Shown piece by piece: positions 1 to 64,000 of a stretch of 64,000 bases of DNA; within the stretch, counting starts at the first letter, position 1, and each line of letters opens with the position of its first letter. Source of the stretch: Chloroflexaceae bacterium (GTDB taxonomy: Bacteria; Chloroflexota; Chloroflexia; Chloroflexales; Chloroflexaceae). The translations under genes and the position numbers were made by a program. The notes beneath the pieces are model-generated. The model was given only the letters and a program-made list of their open reading frames with translations. It was not told the origin of the DNA and ran no database searches. Location: contig JANQID010000038.1 in NCBI GenBank assembly GCA_028282325.1, forward strand, positions 1 to 64,000, read 5' to 3'.

Positions 1-290
1 GGAGGAATCTGCCGTGCGACTCACTGCCATGCAGTGCAGACCCCTCCGCTCCGTTCCGCTGCGCTCCACTGCGGTCGGGGTGACAATGTGCTTCGGTGCG
101 CGGCGCTTCGATGCAGGACCCCTCCACGGAGTTTACCCTGAGCGCAGCCGAAGGCGTCGGGGTGGCAATGCGGCGGCGCTGTGCTGCAACGCTCCGTAGC
201 GCACCACCATGTCATTCCGCACTGCACCTCCTTGTCATTCCGACCGCAGCGCAGCGGAATCGGGCCAGGCGGTCTCGTCGTAGCCTGATT
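1..290. repeat. dispersed low-complexity intergenic repeat fragments
   Basis: This stretch carries several broken, related modules rather than a gene. The motif gaggaatct, blocks of the form 'acccctcc...gtcggggtg(a/g)caatg' (about 100-150 and earlier around 50-90), and two copies of gtcattccg (near 212 and 233) recur. The second ends in a small palindromic unit around gcagcgcagcggaatc. The same vocabulary (cattccgagcgcagcgaggaatct, gggtgacattc) reappears at 4436-4510. Open frames here give Arg/Pro/Ser-rich junk and are not believed to be coding. Such sequences are common as dispersed intergenic repeats in some Chloroflexota and other genomes (inference from appearance). Confidence 0.55.
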
Positions 291-429
291 CGTCGGCGGC
301 CCACTCATCAAGGATCGTCGCCAGACGGAGTGCGCGCTCGCGTTCCAGTATTGCGGTCAGCCGTGCCTGATCTTCAAGCGGGAGCTGCCGGGCTTGAACA
401 AGGACGGTTTCCAATGTGACGGTTGCCAT
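235..429 (-). CDS. small antitoxin-like protein
   Basis: A 64-residue acidic/helical protein starting MATVTLETV. The N-terminal part (about residues 1-40, with LPLEDQARL) resembles the short antitoxin-like proteins encoded in front of PIN or RelE toxins in Chloroflexota and cyanobacteria. The start at 429 is preferred over an upstream in-frame ATG at 441 because GAGGTG lies just before it. No toxin gene follows on the same strand before the window edge. The last residues (DSAALRSE) and the stop are encoded by the dispersed repeat unit at 235-262, so the native C-terminus may have been replaced. The family is not recognised with certainty. Confidence 0.5.
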   Translation of the reverse strand: MATVTLETVLVQARQLPLEDQARLTAILERERALRLATILDEWAADESGYDETAWPDSAALRSE

Positions 430-475
430 TGGGCACCTCACTTTTTCTGAAACCCACAGGTTAATTGGCGCCTAT

Positions 476-2215
476 TTATCGTACCACCGGCCCACCCTTC
501 ACAACCACCCCCAGCAACTCGGCGATCTCGCTGCCGAGGCGCTGCAGGTCGGCGTCGATCTCCTCCAGCGGGCGCGGCGGGGTGTAGACGTAGAAGTGGC
601 GGGTGAAGGGGATCTCGTAGCCTACCTTCGTCTTCGCCTGATCGACCCAGGCGTCCGGTACGTGCGGCAACACCTCACGGGCAACGTACGCCGCCACGTC
701 TTCGGTCAGCGGCACGTTCTCGCTGTCGCGCAGGCTCGCGTCGGGCTTCGGGTTGCCCCGCCGGTCGGTCACCACCTGGCCCTGCTCGTCGCGCAGCGGG
801 CGCTCGACGGTGATCGCGCGGTAGCCGAAGGCCTCGTTGGCGAAGAGCCTGCTGTGCTCATTCGCCTCGAACGCCCCATAGAGGTGCACGATCCGCTCGA
901 TGTCGGCCTCGCCCAGCTCCTTGCGCTTGCTGCCCAGGCTCTTGCGCATCTTCTGGAAAAAGTCGATCGCGTTGATCAACTGGATCCGGCCCTCGCGCTC
1001 CGGCGCCTTCTTGTTCGTCAGCACCCAGATGTAGGTGGCGATCCCGGTGTTGTAGAACATATCGGTCGGCAGCGCGACGATCGCCTCCAGCCAGTCATTC
1101 TCGATAATCCAGCGCCGGATCTCGCTCTCGCCGCTGCCCGCCCCGCCGGTGAACAGCGGCGAGCCGTTCAGCACGATCGCGATCCGGCTGCCGCCGTCTT
1201 TCACCGGACGCATCTTGCTCAGCAGGTGCAGCAAAAAGAGCAGACTCCCGTCCGAGACTCGCGGCAGGCCGGGACCGAAGCGCCCGTCGTAGCCCCTGCG
1301 CTTATGCTCCGTGCGCACCGCATCCTCGACCCGCTTCCAATCGACGCCGAAGGGCGGATTCGAGAGCATATAGTCGAAGCGCTCCCCGGCGTGACCGTCG
1401 GCCGAGAGCGTATTGCCCTGCACGATCCGGCTCACGTCGTAGCCCTTGATCAGCATGTCCGCCTTGCAGATCGCGTAGCTCTCGTCATTCAACTCCTGAC
1501 CGAAGATACTCAGCGTCGCATCGGGGTTCAGCGCTTGCAGGCGCTCCTCTGCCACCGCCAGCATGCCGCCCGTACCGGCAGCCGGGTCGTAGATGCTACG
1601 GATCACGCCGGGCCGGCTCAGCACCTCATCATCGGCGTTGAACAGCAGGTTGACCATCAGCCGGATCACCTCGCGCGGCGTGAAATGTTCCCCGGCCGTC
1701 TCGTTCGACAATTCGGCGAAGCGGCGAATCAACTCCTCGAACATCAGGCCCATATCGGCGTTGGAGACCTTCGCCGGGCCGAGGTCGATGTTGGCGAAGC
1801 GGGTGACGATCTGGTAGAGCAGGTTGGCACCGTCGAGCTTGGCGAGTTGCTTCTCGAATTCGTAGCGCTCGAAGATGTCGCGCACATTGGGGCTGAAGCC
1901 GCCGACATAGTCGAGCAGATTGGCCTTCATCCCGTTGGCGTCGCCCAGCAGAGTCGGGAAGTCGAACTTTGAGGTGTTGTAGAACGACAGCCCGGACGCG
2001 CGGGTCAGGAAGATGCTGATGTCGTAGCCGGCATCCTTGCGCCGGGTATACGCATCGAGCACGGCCTGACGAGTCGGCGCGAGCACGCCGTCGAGGCGCC
2101 GCAGCAGCGTGAAGGGCAGAATGACCTTGCCGTAATCGGATTGCTTATAGTCGCCGCGCAACAGTTCGGCGACGGCCCAGATCAGGCCGGCATTGGCGGA
2201 GGGCGTCGTGGTCAT
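476..2215 (-). CDS. hsdM: type I restriction-modification system DNA methylase subunit
   Basis: This is an N6-adenine DNA methyltransferase subunit of a type I restriction-modification system, about 579 residues. An HsdM N-terminal helical domain (roughly residues 1-140, with [11 protein letters not shown]) precedes the N6_Mtase catalytic domain. That domain has AdoMet-binding motif [10 protein letters not shown], catalytic motif IV NPPFG, and the family signature [14 protein letters not shown]. The C-terminal EIPFTRHFY segment is typical and the protein looks complete. The start MTTTPSAN (2215) is chosen over a longer form because it follows GCAGGTG. hsdS and hsdR are not in the window; downstream toward position 1 lie only an antitoxin-like gene and repeats, so the partners are either beyond the edge or lost. 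It sits directly behind a tRNA-Arg gene, a usual site for mobile islands. Confidence 0.93.
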
Positions 2216-2301
2216 TGGTGCACCTGCAGGCAAGCTACTGGATCGTACGACCGAACCCACTCAGAGCCTGGCAGCAGAGAGCGGATTTTGCATTGCCTGA
2301 C

Positions 2302-2307
2302 ATTATA
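2302..2307 (-). promoter_or_regulatory. extended -10 element upstream of hsdM
   Basis: On the minus strand the sequence reads TGGTATAATG, an extended -10 box, located between the tRNA-Arg 3' end and hsdM. It would give a leader of roughly 80 nt. No convincing -35 is seen because that position falls in the tRNA 3' end. Confidence 0.4.
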
Positions 2308-2323
2308 CCACACGGTCGGAGTA

Positions 2324-2399
2324 TGGCGCCCCCGGACGGACTCGAACCGCCGACACGCGGTTTAGGAAACCGCTGCTCTATCCTCTGAGCTACGGGGGC
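2324..2399 (-). tRNA. tRNA-Arg (anticodon CCT)
   Basis: A complete 76-nt cloverleaf on the minus strand. The 7-bp acceptor stem is GCCCCCG/CGGGGGC (2393-2399 with 2328-2334). The D-arm is GCTCAGAGGATAGAGC. The anticodon stem GCGGT/ACCGC encloses the loop TTCCTAA, giving anticodon CCT, which reads AGG (Arg). The T-arm is GGCGGTTCGAGTCCGTC. The discriminator is G and the 3' CCA is encoded (2324-2326). Confidence 0.96.
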
Positions 2400-2461
2400 A
2401 TGCGCAGCAAGTCTACCATAGGCGCAATCGCGACGCAAGAGATACGGCCATACGATCCATC

Positions 2462-2500
2462 AAAAAACGGGGGCGCATCAATGATGAACGCGCCCCCGTT
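2462..2500 (-). terminator. rho-independent terminator of bioY
   Basis: Read on the minus strand, an 11-bp G+C-rich stem (arms 2466-2476 and 2490-2500, core GCGCCCCCGT) with a 13-nt loop is followed immediately by a run of T (plus-strand A run 2462-2467). It lies about 45 nt after the bioY stop codon. Confidence 0.85.
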
Positions 2501-2543
2501 CGCCGTTCAAGTCTTAAAAACCGTCAGGTCGAATATACCCGCA

Positions 2544-3143
2544 TCAGCGCTTGCCGAGCAACAACCAGCCGCCGGGCAGCGCCACGCCCGCCAGCGCGAT
2601 CTTGATGATGTCGCCGACAACAAACGGCAGCAAGCCGTTCGCGACCGCCGCAGTCAGACCGATATGCAGCGCCAGCCAGCTCACGCCCAGCGTGTAGATC
2701 ACCACACTGCCCAGCGCCATCGACGCAACCATCGTCCCTACCCGCCGATCCCAGCCGCGCTCGGCCAGCCAGCCCACCAGCAACGCCGTCAACGGGAACG
2801 CCGCCAGGTATCCGGCCGTCGCGCCGTACAACACCGCCACCCCTGAATTGCCGCCCGCAAAGAACGGCAGACCAACCGCGCCAAGCAACAGGTACAACAG
2901 CATCGACAGCAAGCCTTGTCGTGAACCAAGCAGGCTGCCCACCAGCAACACGCCCAGCGTCTGGCCAGTGATCGGAACCGGCGTAAAGGGCAAGGGAATG
3001 CGAATCTGCGCGCTGAGCGCAACAAACAGACTGCCGCCGACAATCAACAATGCATTCGCGAGCCAGTGGTTGGCCAGGAAGCCGCTGCGCGGCATCAACC
3101 GCTGGGCGAGCGTTCCCGGTACGGCGCTTGTAACCAGAGTCAT
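2544..3143 (-). CDS. bioY: biotin transporter BioY
   Basis: This is an integral membrane S-component for biotin uptake (BioY family), 199 residues, which is the usual length. Six hydrophobic segments are visible. The signature region IPLPFTPVPITGQTLGVLLVG (about residues 50-70) marks the family, as do the glycine-rich turns GSRQG and FAGGNSG. The start is supported by AAGGAG 8 nt upstream. No energy-coupling ATPase genes (ecfA, ecfT or bioM/bioN) are nearby, so it either works alone, as shown for some BioY proteins, or uses a shared ECF module elsewhere. nurA lies 58 nt upstream on the same strand. A strong terminator follows. No biotin-repressor operator or riboswitch was recognised in front. 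Confidence 0.93.
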   Translation of the reverse strand: MTLVTSAVPGTLAQRLMPRSGFLANHWLANALLIVGGSLFVALSAQIRIPLPFTPVPITGQTLGVLLVGSLLGSRQGLLSMLLYLLLGAVGLPFFAGGNSGVAVLYGATAGYLAAFPLTALLVGWLAERGWDRRVGTMVASMALGSVVIYTLGVSWLALHIGLTAAVANGLLPFVVGDIIKIALAGVALPGGWLLLGKR

Positions 3144-3201
3144 CGATTACTCCTTTTTCAATCCTCCAAAACGATCCGACGCGAAACTCTATGGCAAACG
3201 A

Positions 3202-4338
3202 TTAGCGCGGTGTGCGATACGGACCCAGATAGCGCTGAACCGTGGGCAAATCAAACTCATGCTGGAGCCGGGTGCGTGCGCCTTCGGCGGTCGCGGTCAA
3301 CGCCCGCCCAAGCTGGCGGCAGATAGCGTCGGCCAGAAATTGCGGCAACGGCTCTTGCAGCGCATTCACACGCAGCGCGCTACGAAACGTCGCCAGCACG
3401 GCGCCGAGCGGCTCGCGCGCGATCAACGCGGCGGGCAATTCGATTCGATAGGCCGGGCTCACTGCGTCCGGGCGATAGTAGATAACGTACAACTGCCCAT
3501 ATCCATGCTCAATCGCGGCGCGCCGGGCGCGAAAATCTTCGAGAACCGGGCTGCGATATCCGGTCAGCAAATGCGGGCGATCCTTGCGGATCAGCGGCGT
3601 CGGCAAGGCGTATTCGCCCGGATTCAACACGCTGCTCCAGAGCGTTCGATCGGTGATGGCGCCGCTCAGGTGCGGGGCCATCGCCTGCACGTCGCTCGTG
3701 GCGGCGGCCAGCTTGGGATGGGCGATGACGCGCCGCGACTCCAGCACGACGCGCCAATCTTCGTCGGTGAAGAGCGCCTCGATCAACGGGCGAAACTCAT
3801 TCCACCACGCCGGCGGATGTTCGTCGCGATGATCCTGGGCGTAACGCACCAGCAGGCGATTAATCTCTAGCAGCATTGAGTAGAACGAACCATCGAGCAC
3901 AAACAACCCGTTGCCGGTAGCCCGAATGCGCCGCGCCAGCAGGCGGATTTCCAGCATGCCGCGCAAGCCGCCGAGAATGGCATCCAGCTCTTCGACGGGC
4001 GGCAACAATTTTACCAGAGCTTCCTGATCGGTCAAGGCGTCGTGCTCCACGGCGGCGGCAGCGATGGCGGCGAACGTCGCCCCGGCGGCGGGCACGGTGG
4101 CGTGCGAGCCATCAACCGCGCACAGACGGCGAACGACGCCCTCCGGCGCGGGGCGAATGCGCCGGTCGAGACGGGCGCGCAAACCTTCACGCTCGTTTTC
4201 GAGGCGATAGAGCGTTCCCCGGCAAGCCTCGGCGCACTCGGAGATCGCGGCCAGTACCGCTGCCGGCAGTGCGGCTGCGCCGAGTTCGGCGGTTGATGGA
4301 ACGACGGATTGGGCAATCTGACGATCGTGATCGCTCAT
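3202..4338 (-). CDS. nurA: NurA-type nuclease domain protein
   Basis: A 378-residue protein with the NurA fold. The signature acidic motif AVDGS (about residue 73) and the second LDGSFY motif (about residue 147) are the metal-binding positions of this 5'-3' nuclease family. NurA works with the hexameric HerA helicase in end resection in archaea and some bacteria (Deinococcus-Thermus, Chloroflexota). An N-terminal helical stretch (residues 20-65) precedes the domain, and the C-terminal half carries conserved RSPV and YY-x-RPD segments. The predicted start ATG lacks a clear ribosome-binding site. herA is not in this window. A role in double-strand-break repair follows from the family. Confidence 0.85.
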   Translation of the reverse strand: MSDHDRQIAQSVVPSTAELGAAALPAAVLAAISECAEACRGTLYRLENEREGLRARLDRRIRPAPEGVVRRLCAVDGSHATVPAAGATFAAIAAAAVEHDALTDQEALVKLLPPVEELDAILGGLRGMLEIRLLARRIRATGNGLFVLDGSFYSMLLEINRLLVRYAQDHRDEHPPAWWNEFRPLIEALFTDEDWRVVLESRRVIAHPKLAAATSDVQAMAPHLSGAITDRTLWSSVLNPGEYALPTPLIRKDRPHLLTGYRSPVLEDFRARRAAIEHGYGQLYVIYYRPDAVSPAYRIELPAALIAREPLGAVLATFRSALRVNALQEPLPQFLADAICRQLGRALTATAEGARTRLQHEFDLPTVQRYLGPYRTPR

Positions 4339-4408
4339 CGAGATTTCTGTCCGAACTACCTACGCCTGCTTATCGTAATCGCTACGCCGGGCGGGTGAAA
4401 CCAACCAT

Positions 4409-4526
4409 GGTGTAGTGGTTCAACTGCGAATGGTGTGCCATTCCGAGCGCAGCGAGGAATCTCGACCGGGACCCTTTGCTTCGCCTACAGCTTCGCTCAG
4501 GGTGACATTCGGAACTGAGCCACCAT
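4409..4526. mobile_element. small repeat element with candidate terminal repeats and 9-bp flanking duplication
   Basis: A non-coding unit between nurA and the translin gene. The nonamer ACCAACCAT occurs directly on both sides (4400-4408 and 4527-4535), as expected of a target duplication. Just inside lie imperfect inverted 20-mers (4413-4432 and 4506-4525) matching at 15 of 20 positions when one is reverse-complemented. The core 4436-4510 contains the dispersed motifs cattccgagcgcagcgagg and gggtgacattc, shared with the left edge. This looks like a miniature non-autonomous element or a repeat unit inserted by one; no transposase is present. Confidence 0.5.
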
Positions 4527-4550
4527 ACCAACCATAGAATATGGCCAGAC

Positions 4551-5192
4551 CTAACTTTTGACCTGACCGGTGATACGATCCTCGAAAGCGGCAAGCGCCG
4601 CCGTAAGCTGCTCCTGGCGCAACGCGGAGGTAAGATCGCCGCGCGTGCGTTCCAACACACTACGCAACGCATCGGTCGCCCGGCGCAAACCGCCCGTGAT
4701 CGCATCGGGATAATCAACCGTAATCAACTGGCTATACACATCATCCATCACGTTGAGCAACTGCTCGCCATGTTGCACCTCGCCGCGACGCAATCCATCG
4801 AGGATTGCCCGACGCAATTCGCTCGCAGCTTCCGCCAGGCCGTTTAAATACGCCGCCGGCTCGATCATAAGCTGTTCCGCCGTCGGCGGCGTCTCACCGG
4901 ACAGAAACGCCAGAACGAGCGCCGCTTCCGCATACTCCTTCAGCGCATCCTGGGTATAACCAGCATAGCGCAAGCCAGGATAACCAGCTACAGCGTCACG
5001 TAGATTCGCCACCGTCTGCGCTGCTTCGCCCAACAGCCGTCCCGCTTCGGCAAACTCAGCGCGATGCGCGGCGCGGATCGAGTTGGCGCACTGACGAACC
5101 AGCATCCGCGACAAGGTCAGAGCTTGCTCGCGTGCAACATGGCTGGCTTCAATTTGCGCGACGCAGGCAGAAACTAATGTATCAATCGTCAT
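4551..5192 (-). CDS. translin/TRAX family protein
   Basis: A 213-residue, almost entirely alpha-helical protein matching the translin superfamily in length and layout. It has the conserved acidic pair in the segment KEYAEAALVLAFLSG (about residues 85-100). It also has the YLNGLAEAASELRR segment (about 117-130), equivalent to the Y-L-x-G-x-A-D-x-x-x-E-L region of eukaryotic translin and TRAX, and DVYSQLITVDYPDAITGGLRR near 150-170, which matches the family's YP-DA-T-GLRRK motif. In eukaryotes translin/TRAX forms an RNA-binding ring (C3PO) with RNase activity; bacterial members are scarce and little studied. The acidic residues of the TRAX site appear kept (E/E and E for D), so activity is possible but unproven. 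The start is supported by AAGGAG. It is transcribed divergently from the PIG-L gene. Confidence 0.8.
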   Translation of the reverse strand: MTIDTLVSACVAQIEASHVAREQALTLSRMLVRQCANSIRAAHRAEFAEAGRLLGEAAQTVANLRDAVAGYPGLRYAGYTQDALKEYAEAALVLAFLSGETPPTAEQLMIEPAAYLNGLAEAASELRRAILDGLRRGEVQHGEQLLNVMDDVYSQLITVDYPDAITGGLRRATDALRSVLERTRGDLTSALRQEQLTAALAAFEDRITGQVKS

Positions 5193-5282
5193 AGTCGACT
5201 CCTTGCCTGAACTGGGATGCCGCTCTTATTATACACGCATCCAACTGGACAAACATGCATATACTTCGGTACACTATACCCT

Positions 5283-6029
5283 ATGGAAGAGCACATCACA
5301 TCAAATAATGAACCGTTTCGCATTCTGGTCATCGCCGCCCACCCCGACGACATCGAGTTCGGCGTCGCCGGAAGCGTCGCCCGTTGGGCCGCCGAAGGGG
5401 CGCATGTCACCTATTGCATTATCACCGACGGCTCGGCCGGCAGCAACGAGCCGGATGTTGACCTGGTCGAATTGGTACGGCGCCGCCAGGAGGAACAACG
5501 CGCCGCCGCCGCCGTCGTCGGCGTACACGATGTTCGTTTTCTGGGCTATACCGATGGCGTGTTACAGCCGACGCTGGAGTTGCGCCGTGCATTGACTCAA
5601 CTTATCCGCGAAACTCGCCCATACCGGGTAGTCTGCCAGGATCCAACTACTTATTACGTCGGCGATGGGTATATCAATCACCCCGACCACCGCGCCGCCG
5701 GTGAAGCCGCGCTGTATGCGGTCTTTCCCAGCGCGGAGACGCGCCCCATCTTCTCCGATTTGCCGATGGAAGGCTTTGCGCCCCACCACGTCTCGGAGGT
5801 GTATTTGACGCTGGCGCCGGACGCATCCAACCTCGTTGTTGACATCAGCGACACGATGGAACGCAAGATCGAGGCGCTGCTCTGTCACCGGTCGCAGCTT
5901 GGCCCAGAAGTCGCCGACTGGATTCGCGAATGGGCGACGGAGATCGGCAAGCCCGCCGGCTACACGTACGGCGAAGCGTTTCGTATTATGCGACTCACGC
6001 GCAATCGGGAAGGACAAGCGGAACAATAG
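5283..6029 (+). CDS. PIG-L/LmbE family deacetylase
   Basis: A 248-residue Zn-dependent N-acetylglucosaminyl deacetylase-fold protein. The N-terminal metal motif AAHPDDIEFG (H-P-D-D, about residues 18-27) and the later YINHPDHR histidine (about residue 144) are the catalytic and zinc-binding positions of the family. Substrates in this family range from GlcNAc-PI and mycothiol or bacillithiol precursors to secondary metabolites, so the substrate here is unknown. The start MEEHITS (5283) is preferred over an upstream frame opening because homologues begin shortly before the HPDD motif. A cytoplasmic location is likely, as there is no signal peptide. It is divergent from the translin gene, with a 90-nt spacer. 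Confidence 0.9.
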   Translation: MEEHITSNNEPFRILVIAAHPDDIEFGVAGSVARWAAEGAHVTYCIITDGSAGSNEPDVDLVELVRRRQEEQRAAAAVVGVHDVRFLGYTDGVLQPTLELRRALTQLIRETRPYRVVCQDPTTYYVGDGYINHPDHRAAGEAALYAVFPSAETRPIFSDLPMEGFAPHHVSEVYLTLAPDASNLVVDISDTMERKIEALLCHRSQLGPEVADWIREWATEIGKPAGYTYGEAFRIMRLTRNREGQAEQ

Positions 6030-6083
6030 CCGATAGCGCTGCGATGGTGAAACCTTTTCCGCCAGCGTAACGTCTCATCTGCT

Positions 6084-6761
6084 ATGAAACTCATCCTGAT
6101 TATTGAAGACGAAGCCGAGATCGCGGGCTATTTACGCCGTGGTCTCACGCTGGAAGGCTACGAGGTGAGCGTCGCCGAAGACGGTCCGGCGGGATTGGCG
6201 GCCGCACGCGAAACCCCGCCCGATCTTATCGTGCTCGACTTGATGCTGCCCGGTATGGACGGCCTCGAGGTTGCACGCCGCCTGCGCAGCGTATCGGATG
6301 TTCCCATTATTATCCTCACTGCTCGCGACGCCGTGCAAGATCGGGTGACCGGACTGGAGAGCGGCGCCGATGACTACCTGGTTAAACCCTTCGCGTTCGA
6401 GGAGCTGCTGGCGCGGATTCGTGTGCAACTCCGCCGTCGTCAATCCGACCGGCAGAACGATGTGCTCCGCTATGACAATTTAACGATGGATACCGCCGCG
6501 CACGATGTACGAATCGGCGACCGGCGCGTCGAACTGACGGCGAAAGAATACGAACTGCTGGAATTGTTTATGCGCCACCCTCAGCAAGTGTTGACCCGCG
6601 AGACGATCTACGATCGCGTCTGGGGATACGACTTTGGCGGCGAAAGCAACATCATCGAAGTCTATGTCCGCTACCTACGCCAGAAACTCGAAGCCAACCA
6701 CGAATCGCGCCTGATCCACACCGTGCGCGGGGTTGGCTACATCCTCCGCGAGAACGAATAG
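6084..6761 (+). CDS. OmpR/PhoB-family response regulator
   Basis: A 225-residue two-domain DNA-binding regulator. The receiver domain (residues 3-115) has the acidic pocket EDE at residues 8-10, the phospho-acceptor Asp in [12 protein letters not shown] (about residue 52), a conserved Thr in ILTAR, and the Lys in LVKPF. The C-terminal winged helix (about 128-222) contains [12 protein letters not shown] and the recognition-helix region [13 protein letters not shown]. It is an intact canonical regulator. The next gene, 230 nt downstream on the same strand, is not a histidine kinase but a degenerate cyclase-like membrane protein, so the cognate kinase is not visible here. Confidence 0.95.
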
Positions 6762-6993
6762 TCATTACATTTCTGTCACCACTCCGTAATCTACGCAGCT
6801 CAATACACACACCCTCCCTGTGCTATTCTCGTGAGTCCAAACAACTACGCTCAATCACCTGGAAACCACATGGGGGACGATGCAGCAAGTGCGACATTGC
6901 AAAGATCGCGCTTTGCCACCGACTCACTGTGACCAGGCGGCGCTGTCTTAGCCAATTTGCGACAACATACGAGACTGAGCACCGAGAAACCTC

Positions 6994-7920
6994 ATGCGCT
7001 TGTTTAATCATACTCGCTGGCCCCAATACTGGCGTTCATTCGTTGTAGTTCTGCTCTTTGCTCCCATCATGATCTTATTAACAATTTATCTTCCCCAAGC
7101 GCTCATTCCGGCTTTGTTGGCGCTGGTTATCTTTCTCATCTGGGAGCGTTGGCACGTCGAGCAATCGATGCAGCGCCTGGCCAACCAGATCGCCAGAGGC
7201 GAACTCAGCGACAAACTCGAAGTTCGATCTGGGGCCTGGGGAATATTGTGCCATGCGGTCAACGGCTTACTGCAACGCCAGCGTCTGCAGCAGCGGGCGC
7301 TCAGCCTCGGATCTACGCTTTCACCAACAGCCCTGGCAAAGCTCTCCAATACCCCACAGGTTGCCGACGGGATACAGCGCACATTGACGGTATTAGTCGC
7401 GGGTTATGCGCAAGGAATGCCGTACGGTAAAGATCCTGACGCTGATCAGCTTGCAGCGCTGCGGGCATTAACCGAAACGGCCTGGCGACAAACCGGAGAT
7501 CATACCGCGCTTCTGAAGCATGTCGGAAATACGATTATGCTCGTCTTTGGCCTCTTTGAAGAACATACGGCATCAACAACACTCCAACAGGCGCTTCAGT
7601 CAGCCCAGGCCCTACGTGACACCTGGAACGACCATGCCCCTCATATCCCCCTCGCATTGAGCCTGGCAAGCGGCCCGGCACTCGCAACGCGGCTTCCTGG
7701 CGTCGGGTATACGGCCATTGGCGCGCCGATTGATCAAGCGCTGCGTCTCCAGCAATTGGCGTCGCAATGTCCGGAGTATGCACTACTGTGCAGCGAAGAC
7801 GCCTATATTACCTTACGCCACATCAAAACTGCCCGCTGGCTTCCAACCGATCTTCGTCTTATCCAGCCGGATCGACCACCGCAAATCGTTTACGCCCTCG
7901 ATTTCTTAAACTCCCGTTAA
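6994..7920 (+). CDS. membrane protein with degenerate class III cyclase-like domain
   Basis: A 308-residue protein. The N-terminus has two adjacent hydrophobic segments (about residues 13-50). A HAMP-like stretch follows (QRLANQIARGELSDKL, about 57-85). The C-terminal region (about 120-305) then follows the outline of adenylate/guanylate cyclase domains. TLTVLVAGYAQG stands where vtvLFaDirGfT is expected, LLKHVGNTIMLVFG where GDavmavFG is expected, and GVGYTAIGAPIDQALRLQ where the YTviGdtVNlAaRL element is expected. Both metal-binding aspartates are replaced (Gly and Asn), so catalysis is unlikely. It may be a nucleotide sensor or a regulatory remnant. It follows an OmpR-type regulator, in the place normally used by a sensor kinase. 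Confidence 0.6.
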   Translation: MRLFNHTRWPQYWRSFVVVLLFAPIMILLTIYLPQALIPALLALVIFLIWERWHVEQSMQRLANQIARGELSDKLEVRSGAWGILCHAVNGLLQRQRLQQRALSLGSTLSPTALAKLSNTPQVADGIQRTLTVLVAGYAQGMPYGKDPDADQLAALRALTETAWRQTGDHTALLKHVGNTIMLVFGLFEEHTASTTLQQALQSAQALRDTWNDHAPHIPLALSLASGPALATRLPGVGYTAIGAPIDQALRLQQLASQCPEYALLCSEDAYITLRHIKTARWLPTDLRLIQPDRPPQIVYALDFLNSR

Positions 7921-7975
7921 ATATCAAAATCCTTTCATTCGGCAATAGAAAGCGTTACAGAGCGATCTGAAACCC

Positions 7976-8004
7976 TTGCTTTTTGAATATGAAGGGCGTA
8001 TAAT
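7976..8004 (+). promoter_or_regulatory. sigma-70 promoter of rpsA-like gene
   Basis: TTGCTT (7976-7981) and TATAAT (7999-8004) are separated by exactly 17 nt. Transcription would start near 8011, giving a leader of about 55 nt that ends with the ribosome-binding purine tract GAGAGAGGGG before the ATG at 8066. Confidence 0.8.
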
Positions 8005-8065
8005 GACCACAATCCGAAAGAGAACGCCAGGATATCCCCTCGGATTCCGAATCTGAGAGAGGGGC

Positions 8066-9322
8066 ATGGAAGATCACAAAAATACCCTTGCGGACACAAT
8101 TGAAGAACGCCTTCCACCGCTTACGCCAGAGGCCAACGGAACCGTCGGCGAAGAGGAAGATTTCCATGCCTTAATGGAGGAGTTTCTCAACGATCCTGCG
8201 CATGATTACCGTAACCTTAAATACGGCGATACCGTAGATGGCAAAATTATGCGCATCGACAAGGATGAAATCCTTGTCGATATTGGTGCGAAGGCCGAAG
8301 GGATTATTCCTTCGCGCGAAATGCAGTCATTATCTTCTGACAATCGGGCGGCGATGGCCGTCGGCGACGACATTCTCGTCTTTGTTATTCAAACCGAAGA
8401 CAGAGAAGGGCGCACCATCCTGTCAGTCGATAAAGCCCGTCAAGAGAAGAGCTGGCGCAGATTACAACAGGCCTACGAAAAAGGTGATATTATCGGTGCG
8501 GAGGTCGTGAATTACAACAAAGGCGGCCTCCTTGTCAATCTCGATGGCGTGCGCGGGTTTGTGCCTGCGTCTCAGGTCAGTGTGATAAGTCGCGGTCCTG
8601 AGGCGCAAAAGCAATCGGATATGGCTCGTCTGGTCGGAAGCGAACTGACACTGAAGATCATTGAAATCAATCGTAATCGCAATCGCCTGATTTTATCTGA
8701 GCGGCAGGCGGTGCAAGAAGTTCGCGAAGTTAAAAAAGACGAACTGCTTTCCGAGCTCCGTGAAGGGGACGTTCGTTCGGGCGTGGTTAGCTCGGTCTGC
8801 GATTTTGGGGCGTTTGTTGATATCGGCGGCGCGGATGGGTTGGTTCATCTCTCCGAGTTGTCGTGGAGTCGGATCAGGCACCCAGGTGAAATCCTCAAAG
8901 TCGGTGATCGCGTCGATGTTTACATTTTGAGCATCGACAATGAGCGTAAACGTATCGCCTTGTCAATCAAACGCACGCACGAGGAACCCTGGGCGACCGT
9001 GAATGATCGCTATCATCTCGGTCAAATCGTCGAAGGCGCTGTTACGCAGTTGGCCACCTTTGGCGCATTTGTGCGCATTGAGGATGGAGTGGAGGGGTTA
9101 ATTCACATCTCGGAAATGGGCGATGAACGGATCCAACACCCGCGTGACGTCGTCCAGGAGAATGCTGTGGTTCAAGCTCGCATCATTCGCATCGATCCCG
9201 CGCGCAAGCGAATCGGCTTGAGTCTCCGTCATCCACAGGAAGAACAACCAGAAGACTCAAGCAGCGACGATAACGCACCCGACACAGACACGGTTTCTGA
9301 GCACGCCGCGCAAGAAGAATAA
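8066..9322 (+). CDS. rpsA: S1 RNA-binding domain protein (ribosomal protein S1 family)
   Basis: A 418-residue protein with four tandem S1/OB domains, at roughly residues 50-120, 137-205, 225-295 and 310-380. The repeats are recognisable by G-x-V/I-xxI-xxxG-xxVDIG patterns such as VVSSVCDFGAFVDIGGADG and VTQLATFGAFVRIEDGVEG, each followed by LVHLSEL or LIHISEM. The ends are acidic: an N-terminal Glu/Asp-rich segment and a C-terminal tail with SSSDDNAPDTD. Four domains rather than the six of proteobacterial S1 fit the shorter S1 proteins of Chloroflexota, Firmicutes and Actinobacteria. It binds mRNA on the 30S subunit during initiation. It is transcribed alone from a strong promoter. Confidence 0.9.
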   Translation: MEDHKNTLADTIEERLPPLTPEANGTVGEEEDFHALMEEFLNDPAHDYRNLKYGDTVDGKIMRIDKDEILVDIGAKAEGIIPSREMQSLSSDNRAAMAVGDDILVFVIQTEDREGRTILSVDKARQEKSWRRLQQAYEKGDIIGAEVVNYNKGGLLVNLDGVRGFVPASQVSVISRGPEAQKQSDMARLVGSELTLKIIEINRNRNRLILSERQAVQEVREVKKDELLSELREGDVRSGVVSSVCDFGAFVDIGGADGLVHLSELSWSRIRHPGEILKVGDRVDVYILSIDNERKRIALSIKRTHEEPWATVNDRYHLGQIVEGAVTQLATFGAFVRIEDGVEGLIHISEMGDERIQHPRDVVQENAVVQARIIRIDPARKRIGLSLRHPQEEQPEDSSSDDNAPDTDTVSEHAAQEE

Positions 9323-9358
9323 ATGTGGTGTATTCTGAGATACGATACGATGATACAC

Positions 9359-9396
9359 CCTCTAGGTATATGAAGCTAGAGGCTAATTCCAGCTTC
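9359..9396 (+). other. overlapping hairpins downstream of rpsA
   Basis: Arms CCTCTAG (9359-9365) and CTAGAGG (9376-9382) form a 7-bp stem. The overlapping GAAGCT (9372-9377) and AGCTTC (9391-9396) can form a competing 6-bp stem followed by GTTTTC. The second may act as a weak terminator after the S1 gene; the mutually exclusive arrangement could also be chance. Confidence 0.3.
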
Positions 9397-9553
9397 GTTT
9401 TCGACCACTAGCTCCTATCTTCAATTGTCAATCAAACGCATTCGGCAGAACCCTCTGCGCAACCTATCGCCGTAGCGTTTCATAGCAAAGTTCCGATGCT
9501 TATGGGAGTCGGGTTCTGCATCATATCCATAGCATCGATCCGTCTATCGCCCA

Positions 9554-9590
9554 ATCTCTGCCAGTACCTAGTCGTCATTATGGCAGAGAT
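9554..9590 (+). promoter_or_regulatory. perfect 10-bp inverted repeat in the clpC leader
   Basis: ATCTCTGCCA (9554-9563) and its exact reverse complement TGGCAGAGAT (9581-9590) flank a 17-nt spacer. The element ends 21 nt before the clpC ATG and only about 10 nt before the GGAG ribosome-binding site. It does not match the CtsR tandem heptamer, CIRCE or HAIR consensus. It could be a leader hairpin or an operator. Confidence 0.45.
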
Positions 9591-9611
9591 AGTTGCCAGC
9601 GGAGCATCTCA

Positions 9612-12116
<2,505 letters not shown>

Positions 12117-12138
12117 TCGAACGCCAGAATCTCCTGAA

Positions 12139-12172
12139 ATACAGCCTCGATCAGATCTGATCGAGGCTGTAT
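12139..12172. terminator. 34-nt perfect palindrome after clpC
   Basis: The 17-nt arm 12139-12155 (ATACAGCCTCGATCAGA) is followed directly by its exact reverse complement (12156-12172). It would fold into a stem of about 15 bp with a 4-nt loop, 20 nt after the clpC stop. The downstream T-tract is weak (GTTT), so it is a probable but not perfect intrinsic terminator. The radA promoter lies 50 nt further on. Confidence 0.65.
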
Positions 12173-12223
12173 GTTTGCAATCAGTCAACATTACATTGCT
12201 GCACGCCGGCAGGAGCGTCGTGG

Positions 12224-12229
12224 TATAAT
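12224..12229 (+). promoter_or_regulatory. extended -10 promoter for a leaderless radA transcript
   Basis: TGGTATAATG provides an extended -10 box (TATAAT at 12224-12229). A start 7-8 nt downstream falls on or next to the A of the radA ATG at 12237. No Shine-Dalgarno sequence exists between the box and that ATG, so the transcript is predicted to be leaderless. Confidence 0.5.
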
Positions 12230-12236
12230 GTCGCTT

Positions 12237-13610
12237 ATGGCCAAGCCAAGAACGACTTTTGTTTGCCAGCAGTGCGGCGCCCGTCAGGCTCGTTGGATGG
12301 GTCGCTGTCCCGATTGTGGCTCGTGGGATAGCTTTGTGGAGCAGATCGAGCATCGCACATCGGCGGCGCACACACGCGGAGCGTCAGGCAGCGCAAACCA
12401 TCCCGCTCTGCTGCGCGACGTGGCCACCGGCGGGTTTGAACGCCTCTCCGTCCTTGGCGATGAGTTCGCCCGCGTCCTGGGCGGTGGTCTTGTGCCAGGG
12501 TCGGTGGTGCTAATCGGCGGCGATCCCGGCATCGGCAAAAGTACGCTACTCACGCAAGTTGGCGCTCATTTTGCAGATCGGGTCGGCTCCATACTATATG
12601 TCAGCGCCGAAGAGTCGGCCCAACAACTCAAACTACGCGCCGAACGCCTGAAACTAGATGCAGAACAATTCTACGTCTACTCGGAGACTTCACTCGACGC
12701 GATCTTGGAGCAGATTCGGCACATCCATCCCCAACTCGTCATCGTCGACTCGATCCAGACCGTCTACCTCGAAGAGGTTCAATCCGCCGCCGGCAGCGTA
12801 AGCCAGGTGCGTGAAGGCGCGTTGCGATTGTTACGGATGGCCAAAGAGCTGTCGATTGCGATGTTTCTGGTTGGTCATGTAACCAAAGAGGGCGCACTTG
12901 CCGGACCGCGCGTCCTTGAACATATTGTTGACGCCGTGCTCTATCTTGAAGGTGATCGCTTTCACCAATATCGATTGTTGCGCGGCGTGAAGAACCGCTT
13001 TGGCAGCACAAACGAAGTTGGCGTCTTTGAGATGACTCAGGACGGCATGCGCGAAGTATCGAACCCGTCACAGGTCTTCTTGGCTGAGCGCAGCGCCGGA
13101 ACACCCGGCTCAACGGTAACGGTTACGCTGGAAGGAACGCGCCCGCTGCTGGTCGAAGTGCAGGCGCTTACATCACATACGAACAATGCGCAACCTCGGC
13201 GAACAACCAATGGCTTCGATCTCAGCCGATTGCTCATGCTCATCGCGGTGCTATCTAAGCGTGTCGGTCTTCCGTTGTTTAATCAGGATATATACGTTAA
13301 TATTGTTGGCGGCTTGCGAGTCGGAGAGCCGGCAGTTGATCTAGCGGTTGCAACAGCGATTGCATCTTCCTATCGCAACCAGCGGGTTGACCCTGAGCTT
13401 GTGCTTTTAGGCGAGATCGGATTGTCTGGTGAATTGCGCAGCATTAGTCAGATCGAACGACGCTTGAGTGAGGCGGCCAAACTGGGATTCCGTCGCGCAC
13501 TCTTGCCCACATTCACACAGAATAGCCCGATCGAAGGTCTGGAGGCCCGGCCGATACGTTCGCTCACCGAAGTCGTTGAGATTGTTACCCGATCGCATCA
13601 GCAAAGTTGA
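12237..13610 (+). CDS. radA: DNA repair protein RadA
   Basis: A 457-residue RecA-like ATPase/helicase that promotes branch migration in recombination. The N-terminal C4 zinc finger is CQQCG plus CPDCG (residues 8-34). The RecA-like core has Walker A GGDPGIGKST (about residue 98) and the family-specific KNRFGSTNEVGVF motif (about 250). A Lon-protease-like C-terminal domain (about 290-455) lacks the catalytic residues, as usual. The start MAKPRTTF is chosen because the zinc finger begins there and the upstream sequence is a -10 box, not a leader. The neighbouring PIN-TRAM gene mirrors the radA-disA-yacL order of Firmicutes, but disA is absent here. Confidence 0.96.
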   Translation: MAKPRTTFVCQQCGARQARWMGRCPDCGSWDSFVEQIEHRTSAAHTRGASGSANHPALLRDVATGGFERLSVLGDEFARVLGGGLVPGSVVLIGGDPGIGKSTLLTQVGAHFADRVGSILYVSAEESAQQLKLRAERLKLDAEQFYVYSETSLDAILEQIRHIHPQLVIVDSIQTVYLEEVQSAAGSVSQVREGALRLLRMAKELSIAMFLVGHVTKEGALAGPRVLEHIVDAVLYLEGDRFHQYRLLRGVKNRFGSTNEVGVFEMTQDGMREVSNPSQVFLAERSAGTPGSTVTVTLEGTRPLLVEVQALTSHTNNAQPRRTTNGFDLSRLLMLIAVLSKRVGLPLFNQDIYVNIVGGLRVGEPAVDLAVATAIASSYRNQRVDPELVLLGEIGLSGELRSISQIERRLSEAAKLGFRRALLPTFTQNSPIEGLEARPIRSLTEVVEIVTRSHQQS

Positions 13611-13646
13611 TTATCGATTGTATCAATTTCTAGCGACGCTTCACAT

Positions 13647-14771
13647 ATGAAGATCAGTCTCAATTTCTTAACACGAATCGCGGGAATGCTCACGTTGGCA
13701 TGGCTCGGCTTCTCTGTCGGCCGTGCGCTTTCGAGTCCTACCCCGGATGAGACGCAGTGGACGGCTACACAATTGCTTATGCTGGCAGGAGCCGGGCTGG
13801 GGTTGTTGATTACCCCACACATAACAATCGAGCCGCTTCAAGAATTGCTCCGTCGTATTCGAGGCATATCGCTCATCGACACCTTCTTGCTTGCCAGCGG
13901 CGCCTTGATCGGACTCATCTTCGCAGTGCTTTTGGCAGTTCCGCTGGCATTTTTGCCGGAACCCTTCAGCCAATATCTGCCTATAATCGTCGCCCTGATG
14001 TTTGCCTACATCGGAGCAACAATCTTCGCAACTCACAAAAAAGACTTGAACGAACTGCTCCGCTCATGGCATCGCCTCAGCCTTGAAACATCTATACGCG
14101 CCGAAGCCGAACACGAGCAAACCCTGGCCCAAAAACGTCATCTTCTCGACACCAGCGCCATAATCGACGGGCGAATCGCCGCCGTTGCTCAGACTGGGTT
14201 TCTCGAAGGCATTTTCCTGGTTCCCAACTTTGTGCTGGAAGAACTGCAAAGCCTGGCGGATTCCACCGATGACTTGCGCCGGAGCAAAGGTCGCCGCGGT
14301 CTGGAATTGCTGAGCAAAATGCAAAAGAACTCGCCGCTTCCTGTCGAGATTCTCACCGTCGAGGCCGCCGGTGCCGAACAGGTTGATGGAAAGTTGATCG
14401 TCCTGGCGCGTCAGTATCACTGTCCTATTATCACCAATGACTTTAACTTGAATCGCGTTGCCGGCTTGCAAGGGGTCAAAGTCCTCAGCTTGAATCAGTT
14501 GAGCGAGGCAGTACGCCCGCCGGTAAGCCAGGAGCAGCAACTGAGCGTCACTATTCGCAACGAAGGCAACGCACGGCAACAAGGCGTCGGCTATCTCGAA
14601 GATGGAACGCCTGTTATTGTCGAGGACGCCCGCTCGCTTGTCGGGCAAAGCGTAGAGGTTATCGTGACACGGCTGCACCAGACGCAAACCGGGCGGGTTG
14701 TGTTCGCCCAACTCTCGAGCAACGGCGAGCAGAAAGCATTGAAACGCGAGCGCCAGGCCGAGAATGTCTGA
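13647..14771 (+). CDS. PIN/TRAM-domain membrane protein (YacL-like)
   Basis: A 374-residue protein. Its N-terminal half has four hydrophobic segments (about residues 10-28, 42-58, 78-100, 108-128). A PIN ribonuclease domain follows (about 165-285), with the acidic residues in [11 protein letters not shown], a Glu in FVLEELQ and Asp in [12 protein letters not shown]. The C-terminal TRAM RNA-binding domain (about 300-362) contains [16 protein letters not shown], the usual (E)GxGYLxDGTMVVV signature. The whole architecture equals YacL of Bacillus, and the gene sits 36 nt behind radA, probably in the same operon. Its RNA target is unknown. All PIN acidic residues appear present, so nuclease activity is plausible. 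Confidence 0.92.
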
Positions 14772-14812
14772 CAGCTTGCGAGGTATGCACTATTCTCACA
14801 TCTGATAATCTT

Positions 14813-15280
14813 ATGCGAGCTATCGTGCAACGGGTGTCGCGCGCATCAGTCACCGTTGATGAACGTATCACCGGCGAGATTGGGCCAGGTCTGCTAATTT
14901 TGTTAGGTGTCGCGCCTGATGATGATGAAGACACGGCCGCATCGCTCGCCGAACGCACGGCAAATTTGCGCATCTTCACCGATGATAACGGACGATTTAA
15001 TTGGTCATTGCTTGATATAGCTGGCGAAGCGCTTGTCGTATCACAGTTCACCCTCTACGCTGATATGCGCAAAGGACGCCGACCGAGCTTTGTCGGCGCA
15101 GCACCGCCAGACATAGCCGCCCCGCTTGTGGACTCCTACGCCGAAGCGCTGCGTTCGCTGAGAATCCGCGTCGCAACCGGCGTCTTTGGCGCGATGATGC
15201 AGGTTGCTCTCATCAATGACGGGCCGGTGACGATTATCCTCGATAGCGAGATCTGGAAACAGCCGCGCCGCCAGAGTTGA
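14813..15280 (+). CDS. dtd: D-aminoacyl-tRNA deacylase
   Basis: This enzyme hydrolyses D-aminoacyl-tRNA and thus keeps D-amino acids out of translation. It has 155 residues, close to the family norm. The DTD signatures are [15 protein letters not shown] at the N-terminus, SQFTLYAD (about residue 79, carrying the active-site SQxT motif) and [11 protein letters not shown] near the C-terminus (the Gly-cisPro motif GP that gives chiral selectivity). It lies 40 nt downstream of the PIN-TRAM gene on the same strand and may be co-transcribed. Nothing is unusual. Confidence 0.95.
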
Positions 15281-15421
15281 CACTGTTACGCTTTGCACTC
15301 GTATGCAAGATCAATCTCATTCTTTCCCCATATCCCCATACCATAATGACTGTATGCTCATCCTACCAGAGTACTATCCGCTATCTCTAGCAAATGCTCG
15401 TTTCAAGTAAAGACAGCGTGC

Positions 15422-15427
15422 TATAAT
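15422..15427 (+). promoter_or_regulatory. -10 box upstream of the RsbT-like operon
   Basis: TATAAT in GTGCTATAATGC is the only good -10 element in the 262-nt spacer before the RsbT-like gene. The -35 region is poor (TTTCAA with 15-nt spacing). The leader would be about 110 nt. Confidence 0.35.
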
Positions 15428-15542
15428 GCTACGGGCAATCAACCTTTAATCTTTATTTGACCTGGAGCCACACCAGCGCCCATATTTTACCCAGATAAGA
15501 TCCGGCGCTTCGGGTCACCTCGTTGAAGCGCTATACACGCCG

Positions 15543-15986
15543 ATGCAACCATCTCTACACATCGTATGCACGATCAGACACGAAGTAGATATTTACGTTG
15601 CGATTGGGCATAGCCGCGATATGGCAGCGCGTATCGGATTCAACGCCATCGATGGCACCCGCATCGAAATCGCGATACTCGAGCTGTGCCGTAACCTCAT
15701 CGTCCATGCTGGCGGCGGCGAACTGATCCTCGAACAAGTACACACCGATAATGAGATTGGCATCGCCATCGAAGCGTGTGATAATGGTCCAGGAATTGAG
15801 GATATTGACCTCGCGCTCCGCGATGGATACAGTACAAAACATTCGTTAGGAGCCGGGCTGCCTGGAGTCAAGCGGCTTATGGATGCATTTACCATCGAGT
15901 CGACAGTGGGCGTCGGCACCAGGGTGCGCGTCCTCAAATGGCCTTCCCGCCAGTCCACGTATCATTCAATGAAAGCTCATTTATGA
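15543..15986 (+). CDS. RsbT-like anti-sigma/serine kinase (HATPase_c)
   Basis: A 147-residue single-domain GHKL kinase. The N-box is ELCRNLIVHA, the G1 box DNGPGI and the G2 box HSLGAGLPGVKRLMD, which matches RsbT better than RsbW (the long G-x-G-L-P-G-V-K lid). In Bacillus, RsbT phosphorylates the STAS proteins RsbS/RsbR of the stressosome and activates the RsbU phosphatase. The stop overlaps the start of the next gene by 4 nt (ATGA), so the two are translationally coupled. No rsbS or rsbR gene is nearby; the substrate protein is therefore elsewhere. Confidence 0.88.
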   Translation: MQPSLHIVCTIRHEVDIYVAIGHSRDMAARIGFNAIDGTRIEIAILELCRNLIVHAGGGELILEQVHTDNEIGIAIEACDNGPGIEDIDLALRDGYSTKHSLGAGLPGVKRLMDAFTIESTVGVGTRVRVLKWPSRQSTYHSMKAHL

Positions 15987-16561
15987 ACGCAATCTGGGGC
16001 GCCGCCAGTCGCCCGAAGCAAAGTCAGATGGTAAGCGGCGACGCATTTGTGGTTCTTCCATTCAGCGATAACCGATTGCTTGTCGCCGTCATCGATGGAC
16101 TGGGCGGCGGTGAAGAAGCTCATAATGCTTCTGAAAAAGCCGTGGCAATCTTGCATCAACATCCTGGCCTTGGATTAAAAGACCTTGCGCAAAAGACTCA
16201 TCTGGCGCTTCACAATACGCGCGGGGCGGTAGCGGCCCTCATGCAGTTCGATCTGGGAGATCGACGCATCTCCTTTGTCGGCGTCGGCAACGTCGGCGTG
16301 TACGCCCATAGCACGAGCGCAATCAGACCCATATCCAAAAACGGCATCCTCGGCTATCGGTTGCCTGTCCTTCTAGAAATGAACTATAACTATAATTCCG
16401 GGGATACGTTCGTTCTTTACAGTGATGGCGTTTCAAGCCGATTTAGCTTCGACAGCACTATCAACTACAGCGTTCCACCCCAAGATCTGGCAGATTCGAT
16501 TCTGCGCGCCTATGGTAAATCCAATGATGACGCGACAATCGTTGTTGTACGCGGCTTTTGA
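15983..16561 (+). CDS. PP2C-family (SpoIIE/RsbX-like) serine phosphatase
   Basis: A 192-residue stand-alone PP2C domain of the RsbX type, expected to dephosphorylate a serine on a partner-switch protein. The metal-binding motifs are GDAFVV (about residue 19), VIDGLGGGEEA (about 36-46), a GVGNVGVY segment, FVLYSDGV (about 143-150) and the C-terminal DDATIVVVR. The start at 15983 overlaps the stop of the RsbT-like gene by four bases and gives a protein of RsbX size. It is followed by an overlapping kinase gene. There is no sensory domain or membrane segment. Confidence 0.88.
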   Translation: MNAIWGAASRPKQSQMVSGDAFVVLPFSDNRLLVAVIDGLGGGEEAHNASEKAVAILHQHPGLGLKDLAQKTHLALHNTRGAVAALMQFDLGDRRISFVGVGNVGVYAHSTSAIRPISKNGILGYRLPVLLEMNYNYNSGDTFVLYSDGVSSRFSFDSTINYSVPPQDLADSILRAYGKSNDDATIVVVRGF

Positions 16562-16572
16562 TTGACACATTC

Positions 16573-19308
16573 ATGAGTAACGATCTTGCTCTGTGGCTAA
16601 CCGAACATCGAAACGCCTTAATACTGCGCTGGACATCGATGGTTGATACCGAAACCATTCCCAGGTTGAATGGGCATAGCACAGATTCCGACGATGCTCT
16701 GATTGTAACGACCGAAGATTCTGTCTCTGCAACGCTGACGTACATCTATGACGGCATTGCCCAGGCTGCTCAAAACGCTCCGGCGCTGCTTGACCAATAC
16801 CTGCACAACATTGATTGCGGCGCTGAGCAGAGCTACAACACGTTTCCCGCATTGTTGGAAGTATGTTTTCAGTTGCGCCGCATCGTGTGGGAAGCTTTGC
16901 GAACCGAATCAGATGACCTCGCGTATGCTCTTGCGCTTATGGATGAGTTCGAGGCACTGATTGATTACACCACATGCACGTTATCACAGCTATGGGTTGA
17001 ACGAACGAATCAGGTCATGCGCGACAGCGCATCATTTGCGGAGCAGCTTGACGCAGCCTGGGTCGCCGCCGACCGCCGCTCGCTCCAACTCAAAGCGCTG
17101 AATGAGATCTCGCAGAGTCTCTCAGCCAGCCTGGAAGATCAGACCGAATTACTTGAGCTTGTCGGTTCGAGTCTTGTCAAGTTGCTTGATATAGAGTGGA
17201 TCTCAATCTGGCTAGCAAAAAATACGTCGGAAGTTCTATCAAACGGAGTAAGATCAAGCCTCATCTGTCTTAAGCATAGCTGGGGAAATCAGCGACAAGA
17301 ACATACCGAGCTTCGCATTGAACAAGTTTCTTCGCATGATCTGGCATTTCAAGCTTTTCTGAACGGCGACATCATTTTTGATCCTCACCCCAATTCTGCA
17401 CAGCAGGGATTATGGTATCAACCTGGCTGCGGTGTTGCCGTGTTTCCCTTGCGCGTTAAGGATCCGGCTTCAGGGATTGTTATCCTACAGGATCCCAACC
17501 CGTTTGAACAACTCCGCTTCCAACACGAGCTTGCGTTGAGCGTGGTGAATCAGGCGGCAATTGCGTTACAAAACGCACACCTGTATTCAGAAGTACGTGA
17601 ACTCAACAATATCCTTGAGCAGCGCGTTATTGAACGAACATCAGCCCTAAAAGACGAACGTGATCGCCTGAGCGCCGTTCATGAAATCGCGACCCAGATC
17701 AGCAGCACCCTTGACCTGAATACCCTGCTTAATACATCGCTTGAACTGCTGGCTCGTATTACGCACGCCGAACACGGCTCGGTGATGCTGTTGGAGCATG
17801 ATACCGATCATTTAGTCAGCCGCGCGTCGCTTGGCGCCACTGATAACACAGGATTTACACGATTTCCGCTGGGATTAGGCATCGCCGGCTGGGTGGCCCA
17901 GCATAAGCAAAGCGTATTGATCGACGATGTCAGTACCGACGAGCGATGGATGACGCTGCCGGAAGGATCGCCGCACCGGCGTGAAGGCTCAATGGTTGCC
18001 GTACCGTTGATCAATCAGGGAGAAGTGCTCGGAGTTCTGACCGTATCACACAGCCTGACAAATTTCTTTAACGACGATCATCTCCGCTTGTTGAATGCAA
18101 GCGTGGGCGCTATCTCAATTGGCGTGAATAATGCAAATCTCTATCACGAGATTGTGGAGCAATACGAGCGCAGTAGCGAACTGCAACGAATGCTTCAGAC
18201 AGAAGCACGACAAACCGAGGCAATCCTCCAGAGCCTCTCCGACGGGGTCGTCGTTTGCGACATGTATGGTTCAGTGCTCTCGGTGAATCCCGCGGCAGCC
18301 GTCATCTTGCAACGCACCGTCGAGGATTTGCTACTCTGGAATCTGCCCGAACTGCTCAAACGCTATATGGGAGAGCGGCTGAAAGATATGCCCCTGGAAG
18401 AGTTGCTCGATCGGCCATTGACCCAGGATCAAAAGCCACGCATCTTTACCAGCACGATCAAAATCGGCGTAAAAATGGCCAGTTTGATTATGGGTCCCGT
18501 GCTCAAAGAGGATGGAGAGCTCCTCGGCGCTTTGCTGGTGCTGCGCGACATCACGCGCGAAATCGAGGCTGACCGTCTGAAGACAGAATTTATCGGAACA
18601 ATGTCGCACGAGCTGCGCACGCCCATGACTGCTATCAAAGGGTTCACTCAATTACTGGCAATGGGCAGCCTGGGCCCCTTAAATGAAACTCAACGCGAGT
18701 TCGTCAACACGATCAATTCCAACACCGAACATATGATCAGCCTGATCAATGATGTGCTGGATATTACCAAAATTGAGTCAGGCAGCGTCGATCTGGAATT
18801 ACGTCCACTGCACCTAGCGGAGGTGCTAAGCGGCGTCGTGGCCGAGCTTCAGTCTATGATCGAAGACCGCCAACACCAACTGTTGATGAGTATTCCCCCA
18901 GGGCTGCCACTGATCCGCGCCGACGCCTATCGGCTGCACCAGATCTTCAGCAACTTGTTGGCGAATGCGGTGAAGTTCACGCCGCGTAATGGCATGATAT
19001 GGATCGAAGCTAGCGTTGCAAATCGCGAAAATCTGCCCGACCACATTCGAGATGGCATCCTCCACGAGCAGCGGTATACCCAGATCAGTATCCGCGATAC
19101 CGGCGTTGGCATTGCTCAACATGATCTCGACCGCATCTTTGATCGTTTCTATCGCACAGAGAACCCGCTCAAAATCGAGGCCGGCGGAACGGGATTGGGA
19201 CTCTCGCTCGTAAAACCGCTGGTCGAGTTGCTGGGCGGTCAGATCTGGGTGGAAAGCAAGCTAAACGAAGGCAGCACGTTTTTCTTCATCCTGCCCGCCG
19301 TTTCATAG
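16573..19308 (+). CDS. histidine kinase with RsbRD-N, GAF, GAF and PAS domains
   Basis: A cytoplasmic sensor kinase of about 911 residues. Residues 1-150 form a helical bundle resembling the RsbRD N-terminal domain (LALWLTEHRNALILRWTS). Two GAF domains follow (about 185-340 and 378-520), joined by a coiled coil (EQRVIERTSALKDERDRL). A PAS domain (about 540-655), a HisKA domain with SHELRTP (His at about residue 679) and a HATPase_c with FSNLLANAVKFTP and GGTGLGLSLV complete it. An in-frame TTG at 16558 overlaps the phosphatase stop (TTGA) and could be the coupled start; ATG 16573 is used here. The RsbRD-type domain together with the two upstream genes suggests cross-talk between partner switching and phosphorelay. 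No regulator gene is adjacent. Confidence 0.9.
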   Translation: MSNDLALWLTEHRNALILRWTSMVDTETIPRLNGHSTDSDDALIVTTEDSVSATLTYIYDGIAQAAQNAPALLDQYLHNIDCGAEQSYNTFPALLEVCFQLRRIVWEALRTESDDLAYALALMDEFEALIDYTTCTLSQLWVERTNQVMRDSASFAEQLDAAWVAADRRSLQLKALNEISQSLSASLEDQTELLELVGSSLVKLLDIEWISIWLAKNTSEVLSNGVRSSLICLKHSWGNQRQEHTELRIEQVSSHDLAFQAFLNGDIIFDPHPNSAQQGLWYQPGCGVAVFPLRVKDPASGIVILQDPNPFEQLRFQHELALSVVNQAAIALQNAHLYSEVRELNNILEQRVIERTSALKDERDRLSAVHEIATQISSTLDLNTLLNTSLELLARITHAEHGSVMLLEHDTDHLVSRASLGATDNTGFTRFPLGLGIAGWVAQHKQSVLIDDVSTDERWMTLPEGSPHRREGSMVAVPLINQGEVLGVLTVSHSLTNFFNDDHLRLLNASVGAISIGVNNANLYHEIVEQYERSSELQRMLQTEARQTEAILQSLSDGVVVCDMYGSVLSVNPAAAVILQRTVEDLLLWNLPELLKRYMGERLKDMPLEELLDRPLTQDQKPRIFTSTIKIGVKMASLIMGPVLKEDGELLGALLVLRDITREIEADRLKTEFIGTMSHELRTPMTAIKGFTQLLAMGSLGPLNETQREFVNTINSNTEHMISLINDVLDITKIESGSVDLELRPLHLAEVLSGVVAELQSMIEDRQHQLLMSIPPGLPLIRADAYRLHQIFSNLLANAVKFTPRNGMIWIEASVANRENLPDHIRDGILHEQRYTQISIRDTGVGIAQHDLDRIFDRFYRTENPLKIEAGGTGLGLSLVKPLVELLGGQIWVESKLNEGSTFFFILPAVS

Positions 19309-19320
19309 CGACGACAGGCA

Positions 19321-20493
19321 TTACGCAACTTGGACAAATTTACGTCGCCCGACCTGAACCACCGCCCCCGATCCAGGCGAAACCATCGCATCGTACCCGA
19401 TAACTTTTTCCCCGGCTATCCGTACCCCGCCGCCGTCAATGAGACGGCGAGCTTCGCTTTTGCTGGATGCCATCCCGGCCGCAATCATAAGATCGACGAT
19501 ATTTACCGGAGCAGTGATAGCATGAATGGGCATATCTTCAGGCAGATCGCGGTTAACGAATTGCCGTATGAATGCTTGCTCAGCGGTTTGAGCATCTTCG
19601 GCGGTGTAAAACTGCGATACTATCGCATACGCTAATCGCATCTTCAGATCGCGCGGATTGATCCGGCCTTCCTCTAATTCTCGTTTCATCTCAGCAAGCT
19701 CCGATGTTGGTACATCGCTTAATACTTCGTAGTAGAGCGCAAGCACATCGTCACTCATCGACATAATCTTGCCGTACATATCTGCCGGAGGTAGCGTAAT
19801 ATCGACTGTGTTGTCAAGCGACTTGCCCATTTTACGGCCATCTGTGCCGGGAATAAGCGGAACCAACAGCACATGCTGCGGCAGCATTCCCATTTGCTCC
19901 ATCAATTGGCGACCAGCGAGGTTATTAAACTTCTGGTCGGTCCCGCCAAATTCTACGCTCGCGTTGATCGCTACCGAGTCGTACGCCTGAAGCATTGGGT
20001 ACATCAGTTCGAGGATAGTCAGAGGCGCACCGGACTCGTAGCGCTTGCGGAAGGTTTCATGGGCCAGCATCTGAGCCATCGTGAAACGGCCGGCAAGATC
20101 GAGAGCATTCTCAAGCGTAAAGGAGCCAAACCACTCGCTTTGCCATCGTATTTCCGTCTGGGAGCAATCCACGACGCGAAAGAATTGCTCCATATACGTT
20201 TGTGCATTCTGGCGCACCGCCTCGGCGGTCAAGCGTGGGCGCGTTTCATCTCGCCCGCTGGGATCGCCGATCTGGGCTGTCCAATCACCAACGATCAGCA
20301 CAACCTGATGACCCAATTCCTGGAACTTGCGGAGCTTGCGCAAACCAACCGCATGGCCGATATGCATATGTGGCTTGCTTGGATCAAAGCCTTGTTTAAG
20401 ACGCAGTTTTTTTCCACTGTTAAGCAATGCTCGCAATTCTGACTCCACAATAACTTCGGCGACGCCACGAGTCAGCAGTTCATTGAGGTCCAT
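19321..20493 (-). CDS. tyrS: tyrosine--tRNA ligase
   Basis: A 390-residue class I tyrosyl-tRNA synthetase of the TyrZ-like clade. It carries the HIGH motif in HMHIGHAVGLRKL (about residue 42), the tyrosine pocket EFGGTDQKFN and a C-terminal S4 RNA-binding domain (about 330-390). The second signature reads KMGKS, not KMSKS. The 57-nt upstream spacer is too short for a T-box. It is convergent with the kinase gene (12 nt between stop codons), with no terminator visible in between. Confidence 0.96.
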   Translation of the reverse strand: MDLNELLTRGVAEVIVESELRALLNSGKKLRLKQGFDPSKPHMHIGHAVGLRKLRKFQELGHQVVLIVGDWTAQIGDPSGRDETRPRLTAEAVRQNAQTYMEQFFRVVDCSQTEIRWQSEWFGSFTLENALDLAGRFTMAQMLAHETFRKRYESGAPLTILELMYPMLQAYDSVAINASVEFGGTDQKFNNLAGRQLMEQMGMLPQHVLLVPLIPGTDGRKMGKSLDNTVDITLPPADMYGKIMSMSDDVLALYYEVLSDVPTSELAEMKRELEEGRINPRDLKMRLAYAIVSQFYTAEDAQTAEQAFIRQFVNRDLPEDMPIHAITAPVNIVDLMIAAGMASSKSEARRLIDGGGVRIAGEKVIGYDAMVSPGSGAVVQVGRRKFVQVA

Positions 20494-20550
20494 GAAATAA
20501 AGTCTCCGTGTCTACCAAGAACCCAGCAAAATGCAGCTATTATTAACGTA

Positions 20551-21900
20551 TCAATCTAGCTCGAACGCCTTCGGATTGGCCTGATCCGGGGATATAAGAT
20601 GGGGCAGATGACGACAGATCGTCGCAACTGTTTGCGCAGTATTACCGTTATGCGCCACACAGATAGCCTCCGAACCACAGTCATCAATCTGAACCTCCGC
20701 GCCCTCGGTTGTGAGCAAAAGGAGACGAGTATGCTTGGAATGCTGCAATAGTTCACGCCATGATTGCTGCCCCATAGCATCGGCAATGATCATCGCTGGA
20801 TCGGGCGCACGCGCAAGCAGCGTATGGGCGGCAAGCATATCTGTGGCTATCAAAGATTGATAGCCAATGTGGCTCAAAGCTTCGGTTAGATCAGCTTGAA
20901 TGGCTACATCCGTCGTAAGAATAAGGACGCTCGTTCGTTGCCGTCCACGCCGATCGTTCAACTGAGGCAACATTGGAGTACGACGACGATCGATCTCGTA
21001 TGTGCTGCCCGCAATCAGTTTAGCGCGCGACTTAAGTTCTGCAACTACTTTGCTGATCTCATCGATGCTGGCGAACGTCCTTGTGTACGAACTTACCACT
21101 GCTATCGATAGGCTGAGCAACCCAAATCGACGCACGACGCCCTGTCGATCCAATCCCTGCAAATAGCCCCGCTCCACATCTTTCAGGTCATAGAGATCGG
21201 CGACACGAGCATGGAAAGAGGTGATCATTCGCTTGCACAGATCTTCGGCATCAGGTCTATAGTGAATAATAGCAAAATCATCGCCGCCAATATGGCCAAG
21301 AAAATCGGTTTGCGGCGCAACTTCAATCAGGACGTTGGCAAGCAAATGGATCGCCCGATCTCCGCGCGCAAAACCATAGGCATCGTTAAACGCTTTGAAA
21401 TTATCAAGATCTACATACAGTAGCGCAAATTTTTTATCCTGGTCGACAAGACGTTCAATCTCCGCCTGTAATAAAACATTTCCCGGCAAACCGGTGAGCG
21501 GATTACGCACCGGAATCTGAGCCGCCCGGCGCAAATGCCCTCGGATCCGAGCCAGCAAGATATCAACGTCATAGGGTTTGACAATATAATCGTCGGCCCC
21601 GCTATCAAAGCCGGTGACAACCTCTTGCGATTCACCGCGAGCGGTGAGGATGATCATTGGCAAATGCGCCGTACGCGAGTCGTTGCGTAGTTGACGGATA
21701 GCCTCGAACCCATCCATTCGCGGCATCATCAGATCGACTAATAGCAGATCAGGTGTCTCGGCCTGCGCCATGCGGACGAGTTGATCGCCATTATGAGCGA
21801 TGAGGACATCATATCCCTCGCCAACAAGCGCTATACGCAGGAGTGTACATATCTCCGGGTCATCATCGGCCAGGAGTATTCGGCTTGATTGAGAAGACAT
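20551..21900 (-). CDS. response regulator with REC, GGDEF and C-terminal pseudo-receiver
   Basis: A 449-residue putative diguanylate cyclase. The N-terminal receiver (residues 5-120) has ADDD, the phospho-acceptor Asp in LLLVDLMMPRMDG, and the Lys in IVKPYD. The GGDEF domain (about 140-310) starts at NPLTGLPGN, has DLDNFKAFND and the active-site variant GGDDF, a known functional form of GGDEF. A family-specific insertion, YLQGLDRQGVVRRFGLLSLS, follows. The last 120 residues look like a second receiver without the conserved Lys. The start at 21900 (MSSQSSR) is directly before the receiver. A paralogue with the same layout lies at 32851-34176. The product c-di-GMP is inferred from family. Confidence 0.9.
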   Translation of the reverse strand: MSSQSSRILLADDDPEICTLLRIALVGEGYDVLIAHNGDQLVRMAQAETPDLLLVDLMMPRMDGFEAIRQLRNDSRTAHLPMIILTARGESQEVVTGFDSGADDYIVKPYDVDILLARIRGHLRRAAQIPVRNPLTGLPGNVLLQAEIERLVDQDKKFALLYVDLDNFKAFNDAYGFARGDRAIHLLANVLIEVAPQTDFLGHIGGDDFAIIHYRPDAEDLCKRMITSFHARVADLYDLKDVERGYLQGLDRQGVVRRFGLLSLSIAVVSSYTRTFASIDEISKVVAELKSRAKLIAGSTYEIDRRRTPMLPQLNDRRGRQRTSVLILTTDVAIQADLTEALSHIGYQSLIATDMLAAHTLLARAPDPAMIIADAMGQQSWRELLQHSKHTRLLLLTTEGAEVQIDDCGSEAICVAHNGNTAQTVATICRHLPHLISPDQANPKAFELD

Positions 21901-22360
21901 CTGCAACCCTGTTACTTGTAATACATGGAAATTGACAGCAGGATATGCATCAAGACGCGTAGATATTCTACCAACATCGTATGCGGCTATAGCATACCAT
22001 AGACGCCTTGAATCTGCACGCCTTTCAAAACCCAATTTGCCAAAGCCGCCAAATTGCAAGCGACTAATCATACTTTTTGGACGGCAGATTGCTGCGCATC
22101 TCATCGCGGTACGAAGCGCCATCAACAATGATATTTACGACATCGCGCAATCGAACGGTATAACGCCCATAGTTGAAGGAGCTCTGCGTTCAGCACAATA
22201 ACCCGCAACGCGGTCATCTGCGCTATAATGGATAGCGAACTGGCGGTTCTGTGCTACGCGACCCCACCATAAGCGAAGCATTGAGCTCTAGCTCACAATT
22301 AAACTCCCTGGCGCCATTATGGAGAAGCGCCGTTTATTCAAAGGATCGTGACTACGTTTT
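21901..22360. other. intergenic region between divergent GGDEF and helicase genes
   Basis: This 460-nt spacer contains no credible gene. Its right half holds the helicase promoter candidate and a leader of about 130 nt with a weak stem (GGCGC...GCGCC near 22310-22330). Long leaders are common for cold-induced DEAD-box helicase genes, but no known cold-shock element was recognised. Confidence 0.4.
22221..22237 (+). promoter_or_regulatory. -10 box overlapped by a small inverted repeat, upstream of DEAD-box helicase
   Basis: TATAAT lies at 22224-22229 inside CGCTAT-aatgg-ATAGCG (arms 22221-22226 and 22232-22237). The overlap of a palindrome with the -10 box is compatible with an operator, though the arms are short. 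Confidence 0.35.
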
Positions 22361-23932
22361 ATGGCAGCATTTGCTGAATTAGGTCTAAGCGAGCACCTGC
22401 TCCGAGTATTGAGTGATCTTGGTTATGAAGAGCCTACTCCTGTTCAGGAACAAGCTATTCCCTTGTTGCTCGCCGGCCATGATGTTATTGCCCAGGCCCA
22501 AACCGGCACCGGTAAAACGGCGGCTTTCGCCTTGCCAATTGTGGAGCAGCTTCGGCCTGAACGAACTCTTCAGGCATTAGTGCTGACTCCCACGCGCGAG
22601 TTGGCGATGCAAGTTTCAGAGTCGGTTTATCGCTATAGTAGAGGCAACAATATCAGTATCGTGCCCGTGTACGGCGGCCAACCTATCACGCGACAATTGC
22701 GCGCGCTCAGCCAGGGCGCCCAGGTGGTCGTCGGCACGCCGGGGCGCATTATGGATCATATGCGGCGGGGGACGCTCTCGCTTGACACCGTACGGATGGT
22801 CGTGCTCGACGAAGCCGACGAGATGCTCGACATGGGCTTTATCGACGATATCGAGTATATCTTGCAGGACACTCCGCCAAGTCGTCAGACAGCACTCTTC
22901 TCGGCAACGATGCCATCCGCTGTCGCCGGATTGGCCCAGCGCTATGCCAGAGATCCACGACGGATTACTATCGCCGCTGAGCAACTCACCGCGCCGCACA
23001 CGCAGCAGTCGTACTACGAAGTTTCCCAGCGTGATAAGCTCGATGTCTTGACACGGATCCTTGATGTCGAGATCCCGACATTGGCGATGATCTTTTGTCG
23101 TACGCGCAGCGAAGCCGATCGGCTCGGCGAGAGCTTGCAGGCGCTGGGCTATCTGGCCGAAGTGATCCACGGAGATCTGGCCCAATCGCAGCGGGATCGC
23201 GTAATGAAGCGTTTCCGCGAAAATCAGGTGGAACTGCTCGTCGCAACGGATGTCGCCGCACGCGGGCTAGATATTCCCGAAGTCAGTCATGTGATCAACT
23301 ATGACGTACCAAACGACGCCGAGTCATACGTCCATCGGATTGGCCGTACCGGGCGCGCCGGGCGCGCCGGTCACGCGATTACGTTGATCACCCCGCGCGA
23401 GCGTCGCCAGCTTATGGTGATCCAGCGCACCAGCAAAGCGCACATTCAGCGTGAGCGCGTGCCAACGCTGGCCGATGTCGCCGCACGGCGACGTGAAGCG
23501 TTCAAAGATGCGCTGCGCGATGTACTGGCCGCGGGCGAGCTCGATCCCTACATTCTGATGGTTGAAGAAATGGGTGAAGAGTTCGATGTGGTCGATCTTG
23601 CAGCAGCGGCGTTCAAATTATTGCTCAACGAAGTCGAGCAGGACGATACGATCACCAGCGTCGAGGGCGATGGCGTTGGCGTCGAACCAGGAATGACCCG
23701 CCTGTTTATCGATGTCGGACGCACCGATCGCATCCGCCCGTCCGATATCGTCGGAGCGATCGCTAACGAAGCTGGCCTGCCGGGCAAAGCCATCGGCAGT
23801 ATTGACATCTACGATCGTTTCTCGTTTGTCGAAGTTCCTGCTGAACATACACAGCAGGTTATACAAGTTCTCAATGGTACAACATTGCGCGGCAAGGATG
23901 TACGTGTGTCCATTGCCAAGCCCAAGCGATGA
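22361..23932 (+). CDS. deaD: DEAD-box ATP-dependent RNA helicase (DeaD/CshA-like)
   Basis: A 523-residue RNA helicase for RNA unwinding in ribosome assembly or mRNA decay, often cold-induced. The motifs in order are the Q motif (PTPVQEQAIP), I AQTGTGKT, Ia PTRELA, Ib TPGR, II DEAD, III SAT, IV-V ATDVAARGLDIPEV and VI HRIGRTGRAG. An accessory region follows, then a C-terminal DbpA-type RNA-binding domain (about residues 440-520, with TRLFIDVGRTDRIRPSDIVGA). The layout equals DeaD/CshA proteins. The symbol is given by family resemblance, not proven orthology. It is followed by glnA after 79 nt. Confidence 0.93.
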   Translation: MAAFAELGLSEHLLRVLSDLGYEEPTPVQEQAIPLLLAGHDVIAQAQTGTGKTAAFALPIVEQLRPERTLQALVLTPTRELAMQVSESVYRYSRGNNISIVPVYGGQPITRQLRALSQGAQVVVGTPGRIMDHMRRGTLSLDTVRMVVLDEADEMLDMGFIDDIEYILQDTPPSRQTALFSATMPSAVAGLAQRYARDPRRITIAAEQLTAPHTQQSYYEVSQRDKLDVLTRILDVEIPTLAMIFCRTRSEADRLGESLQALGYLAEVIHGDLAQSQRDRVMKRFRENQVELLVATDVAARGLDIPEVSHVINYDVPNDAESYVHRIGRTGRAGRAGHAITLITPRERRQLMVIQRTSKAHIQRERVPTLADVAARRREAFKDALRDVLAAGELDPYILMVEEMGEEFDVVDLAAAAFKLLLNEVEQDDTITSVEGDGVGVEPGMTRLFIDVGRTDRIRPSDIVGAIANEAGLPGKAIGSIDIYDRFSFVEVPAEHTQQVIQVLNGTTLRGKDVRVSIAKPKR

Positions 23933-24011
23933 AGCTCTATCGACAGCCTCGCTGACGCACAGCCGGCTCGAAAGATAATTACACATACAATGCACATTGG
24001 GAGTACGGGGT

Positions 24012-25349
24012 ATGAGTGAACAGTTACGCGTGGAAGTGCTCAAACAAGTCGCCGAACAGAATATCAGTTTTGTAAATATGCAATTCACTGACATTCTGGG
24101 GACATTGAAAAATGTCACGGTGCCCATCGAACGCCTAGAAGAGACGCTTACTCATGGCGTCTGGTTCGATGGTTCCTCGATTGAAGGATTCGCTCGCACA
24201 GTCGAGAGCGATATGTATCTGGTCCCTGATTTGACAACGTATGCCAGGGTGCCCTGGGATCAAGGAGAAGGCTTAGCGACAGCACGCCTGATCTGTGATG
24301 TGTATACGCCCGACGGGCGTCCTTTTGCAGGCGATCCGCGCAATATCTTGCGCAATATGCTCCAGAAAGCCGACGATATAGGCTATACCTATATCGTCGG
24401 CCCTGAGTTAGAATTCTTTCTTTTCAAGACCCCTCTTGATGGAAATCTTGCCCCGATCCCGCATGACAACGCCGGCTACTTTGATGTCTCCACCGATATG
24501 GCCACACATATCCGACGCCAGATGGTGAATGCCCTGCGCGTGCTGGGCATCGAAGTCGAAGCGACCCACCACGAAGTCGCCCTTGGACAGCACGAACTCG
24601 ATCTCCGTTATACCGACGCACTCCGCGCCGCCGATAATGCCGTAACTGTGCGAGTCGCCCTCAAAGCCATAGCTCAGATGAAAGGCTTGTATGCAACCTT
24701 CATGCCCAAGCCGATCGCTGGCGTGAATGGCAACGGGATGCATGTACATCAGAATCTGATCGATCTGAAAACCGGGCGCAATGCCTTTTATGATCCTGCC
24801 GACCCTTACGGCCTATCGAGCATCGCCCGTTTCTTTATCGCCGGTTTGCTTGCCCACGCACCCGGAATGATCGCTATTCTTGCCCCGCTGGTTAATTCCT
24901 ACAAACGCCTGGTGCCCGGCTATGAAGCGCCTGTGTATTTAAGCTGGGGACGCACCAATCGCTCAGCCCTGGTACGCGTGCCGCGCATCAGCAACGGGCG
25001 TGAAGAAACAACCCGCATCGAACTGCGCTGCCCGGATCCGGCCGGCAACCCCTACCTGGCCTTCGCGGTTATGCTCGCTGCCGGACTTGATGGCATTCAG
25101 CGCCAACTGAACTTGCGCGAGGCAGCCGAAGAAGATCTGTTCCACGTCGATCCGCGTGCGCAGGGGCTGGAAACCTTGCCCAGTTCACTCGGCGCGGCGC
25201 TAGATGCGTTGCGCAATGATGAAGTGATTCAGGAGGCGCTTGGCCCGCATATCTACGAGCGATTTCTGAATGCAAAGCAGCAAGAGTGGGAATCGTACCG
25301 CGCGTATGTTTCGCAGTGGGAGATCGATCGCTATCTGTCGATGTTTTAG
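24012..25349 (+). CDS. glnA: glutamine synthetase, type I
   Basis: This enzyme catalyses ATP-dependent amidation of glutamate, the entry point of ammonia. It has 445 residues, the short GSI-alpha size. The motifs are FDGSSIEGFARTVESDM near the N-terminus, the metal-binding GPELEFFLF, the ATP loop region (KPIAGVNGNGMHVHQN) and NSYKRLVPGYEAP with the glutamate-binding Arg segment. The C-terminal adenylylation segment of GSI-beta enzymes is not evident, which suggests feedback or protein control instead. The start at 24012 (MSEQLRV) follows GGGG; an upstream in-frame start has no better site. It is convergent with the small membrane protein gene that follows, 12 nt away. Confidence 0.95.
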   Translation: MSEQLRVEVLKQVAEQNISFVNMQFTDILGTLKNVTVPIERLEETLTHGVWFDGSSIEGFARTVESDMYLVPDLTTYARVPWDQGEGLATARLICDVYTPDGRPFAGDPRNILRNMLQKADDIGYTYIVGPELEFFLFKTPLDGNLAPIPHDNAGYFDVSTDMATHIRRQMVNALRVLGIEVEATHHEVALGQHELDLRYTDALRAADNAVTVRVALKAIAQMKGLYATFMPKPIAGVNGNGMHVHQNLIDLKTGRNAFYDPADPYGLSSIARFFIAGLLAHAPGMIAILAPLVNSYKRLVPGYEAPVYLSWGRTNRSALVRVPRISNGREETTRIELRCPDPAGNPYLAFAVMLAAGLDGIQRQLNLREAAEEDLFHVDPRAQGLETLPSSLGAALDALRNDEVIQEALGPHIYERFLNAKQQEWESYRAYVSQWEIDRYLSMF

Positions 25350-25361
25350 AGCGGAACGCAA

Positions 25362-25640
25362 TCAACGATGTAAGGCGCGGCGACGCGGCTTTCGTTCACG
25401 GCGGGGTTTTGCGCTGCCATCCTGCGCCATTCTGCGCCAGGCTTCATCCGTGCTCAACGAATGGAGTAATTGGTCGTCGCTGACACGATTCGCCTGGTCG
25501 TCGTTGAGGCTTGCCAGCGTCGCATCAAAAGCTTCATCTTCCGGCGTAAGACGAACATAGGCGCGCCACGTCCGCCGCGTCATCCACACGACGGCGAGCA
25601 AGATTACTACCAGAGCAATAAACACAACAGCCTGGGTCAA
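25362..25640 (-). CDS. small single-pass membrane protein
   Basis: A 92-residue protein with one N-terminal transmembrane helix (about residues 4-20) followed by a charged cytoplasmic tail. The tail is rich in acid in the middle (LTPEDEAFDATLASLNDDQ) and Arg/Lys at the end (KPRRERKPRRRALHR). The family is not recognised. Its start overlaps the stop of the NarL-type regulator gene by 4 nt, so it is coupled to the two-component pair and may be its membrane-linked accessory or simply a passenger. Confidence 0.6.
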   Translation of the reverse strand: MTQAVVFIALVVILLAVVWMTRRTWRAYVRLTPEDEAFDATLASLNDDQANRVSDDQLLHSLSTDEAWRRMAQDGSAKPRRERKPRRRALHR

Positions 25641-26269
25641 CTTCTGCCCTCCTGTCGTAATTTATAGTAAACCCCGGTTGCCTCAGTGCGATTGCTGACA
25701 CCGAGTTTTTGATAGATGTTCTGCAAGTGAAATTTAATCGTATTGTCGCTCACGATGAGGCGCTGAGCGATCTGGGCGTTGGTAAGGCCCTGCGCAACCA
25801 GCGATAACACTTCTTCCTCGCGCTCCGAAAGATCCGACCGCGAAGGACCGGGGCGTTGCCGATGCGTGCGCAGCCAGCGCTTGGCAGCCTGGGGAAAAAC
25901 CAGTTGGCCCTGATAGACCTGGCGAATGCAGGCGACTGTTTGCCGCGGCGGTTCTGTCTTCAGCGCAAATCCGTCAGCCTCGTGCTCCAACGCAGATTGC
26001 ATCGACGCACCATCGTTGAACGCTGAAAGAACCAACACTTTAACAGGCAGCCCTTCGGTGCGGATTTGTTCGAGACATGCCAGGCCATCAATCGTCGGCA
26101 TCTGCAAATCAAGCACCGCCACATCGGGGCGCAACATCCGTATGGCCTCCAACGCCTGCTCGCCATCGTGAGCAGTGCCTACAACTTCCATATCATCCTC
26201 GGCTTCGAGCATCGAACGCAGACCCTCTAAAACCAATGCATGGTCATCGGCAATTACAATTCGTATCAT
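25637..26269 (-). CDS. NarL/FixJ-family response regulator
   Basis: A 210-residue regulator. The receiver domain (residues 3-118) has the pocket ADDH, the phospho-acceptor Asp in VAVLDLQMP (about residue 54) and conserved Ser/Ala in VLVLSAF. The conserved Lys is in FALKTEP. The LuxR-type helix-turn-helix (about 145-205) contains LSEREEEVLSLVAQGLTNAQIA and DNTIKFHLQNIYQKL. Its start overlaps the kinase stop by four bases (ATGA), so kinase and regulator are co-translated. Confidence 0.95.
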   Translation of the reverse strand: MIRIVIADDHALVLEGLRSMLEAEDDMEVVGTAHDGEQALEAIRMLRPDVAVLDLQMPTIDGLACLEQIRTEGLPVKVLVLSAFNDGASMQSALEHEADGFALKTEPPRQTVACIRQVYQGQLVFPQAAKRWLRTHRQRPGPSRSDLSEREEEVLSLVAQGLTNAQIAQRLIVSDNTIKFHLQNIYQKLGVSNRTEATGVYYKLRQEGRS

Positions 26270-26952
26270 TGGAGGGGAACCATCACCCGCACCTGAGTAC
26301 CCATACCAGGAGTGCTTTTGATTTCAAATCTGCCGCCAAGCACACTTACCCGCTCGCGCATACCTTCTAAACCAATGTGTACACCATGTTTGCCCATCAG
26401 CACGGTTTCAACATCAAAGCCGCACCCGTCGTCGGTGACATCCATAACCAACTGATCGCTCTCAGCGGCTATAACAACGTTGTGGCGCCTGGCCTGACCG
26501 TGACGCGCCGCATTCGACAGTGCCTCCTGCAAAATACGATACAGGCTGATTTTCACCGAAAGCCCGACCTCCGGCAAGTCACCGTAAACATCGAGAGATA
26601 CAGATTTGCCAGTTATCTCCTCGTGCTGAATAACCAGACCTTCCAGCACAGCGATCAAATCACGGCGCTCAAATTCGGGGGGGCGGAACGTTCCCATAAA
26701 CATACGGATCTCGTTAAGCGAATTTTCGAGGAGAAAAATACTGCGACTGATGCGTTCCAATTCATCGGTAGCTTCATCACCCATACTTTGCGTAAGGCGA
26801 CGTTTCGTTATGTATAGCTGAGAAAGCGCAGCAAAAATATTTTGCACCGGTCCATCGTGAATATCAAGAATAATGCGTCCGATTTCGCGTTCCGCCACTT
26901 GCAAAATACGCCCTGATGATTCGCGGCTGCGTTGATCCGTTTGACTGATCAT
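26266..26952 (-). CDS. NarX-type histidine kinase lacking an input domain
   Basis: A 228-residue kinase made of only the dimerisation/phosphoacceptor HisKA_3 domain (His in LDIHDGPVQNIF, about residue 31) and a HATPase_c domain (N-box ALSNAARHGQA, G1 DVTDDGCGFD, G2 HIGLEGMRERVSVLGG). There is no transmembrane, PAS or GAF part, so signal input must come from a partner protein. The downstream coupled genes are its NarL-type regulator and a small membrane protein, which makes a three-gene operon. The H-D-G-P motif is intact, hence it is presumed active. Confidence 0.92.
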   Translation of the reverse strand: MISQTDQRSRESSGRILQVAEREIGRIILDIHDGPVQNIFAALSQLYITKRRLTQSMGDEATDELERISRSIFLLENSLNEIRMFMGTFRPPEFERRDLIAVLEGLVIQHEEITGKSVSLDVYGDLPEVGLSVKISLYRILQEALSNAARHGQARRHNVVIAAESDQLVMDVTDDGCGFDVETVLMGKHGVHIGLEGMRERVSVLGGRFEIKSTPGMGTQVRVMVPLQ

Positions 26953-27176
26953 AGCTGCTTTCGACCTTCCATAGATTCGTTATGGTCATTGTGCAACGTC
27001 ACTGTCGCTGTTATTTTGACTGCATCTTTACAGGTTGACCATATTATACAGCATTCACTTCGGCATACGCTTTCGAGTTGGATTTCACATATTGCGCTAT
27101 AGGCGTTCTTGCTACGCGCAGAACACCATAGCCGCATATTCTATGCTCAGGTTCTAGCATCGTCGCAACGATAGCC

Positions 27177-27182
27177 TATAAT
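27177..27182 (+). promoter_or_regulatory. -10 box upstream of dprA
   Basis: TATAAT in AGCCTATAATAACC, about 40 nt before the dprA ATG. The -35 region is not well matched. The 268-nt spacer is divergent and also holds a minus-strand TATAAT near 27046 for the kinase operon. Confidence 0.35.
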
Positions 27183-27220
27183 AACCGCACGCTCGTACTA
27201 CCTGACATTATGAGGGATTT

Positions 27221-28318
27221 ATGCCAATCGCAGCGCATTCTCGTTACTATCTGGGGTTTAACCTCGTACCTGGCATCGGTCCAGTACGTCTGAATCAACT
27301 CATCGAACGCTGCGGCTCGGTTGAAGCAGCCTGGAATGCTACGCCGAGCAAAATGGCAGAGTCGGGACTGACGGCCAAAAACATCGCGGCATTAAGAGAC
27401 GCTCAACGCAATATCGATCTTGACGCTGAAATCGAACGCATCATTGAGGCGGACACTGATATTGTCACCATCGAGGATGGGGAATACCCTCGCCTGCTCA
27501 CGAATACGAATGATCCGCCACCCCTACTCTATGTGCGCGGCGCATTGAGCAGCCTGGACGAATGGGCGCTTGCGGTGGTCGGCACGCGCAGCCCGACGGT
27601 ATACGGCAAGGAAGCCACGCGACGGTTGATCGCCGACCTGGCTGAACGCGGCGTAACAATTGTCAGCGGGCTGGCACGCGGCATCGACAGCATCGCCCAC
27701 GAAACCGCGTTGGATGCAGGTGGGCGCACCATCGCCATTCTAGGTTCCGGCGTGGATGTGATTTACCCAGAACGCAACCACAATCTGGTAACACGTATAC
27801 TTGAGCAGGGACAGGGTGCAATCATCAGCGAGCTGCCGCTTGGGACATCACCGGCGCCAGCCAATTTCCCGCCCCGTAATCGCATCATCAGCGGTCTGTC
27901 GCTGGCCACGCTAGTCGTCGAAGCCGGCGCGAAGAGCGGCGCGTTGATTACCGTCGGGTTTGCGCTTGAGCAAGGTCGCGAGGTATTTGCCGTGCCAGGA
28001 TCAATATTGAGCAAAGCCAGCGAGGGAACAAACCAGCTCATTCGGCGCGGCGCCGGAGTCGTTACGAAGGCCGATGATCTGATCGAGGCGCTCAATCTGG
28101 AAACAGCGGTCGTACAGCAAGAGATGCGGCTGGAGATTCCCGCCGATGCTATCGAATCCGCTGTACTGTCCATAGTTTCTTATGAACCCCAGCATATCGA
28201 CGAACTGGGGCGCGCCTGTGGAATGACCGCATCAGAGGTTTCCGCAACTCTGGCTATGCTTGAACTCAAAGGGCTGGTTCGGCAAGCCGGTGCGATGCAA
28301 TATGTACTGGCCCGCTAA
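27221..28318 (+). CDS. dprA: DNA processing protein DprA
   Basis: A 365-residue DprA/Smf protein that loads RecA onto incoming single-stranded DNA in natural transformation. An N-terminal SAM/HhH-like region (residues 1-75, LVPGIGPVRL) precedes the Rossmann-fold core (about 85-290) with VVGTRSPT, VSGLARGIDSIAHETAL and FPPRNRIISGLS. The C-terminal winged-helix (about 310-362, with IDELGRACGMTASEVSATLAMLELKG) is the Smf-type DNA-binding part. The protein looks complete. No other competence gene is adjacent. It is convergent with the NUDIX gene. Confidence 0.95.
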   Translation: MPIAAHSRYYLGFNLVPGIGPVRLNQLIERCGSVEAAWNATPSKMAESGLTAKNIAALRDAQRNIDLDAEIERIIEADTDIVTIEDGEYPRLLTNTNDPPPLLYVRGALSSLDEWALAVVGTRSPTVYGKEATRRLIADLAERGVTIVSGLARGIDSIAHETALDAGGRTIAILGSGVDVIYPERNHNLVTRILEQGQGAIISELPLGTSPAPANFPPRNRIISGLSLATLVVEAGAKSGALITVGFALEQGREVFAVPGSILSKASEGTNQLIRRGAGVVTKADDLIEALNLETAVVQQEMRLEIPADAIESAVLSIVSYEPQHIDELGRACGMTASEVSATLAMLELKGLVRQAGAMQYVLAR

Positions 28319-28338
28319 CGCAGATGATCGCCTGTTCG

Positions 28339-28809
28339 CTAGTTGAAAAACGCCTCGGATTGATCGACGAATGCGTGATGGATCATCGGCGCAGTACGAG
28401 AAAGCAGCGGTGGCAGGTGTTCGGGCGCAAAAAAGGCCACCTTCACATTCTCAACGCCTTGCGGCTGAAGCGTCCCGCCGACGATTGAGCATGCGAAAAA
28501 GATGCTCACGATCTGGGCTTGATCACCATTGGGATAGGTCCACTCGAATTCGTGCCCCCCATACACGCCGATAACTCGCTCCGCCTGAACAAGCAATCCC
28601 GTCTCTTGCTGTACCTCACGCACCAGACCTTGCGACGGCGTCTCATACAGCTCAATCGTCCCCCCCGGAACATCCCACAGCATCACATCGGCGCGTCGGC
28701 ACAACAAAACGCGCTCATTTTCATCGCGGATGAACCCGCTGGCGCGAAGCTGCAGAATACGCTGGGGACCGACGTATGAGCGCAACCAGCGCATGTAGTT
28801 AACGGGCAT
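28339..28809 (-). CDS. NUDIX hydrolase
   Basis: A 156-residue NUDIX-fold pyrophosphohydrolase. The Nudix box is readable as GGTIELYETPSQGLVREVQQETG (positions roughly 60-82; given here only as the family pattern Gx5Ex7REUxEExGU, where REVQQETG supplies the catalytic glutamates). One canonical Glu of the REUxEE core is Gln, so metal binding may be altered. The start at 28809 (MPVNYMRW) is chosen because AAAGGA lies 9 nt ahead, while the ATG at 28818 directly abuts it. The substrate cannot be told from sequence. It is the last gene of a minus-strand run. Confidence 0.88.
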   Translation of the reverse strand: MPVNYMRWLRSYVGPQRILQLRASGFIRDENERVLLCRRADVMLWDVPGGTIELYETPSQGLVREVQQETGLLVQAERVIGVYGGHEFEWTYPNGDQAQIVSIFFACSIVGGTLQPQGVENVKVAFFAPEHLPPLLSRTAPMIHHAFVDQSEAFFN

Positions 28810-28925
28810 AGGACTCATTCCTTTGCTGGCGCTACTGACCAGCCGCCAACCAGACTCATCGTTAGCCGTTTGCGTATTCGACAATTATAGCATTGATTGG
28901 GTCAAAACCGCGCAGCGCCTGGCAG

Positions 28926-31900
28926 CTATGGCGCGCAGAAGATGGGCTGTTCCAAGCATTCCAGCTCTGATCGAGCGCGATTCCCCCATGCTCCTGCGGG
29001 ATCAGCCTGCTCCACCAATGTAAGCGATGTGATGGCAGCTTCGCGCCTGGTTGGATCGGTTTCAGCCAGCGCAAGCTCGGTCAGCCCCTTGTACAGACGT
29101 GCCTCCGTGTAGGAGCCCCCACGCCATTCAATAGCTTTCTCGAACGAATCCAGCGCCGCAAGCATAGAGTTTTGCGCAAACTGAGCCCGCCCCAGCCAAT
29201 ACCATGCCTCAGGAAAATTCTCTTGCAGCGTCACAGCACGCTGAAGATCATTTGCGGCCTGACCGTAATCCTTGCGGTAGATATATATCAGCGCACGTCG
29301 ATAGAATGTTTCCGCGAAGCTGTCATTGGCCGCAATCGACGCATTGTAATCGTCGAGCGCTTCGGAGAGACGCCCTTGTTCCTGAAACATTTTGCCTCTG
29401 AACATCAACGCTTCGGCATATGTTTCATTACCCTTAATTGCTTGCATAACATACGCCTCGGCATTTCGCATATCGCCCTGACCATACTTCGCCTGAGCCA
29501 TCCCAAAGAGCGCCGGTGGAAAGTCGGGCCTGACCTTCAACACGCTTTGATAGACTTCGCTCGCCTGTGATGGGTTGGGCTGGCGCAAGAGCGCTTCGGC
29601 AAACCAGAAGTGAGCCATCGTATCATCCTGACCATCAGGCAACTGGGTGGCCAGGCGAAAATGCCCCAGTGCAACGATCCAGTTGTTCAAACCAACCGCC
29701 GCGTGGCCCAGGCCCATTGTTGCGTCGAACCGCGCCGCGTCGTCAATGCGCATCGCCTCGTTGTATAAAGCAATCGCATTGTTAAAGCGACCATTCAACC
29801 GTTCAATATCACCCAGACCAACGGTCGCTAGCGCACGGATCGCTCGACTCTCGGCGTTGTCAATCGATAGCGTTAGCTGGATCGCTTGCTGTTCTTCTTC
29901 CTGCGCCTTGGCCAGATCCCCGCGCCCAATATACGCCCGCGCCAGTCCATGACGGGCATATGGATCGTCGCCAGGCTGGCACGTGACCATCTGGAGCTTG
30001 ATTATCTCCTGAAAAGCTTCAGCAGCAACATCATAAGATTCGTTGCTCAACAACGTATCGCCAATCTGGCGTAGACGCGCAGCATCATCGACATTCGCCT
30101 GCAACGCCAGGCGGTAGTGCTCGTTGGCCTGCGCTAGTTTCTCAACAGATATCGGCTCATCAGGCCCGCCAGGTTCGCTCTGTTGCTGATAGAGATCGCC
30201 CAATGCCAGCAGTACCGGCGTGTGTTGCGAATCGTACGTAATCGCGGATTTGAGATGACTCTCCGCACTGTCATATTTTCTCTGCAACGCAAGCGTTCGC
30301 CCCAATTCATAGTGCGCTTCCGCCAAACGCTCATTCAACACGAGCGCTTCTTGCAGAACGGCAGTCGCGTTTTCATCCTTTCCCGCATCACGGTAGAGCC
30401 GTCCAAGCTCAACAAACGCTGCAACACGATCCATAGTCGGATACTCAGGATTGGCTTCGAGGATCGAGAAAAGCGCCCTTTCGGCACGAGCGAACTGCTC
30501 CGCCCCGCTATGACGCAACGCCGACGCCAGGCGCAATTGATAGCTCGCATCAGCGGGGTAAGATGCGATAAGCAGATCTAACTGATCGACGGCAGCTATC
30601 CAATTGCCGGCGCGTTCGGCGATACGCGCCAACTGATCGCGCGCCGGGAAGAAGTCGGCATCACGCACAAGCGCCTGTTCCATCCAATTGCGGGCTGTCG
30701 CATCATCGCCGTTATAAAACGCAACCATACCTTCGCCGTAAAAGCCTTCAGGATGTTGGGGGTGCAATTCTCGTATCCGCCGATAGGTTGCGATCGCCTG
30801 CGCATCGAGCGTGCTGATACGCTCGCATCGCTCTGCTATCAGCGCTTCTTGTGAGGAATTATGCTGTTGCAGCATGCGATCTTCGCGCAGACGCTGGATA
30901 CGCTGGGCGCGACCATAAGCATTCAGCGCATCCAGATCATCAGGGTTGATGGCCAGGATGTGATCAAGCAAGCTCTGCGCGCTTTCCGCCGGCGGTTCAC
31001 TCCCAAACAAAGCACCCATAGACCGCCAGACACCTCGGCGTTCCTGGCGCAGTGCGATGCGCCCCTCTTCCTCGCGCATCAGGGCAAGATAGTAGCGCTG
31101 TCGATTGAGACGCCAGGCAGCGCGCCGCGCCTGGCCGCTGGCAACCAACATGCCTTGCTGCCGATCAACAGCCAGATCATCAATGGCCAGATCGGCGGCA
31201 TATACAGCCTGCGACGCTTCCAGTTTGCGCCAGCCTTGCAACACGCTCGTGCTAGTCTGTACTGCCTGATTGAGGTCGGCGCCGGCCTGCGACAGAACAT
31301 CGGGGGACAGCGGCGGGTCAAGCTCAAGCTCCCAGATCAACGGATTGCGCGCATCGATCGATTGCGCCAGCGTCAGCAAGCCGCGCTGCTCGGCCAGATC
31401 CGCTTCCAGGCGTTGGCGCAGCAGTGGTTGCAACGTTTCGGATGCGCGTGCGACCTCGTCTTCGACACGTTGTTCCGCTTCCGCAAGCGCAAGTGATGAT
31501 TGATCAAAGTCACGTTGCTGACGGTAGGCCTCGCTCAAAGCCAGATAAATTTCTGCATTGTGCGGCAGCAGGTTACGCGCTTGCTCGAACTCAGTCGCCG
31601 CTTGATCAACGCGCTGCTCAGCCAGGTGATACAAGCCGAGATTAAAGCGCAGTTCACCTAGATCATTCCCGGCAAGCAATCCAACCGCCGCATCCATTTC
31701 TCCTCGCGCAGCACTGAACTCGCCAGAATCAAACAAGATCGCCGCCAGATTGTTGACGAGAAGCGCGGTTTCAGTGTGTGGTTGATTCACCGCCCGCCGA
31801 TACTCGCCCGCCGCCTCAGCGTACATCCCTCTGGCCCAGAGCGCATTGCCCCGAATAAAGCGCGGTAGTGCAGTATTTAGATCCTGCCCATATTCATCGA

Positions 31901-32678
31901 GCAAGCGCCCCATACGGATGTACGCAGCGTCCGCCTCGCCACGACCATACTCGGCGAGCGCTTGTAAAAGCGGCGGCAGGACCACCCGGCCGTTGAGCGG
32001 CTGCACAGCAATCTGGAAGCTGGCAGGAATAGCGAAGCGCCCGATATAGCCATCCCAGGCGTATGGCGCATAACGCCCGGTCGGCTGATAGATCAAACTC
32101 GGTTCCAGGCTTTGACTGTCAAACATACCGCCGGGACGCACAGAGCCCCAGATCAGCACATCGGCCTTGCGTTCAGCAGCAATTGCATATGCATGCTGGG
32201 TATTAGTCGGGGCGCTGTCGAGCAAGAAGACGATCATATCATCGCCGCTAGCCTCACGACGAATAGCCTGCACAAGCTCTGCTGCAACCTCGCGTCCGGT
32301 CTGGCCATCGCCAGAGTCATCGAATGGCGCCACCAGTACCGTAAAATCCTCGACGCTGCGACCAAACAAGAATTCGGGCAATTGCGAAAGCAATCCGCCC
32401 AACAATATAGCTAAAATGAATGCAGCCAATCCTCTGGCCCACAAGGGCGACTTCTTTAGCACACTGAGGGGACTGTTATCGCTCGCTGCGTCCATCTGAG
32501 CAACTTCCTTGCCATCCTCGTCTTCATAGATCTTCATATCAATCGTCGGCTCGTCTTCGGAAGACTGAGTCTCAGTTGCGAACGCAGCCATCTGACGGCG
32601 ACGCCAGATGCGCAAGACAAGCAAGGAGATTGCAATCAGGGCTAGTACTACACCGATAAGGGGCAACCATCGCTCCAT
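28926..32678 (-). CDS. large TPR-repeat membrane protein
   Basis: About 1250 residues. There are two membrane helices: one at the N-terminus (WLPLIGVVLALIAISLLVL) and a second after an acidic linker (about residues 90-110, GLAAFILAILLGGLLS). Next comes a TolB/CsgG-like alpha/beta domain (about 115-230, FTVLVAPFDDSGDGQTGREVA and ADVLIWGSVRPGG). Roughly 20 TPR-type helical hairpins then run to the C-terminus (for example YYRRALIYIYRKDYGQAANDL-like units). The start at 32678 (MERWLP) follows CGGAG at 6-nt spacing. The TPR part is probably extracytoplasmic and serves as an assembly scaffold. The function is unknown. Part of a minus-strand run with the GGDEF and SPFH genes. Confidence 0.85.
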   Translation of the reverse strand: MERWLPLIGVVLALIAISLLVLRIWRRRQMAAFATETQSSEDEPTIDMKIYEDEDGKEVAQMDAASDNSPLSVLKKSPLWARGLAAFILAILLGGLLSQLPEFLFGRSVEDFTVLVAPFDDSGDGQTGREVAAELVQAIRREASGDDMIVFLLDSAPTNTQHAYAIAAERKADVLIWGSVRPGGMFDSQSLEPSLIYQPTGRYAPYAWDGYIGRFAIPASFQIAVQPLNGRVVLPPLLQALAEYGRGEADAAYIRMGRLLDEYGQDLNTALPRFIRGNALWARGMYAEAAGEYRRAVNQPHTETALLVNNLAAILFDSGEFSAARGEMDAAVGLLAGNDLGELRFNLGLYHLAEQRVDQAATEFEQARNLLPHNAEIYLALSEAYRQQRDFDQSSLALAEAEQRVEDEVARASETLQPLLRQRLEADLAEQRGLLTLAQSIDARNPLIWELELDPPLSPDVLSQAGADLNQAVQTSTSVLQGWRKLEASQAVYAADLAIDDLAVDRQQGMLVASGQARRAAWRLNRQRYYLALMREEEGRIALRQERRGVWRSMGALFGSEPPAESAQSLLDHILAINPDDLDALNAYGRAQRIQRLREDRMLQQHNSSQEALIAERCERISTLDAQAIATYRRIRELHPQHPEGFYGEGMVAFYNGDDATARNWMEQALVRDADFFPARDQLARIAERAGNWIAAVDQLDLLIASYPADASYQLRLASALRHSGAEQFARAERALFSILEANPEYPTMDRVAAFVELGRLYRDAGKDENATAVLQEALVLNERLAEAHYELGRTLALQRKYDSAESHLKSAITYDSQHTPVLLALGDLYQQQSEPGGPDEPISVEKLAQANEHYRLALQANVDDAARLRQIGDTLLSNESYDVAAEAFQEIIKLQMVTCQPGDDPYARHGLARAYIGRGDLAKAQEEEQQAIQLTLSIDNAESRAIRALATVGLGDIERLNGRFNNAIALYNEAMRIDDAARFDATMGLGHAAVGLNNWIVALGHFRLATQLPDGQDDTMAHFWFAEALLRQPNPSQASEVYQSVLKVRPDFPPALFGMAQAKYGQGDMRNAEAYVMQAIKGNETYAEALMFRGKMFQEQGRLSEALDDYNASIAANDSFAETFYRRALIYIYRKDYGQAANDLQRAVTLQENFPEAWYWLGRAQFAQNSMLAALDSFEKAIEWRGGSYTEARLYKGLTELALAETDPTRREAAITSLTLVEQADPAGAWGNRARSELECLEQPIFCAP

Positions 32679-32850
32679 ACTCAACTCCGTTTGCATGCTG
32701 ATTCGCGCTAATTCAATGACGCAACAAACAAAGAGCGCAGCATCGCAACATCACAATTGCTGGTGTTATTGTAAAACATTTCTTGCTTTTATAAAAGTAG
32801 GCAAGAGAGATCGCAGTATGACAAAATGCGCTCTTGCCGAGTCAAGCAGA

Positions 32851-34176
32851 CTACTGCGGCGGAGGCGCGAGGGTATCGATGGCGCCGCCAAGCGCTTCGT
32901 CGGTGAATGGTCTTTCCAGACAAACGTTCACGTTATGCTGAGACGCCTGCATACACTGATCGGCCCGCGTGGCAATTGCAATCACCGGCAGCAGCGGAGT
33001 TTTTAAGCCCGCCCCGCGACATAGCTCCCAAACCGATTCACCGAGATTAGCGTCAATGATGATAAGATCAATCGGCAGATCGCGGGCTAATAGCGCGTGA
33101 GCGTCGGTTAGAGAGGACACGGCGAAATGGCGATAGCGCCGCGATTGCAATATATTCAGCACACGTCGATTCAGATCGGCGTCGCCGCTGACCAGCAACA
33201 CTGCCGGCAAATCAGCGCCCCGACGATCCGGTTCGATCGCTTGTTGTACTATGCGTGAGTCTATTCGGTAAACACTTCCCGGGCTGGTTTTGGCAAAATG
33301 TTTCATCTCGGCGGCGGCGCGGCTCATTTCTTCATAATTATTAAAGTGCCGATGTACGTTGGTTACACCGCCAACCGCGATTGAGGTAATCGGAAATTGA
33401 CGCTGCACACCCTGCCGGTCAACGCCCAGGAGACACCCCCGCTGTAAATCGTCACGATCATAGAGATTGCGCACCTGTGCATCAAATCGCTCAATCACCA
33501 GTTCACACAAAGCATTGACAACTTCCGGCGTCGTGATTATCACAAAATCATCGCCGCCAATATGAGCGATAAAATCTTTGCCGCTCCCGAAGCGCGCCAC
33601 GCTCTCAGTCAACACATCGGCAACCATTTTGATGACACGATCGCCACGGGCAAAGCCGTAAGTATCATTAAACGCTTTGAAGTTATTCAAATCGAAGTGG
33701 AGCAGAGCGAAATGTTCCGTTTGTTTGAGACGGTGTTTGAGTTCCTCGGTGAGCAAGATGTTCCCCGGCAATCCCGACAACGGGTTATTGACCGGTCGTT
33801 GCGCCGCCCGACGAAGATGGCTCTTGATGCGAGCCAGCAATTCGGGCGTATCGAACGGCTTGGTAATATAGTCATCGGCGCCTGTCTCGAAGCCGGTCAC
33901 CACATCATCGATAGCAGTCTTCGCTGTCAGAATAAGCATCGGGATATGCGCCGTTCGCGTGTCATTACGCAATTGACGGATCGCCTCGTACCCATCCAGT
34001 TGCGGCATCATTAAATCAACAAGCAAAAGATCGGGGATGTATTCCTGAGCCATACGAACAAGCTGATCGCCGTTGTTGGCAGTCATCGTTCGATATCCGC
34101 GCTTGCTCAACACAGCATCAAGAAGCTCGCGGATCGAGGAATCATCGTCAGCGATCAAAATGACTTGCGTATTCAC
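32851..34176 (-). CDS. response regulator with REC, GGDEF and C-terminal pseudo-receiver (paralogue)
   Basis: A 441-residue putative diguanylate cyclase with the same order as the protein at 20551-21900. The receiver has ADDDSSIRE, the Asp in LLLVDLMMPQLDG and ITKPFD. The GGDEF domain has NPLSGLPGN, DLNNFKAFND (first metal Asp kept) and active site GGDDF. The CLLGVDRQGVQRQFPITSIA insertion and a terminal receiver-like domain with IIIDANLG follow. No ATG is suitably placed. The GTG at 34176 (VNTQVILIADDD) is preceded by GGAAAG and starts right before the receiver. It lies between the TPR gene and the SPFH gene on the same strand. Confidence 0.88.
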   Translation of the reverse strand: MNTQVILIADDDSSIRELLDAVLSKRGYRTMTANNGDQLVRMAQEYIPDLLLVDLMMPQLDGYEAIRQLRNDTRTAHIPMLILTAKTAIDDVVTGFETGADDYITKPFDTPELLARIKSHLRRAAQRPVNNPLSGLPGNILLTEELKHRLKQTEHFALLHFDLNNFKAFNDTYGFARGDRVIKMVADVLTESVARFGSGKDFIAHIGGDDFVIITTPEVVNALCELVIERFDAQVRNLYDRDDLQRGCLLGVDRQGVQRQFPITSIAVGGVTNVHRHFNNYEEMSRAAAEMKHFAKTSPGSVYRIDSRIVQQAIEPDRRGADLPAVLLVSGDADLNRRVLNILQSRRYRHFAVSSLTDAHALLARDLPIDLIIIDANLGESVWELCRGAGLKTPLLPVIAIATRADQCMQASQHNVNVCLERPFTDEALGGAIDTLAPPPQ

Positions 34177-34360
34177 AATGCCGTGCTTTCCACAGGCGCC
34201 GCTTCTTGTCTCAGGAACGGCCAACGTCAGCGCATATGACTCAGGCGAAAGGTGGTAAGAAGCCAAAGATGCGAGGTAATGTCGCCGGATGGTTTCCCGC
34301 ACACTCGCCGCAGGTGCAGCAGATATCCACATTTGCCGGACGAATGTGCGAGAAACCTTG

Positions 34361-35506
34361 TTACTCTTTCTGGGCTTGAGGCGTGCCAACTTCAACTTGC
34401 AATCGCGAAGGGCGGCCGAGTTCGTTCAATTCCTTAAGCGCATTGCGGATAAGCGCTTGCTTATCATCGATTGAGAGATCGACTTCTTGATCCTGAAGGG
34501 CCTTGATCCACTCGATAATCGCGTAAACGCGTACATCAGCCTCAGCTTCGCCCACCAGCCGGGCGCGCGTCGCCGCACGCTCGGCTTCAAGGCGTGCATC
34601 TTCGGTATCCGCATTGATCTTATTCTGCCGCTTGTAGACACGAAGACGCCTCTCCTCCTGCTCGATACGATCAAAGCTGACGCCCACTATCTCCAACCCC
34701 AGCGGTTGCACTGCTTCTTGCAACTTTTCGCGCGTCAAGTCGAGCAGCCGCTCGCGATCCGTGCTGGTATCGATAGCTCGCTGGGTCTCCGCATAAACGA
34801 CATCACGCAAAACCCCATCAGTTATTGGATGCATATACTTGTGCAACAATTCTTCCCAAAAGCGCTGATCTTGCATCGCTTTGAAGCGATCCATCTTGAG
34901 CGACTGGGCCACTTCGTTGGCGAAGCTGATACGATTAGGATAATCGGGGCCCGAGTAGACCTTCATCGGCATATCTCTGTTAATTTTGTAGACAACATTC
35001 ACCAGCACATGCTTAACCGTCTGGATAGCTTTCGTCTCAATGTCATTAACAGGCACATCAGTCGTGAGGTTGTAGAGGGGCATCATCGCAAGGGCACGCT
35101 CAAAGAGCGGCAGCGGGCGCCACACGCGCGCTGTTCCGACTCTGAACTCCAACCCTGAAAGTCGCTTGGCGATAAGCAGCGTATTGGCCGGAACAAACAA
35201 GGTACTTTGCAGAAGCACCCTGACAATAGCGTAGAACGCAAACGCCCACAAAATCGCCACTAGAGATGCCGCGACTTCATTCAGCGACTGCCTGGCGTAG
35301 AGAAAGACTGCCATCGAAGAGATCAGCATCACAAACACGCCAAGCATAAAGAGTTCGCGCGCCGTACCCGAAAACGCAATAACTATACCGATAAACAGGA
35401 TGAAAACGATCAATCCAAGCAGAAGAAGATTCGGCTGGAGGAGATAAATAGCCGCCAGAGACGCAAACAGCATCCCGGACAGAGCCGCAGCGATGAACGA
35501 ACGCAT
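34361..35506 (-). CDS. polytopic membrane protein with SPFH/band-7 domain
   Basis: A 381-residue protein. About four hydrophobic helices occupy residues 5-115. An SPFH/prohibitin-type domain follows (about 118-270, NTLLIAKRLSGLEFRVG through VNDIETKAIQTVKHVLVNVVYKI). A charged helical segment rich in Glu/Arg/Ala (RRLRVYKRQNKINADTEDAR) comes next, as in flotillin-like coiled coils. The start at 35506 is supported by GGAGG 7 nt upstream; a longer frame lacks one. SPFH proteins organise membrane microdomains and often assist proteases. A specific role here is unknown. It is unusual in having a polytopic rather than single-pass anchor. Confidence 0.82.
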   Translation of the reverse strand: MRSFIAAALSGMLFASLAAIYLLQPNLLLLGLIVFILFIGIVIAFSGTARELFMLGVFVMLISSMAVFLYARQSLNEVAASLVAILWAFAFYAIVRVLLQSTLFVPANTLLIAKRLSGLEFRVGTARVWRPLPLFERALAMMPLYNLTTDVPVNDIETKAIQTVKHVLVNVVYKINRDMPMKVYSGPDYPNRISFANEVAQSLKMDRFKAMQDQRFWEELLHKYMHPITDGVLRDVVYAETQRAIDTSTDRERLLDLTREKLQEAVQPLGLEIVGVSFDRIEQEERRLRVYKRQNKINADTEDARLEAERAATRARLVGEAEADVRVYAIIEWIKALQDQEVDLSIDDKQALIRNALKELNELGRPSRLQVEVGTPQAQKE

Positions 35507-35613
35507 ACCCTTGCCTCCATAGGTAATCAATGCAGCCGACCTTACAAATATCCCTTTATTCCCCATCGTTACATAACAGCGAAACTAGATGATATTAACA
35601 TCACGCGCGGGTG

Positions 35614-36561
35614 CTAGGGGGAGAGCAAGATCTTGAGACGCCCCTGTGCAGCTGCGAACGCTTCCAGGCCGCTCTGCAACGGATATGTTCCGCTAATTAA
35701 CGGCTCGGTTTCGACCAGGTTGCGTTCAAGCAATCGCAGCGCCGGTGCGAAAGGACCGCAGCGCGATCCGATCAGGCAGACTTCATCGACGACAACCATA
35801 CTCAAACTCAGCGTCGATTCTCCATGAAAGGTGCTCTTCAGAACCAATCGGCCACGTGGGCGCACAAGCCGACGAGCGGTCGCCAAACCATCAGGATGGC
35901 CCGTGCAGTCCACGACGAGATCGTATTGCTCATCATCAGGCGCATCGGCAGTATGCAAACAGACAATGCCCTGGCTTCGGAAGACATCCCAGCGTTCCGG
36001 ATGCCGACCTATCAGCGTGACGGTGCAACCCGACAGGCGCAGCACCTGAACGATTAACGATCCCAGCTTCCCATCGCCTACCACTACCACCCGATCGGTT
36101 GGCCGCAGATGAGTCTGCTGGAGAATTTCTAACGCTGCGGCGAGCGGTTCGGTAAAAACAGCCGCCTCATCGGGAATGCGCTCTGGTACGGCATGCAGGT
36201 ATGCGATCGGCAACGCAAAAGCATCGGCCATAACTCCGTTGCGCCGATCAATGCCCAGCGTCGTGCGATTCGGGCAATGCGATTCATCACCGCGCAGGCA
36301 TACCGGACAGCGACGGCAGGCGGCGTTGATTTCGCCAACAACACGTTTGCCGAGCCAGGCATGATCCGCACATTCGATGACCGTGCCGACGAACTCGTGC
36401 CCCAGCACTCCCTGAAAGCCCATATACCCGCGGATAATCTCAAGATCGGTATTGCAAATACCCATCAGCCGGGGTTGAATGATCGCCTCACCGCCAACGA
36501 GTTGCGGTTGCGGTTCATCGTTCGTTATATGCAGATGATCATCAAAACGGAGCGCTCGCAT
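35614..36561 (-). CDS. zinc-dependent medium-chain alcohol dehydrogenase
   Basis: A 315-residue MDR-family oxidoreductase related to threonine/sorbitol dehydrogenases. Catalytic zinc ligands appear in GICNTDLEI (Cys) and GHEFVG (His-Glu). The structural zinc lobe has four Cys in CRRCPVCLRGDESHC (about residues 83-97). The Rossmann fold carries GDGKLGSLIVQVLRL, an NAD(P)-binding GxGxxG-like motif. It is somewhat shorter than the 340-350 residues usual for the family. The start MRALRFDD at 36561 matches the family's usual beginning. The substrate is not predictable. Confidence 0.9.
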   Translation of the reverse strand: MRALRFDDHLHITNDEPQPQLVGGEAIIQPRLMGICNTDLEIIRGYMGFQGVLGHEFVGTVIECADHAWLGKRVVGEINAACRRCPVCLRGDESHCPNRTTLGIDRRNGVMADAFALPIAYLHAVPERIPDEAAVFTEPLAAALEILQQTHLRPTDRVVVVGDGKLGSLIVQVLRLSGCTVTLIGRHPERWDVFRSQGIVCLHTADAPDDEQYDLVVDCTGHPDGLATARRLVRPRGRLVLKSTFHGESTLSLSMVVVDEVCLIGSRCGPFAPALRLLERNLVETEPLISGTYPLQSGLEAFAAAQGRLKILLSP

Positions 36562-36917
36562 TGCATCCTCGCAAAGGTTAAAACCCAATTCAAGAGCACG
36601 ATTGCGTATGTTACAGATACTCTGAGGAGGGATAGCACGACATCAGACGAGGACGATTTTGCAGTATGGCATCGCATCTGCTCCACCGCTCGATCCGAAA
36701 CAATAAGCATATGCACATATGAGACATTCCGGTGTTTGCAACGCGCACACGCTTGTTGTAGCATTGTATTATACTATAGCGAACAAGACCCCCGCAACTG
36801 TCTACAGAGCGAACAGAAAGAGCCGGAGCGGTCGTCTCATCACTTCCGTGAGGATGACTGGAGATCGGTTATGTCAATGTATTCACTGCTCAATTAACGG
36901 GAAGGACAGATAGCCCT
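36562..36917. other. intergenic region between adh-like gene and fmt
   Basis: A 356-nt divergent spacer. Open frames on the plus strand here give atypical Arg/Ser-rich peptides and are judged non-coding. An AT-rich segment near 36758-36782 (TAGCATTGTATTATACTATAG) is the likely promoter area for fmt, without a clear -35. Nothing else was recognised. Confidence 0.4.
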
Positions 36918-37868
36918 ATGCGCGTGATGTTTCTGGGCAGCCCGGATTTCGCAACTACGCCGCTCGAAGCGTTAGCCGACGCCGGCTATACGATTGTCAG
37001 CGTGGTGACGCAGCCTGACCGTCCATCAGGAAGAGGACGCGGGCCAACTCCCCCGCCGGTAAAGCTGGCGGCGCAACGGCTCGGCTTGCCGGTGTACCAA
37101 CCCAGAACCCTGCGCGATCCCGATGTGATCGCTCATCTCACCACGCTGCGACCGGATATCGGCATTGTCGCCGCCTATGGCGAGATCCTCCGCAAAAATG
37201 TGCTCGCCATACCATCGCTCGGCTATCTCAACATTCACCCTTCACTGTTACCGCTACACCGTGGCCCAACGCCGGTGGCTGGCGCGATTCTTGCCGGCGA
37301 TAGCGAAACCGGCGTCACCATTATGAAGCTCGATCTCGGTATGGATAGCGGCCCCATCCTGGCTCAGGCGACGGTTGATCTCCCGCCGACAGCGCGCACC
37401 GGTGCGCTTACGCAAGAGCTATTCCAGATCGGATCGCAATTGCTACTCGAAGTTCTGCCCTTGTATGCCGATGGACGCATCGAACCGCGCCCCCAGGATC
37501 CGAGCCAGTCAACGGTAACACGTATGCTGCGCAAAGAAGATGGCAAGATCGATTGGAAACACCCCGCGCTGTTCATCAAACGAATGATCCACGCCTATGA
37601 TCCGTGGCCGGGAGCATTTACAATCTGGCGCAGCCAACACCTTAAACTGCTCTCGGCAATCGTTCGTCCAGATCAGGCTGGCGATGCAACGCCCGGAACC
37701 ATCATCGCCGCCGATAGGCTTCTTGTCGCCACCGGCAGCGGGGCCCTCGAAGCGCTGGAGATCCAACCGGCCGGCAAACGCCTAATGACCGGTCAGGAGT
37801 GGTTGCGCGGGCAACGCAATGCTCTTGGCCAACGCTTCGATACAGAATTCGAACAACAGGAATCTTGA
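36918..37868 (+). CDS. fmt: methionyl-tRNA formyltransferase
   Basis: This enzyme transfers a formyl group from 10-formyl-THF to Met-tRNA(fMet) for translation initiation. It has 316 residues, the standard size. The N-terminal formyltransferase domain has MRVMFLGSPDFA, the catalytic Asn-His-Ser region in YLNIHPSLLPLHRGPTP (about residues 103-119) and the Asp in LDLGMDSGPI. The C-terminal domain (about 205-310) binds tRNA. def and priA, common partners, are absent. The downstream SCP2 gene has its own promoter. Confidence 0.96.
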   Translation: MRVMFLGSPDFATTPLEALADAGYTIVSVVTQPDRPSGRGRGPTPPPVKLAAQRLGLPVYQPRTLRDPDVIAHLTTLRPDIGIVAAYGEILRKNVLAIPSLGYLNIHPSLLPLHRGPTPVAGAILAGDSETGVTIMKLDLGMDSGPILAQATVDLPPTARTGALTQELFQIGSQLLLEVLPLYADGRIEPRPQDPSQSTVTRMLRKEDGKIDWKHPALFIKRMIHAYDPWPGAFTIWRSQHLKLLSAIVRPDQAGDATPGTIIAADRLLVATGSGALEALEIQPAGKRLMTGQEWLRGQRNALGQRFDTEFEQQES

Positions 37869-37894
37869 CGGTCATCCAAATCACGCCGTATAAT
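37865..37894 (+). promoter_or_regulatory. sigma-70 promoter for the SCP2-domain gene
   Basis: TTGACG (37865-37870) and TATAAT (37889-37894) are spaced by 18 nt. The -35 overlaps the fmt stop region. The predicted leader before ATG 37982 is about 80 nt. Confidence 0.65.
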
Positions 37895-37981
37895 CCAGTA
37901 AATCCCAACCACGAACATGCTTACGGACTTGTACAAGCGACAGAGAATTTTGATCGCGCACTGCCAGGAGGGATCACACGT

Positions 37982-38419
37982 ATGACTGTATTTAAAGATT
38001 CAGCAGATCTGAAACATTGCATTGGCGCATTGTACGACAAAGCTAAATGTGATTCGCGTATCGCCCCGAGAATCCGCAATGAGCGGGTTGTTATACAATT
38101 CCGTTATAACAACCCAATAGGCATTGTGACGATTAATGCATCCGCGCCGCCCACCCAGCCCCGCGCATTTTTTGATGTATTGTGGGGCGATGATACCGGT
38201 CTGAGTCCAGACATCATTATGAGTATGCAAGCCGACATCGCGCACCAGTTCTGGCATGGTAAAATCAACCTGCTTGCCGCACTGGCGCGTCGTCAGATTG
38301 TTATTGACCGTGGCCCGCTTCCCAAAGTTCTCAAGATGCTGCCGATGGTTGCGCCGCTGTATCGTATGTATCCCCAGGTGCTCCGTGAACTCGGACGAAT
38401 GGATATTATTTTGCAATAG
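37982..38419 (+). CDS. SCP2 sterol-binding domain protein
   Basis: A 145-residue single SCP2 (sterol carrier protein 2-like) domain. The typical pattern is visible: a central beta part (FDVLWGDDTG), then MSMQADIAHQFWHGKINLLAALARRQIVIDRG (the D-x-x-x-x-F-W-x-G-K/N segment) and the terminal PLPKVLKMLPMVAPLYRMYP. Bacterial SCP2 proteins bind lipids or acyl groups; the ligand is unknown. The start at ATG 37982 is consistent with the domain start and the promoter position. It is followed after 75 nt by the SH3-domain gene. Confidence 0.82.
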   Translation: MTVFKDSADLKHCIGALYDKAKCDSRIAPRIRNERVVIQFRYNNPIGIVTINASAPPTQPRAFFDVLWGDDTGLSPDIIMSMQADIAHQFWHGKINLLAALARRQIVIDRGPLPKVLKMLPMVAPLYRMYPQVLRELGRMDIILQ

Positions 38420-38494
38420 ACGTAGATCCAGTCTGTCAGAAAATATCTGCCTACTCCTTACGATATATGCTGGACGTAAGCTATGGAATAGCGA

Positions 38495-39100
38495 ATGAGC
38501 AGCAGCGACGAAATGTATGATCGCGGCGTGTGGGACGCCGAGCACAACGATTTCAATTCATTCTATTATCAACACTATTTCTACTACCGTCGTGGGTATG
38601 ATGACGCACAGCGTTTTTTTCGTCATAAAAAACGATCGATACGGTCCCTAGTTCGTAGTATGCTGATCAATCTGGCAATCATCATACTCGTTGTTTCAGG
38701 CATCGGGTTTGGCATCCAGCAACTATCGCCACTTCCGGCATCTGAAACCGGAGAAATAGCGGCGGATCAGAATTCGCCCACTACCGTCCTATCTCCACTA
38801 CCCACCAAAATCATAGCAACACGCCCGCCCGCCCAACTACCGATGCCCACAACACAAGCAACGTTACGGGTCGGCATTACTGTGCGCGTCGTCAATGTCG
38901 GCGCATCTCCGCTCCGGGCGCGCAGCGGACCGGGGTTAGATCAGCCTGTGCAGGCGCGTTTCGCCGAGGAAACGCAAGTGACGATTGTTGAGGGGCCAAT
39001 TGAAGCGGATGGCTATATCTGGTGGCGTATTCAAAGCGGTGATCAGGATGGCTGGAGCGCCGATCGCAGCGTTGAGGGCATGATCTGGTTAGAGCCGTGA
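38495..39100 (+). CDS. membrane-anchored bacterial SH3-domain protein
   Basis: A 201-residue protein. The N-terminal 50 residues are cytoplasmic and rich in Tyr/Phe/Arg (FYYQHYFYYRRGYDDAQRFF). One transmembrane helix follows (about 54-76, LINLAIIILVVSGIGFGIQ), then a Pro/Thr-rich linker and an extracytoplasmic SH3b domain (about 125-200). The SH3b domain carries VRVVNVGASPLRARSGPG and WWRIQSGDQDGWSADRSV. SH3b domains bind peptidoglycan or other wall ligands in many bacteria. The exact role is unknown. Confidence 0.78.
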   Translation: MSSSDEMYDRGVWDAEHNDFNSFYYQHYFYYRRGYDDAQRFFRHKKRSIRSLVRSMLINLAIIILVVSGIGFGIQQLSPLPASETGEIAADQNSPTTVLSPLPTKIIATRPPAQLPMPTTQATLRVGITVRVVNVGASPLRARSGPGLDQPVQARFAEETQVTIVEGPIEADGYIWWRIQSGDQDGWSADRSVEGMIWLEP

Positions 39101-39130
39101 TATGCCAAGAAAATTCGAGCTAACGCCGCG

Positions 39131-39164
39131 ACCGCCAGTACATATACCACCACGTACTGGCGGT
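39131..39164. terminator. 11-bp hairpin between convergent genes
   Basis: ACCGCCAGTAC (39131-39141) and GTACTGGCGGT (39154-39164) pair perfectly around a 12-nt loop and run into TTT on the plus strand. On the opposite strand the stem is flanked by CCAAAA. It lies between the convergent SH3 and acyltransferase genes and probably terminates at least the plus-strand transcript. Confidence 0.65.
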
Positions 39165-39180
39165 TTTGGCGTCATCAAGA

Positions 39181-39858
39181 TCAAACCGCAACGTGTAACT
39201 GTTCCGCAGAGTCAGACTGATATGGACCACGCTTTTCCTCCGGGAGCAGCGCCGCAATTTGAAACATCATTTCATTTGTAAGCTGCGTCATCGTATCGGG
39301 AGGAATCCGACCATCGGGCGTCGATTCAACCACAAAGGGCTCACCGATACGTATGACCAGTTCTTTGCGCCGAAATGTTCCACCCAAACCATGATGCGAA
39401 CCACAGACCGCAACTGGAACCAGCGGCGCACCGCTCTGCATCCCAATACGAATCGCACCGCCGCGCCCCGGCTGAAGTACGCCGTTTCCGCTGCGATGAC
39501 CTTCGGGGAAAACTAGCATCGCCGCCCCCTTCTTCACTGCCTCAACCGTTGTATTGATCGCGTTCACATCACGCTTGCCGCGTTTCACGGGGATGACATA
39601 CATAGTGTAGAAAAACCAGCGGGTTAACGGTGAGCGAAAGAGTTCCTCCTTGCCCAGCCAGGTAAGCCGCCAGGAAAACGGCAATAGCGCACCGATCGCT
39701 GGAATATCAATCCAGTTGACGTGATTCATTACGAAGAGCATGCCGCCTTGTTTACGCGGCGGTAAATTCTCCAACCCTTCGATGCGCCAGCGCCACCAGC
39801 CAATCGCGATCATTGCATGGATAAAGAGGTAGATACAGCCGTAAATAATAGTGCCCAT
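39181..39858 (-). CDS. plsC: 1-acyl-sn-glycerol-3-phosphate acyltransferase (PlsC-like)
   Basis: A 225-residue membrane-associated LPLAT-family enzyme that would acylate lysophosphatidic acid in phospholipid synthesis. An N-terminal hydrophobic helix (residues 2-20) is followed by the catalytic NHVNWID block (N-H-x4-D, about residue 46), a GKEELFR block, the FPEGHRSGNG acceptor-binding motif (about residue 117) and VPVAVCGS. All four LPLAT motifs are in order. The start ATG 39858 follows GGAG. It is followed in the 3' direction by the shared hairpin and preceded by a DUF2231 gene 14 nt upstream. Confidence 0.9.
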   Translation of the reverse strand: MGTIIYGCIYLFIHAMIAIGWWRWRIEGLENLPPRKQGGMLFVMNHVNWIDIPAIGALLPFSWRLTWLGKEELFRSPLTRWFFYTMYVIPVKRGKRDVNAINTTVEAVKKGAAMLVFPEGHRSGNGVLQPGRGGAIRIGMQSGAPLVPVAVCGSHHGLGGTFRRKELVIRIGEPFVVESTPDGRIPPDTMTQLTNEMMFQIAALLPEEKRGPYQSDSAEQLHVAV

Positions 39859-39872
39859 ATACAATGCTCCGT

Positions 39873-40316
39873 TTATGATGCAATGCCTAATCGCAACGTG
39901 TAGACCAGATGCCCGCCAAGCCAGCCGCTCGCCAGCGTGAAAATGATGCCGATCATAATCAGGCGCAGATAACCGCCGCGCGCATCTGGATCGTCGAGTA
40001 TCGTCGGATTGCGTCGGCGCCGCAGCAGCGCTCGGCCATATATCAGAACGATCGCCACGCCGCCTATCGCATGGGCGTTCACCCAGGCTAGAAGTGCAGC
40101 ATCGCGCGGCACATCCGGGCCGACAAGCTGGCGGGCCGCATCAATCGCGCCGGTCAGTGTGGCGATCAGCGAGCCGACCCAGCCAAGGATTAGGGCATAA
40201 TACGCGCTAATTTCATATGCGCGTTCGCCGCGACGCAGATAGAGCCAGACGCCTATTCCATGCACGATCAGCAGCGCGATCGGGAAATGAACGGTGAATG
40301 GATGCCAAGGATACAT
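39873..40316 (-). CDS. DUF2231-type four-helix membrane protein
   Basis: A 147-residue protein with four transmembrane segments. The opening MYPWHPFTVHFPIALLI has the characteristic H-P-x-x-V-H-F-P motif of DUF2231 membrane proteins. These are probably haem or redox-related, but no function is firmly known. A second histidine-bearing helix (NAHAIGGVAIVLIYG) is present. AGGAG precedes ATG 40316 and a TATAAT box on this strand lies at 40335-40340 (extended TGGTATAAT). The 14-nt gap to the acyltransferase gene suggests co-transcription. Confidence 0.82.
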   Translation of the reverse strand: MYPWHPFTVHFPIALLIVHGIGVWLYLRRGERAYEISAYYALILGWVGSLIATLTGAIDAARQLVGPDVPRDAALLAWVNAHAIGGVAIVLIYGRALLRRRRNPTILDDPDARGGYLRLIMIGIIFTLASGWLGGHLVYTLRLGIAS

Positions 40317-40334
40317 ATGCGCTCCTGGCTGCGC

Positions 40335-40340
40335 ATTATA
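40335..40340 (-). promoter_or_regulatory. extended -10 upstream of the DUF2231 gene
   Basis: On the minus strand the sequence reads TGGTATAATG about 20 nt before the ATG at 40316, with AGGAG in between. A -35 at the right distance is not evident, fitting an extended -10 promoter. Confidence 0.5.
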
Positions 40341-40450
40341 CCATTGCTCTTCGCGCCATAGCCCGCTCAACCGGCGATACTTGACGTGATTCGCGGCTTC
40401 CTTCTATAATCAAGCGCCGATTTCACATCCCATCAGTCCAGTCCCCGCTA

Positions 40451-40654
40451 GTGACGAACGCCGCAAAGGAGCAATGCTCATGGAGGCTGATCAATTGGAA
40501 GATCGGCGCGACCGCGACCCCGCAGAACATCGCCGAAGAGGAAATGCTGGCCCAGATTCCCGGCGTTCGTATTCGAGAACGACTGGTACAGCAATATGAC
40601 GCACGACGCATTTCCACGAGAAAGCATAGAGCAACAGGCCACTGGTTAAAGTAA
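40451..40654 (+). CDS. possible small coupled open frame (uncertain)
   Basis: A 67-codon frame from GTG 40451 whose TAA overlaps the ATG of the metallopeptidase gene (TAATG). This geometry is typical for translational coupling. The peptide contains the helical stretch TPQNIAEEEMLAQIPGVRIRERLVQQY but no known family and no ribosome-binding site at the GTG. It occupies most of the 337-nt space between the DUF2231 and metallopeptidase genes. It could be a real small gene or a chance frame. Confidence 0.2.
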   Translation: MTNAAKEQCSWRLINWKIGATATPQNIAEEEMLAQIPGVRIRERLVQQYDARRISTRKHRATGHWLK

Positions 40655-41256
40655 TGAACAAGGAGTTTCCGAGCACCATCACGGTCGATGATACAACCCT
40701 ATCTCTCGTTGTAATCCGCAAGACAGTGAAAAATATCAACGCCCGACTGCGTGACGCGACATTGCACGTCAGCGTACCATTGCATACGTCTCACACAACG
40801 ATCAACGCGATATTGCCTTCGCTGGCCCGTCGACTGATCCGTCGTCAGCGCGCCCGCCAGATCAACAGCGACGATGACGCACTGGCCCTGGCTCAACGCG
40901 TGGCCCAGCGCTTCCCAACGCCAATCGAGGTCACCGCCACCAGTTTCTCGACAGCCCAACGGGCGCGCTGGGGCAGCTATAGCACCCGCACACACGCCAT
41001 TCGCCTCCACGCCGCGTTGCGCCATATGCCGCCCTGGGTGCTGGAAGCCGTGGTCGCGCACGAACTGGCCCACGTCGTACATCCCAACCATAGCCCGGCG
41101 TTCTGGTCATTGCTGCGCACAGTTTGTCCCAACACAGAACGTGCAGAAGCGTTTCTCGCCGGAGTAAACTGGCTGGCGCGAACCTGGGACGATCTGCCGC
41201 CCGTGGAGCGCGCACAGCTTCGGCAGGTCGCCGACGATGACGAAGGAGATTCGTGA
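40654..41256 (+). CDS. YgjP-like zinc metallopeptidase
   Basis: A 200-residue protein of the YgjP/DUF45 (WLM-like) metallopeptidase family. The active-site motif is VVAHELAHVVHPNHSPAFW (about residues 132-150): HELAH plus a third His (H-P-N-H-S-x-x-F-W). The upstream RWGSYS segment is the conserved W-G-S-C/Y-S element. Family members are linked to DNA-repair or restriction loci, but substrates are poorly known. The stop overlaps the ATG of the next gene by 1-2 bases (TGATG), so the two are coupled. Confidence 0.88.
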   Translation: MNKEFPSTITVDDTTLSLVVIRKTVKNINARLRDATLHVSVPLHTSHTTINAILPSLARRLIRRQRARQINSDDDALALAQRVAQRFPTPIEVTATSFSTAQRARWGSYSTRTHAIRLHAALRHMPPWVLEAVVAHELAHVVHPNHSPAFWSLLRTVCPNTERAEAFLAGVNWLARTWDDLPPVERAQLRQVADDDEGDS

Positions 41257-41879
41257 TGGCCGCCGCCGAAGGCTATCCTATACCCGCTGAAGCCGCTCGC
41301 GCTGAGATTATGGTCATCAATTCGCGGTTTATTGGCAGCGCCACTTACACACCAACAATCGATGCGGCAAAGGACTTCATCAATCAGGTTCGCGCTGAAT
41401 TCCCCGACGCGACGCACCATGCCTACGCTTACCTTGTCGGCTACGGCGCCAGCGTGATCGCCGGTATGAGCGACGCCGGCGAGCCGCCCGGAACGGCTGG
41501 ACGCCCGATGTTAGCCGTGGTGCGCGGCAGCGGTCTCGGCGATGTTACCGCAGTGGTCACCCGCTACTTCGGCGGCACACTGCTCGGAACCGGCGGCCTG
41601 GTGCGCGCCTATGGCGATGCCGTGAAAGCCGTGGTGGAGGTATTGCCGCGTACGCTCCGCATCGAACGCGGTTCGTTGTTGATTCGGGTAGGTTACGCCG
41701 ATTATGCGCTGGCCCGTAAGACCTTGGAAACGCATCAGGCCAACATCGACACAGAGGACTTCGCCGCCGACGTGATGCTCATCGCCACACTGCCCGTCAG
41801 CCAGATCGGCGCCTGCATCGCCGCCCTATCCGACGCGACGGCAGGTCGGGCTGAAGCTGTGTCCGAAAAGACCCCGTAA
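41256..41879 (+). CDS. YigZ/IMPACT family protein
   Basis: A 207-residue protein with the UPF0029 (Impact N-terminal-like) domain (about residues 15-125). It has DATHHAYAYLVGYG, GMSDAGEPPGTAGRPML and TRYFGGTLLGTGGLVRAYGDA, which are the family signatures, followed by a ferredoxin-like DUF1949 C-terminal domain. The start ATG 41256 is preferred over GTG 41253, with AAGGAG properly spaced. The biological role is unclear; the family is related to yeast/mammalian IMPACT, a translation regulator. Coupled to the upstream metallopeptidase. Confidence 0.92.
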   Translation: MAAAEGYPIPAEAARAEIMVINSRFIGSATYTPTIDAAKDFINQVRAEFPDATHHAYAYLVGYGASVIAGMSDAGEPPGTAGRPMLAVVRGSGLGDVTAVVTRYFGGTLLGTGGLVRAYGDAVKAVVEVLPRTLRIERGSLLIRVGYADYALARKTLETHQANIDTEDFAADVMLIATLPVSQIGACIAALSDATAGRAEAVSEKTP

Positions 41880-42039
41880 AACCAGCCCCCCTTTGCCTGC
41901 GCATTCGATGTCAATGCATCATCGACTATAGACGCTGATTCGACCGAAGCAGTCATCGTGGGGGTAAGGAAAAAACTGCTGATGCATCGCCGTTGGAATT
42001 GGGTAAACAGAAAGATCTCGCCCAGGATATGAATCGGGA

Positions 42040-42477
42040 TCAACGTTTGCAGAGTCGATCAAGCGCAGCGTTCCAGGCTTTCATTCGTTCGGGGCTGCCG
42101 CCGGTATCCGGGTGATGCAGACGCGCTATCGCTCGTCGAATCGCGCTTAACTCTTCCTCGCTGATACTGGGCAATAAGTTCGTCAAATCAATGACCTGAT
42201 CAGAGGAATCAGGTTTGTCGGACAACTCATATTTGAGCGCGCGCGCTTTCCACATATCTCGCTCGATACTCAGTGATGTATTCTCGCGCATCGTCTCGGT
42301 CAGCGTATTGACCATTTTGGCATGAGCGCGCACAGCTTCCGCCGCAGATTCCTGGGCCTTCTTGAGCTGGCGTAGCAAGCCGCGATTGAGCGCATGCACC
42401 TCAGAAAGCTCTCGTTGAAGCAATTCAAGCTCGGCATCGGTATGACTATTTTGTGCTGCATTGTTCGATGTCGTCAC
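42040..42477 (-). CDS. coiled-coil protein with a J-like HPD segment
   Basis: About 145 residues. Residues 10-85 form a long coiled coil (ELELLQRELSEVHALNRGLL). After a short acidic linker, the C-terminal 45 residues (SEEELSAIRRAIARLHHPD followed by TGGSPERMKAWNAALDRL) resemble helix II, the HPD loop and helix III of a DnaJ domain; helix I is not evident. No ATG is available; GTG 42477 (or TTG 42480) after AGAGG is the likely start. The function is unknown. It may present a client to DnaK, or the HPD may be structural only. Confidence 0.6.
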   Translation of the reverse strand: MTTSNNAAQNSHTDAELELLQRELSEVHALNRGLLRQLKKAQESAAEAVRAHAKMVNTLTETMRENTSLSIERDMWKARALKYELSDKPDSSDQVIDLTNLLPSISEEELSAIRRAIARLHHPDTGGSPERMKAWNAALDRLCKR

Positions 42478-42612
42478 CAACCTCTACCCCCATGGCTTGC
42501 ACCAAGCAATACGCAAAGAAAGCCGCGGTCGATCGCGCGCTTTGCACTATTCTACCAGAATAACGCAAGCCCCCTAAGCGTCTTTATGCAAACGGGAGTC
42601 CCTTACATTCGA

Positions 42613-42641
42613 TTGCGACGGGAAAAGCCGTATGGTAAAAT
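42613..42641 (+). promoter_or_regulatory. sigma-70 promoter of recN
   Basis: TTGCGA (42613-42618) and TAAAAT (42636-42641) lie exactly 17 nt apart, about 50 nt before the recN start. No LexA-type box was recognised next to it. Confidence 0.6.
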
Positions 42642-42692
42642 GCAAGGGCTTGCGGAAATGACGCTCAAATGTTTTACCCCAGATGCTCGCAT

Positions 42693-44522
42693 ATGCTGCT
42701 TGAGCTGCAGATTAGCGATTTCGCCATTATAGAGCAACTGCATCTGCGCCTGGAACCAGGGTTCAACGTTCTAACTGGCGAAACAGGCGCTGGCAAATCC
42801 ATTATCATCGACGCCCTCGGAACGTTGCGCGGCGGAAAAACTGACCCCGCCGCCGTTCGCACCGGGAGTATGCGTGCGCGCGTCGAAGGTGTATTTAGCT
42901 TGACCGATTGCCCGGCCCTGGAAAGCTCGCTGCGCGAATATGGCCTGTGGGAAGAGGATGATGATCACGTCATCCTTACCCGCGAGATCAGCGCCGAAAG
43001 CGGGCGTAGCGTGGCGCGGATCAACGGGCGAGCGGTGAGTATCAGCGTGCTGCGCGATATTGGTGGACGCCTGGTGGATATTCACGGCCAGCATGAGGGA
43101 TTATCGCTGTTCAACGTGCGCACGCATCTCGATATGCTCGATCGCTTCGGCAACCTGTTACATTTGCGCGAGCAGATAAGCGACCTGGCAGATCAGGTGC
43201 GCCAGGCGCGCGATGAACTGGAAACGCTGGACCAGAACGAGTCCCGGCGCCTCGAACGCATTGCAGAGTTGCGCTATCTCATCGAAGATGTCAGCGCCGT
43301 ACAACCCCAGCCTACCGAGGAGCACGATTTGTTGCACGAACGTCAGGTGCTCCAGAACGCCGCACGCATCACCGACCTTGTGCATACTGCGTACACGCTT
43401 CTATACCAGAGCGACGAGGCGCATCGATCACGCGCAACGCCGGCGGTCGAGACGATGGCGCGCATCGCCGATAGCCTGATCGAACTGGCGCGGTTTGACG
43501 CAGAAGCCGAGAAGCTGGCCGATCATGCCACTGAATTGCGCTATCAGGTCGAAGATCTTGCGGCGACGGTGCGCGCCTATCGCGATCATCTCGATTTCGA
43601 GCCTGGACGGCTGGATGAAATCGAAGAGCGATTGACGGTATTGCGCGACTTGCAGCGCAAATACAACGGCGCCATACCGGAACTGCTCGAACGCGCCGCT
43701 GACGCTGAAACCGAGATCGAGCGCTTATCGCATAGCGCCGAATATAGAGCGAGCCTGGAAGCCCGCGAAGCCGAGCTATTGAACGAGCTTGGCGCCATTG
43801 CCAGCGATCTCTCGCGCCGTCGCCGAACCACAGGCGATGAACTCGCACGCGAGATCGAAGGTGCGATGGGCGATCTGGCAATGCCGCATGTGCAGTTTCA
43901 CGTCAGCATAACCTATGAAGCCGATCCGCAAGGTGTGCGCGCCAACACCGATGCCATTCACGATCAATATGCCGCCTTTGACAAAACCGGCATCGATCGG
44001 GTTGAGTTCTTGATCTCCCCGAATCCCGGCGAATCGCTCAAACCGCTGGCGCGCATCGCATCCGGCGGTGAAAGCGCCCGCCTGCTCCTGGCGCTCAAGT
44101 CTATTCTTTCACGCGTCGATGATGTTCCCACACTTGTGTTCGACGAGATCGATGTCGGCGTCGGCGGGCGCGCTGGCCAGGTGGTTGGGCAGAAGCTGTG
44201 GGGAATGACCGAAACGCATCAGGTCATCTGCATCTCCCACTTGCCTCAAGTCGCCGCTTTTGCCGATACGCACTATGCCATCAGCAAGGAAATCATCGAT
44301 AATCGGACTCGCACCCGCATTGATCGTCTGAACAATGAAGAACGCATTGACGAACTGGCCGCTATGCTTGATGGCACGCCGGTAAGCGAACACAGTCGCG
44401 GGAACGCGCGTGAAATCACCGAGCGATCCACGGCACTGAAGCGCCGACATCACAACCAGACGCAGAACGCTCCCTCAAGCAAAACCCTGGAATCGAACCC
44501 TGATCCAGTCGCCGATCGTTAA
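42693..44522 (+). CDS. recN: DNA repair protein RecN
   Basis: A 609-residue SMC-like ATPase acting early in double-strand-break repair. Walker A GETGAGKSIIIDALG is at about residue 30. A long bipartite coiled coil covers about 150-370. The ABC signature SGGESARLLLALKS and Walker B TLVFDEIDVGVGGRAG are in the C-terminal half, followed by HLPQVAAFADTHY. The start MLLELQISDF fits homologues; a longer frame from 42669 is possible but adds non-homologous residues. The C-terminal tail after about 575 is polar and atypical. It is 36 nt upstream of the polymerase-like gene, so possibly co-transcribed with it. Confidence 0.95.
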   Translation: MLLELQISDFAIIEQLHLRLEPGFNVLTGETGAGKSIIIDALGTLRGGKTDPAAVRTGSMRARVEGVFSLTDCPALESSLREYGLWEEDDDHVILTREISAESGRSVARINGRAVSISVLRDIGGRLVDIHGQHEGLSLFNVRTHLDMLDRFGNLLHLREQISDLADQVRQARDELETLDQNESRRLERIAELRYLIEDVSAVQPQPTEEHDLLHERQVLQNAARITDLVHTAYTLLYQSDEAHRSRATPAVETMARIADSLIELARFDAEAEKLADHATELRYQVEDLAATVRAYRDHLDFEPGRLDEIEERLTVLRDLQRKYNGAIPELLERAADAETEIERLSHSAEYRASLEAREAELLNELGAIASDLSRRRRTTGDELAREIEGAMGDLAMPHVQFHVSITYEADPQGVRANTDAIHDQYAAFDKTGIDRVEFLISPNPGESLKPLARIASGGESARLLLALKSILSRVDDVPTLVFDEIDVGVGGRAGQVVGQKLWGMTETHQVICISHLPQVAAFADTHYAISKEIIDNRTRTRIDRLNNEERIDELAAMLDGTPVSEHSRGNAREITERSTALKRRHHNQTQNAPSSKTLESNPDPVADR

Positions 44523-44558
44523 TTATCGGGCATCTGGCATAACGAAAGGCGCCATCAT

Positions 44559-47500
44559 ATGCAACGACAAACAACATTGAGCCTGTGGTGCGAGCGCATT
44601 ATTGAAGGCGGCTGGCTGCTCGCCCTGACGCTCATACCGATATATTTCAATTTGCTCTCGGCGCGTCACTTCGAACCGGACAAAGCCACAACCCTACGCG
44701 CCATCGTGCTGGTGATGGTCGCCGCCGGGCTGGTGCGAGCACTTGAACATCTCTCGAACACGCCGTCAACATCCGCGCCGCCCGCCGGCGCCGACCAGCC
44801 GGCAGCGGATCATCCTGAGCTCTGGAAGCGTTTTTCCAACATTCCGCTGGCGGTTCCGGCGCTCGTGTACGCGCTGGTTTTCGTTGCTACTACGATCACG
44901 TCGGTGGTTCCGCTATCCAGCTTTCTGGGATCCTATCAGCGCCTCCAAGGAACATACACTCATCTTTCCTATATCGGGCTGTTTGCGATGGTTATCGCCA
45001 CGCTCCGCCGGCGCGAGCAACTCGAACGCGTCGTGATCGTGTCGTTACTGGCCGGCTTGACCGTTGCGAGTTACGGGCTGATCCAACATTTCCAGCTAGA
45101 TCCTTTGCCCTGGCGCGGTGATGTTATCACCCGCGTCGCTTCAACGATGGGGAATTCGATCTTTGTCGCCGCCTATATGATTATGATTGCGCCGCTGGCG
45201 CTGTATCGTCTGGTGGTTGGCGCGTATGAAGCGCAACGTGCGCCGGCATCAACGAATCCGTCAACCGATGCGCTCTGGGGGCTGGCATATGGCTTTTTGA
45301 TCGGCGGAACGCTGGCGTTTCTGCTGGCGATCATCAAATTCAGCGCTGTCATTCGCACGATCGATATGCGCTACTGGTGGGTGTTCCCCGGCGCGATCAT
45401 TGTCACCACCGCGCTGTGGACGCTCGCAACGGTCGGCGTGGAACGCAGCAATCGGCGTGTTCCGCTTTGGCCAGGGTTGATCTTCCTGACCTATCTCCTG
45501 ATGTTTGGTTTCGTTTTCGCGGGTTCGAGATCCGTGCAAGCTTTCGATGAAAGCATCGTGCGCGGCCTCAACTGGTGGATCTGGCTGTGGATGAGCCTGG
45601 GCGCGGTAACGGCATTTTATGGCCTGGCGCTGATGCTGCCCAAACGCCCGACTGAGGCTTCACGACTCTGGTTCATTCTCCAGACGATCGGTGCAGCGCT
45701 CATTTTGCTCGCCTTGCTGTCGGCAATCTTTTTCACTCAAAGCCGCGGGCCATGGATCGGAATGGGCTTCGGGCTGTTTGCGTTCTTCTCCTTGCTGCTC
45801 TGGCAAGCGATACGACGCGCGCAGGTGCAGGAGAAGCTTGCATTAGCCCGTGGGCTGCGCATCACGCTGGTAAGCTGGGTTGCCATCACGCTGGTATCGG
45901 GCGGTTTCCTGATTGTTTTTAACATCTCCAACGCGCCAATATTCCAACAATTGCGCGATGTTCCATATGTCGGGCGTATGGGGCGATTGCTGGAAGTGAA
46001 CGAAGGCACGGGGTTGGTACGGCGTTTGATCTGGATTGGCGATGAACACGCCGGCGGCGCGGTAGAGTTGATACAATCCGACTGGGTGCGTATGTTCATC
46101 GGCTGGGGACCGGAGAGCATGTTTGTCGCCTTCAACAAGTTTTATCCGCCCTCGTTGGCCAATGTTGAGGCGCGCGGCGCTTCCCCCGATCGTTCGCACC
46201 AGGCCATTCTTGATCAACTGGTGACCCGCGGCGTCATCGGGCTCATCAGCTATATCTTTGTGCTGATAAGCTTCTTCGTTCTCACCTGGCATCTGATACG
46301 TCGCAGCGACGATTGGCGCTGGCAGGTCTTCTTTATCGCTATGTTCAGCATTGTGCTCTCGCACTTCGCCGAGGGGCTCACCGGCATTCCTATCGTCTCC
46401 ACTTTGATGATGCTCTGGATGGCTATGGGGCTTACGGTCACGGGAGGCGCGCTGGCCGGCCACTATACGTTGGGCGGCGCAGCTACGCCATCCGCTAACG
46501 CTGAGAGCGAGTCAACTCCAACGATACCGACCGAAGCAACCGCGAAACGCGCCAAAACGAAAGGCGGACGGCGTGGTTCGGTAGCGCGCGGTGCGGCGAA
46601 AGTCGCCCGCACAACGAGCGCTAGGCCGCGCGGTCGTCAGCAGACTCCCGCTATCGCCATTGTTGTGTACGTGCTGTTGTTCGGTTTGGCGCTGGCTGGG
46701 GGCTGGTGGCTCAACTTGCGCCTTGTCTACGCCGATATGCTTTTCCAGGAAGGGCAATCACGGACCGAAAACCCACAGTCCGGCTTTCAGGAATTGGTGC
46801 GCGGCGCGGATGACTACCTGGCAACGATCCGCCGCAACCCATACGAAGATTTCTACTATCTGAACCTGGGGCGCACGCTGATGAACCTGGCCCAACAGCG
46901 CCAAGCCCAGGGCACTTCTATTGGCGCGCCAAAAACCGACGTCGATGCCAACGACCTATTACGCCTCGACAGTTCTGGAGCGGTAGAGACATTCATCCTT
47001 GAGCGATCGCCGATCGAACTGTTGAGCTACGCGGAAGCCGTTCTGCAAAACGCCCGTGAACTGAACCCGCTGAACAAGGATCACTATGCGAACCTGGGAC
47101 GATTGAACAGCTTCTGGTATGGCTGGACGCAGGATGAAGAGCGTTTGCGAGCATCGCTCGAATGGTTCGAAAAGGCCACAGAGGTCGCCCCGCAAGATGT
47201 AACTTTGATCAACGAGCGGGCCAGCGCAATCTCGCAAATGGGCCGCTATATGGAACTATCCGGCGACGCGGAAGGCGCTCAGCAGTATTATGCACAGGCC
47301 GAAGAGCTACTTCTCCACTCGAAAGAGCTTGACCCTAAATATGTTAATACCGATGTGCGTCTCGCCGACCTCTATCGTATTCAGGAGCAGATGGCCGAAG
47401 CAGTTGACCGGTACATTAACATTGTCCGGCAGTCGCCGCATCAACTCGACGCATCGATTGAGCAGATCGCCGACGCGCTCAACGGTCAGCCCGACTTGTT

Positions 47501-47825
47501 GCGCACGCTGCGCGATGCTTACAACGATGTCGCCGGCGATGACGCGTTGCTGTTCGCCATTTCCGGGTTGTTATCAGTTCGCGCGGGAGAGATGGATCAG
47601 GCGGTTAGCGCTTATGCCCGCGCCACCGCACTCCAACCAGAGAGTATCGAGTACCATCGCAACTATACGCTTGTGCTGAGCGATACGCAACGCTATGATC
47701 AGGCGTTGGTCGAAGCCCAGGCCACACTGGAGCTGTTGCAACGCCAAACCGGTCGCGAGAATGAACAGGCGCAGATGCAAGGGCTAATCGCGTTTCTCCA
47801 GCAGCAATCCGCCGGAGGACAATAG
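44559..47825 (+). CDS. O-antigen polymerase/ligase-like membrane protein with TPR tail
   Basis: A 1088-residue protein. The first roughly 640 residues contain about a dozen transmembrane segments and a Wzy_C/WaaL-type region with FFTQSRGPWIGMGFGLFAF (the conserved R-G-x-W/L motif) and a large periplasmic loop. A basic linker (about 670-705, many Lys/Arg) leads to one more helix (IAIVVYVLLFGLALAGGWWL) and an extracytoplasmic TPR domain (about 740-1088). It probably assembles or ligates a cell-surface polysaccharide. It is followed after 8 nt by a WecA/MraY-like gene, which supports glycan synthesis. Confidence 0.85.
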   Translation: MQRQTTLSLWCERIIEGGWLLALTLIPIYFNLLSARHFEPDKATTLRAIVLVMVAAGLVRALEHLSNTPSTSAPPAGADQPAADHPELWKRFSNIPLAVPALVYALVFVATTITSVVPLSSFLGSYQRLQGTYTHLSYIGLFAMVIATLRRREQLERVVIVSLLAGLTVASYGLIQHFQLDPLPWRGDVITRVASTMGNSIFVAAYMIMIAPLALYRLVVGAYEAQRAPASTNPSTDALWGLAYGFLIGGTLAFLLAIIKFSAVIRTIDMRYWWVFPGAIIVTTALWTLATVGVERSNRRVPLWPGLIFLTYLLMFGFVFAGSRSVQAFDESIVRGLNWWIWLWMSLGAVTAFYGLALMLPKRPTEASRLWFILQTIGAALILLALLSAIFFTQSRGPWIGMGFGLFAFFSLLLWQAIRRAQVQEKLALARGLRITLVSWVAITLVSGGFLIVFNISNAPIFQQLRDVPYVGRMGRLLEVNEGTGLVRRLIWIGDEHAGGAVELIQSDWVRMFIGWGPESMFVAFNKFYPPSLANVEARGASPDRSHQAILDQLVTRGVIGLISYIFVLISFFVLTWHLIRRSDDWRWQVFFIAMFSIVLSHFAEGLTGIPIVSTLMMLWMAMGLTVTGGALAGHYTLGGAATPSANAESESTPTIPTEATAKRAKTKGGRRGSVARGAAKVARTTSARPRGRQQTPAIAIVVYVLLFGLALAGGWWLNLRLVYADMLFQEGQSRTENPQSGFQELVRGADDYLATIRRNPYEDFYYLNLGRTLMNLAQQRQAQGTSIGAPKTDVDANDLLRLDSSGAVETFILERSPIELLSYAEAVLQNARELNPLNKDHYANLGRLNSFWYGWTQDEERLRASLEWFEKATEVAPQDVTLINERASAISQMGRYMELSGDAEGAQQYYAQAEELLLHSKELDPKYVNTDVRLADLYRIQEQMAEAVDRYINIVRQSPHQLDASIEQIADALNGQPDLLRTLRDAYNDVAGDDALLFAISGLLSVRAGEMDQAVSAYARATALQPESIEYHRNYTLVLSDTQRYDQALVEAQATLELLQRQTGRENEQAQMQGLIAFLQQQSAGGQ

Positions 47826-47833
47826 ACAGCATA

Positions 47834-48862
47834 ATGATACAACTTACACTCATTTTGATCATTGCCCTGACCTTTTCGATCACCGCAACGCCGCTGGCCC
47901 GCCGTGTGGCGTTGCGCGCCGGTGTGATCTCAGTTCCTCGCACGCGCGACATTCATATCAAGCCGGTACCGCTGCTCGGCGGAGCGGCAATGTACACTGC
48001 GTTCGTAGCGGCGATCCTGCTCTTCGGCAACCGCGCCTATATCCGTGAGCTTATCGGCATTCTTATCGGCGCAACGCTGATCTCGCTCTTCGGCCTGATC
48101 GACGATCGCTGGGGGCTATCGGTCAGCATCAAGATGGGAGGCCAGGCGTTGGCAGGAGTGGCGCTGTTGCTCGGCGGGACGCAAGTCCAACTCTTCGACC
48201 AACCCTGGCTCAATTGGGCGATCACGCTGATCTGGGTTATTGGCATTACCAACGCGATCAATCTGCTCGACAATATGGATGGCTTGTCGGGAGGCATCGC
48301 CACAATCGCAGCCGCATTTTTCCTGCTGCTGGCAGCGATGAACGAACCGCGCCAGGTGTTAGTCGGCGCGATGTCGGCTGCATTGATTGGCGCATGCATA
48401 GGCTTTCTGCGCTATAACCTGAACCCGGCGACTATTTTTATGGGCGACGCGGGCAGCCTGTTTTTGGGCTTCATCCTGGCATCGCTGGCCATCAAGCTGC
48501 GCTTTCTCTCCAACGTCCCGGTCGTCACCTGGATGATACCGGTATGCGTGCTCGCCGTACCCATCTTTGACACATCGCTTGTGTTCGTCGCCCGATTGAG
48601 CCGCGGGGTTAATCCGCTTACGACCCCCGGCAAAGACCACCTCTCGCATCGTCTGGTCGCCCTGGGGATGACAAAACGCGAAGCGGTTCTGACAATCTAC
48701 TTAATCGCCGGGGCATGCGGGCTGGTCGGGACGTATCTGACCCAGGCACGCCTCCACGAAGCATATATCGTCGCCGGATCCCTGGCGCTGGCTGCCATCG
48801 CCGCGTTGATCTGGCTGGAGTATATCTGTCCAAGCGGGATCGTACGCAAGGACAGGCGATAG
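47834..48862 (+). CDS. undecaprenyl-phosphate sugar-1-phosphate transferase (WecA/MraY family)
   Basis: A 342-residue polytopic enzyme of the PNPT family, about ten transmembrane helices. It transfers a (N-acetyl)hexosamine-1-phosphate from a UDP-sugar to undecaprenyl phosphate, starting polysaccharide synthesis. The family motifs are RDIHIKPVPLLGGAAMY, LIDDRWGLS (Asp-Asp), NAINLLDNMDGLSGG and MGDAGSLFLGFIL. A C-terminal HLSHRLVALGM histidine segment fits the H-x-H-H-type loop. The lack of MraY-specific features and the neighbour polymerase favour a WecA/TagO-like role rather than cell-wall MraY. Confidence 0.93.
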   Translation: MIQLTLILIIALTFSITATPLARRVALRAGVISVPRTRDIHIKPVPLLGGAAMYTAFVAAILLFGNRAYIRELIGILIGATLISLFGLIDDRWGLSVSIKMGGQALAGVALLLGGTQVQLFDQPWLNWAITLIWVIGITNAINLLDNMDGLSGGIATIAAAFFLLLAAMNEPRQVLVGAMSAALIGACIGFLRYNLNPATIFMGDAGSLFLGFILASLAIKLRFLSNVPVVTWMIPVCVLAVPIFDTSLVFVARLSRGVNPLTTPGKDHLSHRLVALGMTKREAVLTIYLIAGACGLVGTYLTQARLHEAYIVAGSLALAAIAALIWLEYICPSGIVRKDRR

Positions 48863-48870
48863 GTTTCAGA

Positions 48871-49779
48871 CTACGTGCGTCTGGTCATCAACACGCCGGC
48901 GATGATCAACACCGCGCCAAAGCCCTGAAGTATAGTAGGCTGCTCACCAAGCATTGGCCAGGCGACCAACGCGGCGACTAGAGGGATGATAGTGCCATAG
49001 ACTGCCGTACGGCTGCCGCCAACTGCTCGCACACTGTTGTTCCAAAGCACATACGCGACAACTGTGGCAAGCACCGCCGCATACACGAGCCCGCCCCACG
49101 CCGCCAGACTAATGCCACGCCAATCCATGCTGATTAGATCAGGCACACTGGCAACCAGAAGCATTGGAGCGCCAACAATCATCGTCAGCGTGGTAATGCG
49201 CAGCGGCGAGAGATCCTTCGTCAGCGTACGCACTCCCAGCGTGTATGCCGTCCAACACGCTGCAGCGGCGAGGATCAAGAGATCGCCGATGATGGTATCG
49301 AATGACAGCGACAACCCGCGCGCCAGGAGCACCAACACAACGCCGACAAACGCCAGCACAACGCCGATGCCAATATTGATCGTCATACGTTCTATACCCA
49401 ATAGCGCCCCAAATAACGCGACCAGCGCCGGAACTGTGGCAATGATAAGCGCCGCATTAGCCGCAGTGGTAATCCGTAGACCAAAGGTATAAAAAATCTG
49501 ATACATCCCGCTGCCAAGCACTCCAATCCAGATAAGCTTCCAGATATTGCCGCGCGGCAACGGTATAGCGCCCTCGCGCACACGCAGCAGACTCCAGAGC
49601 ATCACTGAAGCAATGATAAAACGTATTGCAGCGAATGCTGTCGGCGGAATTTGCGCCAGCGCGATTTTGGCCATACTAAAGTTCGTTCCCCAGATGAGAA
49701 CAACCAGAATCATCGTTAAATCAGTTATGGGAATGCCAAGGCGTTGCGTACGCGTCCGAGTTGTTGATGGTGAAAGCAA
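48871..49779 (-). CDS. EamA/DMT-family transporter
   Basis: A 302-residue membrane protein with ten helices arranged as two EamA repeats (about residues 22-150 and 162-298). The usual opening is LVVLIWGTNFSMAKIAL and the second repeat carries LILAAAACWTAYTLGVRTL. Substrates of the family (metabolite exporters) cannot be inferred. TTG 49779 is chosen as the start because GAAGGA lies 6 nt upstream; the longer frame from 49824 has no such site. It is convergent with the WecA-like gene (8 nt between the stops). Confidence 0.88.
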   Translation of the reverse strand: MLSPSTTRTRTQRLGIPITDLTMILVVLIWGTNFSMAKIALAQIPPTAFAAIRFIIASVMLWSLLRVREGAIPLPRGNIWKLIWIGVLGSGMYQIFYTFGLRITTAANAALIIATVPALVALFGALLGIERMTINIGIGVVLAFVGVVLVLLARGLSLSFDTIIGDLLILAAAACWTAYTLGVRTLTKDLSPLRITTLTMIVGAPMLLVASVPDLISMDWRGISLAAWGGLVYAAVLATVVAYVLWNNSVRAVGGSRTAVYGTIIPLVAALVAWPMLGEQPTILQGFGAVLIIAGVLMTRRT

Positions 49780-50262
49780 GATCGTTCCTTCGTCAATATC
49801 GAAATAGCTGATACATTCCGGCAAATCTTACCACAGACGATGGATCGCCAACAACAACGGAGATGAACCGCGCGCAACCGAGGCAACTGAACTGCTCAAA
49901 TGTGCAATACAGACGCTGATGATCATTAGCCCAATGCTCTGCGTGAGCACGCCATCGATGATTCACAATAACTGAATAGCGCCTGAAAATCACTGCACAG
50001 TGGAACAAAAGAGTTGACAGGAATTGATTCCACAGCGATAATTTAGAAACATAACTTATACGGCGATACCTGACCATGCCGACAAAGCCTTAGGAGATAG
50101 AGTCTGCGTGCTAGATCACTGACCCGTCCTGCTTAAGACGGCTTCATATTCAGCAATATGACAACGACTGAACGCAGGCACGCGCCCTGGGCGGCATCCT
50201 GTTCGACGATATAACTGTAACCGCACAATGAACTCAGCATCGGATCGTTTGAGGAATATGAT
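49780..50262. other. intergenic region with a strong promoter
   Basis: A divergent spacer of about 480 nt between the transporter and the secreted-protein gene. No credible gene is present. It holds the promoter at 50014-50042 and a long (about 210-nt) leader for the plus-strand gene. Confidence 0.5.
50014..50042 (+). promoter_or_regulatory. strong sigma-70 promoter of the secreted protein gene
   Basis: Perfect TTGACA (50014-50019), a 17-nt spacer and GATAAT (50037-50042). It is the best promoter match in the window. The leader is long (about 210 nt), which leaves room for post-transcriptional control. Confidence 0.7.
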
Positions 50263-52485
50263 ATGACACGCCTACTTAGCATATTGGCCCTCTGCGCCGT
50301 TGTACTCATTCTCCCGATCATCACACAGCGATATGCTGCGCAAGCGGACAGCAATCTCACCTACGAAACGACGATGGTTGTTCCCGACTCGGGCAATGCG
50401 AAAGTGCCCAAGGCGCACACGTTCGGCAACGAGGTTTATGTCGCCGCAAACCCCGACGATCGAGCAACGCTCTGGTCGAAGCTGGATACTGCAAATAGCT
50501 TCCCGCCCCGCACCAACATTGGTTTCCGCGGCAGTCAGCCCCAATGGGAAACCGCTTCCGTCGCCACCGGCGTTGATGGAACAATCTATTTCGCCTGGAT
50601 CAATAATGAAGAACAGGCGATTTATTTTCAGCGCAAAACGCCGACCGGGGGTTGGGAATCGCGCGTCACGGTTCAACAAGGCGGCTTCTCATCTCCCGGC
50701 GCGGTCAAGCTCGACATTGGCGCCACATCTACGGGCATAATTTTTATTGCCTGGTTTGAGAGCGGACAACCGTTTCGTTACACACTCTCGACAAACGGCG
50801 GCGCATCGTGGGCGGCAGCCCGTGATCTCGGCGATATTCCGGCCTACCTGAGCACGCCGGTCATTGCAACCGGACCGAGCGGTCAGGCGATGATCACGTT
50901 TATGGGTGCAACCGATCCGCTTCAGATCTTCGCCGGAATCTGGAATGGCAGCGACTTCGTTATCGAGCAAGTCACTCCGCTAAATTTGGATTACGCCGAT
51001 CCGACCGCCGCAATTGATAGCAACGGCCAATACTTCGCCGCATTCCGATCCATTGGCAGCGGCATCTACTTCGCAGCACGCCAGGGCGACAACTCATGGG
51101 CGACCGCTTTTCTCGCCAGCGGAGATGCCAATGGCACCGTCGCCATTAGCACAGATACCGAGAACAACCTGCACGTAGCCTGGGCCAACAACAATCCAAC
51201 CGATCTCTACTATACCTTCAAGAGTCCAACCGGTGATTGGGAAGGCCCACTCCGTGTTGATCGCAACGGACGCGATTACTTCTTCGCTCGGAATGCAGCC
51301 TCGCTTGGCGCACGCTCCTATGGCCATGTCGTGCTTGAACAATTCGACGGCGGCAATTTGAGCACACGCTATTTCCGTTTCTCGGCAAACACAGGGCTTG
51401 TGTATGCTGATCCGCAAATCGAAAGCGGCGCCAGTGCAGTCGGCGGCGATGCGACTTCTGTGAGCGTCTCATTTGAGAATGTCTCCGGCGAGCCAAATCA
51501 GATTCGCTGGCATTGGGGCGCAGAGCCAACAGATGCTGATACATGGCAAAACTACGCTAACCCTATTTCAATAGCGCTTCCATCAACGCTGAACACAGCG
51601 GGATGCACGCCATTAACGCTCTATACTGAAGTGCACAATACCAGCAAGCCAGATAAAACATATGTTGGCTCAGATAATATCAGCATCGATAGCAGCGTTC
51701 AGGCGTCCATCCGCGCGGTGAATCCCTACATTGGCGACAAGATGAGCGCTGCCGCGCAATTGTTGGCAGCCAGCGACGGCGCCACCGATGGACACCCCGA
51801 CTATACCCGCGACAAGGAGTTCTACTTCGAAATCCAGGGCGCCAGCGAATGTAGCGGATTAAAACAGTTCGCTCTCGGTAAAGATATCGACAACTTTGGC
51901 ACGCCGACGACCATCTCGAACAACGTCTACGCCGATGTTGTATCGCTTCCTCAACCTGATACTGTTTCCGAGGGACCCAGTACGTTTGCTATTCGTGTCA
52001 CCGACAATCTCAGCAACTCTGAGAACATCTCTCGCACGCTGAAATACGACCCGATAGCGCCGACCCTGAATCTGTCGGGTACGCTCACGATCACCAGTTC
52101 TGTTGACGCAACCATTATCACCACCCTCGATTTCAGCGGGGTTGATGTCTCGGATAATCTCTACCCGAACGGTTTCTGGGGCGCGTGGATCGCGAACAGC
52201 CGCACGGAAGCCGCCAACCCGCTCACCGACGCCGAGTTGGTCTGGCATCCAGTAGAAGTGGACAATCCCGGATCAAGCTTTACCATCGAGAACTGGAGCC
52301 TGGCGAGCGGTCTGTCGGAGAGCGACCTGACGGAGGAGGACGCTGACGGAAGCGGCTATACCTTCTACGTCTATGTGCGGTATTTTGACGGCGCCGGTAA
52401 TCTCACCGACGGTTGGACCGAAGCAACTATTGAGCTGAGCGAGATAGCCCGGCCTAAAGTTTACTTGCCAATGCTCTGGAAATAA
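50263..52485 (+). CDS. secreted beta-propeller-like surface protein
   Basis: A 740-residue exported protein. The signal peptide is MTRLLSILALCAVVLILP with probable cleavage after AAQA (about residue 28). Residues 30-430 contain repeated short blocks of the type GVDGTIYFAWI, GIIFIAWFESG and NNLHVAWANNN, with Ser/Asp/Asn-rich loops, resembling sialidase/BNR-like propeller blades. Residues 450-725 look like beta-sandwich (immunoglobulin-like) segments with TFAIRVTDNLSNSENISRTL. The protein ends PKVYLPMLWK, a tail type seen on many exported Chloroflexota proteins. No catalytic residues are recognised; binding or display is more likely than hydrolysis. It has its own strong promoter. Confidence 0.75.
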   Translation: MTRLLSILALCAVVLILPIITQRYAAQADSNLTYETTMVVPDSGNAKVPKAHTFGNEVYVAANPDDRATLWSKLDTANSFPPRTNIGFRGSQPQWETASVATGVDGTIYFAWINNEEQAIYFQRKTPTGGWESRVTVQQGGFSSPGAVKLDIGATSTGIIFIAWFESGQPFRYTLSTNGGASWAAARDLGDIPAYLSTPVIATGPSGQAMITFMGATDPLQIFAGIWNGSDFVIEQVTPLNLDYADPTAAIDSNGQYFAAFRSIGSGIYFAARQGDNSWATAFLASGDANGTVAISTDTENNLHVAWANNNPTDLYYTFKSPTGDWEGPLRVDRNGRDYFFARNAASLGARSYGHVVLEQFDGGNLSTRYFRFSANTGLVYADPQIESGASAVGGDATSVSVSFENVSGEPNQIRWHWGAEPTDADTWQNYANPISIALPSTLNTAGCTPLTLYTEVHNTSKPDKTYVGSDNISIDSSVQASIRAVNPYIGDKMSAAAQLLAASDGATDGHPDYTRDKEFYFEIQGASECSGLKQFALGKDIDNFGTPTTISNNVYADVVSLPQPDTVSEGPSTFAIRVTDNLSNSENISRTLKYDPIAPTLNLSGTLTITSSVDATIITTLDFSGVDVSDNLYPNGFWGAWIANSRTEAANPLTDAELVWHPVEVDNPGSSFTIENWSLASGLSESDLTEEDADGSGYTFYVYVRYFDGAGNLTDGWTEATIELSEIARPKVYLPMLWK

Positions 52486-52524
52486 AACACGCTATCCCCA
52501 GATGCACATAGATAGAACCAACAT

Positions 52525-52556
52525 AGATGGGCCTCGCAATTCAGCGAGGCCCATCT
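52525..52556. terminator. 13-bp hairpin between convergent genes
   Basis: AGATGGGCCTCGC (52525-52537) and GCGAGGCCCATCT (52544-52556) pair perfectly with a 6-nt loop, 40 nt after the secreted-protein stop and 29 nt before the hypE stop on the other strand. No T-run follows on either side, so it may block transcription by structure or be rho-assisted. Confidence 0.55.
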
Positions 52557-52584
52557 GCACTACACGCCGGTTACCGAGGCGCCG

Positions 52585-53631
52585 TCAGCAAATCCGTGGT
52601 AATTGCTCGCCGCTCAGCATATCCACCACCCGACTCGCGCCGATCATGCTTTTCATTGTCACAATGCCGGTTTCGGCTTCCTCAACGCGCCCAATCAGAC
52701 AGGCCGAATCGCTCAGCGGGTGCGAGCGTAGCACAGCCAGCGCACGATCGGCTTCTGCCGCCGGGACAAAGCACACAAACCGGCCTTCGTTTGCAACGTG
52801 AAGCGGGTCGAGTCCCAGGATTTCGCACGCGCCGCGCACATCGTCATTCACCGGGATCGTGCGTTCATCGAGATTGATCCGTACGCTGGCTTCCTCGGCG
52901 ATTTCGACCAGCGCACTCGCCAGCCCGCCGCGCGTCAGGTCGCGCATACAATGCACGTCAACGCCCGCATCAATCAAAGCCAATGCCGGTTCGGCCAGAG
53001 GAGCGCAATCGCTGGTTATCATACTCTCGAACGCCAGCCCCTCGCGCGTCGCCATCACCGTGATGCCGTGCCGCCCGATGTCGCCGCTCAATAGCGCCGC
53101 ATCGCCAGGCCGCACCTGCTCCGGCGCAATCGTCAGCGGGCTTTCAAGCACACCGACGCCCGCCGTCGTGATGAAGATGCCGTCGCCCTTGCCCTTGTCA
53201 ACAACCTTTGTATCTCCGGTGACAATTCGCACATTCGCCAACTGCGCCGCCTGCTGCATCGACTGGACAATCCGCCAGAGTGTTTCCATAGGCAGGCCCT
53301 CTTCGAGGATAAAGCTGACGCTCAGGTAGAGCGGACGCGCACCGCTCATCGCCAGATCATTGACCGTGCCGTTCACCGCCAGCGTGCCAATGTCGCCGCC
53401 CGGAAAGAAAAGCGGGCGCACCACGAATGCATCGGTTGTGAAGGCCAGCCGTGCGCCGGGCACATTCAGAACCGCGCTGTCGTGACGCGGTTCGTCGGTC
53501 GAAGCCAGCAGACTCGGTGCGAACATCCGCTCGATGAGCTGATTCATCAACCGACCGCCGCCGCCATGCGCCATCACGACATGCGGATATTCATTGATTG
53601 GTATTGGACAAGTCAGCGCAGCATCGCCCAC
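52585..53631 (-). CDS. hypE: hydrogenase expression/formation protein HypE
   Basis: A 348-residue AIR-synthase-related protein that dehydrates the C-terminal thiocarboxamide to thiocyanate for the Fe(CN)2CO group of [NiFe] hydrogenases. The opening [15 protein letters not shown] and the AIRS segments [47 protein letters not shown] and [12 protein letters not shown] are typical, and the essential C-terminus PRIC is intact. GTG 53631 is used as start (AGAGGGG upstream); a TTG 30 nt further up is the alternative. None of hypA-D, hypF or hydrogenase structural genes is in the window. Confidence 0.94.
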
Positions 53632-53708
53632 ACTTATAAGCCCCTCTAGCCAACAGGACAAACGCAGGGTTGGAGGAAAACTATCGCCCGCCCAGGAACA
53701 ACATAGCC

Positions 53709-54599
53709 TCAGGATTTATAGCGCAGCCTAGTAGCATCCGGGCGTGCCTCAATGACCTCAACCTGATCGGCAAACTCTTCCCGCAACAGATCAGCGATCT
53801 TAAGCGAGGGATCGTGATCAAGAGCAAGAACCAGCAATTCATGTTCAAAAGAGATCAATGTAGCCGACATAACAGCTTCGTGCTGAGCTATACTGTCCAT
53901 AAGCTCTGATGCCTGGCTGATGCTGCCGACATTCTCTACATGCAACATAGACCCGTCCTCGCTCTGCTCCTCACTGACGAGAGATTGGTCTAAGCTATCG
54001 CTCTGGGTCTGGTTCTTGGCAGGCGAAGGCATAGCAGCGCTTCGAGACAGTTCCGGTTGCGGCGAAGCTGACCCCAGCAACCCCTGAAGAGATTGGCGCA
54101 AAACGCCTAACTGCTCACTAAGTTGTCGCGTTTCCTCTAACACCCGATCGCGATCGGCGTAAGCTTCGGTCAGGAAACGTTCATGCTGAACGTTGGCCTC
54201 AGCCATCTGGCGTTCGATTTTTTCATTCGCCTGTTGCTGCTGCTGCTGGAGATCTGCATCATGACGTTGGCGCTCGCGTTTCAAGCGATCCTGGTGACTC
54301 AACCGCTCCTCTGCCATCGCCACGCGCATCGTTTGCAGTTCCTGGCGTAATGTATCAATTTCACGTTCGAATATTTCGCGCTCGCGTTGGTAGCGCGCGA
54401 TCAACTGTTCCGCTTCTTCCTCCATTTTGCGAGTGAGTTCACTCGCCAGTTGCAACATATGCTCGATCCCGTTCTGAACTTGTTGTTCGGTTTCCCGATA
54501 CAATTCAAGTCGTCGTGTGGCCCATGCGCGAAAGGTCTGCTCGGCGGCATACTCACTATCCGGCTGAATTGATTGCGGTTTTTCTTGATGCGTTGACAC
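53709..54599 (-). CDS. long coiled-coil protein of unknown function
   Basis: A 296-residue protein dominated by a coiled coil (about residues 20-180; Glu/Arg/Gln-rich, with a QQQQQQ run near 118). A Ser/Gln-rich linker follows (185-225). A small C-terminal domain (about 230-296) may be alpha/beta ([24 protein letters not shown]). No signal peptide or membrane helix. It is the third gene of a minus-strand operon with two membrane proteins, 11 nt downstream of the second. The family is not recognised; a structural or scaffolding role is a guess. Confidence 0.7.
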
Positions 54600-54610
54600 G
54601 GGCGCTCCTC

Positions 54611-55177
54611 CTACTGATCGATCTGCTTTCCACCGTTTCCAAATATCGTCACCATCGCTCGTCCTATTGCTACTAGGAGTGCGGCAATAATTAAGAGGGC
54701 ATATTGATTTCCGGAAGACAGAGCGCCTGCCGCAGGAATGGTCTCAGTTGGCTGCGGCGTCTCTGCCTTATCAGGCGTTGGTTTGCCAACATCTGGTTCA
54801 CGTGTCACTGTCGCCGTCAACGTTGGTCGTTGGGTGGACGTTGATGTCACAGTCGGCGGTTGCGTCGACGTTGGAGTCTTGGTTGGCGATCGTGTCGATG
54901 TCGGCGCCGCGGTAGCGCTCGCTCCAATCGTAGCTGTCAACTCAGCTCTGATAGTCGCCAGCGGCACGCTCGTCAGCGGCATACGCGTCGGGTCGATAGT
55001 TGGGCGATCCAGGTTGCGTCGACCTATATGTATGCGACCGCCCTCTGCTTCACTGCCTTGCCCGCCGGCAATCAAGATCGCAGCTTGTGGCAATATGACC
55101 AGCAAAACGATTCCCAGGAACAGCGTGATAGCTTGCAGAAGCACGCCTGTACAACCGTGCCGGAGTGTTCGTCTCAT
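54611..55177 (-). CDS. Thr/Pro-rich protein with two terminal membrane helices
   Basis: A 188-residue protein. An N-terminal helix (about 11-37, LLQAITLFLGIVLLVILPQAAIL) and a C-terminal helix (about 158-178, YALLIIAALLVAIGRAMVTIF) enclose about 100 residues of low-complexity Thr/Pro/Ser sequence (TSTRSPTKTPTSTQPPT). The latter is typical of glycosylated or wall-spanning linkers in Chloroflexota. It overlaps the end of the CARDB gene by four bases (ATGA). The family is unknown. Confidence 0.7.
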   Translation of the reverse strand: MRRTLRHGCTGVLLQAITLFLGIVLLVILPQAAILIAGGQGSEAEGGRIHIGRRNLDRPTIDPTRMPLTSVPLATIRAELTATIGASATAAPTSTRSPTKTPTSTQPPTVTSTSTQRPTLTATVTREPDVGKPTPDKAETPQPTETIPAAGALSSGNQYALLIIAALLVAIGRAMVTIFGNGGKQIDQ

Positions 55178-56628
55178 GAACGTGGGCTTTCCTCAACAAC
55201 CAGGATGAACGGCTCCGACAAGTTGTTTTCTTCGTTGCCCTCGGCAACGGCGCCGGCGTCGGCGCTGCCATACGAGTCAACAAGCGCATAGAGCTGAAGG
55301 GTTTCGGCTTGCTCAAAGCGTAACAAGTTCGATCGGGCGGGATCGGCATCCAACGAATCGAGCGTTATCGACTCTCTTGCGGGCAACCCATCCACCATCC
55401 AGGTTGCGCCATAGGAACTAATGACATCCCAGGGTTGATTGACAACTGGTCTTGCGCGCGGCGCAGCGTAGAGATCGATCCAGAACGGTATGGTAATATC
55501 GCTATCGCTCAAATTACGAACACGGATACGTATATTGATGACATTCCCGGCATTGGATGAAGATGTCACCACATCGATCACTTCCACGACCAGATCGGGA
55601 AGTTCGACAACCGCGGCCGCGGCCGTTTGGGTCTGATCGATACGCTGGGCCGTGGCAGTAGGCTCCGATTCACTCGTGGTGTTCTCCGCCGTAGAGATAG
55701 CGGTCACCGCCGGGCTGCTTACCGGCGCGACTGATGCCTGAGCAGCGGATTCCTGCGTCAGCGTTGGTTCGATTGCGCTATCCGTCGCCGCCGCTGCGCC
55801 GGAGACAGCATCGGTCGGGGTTGCGGTGATCTCAGGACTGCGGTTCATTAAGAAACCAACCACAACGACCAGCAATACCAAAAGTAACGCTACAGCTACG
55901 ATTGGCAGTACGGGCAGCCTGCGACGCGATGCAGAGATAGTTTGATACGATGGATCGAATAGATCGGCTTCCGGCAGATGAGCAGAGAGTGTTTGCACAT
56001 CGCTGTCGGTTGGCGGCGGCAGAAGTTCCTGGTAGGGCGCTGTCGGTTCCGATGCGGTAAACGATTGTTCTTGATCAGTCTGATCATCAGCGATCGCACT
56101 ATTCCATACGCCTGGCGCAACATCGGGTGATGTACCAGCCATAGAAGCAGCGACATCATCCGCTGATTGTGTGCCATCGGCTTCTACGACATCTGAAGTA
56201 ATCGCTTCCGGCATCGCCGCGCCGGGTTGACCCTCCAATGGTTCGGGAGATCGTTCCGACGTCGTTTCAAGCTTCGCACCGATCAGAAGATGATGCAATC
56301 GATCCGCATCGCAGCGTATGCGCTCAGAAACAGCGAAACCATCCTGGGGCAAAGCCTGATCGCCATCAAGCAGAACTAATCGTGGACGAGGCGTAAGAGC
56401 GTGATAGCTGGTCAGAATCGCGGTGAGACCAACATCCTGATTGCACAGCAGCAGATCTGTGTGGAGATCTTCAGACCGCGCCAGGAGTTCAGTTACGGTC
56501 GGCAGTACAACAATGCGGTGGCCTGATTGTTCTACGGCATGACCAAACAGGCGCAATTGACGCACCGTCGGGTTGATCAGTATCGCAACCGGATACTCAG
56601 TAGAACGAGCTTGTCTGTATTGATTCAC
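55174..56628 (-). CDS. pseudo-receiver, membrane helix and CARDB-like domain protein
   Basis: A 484-residue protein with three parts. Residues 10-125 have an alpha/beta, receiver-like pattern (VAILINPTVRQLRLFGHAVEQSG, LLLCNQDVGL, RLVLLDGDQ) without a canonical acidic pocket. An acidic disordered linker is followed by one transmembrane helix (about 245-268, LPIVAVALLLVLLVVVVGFL). A Thr/Ala-rich external stretch leads to a CARDB-like beta-sandwich (about 355-475, PDLVVEVIDVVTSSSNAGNV and EENNLSEPFIL). GTG 56628 is taken as the start (TTG 56631 is possible). It is the first gene of a three-gene operon. Confidence 0.72.
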   Translation of the reverse strand: MNQYRQARSTEYPVAILINPTVRQLRLFGHAVEQSGHRIVVLPTVTELLARSEDLHTDLLLCNQDVGLTAILTSYHALTPRPRLVLLDGDQALPQDGFAVSERIRCDADRLHHLLIGAKLETTSERSPEPLEGQPGAAMPEAITSDVVEADGTQSADDVAASMAGTSPDVAPGVWNSAIADDQTDQEQSFTASEPTAPYQELLPPPTDSDVQTLSAHLPEADLFDPSYQTISASRRRLPVLPIVAVALLLVLLVVVVGFLMNRSPEITATPTDAVSGAAAATDSAIEPTLTQESAAQASVAPVSSPAVTAISTAENTTSESEPTATAQRIDQTQTAAAAVVELPDLVVEVIDVVTSSSNAGNVINIRIRVRNLSDSDITIPFWIDLYAAPRARPVVNQPWDVISSYGATWMVDGLPARESITLDSLDADPARSNLLRFEQAETLQLYALVDSYGSADAGAVAEGNEENNLSEPFILVVEESPRS

Positions 56629-57113
56629 CAAAACAGCCTGCCCCTTCGGGATGAAACATTTGAAGGTCTGAGCATATCTGCTCTATGCAACGGCGATAGC
56701 GCTCGGTCTCGTTCGGCCCTCATTGATAGCTCTCACTGGATACGGACGTCTGCATTGCAGGACGCACATGGTGAAAGGACTTGGAGTATAGATCTCCGCC
56801 AAAAACCTCGCCGCTTCATCCCACGCCATGTGACAATATCGTCACAAAGATCGAGACGCACCAATTACGTCCAGAATTGCAAGTCTTTGCACTCTTCGTT
56901 TGGCTCCCACATCGCATAAGCCCCGTGAATTATAACAGATATCAGGGGTAGCTTCGTACGTGAATGACACGGCAGAGATGAAACACGGCTGCAGTCCAAG
57001 GCTCTTACCAAGAGATAAAATCATCGATCGCCTTTTGACATAAACACACATAAGATACCGGAAATACCGAAGAAATTCCATACAACTAAAACAAGCCCTC
57101 AATATGACTCTAC

Positions 57114-57130
57114 AACTACATTTTGTAGTT
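57114..57130. repeat. small palindrome in AT-rich island
   Basis: AACTACA (57114-57120), TTT loop, TGTAGTT (57124-57130). Short, but one of two palindromes with related sequence character in the same island. Confidence 0.45.
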
Positions 57131-57227
57131 ATCTCAGCGAAACGATTGAAAAACCAAAACGCCAATCTGGTCGAATAGACGCTTAATCCAGCGCCCTTTG
57201 AAGCCAAGCACAGATATATTTATAACT

Positions 57228-57253
57228 ATAGTACTACTATGAAGTAGTACTAT
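57228..57253. repeat. 11-bp perfect hairpin in AT-rich island
   Basis: ATAGTACTACT (57228-57238) and AGTAGTACTAT (57243-57253) with loop ATGA. The half-sites contain AGTACT, itself a palindrome, and another AGTACTAGTAT follows at about 57260-57270, so AGTACT appears three times in 45 nt. An operator cluster or cruciform-prone site is possible. Confidence 0.6.
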
Positions 57254-57322
57254 TACAAAAGTACTAGTATACGCTAAGCCTTGCAGGATTGTAATAATAG
57301 TCGTTTAGTTTCGTAAAAAGTC

Positions 57323-57351
57323 TTGCAAAAATGTAACATTTACTATATTAT
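57323..57351 (+). promoter_or_regulatory. promoter toward the small gene at 57426
   Basis: TTGCAA (57323-57328), a 17-nt spacer, TATTAT (57346-57351). Predicted start near 57358, about 68 nt before ATG 57426. Confidence 0.5.
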
Positions 57352-57425
57352 TAGCAATAGTCTGAGCAAATGTCGTATCAACACCATTTAAAATAGTTAA
57401 TACTTGCATAACTCTAGAGCCTGTT

Positions 57426-57785
57426 ATGCAGCTTCGCCTTGATTTAGCTGTCACGCCTATTGGTGTATTCAGAACACCGATCGCAGGACGATACGACCAG
57501 CAAGAGCCCCTGTGCATTCACCACGATGCGAACCAGGCTTCCAAGACGTCGTCTGGCATTATCATTATCATACTTGGTGCGAACGACGCGTTTGGAGTTG
57601 AACCACAGACTATTGAACGCCCAAAATGGCCACGCCTGGCCGCGGCGCTCGATTGGCGGTACTGCCAAACAGTAGATGCTAATTATGAATCGGGCTTCGA
57701 AGATGCCGATTATCAGCCAACGCTATTTCCGCTGATCGATGGCATACCACAATGGCAGGTCACTGAACAGCATCAATCTGGATGA
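57426..57785 (+). CDS. hypothetical protein
   Basis: A 119-codon frame beginning MQLRLDLAV. The C-terminal half (WRYCQTVDANYESGFEDADYQ) looks protein-like. The middle has an isoleucine-rich stretch SGIIIIILG. No family was recognised. It is supported by the promoter at 57323-57351 but lacks a good ribosome-binding site, and an overlapping frame on the other strand is of similar length. Uncertain. Confidence 0.35.
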   Translation: MQLRLDLAVTPIGVFRTPIAGRYDQQEPLCIHHDANQASKTSSGIIIIILGANDAFGVEPQTIERPKWPRLAAALDWRYCQTVDANYESGFEDADYQPTLFPLIDGIPQWQVTEQHQSG

Positions 57786-57998
57786 CTGTTAGGCGATCTC
57801 TTCCAGACCATTAACCTCGCACAATGAAATGCTGTGCAGAGGCGTAATTTTCGTCACTAACTTTTCTTTACGCAGGACACAACGAGCAATCCATTCATTG
57901 CCGCCAACATCGCTCAACAGGGGGTTCGTCTTACGTCTCGAGTTTTCCCGCTCAGACATATAAAGACACCGCCGTCTACGGAAAGGACATCATAGTCT

Positions 57999-58571
57999 AT
58001 GGAACAGCGAACAATGCAATCTGAGAGCCTGCTGTTTATTGGAGATCCTGATCACCGGGAACAGACTGTATTGGATTCTCTCGGCGGTATCGTACGCGTA
58101 AAGATTCTCGCCAACGCCGAATCCGCTTATCAGGAGATAGCGAGCTGTTGTCCAGACTTCCTCATTTTCTCCGCTCACCAGCAAAACACATGCACCCTTC
58201 GTTTGTTTCGCCAACTCAAGCGGATGAAACGGCTCTGCGTTGTGGTGTGTCACGAGGGTTCGCTGCAAGCTTTCATAGGCAAAGGATATTGCCATCGCTG
58301 CTGGCTCCCCAAGAGCATTCCTGGGGCAACGGTTTTGCAGAACTGGAAGCGTCAGATGCTCGATCTAAGCGATGCCGAAGATCAACGTCGCATAGCTGAA
58401 GCCACCATGATGCAACGTTACAGGGCGTATGGAAAAGTCCACAATAGCGTGCAAAATAGAAGATGGGGCGTGGTGCATAAGACGATCGGGATGCTTCATC
58501 TGCGATTCACTGGCGCACAAAAGGATGCTATGATACCGAAACTCGTTCAGCGTAGCGTTCCAGCGCAGTGA
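57999..58571 (+). CDS. pseudo-receiver-like hypothetical protein
   Basis: A 190-residue protein. Residues 10-85 have the beta-alpha order of a response-regulator receiver (SLLFIGDPDHREQTVLDSLGG ... CPDFLIFSA), but the phospho-acceptor Asp is replaced (FLIFSAHQQ) and the rest of the pocket is missing. The C-terminal part is basic and Cys/His-containing (GKGYCHRCWLPKS, then Arg/Lys-rich), with no known domain. AAAGGA lies 13 nt before the ATG; a second ATG at 58014 is possible. The next gene begins 60 nt later. The role is unknown; perhaps a decayed regulator. Confidence 0.55.
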   Translation: MEQRTMQSESLLFIGDPDHREQTVLDSLGGIVRVKILANAESAYQEIASCCPDFLIFSAHQQNTCTLRLFRQLKRMKRLCVVVCHEGSLQAFIGKGYCHRCWLPKSIPGATVLQNWKRQMLDLSDAEDQRRIAEATMMQRYRAYGKVHNSVQNRRWGVVHKTIGMLHLRFTGAQKDAMIPKLVQRSVPAQ

Positions 58572-58630
58572 AACGAAGTGATGAGCCGCCTGCGCGATGA
58601 GCAAACAGGGAGTTGACAGGGAGTGAAGCG

Positions 58631-58978
58631 ATGTTTATCGCATCTGTGCAATTGAGGCTCCTGGGCGAAGGCGAAGCGGTTGAGATGGCTCGTCGGGCGT
58701 TGATGGCATTTACCTCGCCCGACGTGTCCATATCAATCCAGCGTAGCATTGATCGCAGCGGTCACCACTCTGCTACGGCTTTTGGTACGATTCTTATCAA
58801 CACCTCGTCGGAGAGTGTCGCGAGTGAGCGCATTGTCCTGGCATTGACTCCGCAGCAGGTACGCGTACTTCAACATATGATCGCCCAAACGCTGCAGCAA
58901 TCGGAGACGCCGACTCCGGAACTGGAAACAGTTCAATGGTTGTTGACGATCAATGAGCAGGGGCTTTTGCCTGGCTAA
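58631..58978 (+). CDS. small hypothetical protein
   Basis: A 115-residue soluble protein (MFIASVQLRLLGEGEAVEMA) that appears to mix a beta-rich first half and a helical C-terminus (LTPQQVRVLQHMIAQTLQQS). No domain was recognised. GGGAG lies before ATG 58631. A strong terminator follows 45 nt after the stop, which supports a real transcription unit with the upstream gene. Confidence 0.6.
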   Translation: MFIASVQLRLLGEGEAVEMARRALMAFTSPDVSISIQRSIDRSGHHSATAFGTILINTSSESVASERIVLALTPQQVRVLQHMIAQTLQQSETPTPELETVQWLLTINEQGLLPG

Positions 58979-59022
58979 TACTTCCAATATTTGGCATTCG
59001 TTTCCGCGTATTTTAGTTACCT

Positions 59023-59057
59023 GACCTGACCGATTTTGAAAATCGGTCAGGTCTTTT
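59023..59057 (+). terminator. strong rho-independent terminator
   Basis: GACCTGACCGATTT (59023-59036), loop TGA, AAATCGGTCAGGTC (59040-59053), then TTTT. A 14-bp perfect stem, 45 nt after the stop of the small gene at 58631-58978. The A-rich side on the other strand could also make it work bidirectionally. Confidence 0.85.
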
Positions 59058-59143
59058 CGTCTGCGGCTCACATATGGGGGACATCATCGCACCGATCTCC
59101 CACCCAGGCAAGGCTCCTACATCTAGGGGCTACTCCGGGAAAT

Positions 59144-59164
59144 CCTGGAGAGCCAGGTTTTTTT
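59144..59164 (+). terminator. short stem with T-run
   Basis: CCTGG-AGAG-CCAGG (59144-59157) followed by seven T (59158-59164). The stem is only 5 bp and competes with an alternative CTCC...GGAG pairing just upstream, so it is a weak intrinsic terminator, or an attenuator-like structure before the glycosyltransferase promoter. Confidence 0.35.
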
Positions 59165-59212
59165 CATGGTTGATGGGGATAATGTCGCGACATCTGCTAT
59201 TATACACAAGAT

Positions 59213-59240
59213 TTGCCGGAACAGAGAGCCGTGGTATGAT
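59213..59240 (+). promoter_or_regulatory. promoter of the glycosyltransferase-GH2 operon
   Basis: TTGCCG (59213-59218), 16-nt spacer, TATGAT (59235-59240). The start would lie about 4-5 nt before ATG 59252, giving an almost leaderless transcript without Shine-Dalgarno sequence. Confidence 0.5.
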
Positions 59241-59251
59241 ACAGTGACGCT

Positions 59252-60295
59252 ATGGACAGGCATCTATCGCTCGCGATTATCATCGTTTCCTGGAATGTGC
59301 GCGATCTGCTGCGCCGTTGTTTGCAAACGGTTGTAGCGTCGCTTGAACACGGCAGTATTGATTACGAAATCGTCGTTGTCGATAATGCCAGCGCCGATGA
59401 TACCCCCGGCATGCTTCGATCAGAGTTTCCCTGGGTACGGTTAATTGAGGCCGGCACCAATCTGGGATTCGCCGGGGGCAATAATCTGGCGCTGCGTGCG
59501 TTGGGGTTTGGCATTCCACAATCGGATGTACAGGCGAGCGCTTCCACACCACCCGACGCGGTGCTGTTGCTGAACCCTGACACGGAGCCGGTCGGCGATG
59601 CATTGCCATTGCTCTGCGCGTATTTGCTTTCCTATTCCGATGTCGTCGCGGTCGGCCCGCAGTTGCGCTACGCCGATGGTAGCGTGCAATCGTCGCGACG
59701 GCGACTTCCCGATCGGCTGACGTTTTTTTGGGAGAGCACTCCTCCGGGACAATTCTGGCCTTCCAATCCCTGGGCGCAGCGCTATCATTGCGCCGATCGG
59801 AGCGCCGAGGTTGAGCAGCGGGTTGATTGGCTGGTCGGCGCGGCTTTGCTGGTGCGCGGCAGCGCTATCGCGCAGGCGGGATTGCTCGACGAGCGTTTTT
59901 TTATGTACAGCGAGGAGTTGGAGTGGCAGCGGCGCTTGCAGCACGCGCCAATGTCGAACGCGGCGCCGGCGTCGGATAGAGAGCAGCGCGCAGGTCGTCG
60001 CCTTCAGCTTTCGCGCATCGCTTATCTTCCCGCAGCCAGGATCGTTCATCACGAGGGCAAAAGCAGCGAGCAGGTCGTCGCCGCGCGACATCTGTATTTT
60101 CAACGCAGCAAGTTGCGACTGGCCCAGATGATGTACGGTCAACGCTTTGCTACGCTGGTGTGGCTGTTTCTCGTACTCTGCTATGGTTGGGAGATCGGCG
60201 CCGAGGGCATTAAATTGCTGCTGGGTCATCGTCGTGCGTTACGCCGCCAACGCATCGAGGTCTATGCGCAGGTGTTGCGCGCCGGGTTGCGTTAA
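59252..60295 (+). CDS. family 2 glycosyltransferase (rhamnosyltransferase-like)
   Basis: A 347-residue GT-A fold glycosyltransferase. The family pattern is LAIIIVSWNVRDLLRRCL at the start, VVVDNASADDTP, GTNLGFAGGNNLAL (the WbbL-like N-x-G-F/Y-G-x-G-N-N motif), LLLNPDTEP (the DxD-equivalent) and DERFFMYSEELEW with the catalytic-base region. These mark WbbL/RfbF-like enzymes that add rhamnose or related sugars to glycolipids. A variable Ala/Ser-rich loop (about 230-248) is inserted. A C-terminal hydrophobic stretch may bind the membrane. It is followed after 18 nt by a GH2 gene. Confidence 0.92.
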   Translation: MDRHLSLAIIIVSWNVRDLLRRCLQTVVASLEHGSIDYEIVVVDNASADDTPGMLRSEFPWVRLIEAGTNLGFAGGNNLALRALGFGIPQSDVQASASTPPDAVLLLNPDTEPVGDALPLLCAYLLSYSDVVAVGPQLRYADGSVQSSRRRLPDRLTFFWESTPPGQFWPSNPWAQRYHCADRSAEVEQRVDWLVGAALLVRGSAIAQAGLLDERFFMYSEELEWQRRLQHAPMSNAAPASDREQRAGRRLQLSRIAYLPAARIVHHEGKSSEQVVAARHLYFQRSKLRLAQMMYGQRFATLVWLFLVLCYGWEIGAEGIKLLLGHRRALRRQRIEVYAQVLRAGLR

Positions 60296-60313
60296 GCTAA
60301 ACAGTTCTGGTAT

Positions 60314-62449
60314 ATGCATCCGATAACGTTGAACGATAACTGGCGTATTCGACCGCTGGACGAGTTTGCTCAAGGAATCTATTCGCGCGACGATAATGGT
60401 TGGTTACCGATTGTGGTACCGAGCCATTGGCAGCAACATCCCGATCTGGAACGCCACGCCGGCAAGGTTGTGTATCGCTGTCGTTTTCCCAGGCCCGACG
60501 TTCCCCAGGCGACGCGCGTCTGGCTGCGGATCAACGGCATTTTCTACTGGTCGCAGCCGTACATCAACGGCGTTGATCTGGGACGCCACGAGGGCTATTT
60601 CATCCCCTACGAGCACGATGTCACCGATTGGCTGGAGCGCGATAATACGCTGCTGATCGAGGTTGATTGCCCCGACGAGCACGACAAGATCGGCAAGCGG
60701 ATGATCACCGGGGTGTTCTCACACTGGGATTGCATCGATCCGTTGGCGAACCCCGGCGGCATCTGGCTGCCGGTCGAGTTGCACTACAGCGGCCCCGTGC
60801 GTATTCAGGCCGTTCGTTGCCATACCGAAGCCTTCGATGAGCGCTTCGCCCAACTGCGCTACCGGGCGGAGCTTGACGCCGTCGCATCCGGGCCGGCGTT
60901 GTTGCGCTGGACCATCGCGCCGCGTAATTTCGCCGGCATTGTGCAAATTGTCGAGCAGCGCCGCATCCTCAAGGCTGGCCATCAGGACATCGGCGGCTTG
61001 CTGAAGGTGCGCGATCCGCATCTCTGGTGGACCCACGATCTGGGCAATCCTGATCTCTACACGATCACGCTGGAGGTGCTGTACGCCGACAGTATTAGCG
61101 ACACCCACAGCTTCGCGTTTGGCATTCGCCGCTTCGAGTTTCGCGACTGGATTCCCCACCTCAACGGCAGGCGTTTTCTGGTCAAGGGCAACAATTATCC
61201 GCCGGGAGATATGCGCATCGCGACGATGACGCCCGAACGCTACGCGCACGATATGGATCTGGTGCGCGGGTGCCATATGAACTTTCTGCGCCTGCACGCC
61301 CATATCGAGCATCCGGCCCTCTACAACGCCGCCGACGCCGCTGGCATAGCGCTCTGGCAGGATATGCCGCTGCAGTGGCTCTACCGAGCCAGCGTCCTGC
61401 CCGAAGCTCGCCGCCAGGCCCGTGCGATGGTGCGCTTGCTCTACAACCATCCAAGCATCGTCGCCTGGTGTATGCACAACGAGCCGTTGTTTGTGGACGA
61501 CACCGCCGACGAATCATTTATGATGCGGCTGCGCACCTACAACACCGTGTTTGGGTTTAGCTGGAACCGCGACGTGATGGATTCGCAACTCAAAGCGATT
61601 GTCGAGCGTGAAGACCCCTATCGCCCGGCGATTCGCTCATCCGGCGAGTTCCACATCTCACGATTTCGCTCCGGCACCGACGCTCACGCCTACTTTGGTT
61701 GGTACAGCTCATATGGCGCCTTGCGCGACGCCGAGGTGATGCGGCAACGCTTTCCGCTCAATTTGCGTTTTGTCACCGAGTTCGGCGCACAGAGTTTTCC
61801 CAACGTTGCGAGTTGCGTCAAATTTATGCCCGCCGAGATCGATCAGATCGACTTTCAGCATCTGGCCGATCGGCATGGCTTCCAGGCCGATGTGATGAGC
61901 AAGTGGATCCCCTGGCGCGAAGCCGGTTCGCTCGCTGAGCTGGCGGATATGTCGCAGGATTACCAGATCTTTATCAACCGTTTCTATGTCGATCGCCTGC
62001 GCTATAACAAATATCGGCCCACCGGCGGCATCGTGCCGTTCCTATTTTGCGACCCGTATCCGGCGGTGCTCTGGAGCATTGTTGATTACTGGCGCGTCCC
62101 GAAGCAGTCGTACTATGCACTGCGTCTGGCATTCAATCCGCAGTACGTTTTCACGATTTTTGAACCGCGCCTCTATCGAGTCGCCGAGGCGGTGGACTTG
62201 CCGATCTATGTGGTCAATGATGCACGACATGCGTTGCACGACGTGCATCTGTCGGTGCGGCTGTATGATCCCGATGAGGCATTGCTGGCCCAGGTCGAAC
62301 GCACGCTGTTCCTCGACGCCGACAGCCTGGCTCAGGAGGTGGATCGTTTGCGCCTGACGCCGCCGAAGAGCGGGCGCTATGTGCTTGAATTGGCGCTGGC
62401 CGGCGTCGATGAGGATATGCGCCAACGCTACACGATCGAGGTCGTTTAG
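60314..62449 (+). CDS. glycoside hydrolase family 2 protein
   Basis: A 711-residue enzyme. The N-terminal sugar-binding jelly roll (about residues 1-155) contains INGVDLGRHEGYF. An immunoglobulin-like domain (about 160-280) precedes a TIM barrel (about 285-600). The barrel carries the acid/base Glu in AWCMHNEP (about residue 393) and the nucleophile Glu in RFVTEFGAQSFP (about residue 490), the two GH2 catalytic positions. The layout resembles beta-mannosidase/glucuronidase-type GH2 proteins; substrate unknown. There is no signal peptide, so it is probably cytoplasmic. It is 18 nt downstream of the glycosyltransferase and probably in one operon. Confidence 0.9.
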   Translation: MHPITLNDNWRIRPLDEFAQGIYSRDDNGWLPIVVPSHWQQHPDLERHAGKVVYRCRFPRPDVPQATRVWLRINGIFYWSQPYINGVDLGRHEGYFIPYEHDVTDWLERDNTLLIEVDCPDEHDKIGKRMITGVFSHWDCIDPLANPGGIWLPVELHYSGPVRIQAVRCHTEAFDERFAQLRYRAELDAVASGPALLRWTIAPRNFAGIVQIVEQRRILKAGHQDIGGLLKVRDPHLWWTHDLGNPDLYTITLEVLYADSISDTHSFAFGIRRFEFRDWIPHLNGRRFLVKGNNYPPGDMRIATMTPERYAHDMDLVRGCHMNFLRLHAHIEHPALYNAADAAGIALWQDMPLQWLYRASVLPEARRQARAMVRLLYNHPSIVAWCMHNEPLFVDDTADESFMMRLRTYNTVFGFSWNRDVMDSQLKAIVEREDPYRPAIRSSGEFHISRFRSGTDAHAYFGWYSSYGALRDAEVMRQRFPLNLRFVTEFGAQSFPNVASCVKFMPAEIDQIDFQHLADRHGFQADVMSKWIPWREAGSLAELADMSQDYQIFINRFYVDRLRYNKYRPTGGIVPFLFCDPYPAVLWSIVDYWRVPKQSYYALRLAFNPQYVFTIFEPRLYRVAEAVDLPIYVVNDARHALHDVHLSVRLYDPDEALLAQVERTLFLDADSLAQEVDRLRLTPPKSGRYVLELALAGVDEDMRQRYTIEVV

Positions 62450-62597
62450 CACATAATTAAGCAACCCTTGTAATTCTTGCACGCCTCGTAGTGCTGCGCC
62501 GGCGCGGCTCAGGGGGCATTGACGATCGGCTGGAGGACGGCTTTGGAGCGGGGCATAGCGGGATTCAGTCGTTTGAGTCGGCGCACGGCAGAGCAGA

Positions 62598-62870
62598 CTA
62601 GCTCGGATCGTCTGCCTGCAAGAGCTCTTCGCGAATATCTTCAAGCCGCTCGCTCTGCCCGGCGCGGAAGGCGTTCCGGGCGCGCCGAACCCGCTCTAAG
62701 AAGAGCGGATGGGTTTCGATCTGATAGTCAAGACGATCGTCCGCTTCGGTAAAACCGCGGAGCAGGGCAACCGGCTTGCCGTCTTGCAAAATAACGATGT
62801 CTTCTTCTGCAGCAAGGGCAAGATACCGCGCTGCCTCCTGTTGCAGATCGTTGACACTAATCGTTCGCAT
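62598..62870 (-). CDS. Phd/YefM-type antitoxin
   Basis: A 90-residue protein beginning MRTISVNDLQQEAARYL. The first 50 residues follow the Phd/YefM DNA-binding and dimerisation pattern (ISVNDLQQEAARYLALAAEEDIVILQDGKPVALLRGF); the C-terminal tail is the likely toxin-binding part. The start at 62870 lies inside the 3' end of the toxin gene (14-nt overlap), so toxin and antitoxin are translationally linked, with the toxin gene first. The toxin gene carries a frameshift, while this antitoxin frame is intact. Confidence 0.8.
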   Translation of the reverse strand: MRTISVNDLQQEAARYLALAAEEDIVILQDGKPVALLRGFTEADDRLDYQIETHPLFLERVRRARNAFRAGQSERLEDIREELLQADDPS

Positions 62871-63203
62871 CAGGTTCCTCCTCCGTGTGCTCATCGGGGC
62901 GTGGGGGTTCTTCCGCCAGGATGCCTTCGCAGGCCAGCCAGGCGGCGGCGGCAGCTTTATCAATTACCGCAATGACCTCGACATCGTCGCCAGTGACATC
63001 ATAAAAGACCCGGATGTTATCGACCCGTAAGCGATACTGCGGTGACTCCATGCGGCGCAAGCGCTTAATCCGGCTCTTACTCTCTTTTGTTGGTTCGTGG
63101 CGAAGATGAATGTCGAGGGCATCGAGTACTTTGCGTCGATCCGCGGCGCGAGCGCCTTAATATCGTGTTTCGCATCGTTGATAAGGCGGATCACGAATGC
63201 CAC
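62857..63203 (-). pseudogene. frameshifted RelE/ParE-family toxin
   Basis: Two frames must be joined to read a RelE-fold toxin. From GTG 63203, preceded by AGGAG, comes VAFVIRLINDAKHDIKALAP. The reading then continues in another frame as ADRRKVLDALDIHLRHEP, then KESKSRIKRLRRMESPQY and RLRVDNIRVFYDV. The 347-nt span is not a multiple of three, consistent with loss of one base (or gain of two) near 63135-63160. The C-terminus carries an unusual acidic extension (EEPPRPDEHTEEEPDAND). The catalytic Arg/Tyr region (FYDV) remains. Either a true inactivating mutation or a sequencing error. Confidence 0.75.
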
Positions 63204-63920
63204 GCAGCGCTCCTGGCTATGGTCAGCTTCGCCCAATCTCCGTATATTGTAGCATATTGCGTCATCTCGAACCTCCGGTGCAAGCCAACCGCGTGTTACG
63301 CCGATGTGGCAAAGGGTCGTTGATGATCGGCGAGAGGACGGCGTTACCAGCGAGGGCCGCGCGGGCGGGCAGGCGGCCGCGGCCATCCTCCGAGGTTGCG
63401 TCGACATGGGCCTTGGGCCTCGGTGGCTTCGATGTCGGCGATGCGGCGCTGGCGATCAAGGCTGTCATTGCTCATAGCGTATCACCGTGCTCTGTGTTGT
63501 CGATGGGGGTCGCGGCGCTCATTCTGCTATCGGACATAAGAATAGGGAACACACACCCGAAAACCCCATATGTAATAGAGATCGACTTCCTTCTTCGTGG
63601 TACAATAATGCTCACTCGTCTTATTCTCATCATTACGTGCTGACGTTCCTGGCTGATCGTGCAATTGTGATATGCACAGGGCTTTGCTGCACATATGTGC
63701 AAAAGCCCGGTCGAGCCGGGAGTGTAGTTCTGGGCATATTTCTCGTACAAGTCAGACAATGCCTGTCTGAGAATCTGTCTGAAAAGGGGCAAAAAGCAGA
63801 CTGGGCCAGTCTTCCCTAAAACCGTGCGCCGAAGGCTTCGCCGGAAATTGCGCTCAGACGTTCAATACTATGCCGGTTTTGAGACTGGCCCAGCCTTTTC
63901 AGACAGTCTCTGGGTAGTTT
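63204..63920. other. decayed intergenic region right of the toxin-antitoxin locus
   Basis: About 700 nt without an intact gene. Between 63300 and 63480 a minus-strand frame starting MSNDSLDRQRRIADIEATEA (near 63475) breaks off at a stop, probably the remnant of an accessory gene. The motif ttgatgatcggcgagaggacggc (near 63320) resembles ttgacgatcggctggaggacggc near 62520, so a repeat brackets the toxin-antitoxin locus. The right third is the inverted-repeat element at 63775-63906. Confidence 0.5.
63775..63906. mobile_element. inverted-repeat element of about 130 bp (IS-end or MITE-like)
   Basis: The two ends are inverted copies of each other: CTGTCTGAAAAGG (63775-63787) against CCTTTTCAGACAG (63894-63906), and further in CTGGGCCAGTCT (63801-63812) against AGACTGGCCCAG (63882-63893), then AAAACCG (63818-63824) against CGGTTTT (63874-63880). 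Indels separate these blocks on the left arm. A central 50-nt part contains GCCGAAGGCTTCGCCGG. It has no coding capacity. The pattern fits paired ends of an insertion sequence or a small non-autonomous element; strong secondary structure at RNA level is also possible. Confidence 0.55.
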
Positions 63921-64000
63921 ATGACCATCTCCTACAGCGAGCATTCCCAACTGATATGCCCCAATTGCAACTATGAATTCAGCGCCGAGGTGTGGCTGAT
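63921..64000 (+). CDS. CpXC-type zinc-binding protein (partial, cut by window end)
   Basis: The last 80 nt encode a protein start, MTISYSEHSQLICPNCNYEF followed by SAEVWL. It has a CPNC knuckle and the following F-x-A-x-V-W-L-I-type sequence of CpXC-domain proteins, which begin with nearly the same pattern and have further Cys pairs downstream. The start ATG 63921 has no clear ribosome-binding site. The rest lies beyond the window. Confidence 0.55.
   Translation, partial: MTISYSEHSQLICPNCNYEFSAEVWL

What the first reader, a model, noticed from the sequence alone, without database searches (positions are those of the whole stretch)
53709..56628. Three-gene operon: pseudo-receiver/CARDB membrane protein, Thr-Pro-rich two-helix protein, coiled-coil protein
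The genes are tightly coupled (4-nt overlap, then an 11-nt gap). The first spans the membrane with a receiver-like cytosolic part and a CARDB-like outer part, the second looks like a glycosylated spacer, and the third is a long soluble coiled coil. Together they suggest a cell-surface or cytoskeleton-linked structure. I do not recognise any described system with this set; this is the best candidate for an undescribed system here.
Basis: inference. Interest (0 to 1): 0.6.

Follow-up and report, generated by a model that had tools for sequence, protein, structure and literature searches.

The report
Envelope-spanning scaffold operon in Chloroflexales
Three neighbouring genes that are inherited together in some filamentous green bacteria appear to build a scaffold reaching from a long rod-like protein inside the cell, through the membrane, to the cell surface; flagellated relatives carry the core pair beside their flagellum genes, so it may mark where surface machines are placed.

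Summary
The operon is real and its genes are inherited as a unit. Gene A is receiver-like, one transmembrane helix, then a CARDB sandwich. Gene B is a Thr/Pro-rich surface protein. Gene C is a 160-residue helix, a disordered linker and a small ferredoxin-like domain. The trio occurs in the window and eight other Chloroflexales genomes; across 82 genomes of the order, B and C occur in exactly the same nine. Gene order is C-A-B in relatives and A-B-C in the window.

The core pair is older than the order. In two other families A-like proteins (receiver-like, one TM, Ig-like domain, LysM in one family) directly precede C-like genes; in one family the pair lies immediately upstream of flgC-fliE-fliF. 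DivIVA is the Pfam model matched by most C-family members; three pass its cut-off, but the window's C does not match it, and the DivIVA lipid-binding N-terminus appears absent.

Best reading: an envelope-spanning landmark or scaffold in which a DivIVA-like rod is tethered by a pseudo-receiver membrane protein. Conservation and anatomy are shown; complex formation, localisation and function are inferred. No described system with this set was found.

The parts
55174..56631 (-). Gene A, 485 aa: receiver-like N-domain, disordered linker, one TM, Thr/Ser/Pro-rich linker, CARDB-like sandwich
   Evidence: start TTG 56631 or GTG 56628
56278..56589 (-). receiver-like (pseudo-receiver) domain of A, residues 15-118; phosphoacceptor Asp replaced (Asn here)
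   Evidence: hhalign 90.7% against 17 receivers over 105 columns; AF2 beta-alpha order
55846..55908 (-). transmembrane helix of A, residues 242-262, preceded by RRR (N-terminus in the cytosol by the positive-inside rule)
   Evidence: hydropathy 3.4; AF2 helix 242-262
55192..55599 (-). CARDB-like beta-sandwich of A, residues 345-480, outside the cell
   Evidence: Pfam CARDB in 5 of 8 orthologues, best E 0.0012; 3idu TM-score 0.67-0.69, VIA Z 9.6
54611..55177 (-). Gene B, 188 aa: N-terminal hydrophobic stretch (signal peptide or anchor), conserved motif, Thr/Pro-rich stalk (25% T, 16% P), C-terminal TM anchor
54926..55006 (-). conserved B motif RPTIDPTRMPLTSVPLATIRAELTATI
   Evidence: conserved in all nine B proteins; invariant R58, P59, T60, P72, T75, A78, L80, T81, A82
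53709..54599 (-). Gene C, 296 aa: long helix 13-175, disordered linker 177-214, C-terminal domain 217-294
54333..54542 (-). C-family signature (WxxRRLxLY...E.EA..L..R), the region that is DivIVA-like in relatives
   Evidence: A11 profile hits in f1, f47, f57 and weaker f37, f51, f8; DivIVA hits overlap it in relatives
53718..53951 (-). C-terminal ferredoxin-like domain of C (beta-alpha-beta-beta-alpha-beta-beta)
   Evidence: AF2; weak Foldseek matches to ferredoxin-like folds; profile A7
57999..58571 (+). Gene D, 190 aa, small receiver-like protein, divergent from A; conserved near the trio in 5 of the 7 trio genomes of family f1
   Evidence: tblastn E 1e-14 to 1e-17 between the window protein and L029, L032, L034, L046; alignment A6

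Best explanation
The operon encodes an envelope-spanning landmark or scaffold. C is a soluble, oligomerising, DivIVA-like rod on the cytosolic face whose ferredoxin-like tip makes protein contacts. A is the membrane tether: its receiver-like domain, which has lost the phosphorylation site, binds C or clients without phosphorylation, and its CARDB domain contacts the surface layer, wall glycans or B. B is a Thr/Pro-rich surface stalk added in Chloroflexales. In flagellated relatives the A-C pair sits with basal-body genes, so I infer that it positions or anchors a surface machine at poles or septa; the Chloroflexales carriers have no FliF, so there it would serve septum-located structures such as Tad pili, gas vesicles or septal channels. 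Shown: the genes, their co-inheritance, domain anatomy, relatives and neighbourhoods. Inferred: A-C contact, localisation and the client machine.
For: B and C occur in exactly the same 9 of 82 genomes of the order, with A between or beside them. Purifying selection on all three. A-like + C-like pairs in families f47 (L070, L071) and f57 (L104, L106, L107, L108, L113, L122), with CarboxypepD_reg and, in f47, LysM outside. C followed by flgC-fliE-fliF in L105, L107, L108, and flagellin next to A in L104. FliF present in 8 of 10 f47/f57 genomes holding C against 45 of 400 in the phylum sample. DivIVA is the Pfam model matched by most C-family members (11 of 18), and C-family genes are the only DivIVA hits in the six genomes with hits among 18 searched. 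AF2 models, CARDB fold, receiver profile. Independent receiver-TM protein beside a C-like gene in f51, L162.
Against: No complex prediction, localisation or phenotype. The window's own C does not match DivIVA and lacks a recognisable lipid-binding domain. Coiled-coil profiles can match by composition. Flagellar adjacency is seen only in one family, so the genomes are not independent. Other proteins with the same C-terminal domain sit by MshEN-glycosyltransferase genes or by a histidine kinase and response regulator, which fits signalling or polysaccharide roles as well.
Confidence: 0.45

Rival explanations
1. Signal-transduction module: A reports an outside condition (wall stress, surface contact) through its CARDB domain to the receiver-like domain, and C is an adaptor passing it to kinases or regulators; there is no fixed structure.
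For: Receiver-like domains in A and D; C-like genes directly upstream of a GAF histidine kinase and NarL-type regulator in f37; C-like gene followed by a true receiver in G140.
Against: No kinase or output gene beside the trio in Chloroflexales; the acceptor Asp is lost in A; a long helix plus a Thr/Pro stalk is more than an adaptor needs.
Confidence: 0.25
2. Surface polysaccharide or sheath scaffold: the trio organises a membrane polysaccharide synthase or anchors an extracellular coat, with B as a glycosylated coat component.
For: Proteins with C's C-terminal domain lie just upstream of 6xMshEN-GT2 synthases in three other families; a GT2 gene lies about 3 kb from the trio in the window; B is mucin-like.
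Against: No conserved glycosyltransferase neighbour was established for the trio; those distant proteins lack the C signature and the A partner.
Confidence: 0.15
3. Gas-vesicle or aquatic-lifestyle accessory factor.
For: All seven trio genomes of family f1 have gvpA; in Ca. Viridilinea gas vesicles cluster at septa beside unexplained filament sheets (PMC7332563).
Against: Both f4 genomes with the trio have no gvpA, and many gvpA genomes lack the trio.
Confidence: 0.07

Closest known systems
DivIVA / Wag31 (PF05103)
   Same: Cytosolic coiled-coil scaffold; the coil region of C relatives matches the DivIVA profile above its cut-off in three genomes
   Different: No lipid-binding N-terminus recognised; extra ferredoxin-like C-terminal domain; partner membrane protein in the operon; the window's C is below detection
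FimV / HubP polar landmark
   Same: Outer Ig-like and LysM domains, one TM, a cytosolic part; A' of f47 has this set (PMC12918733)
   Different: Opposite order along the chain; receiver-like domain instead of acidic repeats and TPR/FimV domain; the window's A has CARDB and no LysM
FrzS of Myxococcus xanthus
   Same: Pseudo-receiver combined with a long coiled coil in a polar motility protein (PMC1974792)
   Different: One soluble polypeptide in FrzS; here two proteins, one of them membrane-spanning
CARDB domain (PF07705), P. furiosus PF1109
   Same: Same fold as the outer part of A
   Different: The window protein itself is not matched by the Pfam model

Membership tests
DivIVA | profile match to PF05103 above cut-off | tested here: not met
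   window C: no match (none in G000); relatives in f51 and f37 pass
DivIVA | N-terminal lipid-binding domain | tested here: not met
   DivIVA hits in relatives begin at profile position 24 or later; no such segment seen in the window's C
DivIVA | localisation to poles or septa | not testable with these tools
   needs microscopy
Phosphorylatable response regulator | receiver fold | tested here: met
   hhalign 90.7-94.3% over the domain; AF2 order fits, but confidence is moderate and alpha-4 is unclear
Phosphorylatable response regulator | phosphoacceptor Asp at the end of beta-3 | tested here: not met
   replaced in all eight Chloroflexales orthologues
CARDB | CARDB fold | tested here: met
   3idu TM-score 0.67-0.69, Z 9.6, rmsd 3.5, 101 residues; other Ig-like sandwiches score similarly
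CARDB | Pfam gathering score | tested here: inconclusive
   5 of 8 orthologues match weakly, best E 0.0012; window protein not listed
FimV/HubP | outer LysM domain | tested here: not met
   no LysM match in the window's A; present in f47 relatives
FimV/HubP | C-terminal TPR/FimV domain | tested here: not met
   no such Pfam match in A
FrzS | pseudo-receiver and coiled coil in one soluble protein | tested here: not met
   two separate genes, and A has a TM
Sortase substrate (B) | LPxTG-type motif before a C-terminal TM | tested here: not met
   xPxxG present but the Thr position is A, V or S; the genome does encode four sortases
Anti-phage defence | PADLOC family match | tested here: not met
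   only weak coiled-coil matches

The most novel reading that the evidence does not exclude
A Chloroflexota-specific class of cell-landmark system: a DivIVA-like rod that has lost its own lipid anchor and is instead held at the membrane by a phosphorylation-independent receiver protein that grips the wall or surface. It first served flagella and was re-used, with a new surface protein, in non-flagellated multicellular phototrophs to mark septa.
Probability: 0.25. Interest if true: 0.75.

Novelty: new variant of a known kind. Interest (0 to 1): 0.55.

Why it matters
Filamentous Chloroflexales have septal channels, septum-anchored pili and internal filament sheets; cyanobacterial septal-junction genes are absent from their genomes and the filament sheets are of unknown function (PMC7332563). 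A conserved trio joining an intracellular rod to a surface domain is a concrete candidate for such structures. The finding also points to an unnamed DivIVA-like family in Chloroflexota with its own membrane partner, and to pseudo-receivers, whose mode of action is an open question (PMC12632262).

Tried and rejected
Gas-vesicle linkage: suggestive in one family, contradicted in another. Sortase sorting signal in B: the Thr position is not conserved. Defence system: no PADLOC support. Phage origin: only weak PHROGs hits of unknown function. Recent foreign DNA: GC3 of the trio (0.52-0.54) is low but inside the window's range. A hit of the C-terminal profile in L072 is AtpA and spurious. PDB sequence searches with A, D and the two parts of C gave nothing usable. 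Foldseek on C gave only general ferredoxin-like folds, led by ribosomal proteins. VIA-align on A listed no receiver, but its rows barely covered that part, so this is not evidence against it. Promoter- and terminator-like sites are no more than chance.

Full report
Observation. The three minus-strand genes exist as described: A 56631/56628-55174, B 55177-54611, C 54599-53709, with a 4-nt A-B overlap and an 11-nt B-C gap. C's GTG start has an AGGAGG sequence just upstream. No Pfam family reaches its cut-off in any of the three.

Relatives in the order. Searches with A and C and loci fetched from those genomes show the trio in Candidatus Chloroploca (three genomes), Oscillochloris-labelled MAGs (three, one split over two contigs) and two Chloroflexi MAGs of another family (f4); names come, and Chloroploca is placed in Chloroflexales, Oscillochloridaceae. 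Gene order there is C-A-B, in the window A-B-C. A profile of B finds full-length B in exactly the nine genomes that carry C, out of 82. Nine identical picks of 82 would by chance be about 1 in 3x10^11 (my arithmetic, not corrected for kinship). dN/dS is 0.08-0.34 for A, B and C. A fourth gene, D, is near the trio in five of the seven f1 carriers; it is missing at the locus of Chloroploca sp. Khr17, was not found on the cut contigs of G022, and is not seen in the two f4 loci.

Anatomy. AF2 gives C as one helix 13-175, a disordered linker and a domain 217-294 in the order beta-alpha-beta-beta-alpha-beta-beta; A as a receiver-like domain (moderate confidence), a TM at 242-262 and a sandwich at 347-479. 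The sandwich matches the CARDB structure 3idu, and five of eight orthologues match Pfam CARDB weakly. A profile of A N-termini aligns with 17 receivers over the domain at 91%, and at 94% when f47 and f57 relatives are added; a first attempt with four receivers gave only 49%. The acceptor Asp is replaced in all eight orthologues. The TM is preceded by Arg residues, placing the receiver inside (inference from the positive-inside rule). B has an N-terminal hydrophobic stretch followed in most orthologues by an AxA-type site (seen by eye in the translations; no signal-peptide program was run), then the motif RPTxxPTxxPL..PxxTIRAELTATA, a Thr/Pro stalk and a C-terminal TM. The hydrophobic period of C's helix is 3.6-3.65 in seven homologues, with less power at 3.5, suggesting a near-straight, non-heptad assembly (inference).

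Wider family. The C-terminal domain profile and then the whole C profile reach other Chloroflexota families. In f47 (L070, L071) and f57 (L104, L106, L107, L108, L113, L122) a C-like gene is directly preceded by an A-like gene; those read in full have a receiver-like domain, one TM and an outer CarboxypepD_reg domain, plus LysM in f47. In f57, flgC-fliE-fliF follow C in L105, L107 and L108, and a flagellin gene adjoins A in L104. FliF is absent from all nine Chloroflexales carriers, present in both f47 and six of eight f57 genomes, and in 45 of 400 genomes of the phylum sample. The N-terminal signature of C gives strong hits only in f1, f47 and f57 in that sample and weaker ones in f37, f51 and f8 among others; profile comparison links the two groups at 97%. 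In f51 a small receiver-like protein with a C-terminal TM lies divergently beside the C-like gene.

DivIVA link. The f51 relative of C passes the DivIVA cut-off. Scanning 18 whole genomes with DivIVA, all hits (in six genomes) are C-family genes, three above cut-off, and none occur in the Chloroflexales carriers tested. DivIVA is the Pfam family matched by most members (11 of 18) of a C-family alignment, best E 1.1e-8. The window's C itself does not match, and hits begin at profile position 24 or later, so the lipid-binding start is missing. I therefore call the family DivIVA-like, not DivIVA; coiled-coil matches can be misleading and this link is the softest part of the argument. The same C-terminal domain also occurs beside MshEN-glycosyltransferase synthases and beside a histidine kinase with its regulator, so it is probably a general docking domain.

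Interpretation. The simplest reading of a cytosolic DivIVA-like rod without its own lipid anchor, repeatedly paired with a receiver-TM-surface protein, is that the membrane protein tethers the rod. FrzS shows that a receiver without a phosphorylation site, joined to a coiled coil, can direct polar placement (PMC1974792), and FimV shows that outer Ig-like plus LysM domains can help fix a landmark (PMC12918733). This is a likeness of working, not membership. The client in Chloroflexales is unknown; pili, gas vesicles and septal channels all sit at septa (PMC7332563). Literature searches found no description of such a system, within an open-access library only.

Noticed in passing
window 57999-58571 (+): Gene D, a small receiver-like protein conserved near the trio in family f1 but missing in Chloroploca sp. 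Khr17 and not seen in the f4 loci.
   Followed up: partly
L114 1920-5921, L118 1900-5943, L121 2466-6311: Large proteins with six MshEN domains fused to a GT2 glycosyltransferase, each just downstream of a protein with C's C-terminal domain.
   Followed up: partly
L160 5711-10326 and similar loci L161, L163, L164, L165: C-like gene followed by a GAF histidine kinase (and a NarL-type regulator in L160 and L165) in family f37.
   Followed up: partly
L109 6127-7854, L110 564-2297: Second C-family paralogue in f47, with a zinc-ribbon-like N-terminus.
   Followed up: no
L111 2667-4595: Receiver fused to an Rce1-like membrane protease and an SH3 domain, next to a C-like gene.
   Followed up: no
window 20551-22128 and 32851-34395: Two proteins that each carry two receiver domains.
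   Followed up: no
window 50263-52485 (+): 740-aa secreted-looking protein without a Pfam match above cut-off, close to the trio.
   Followed up: no
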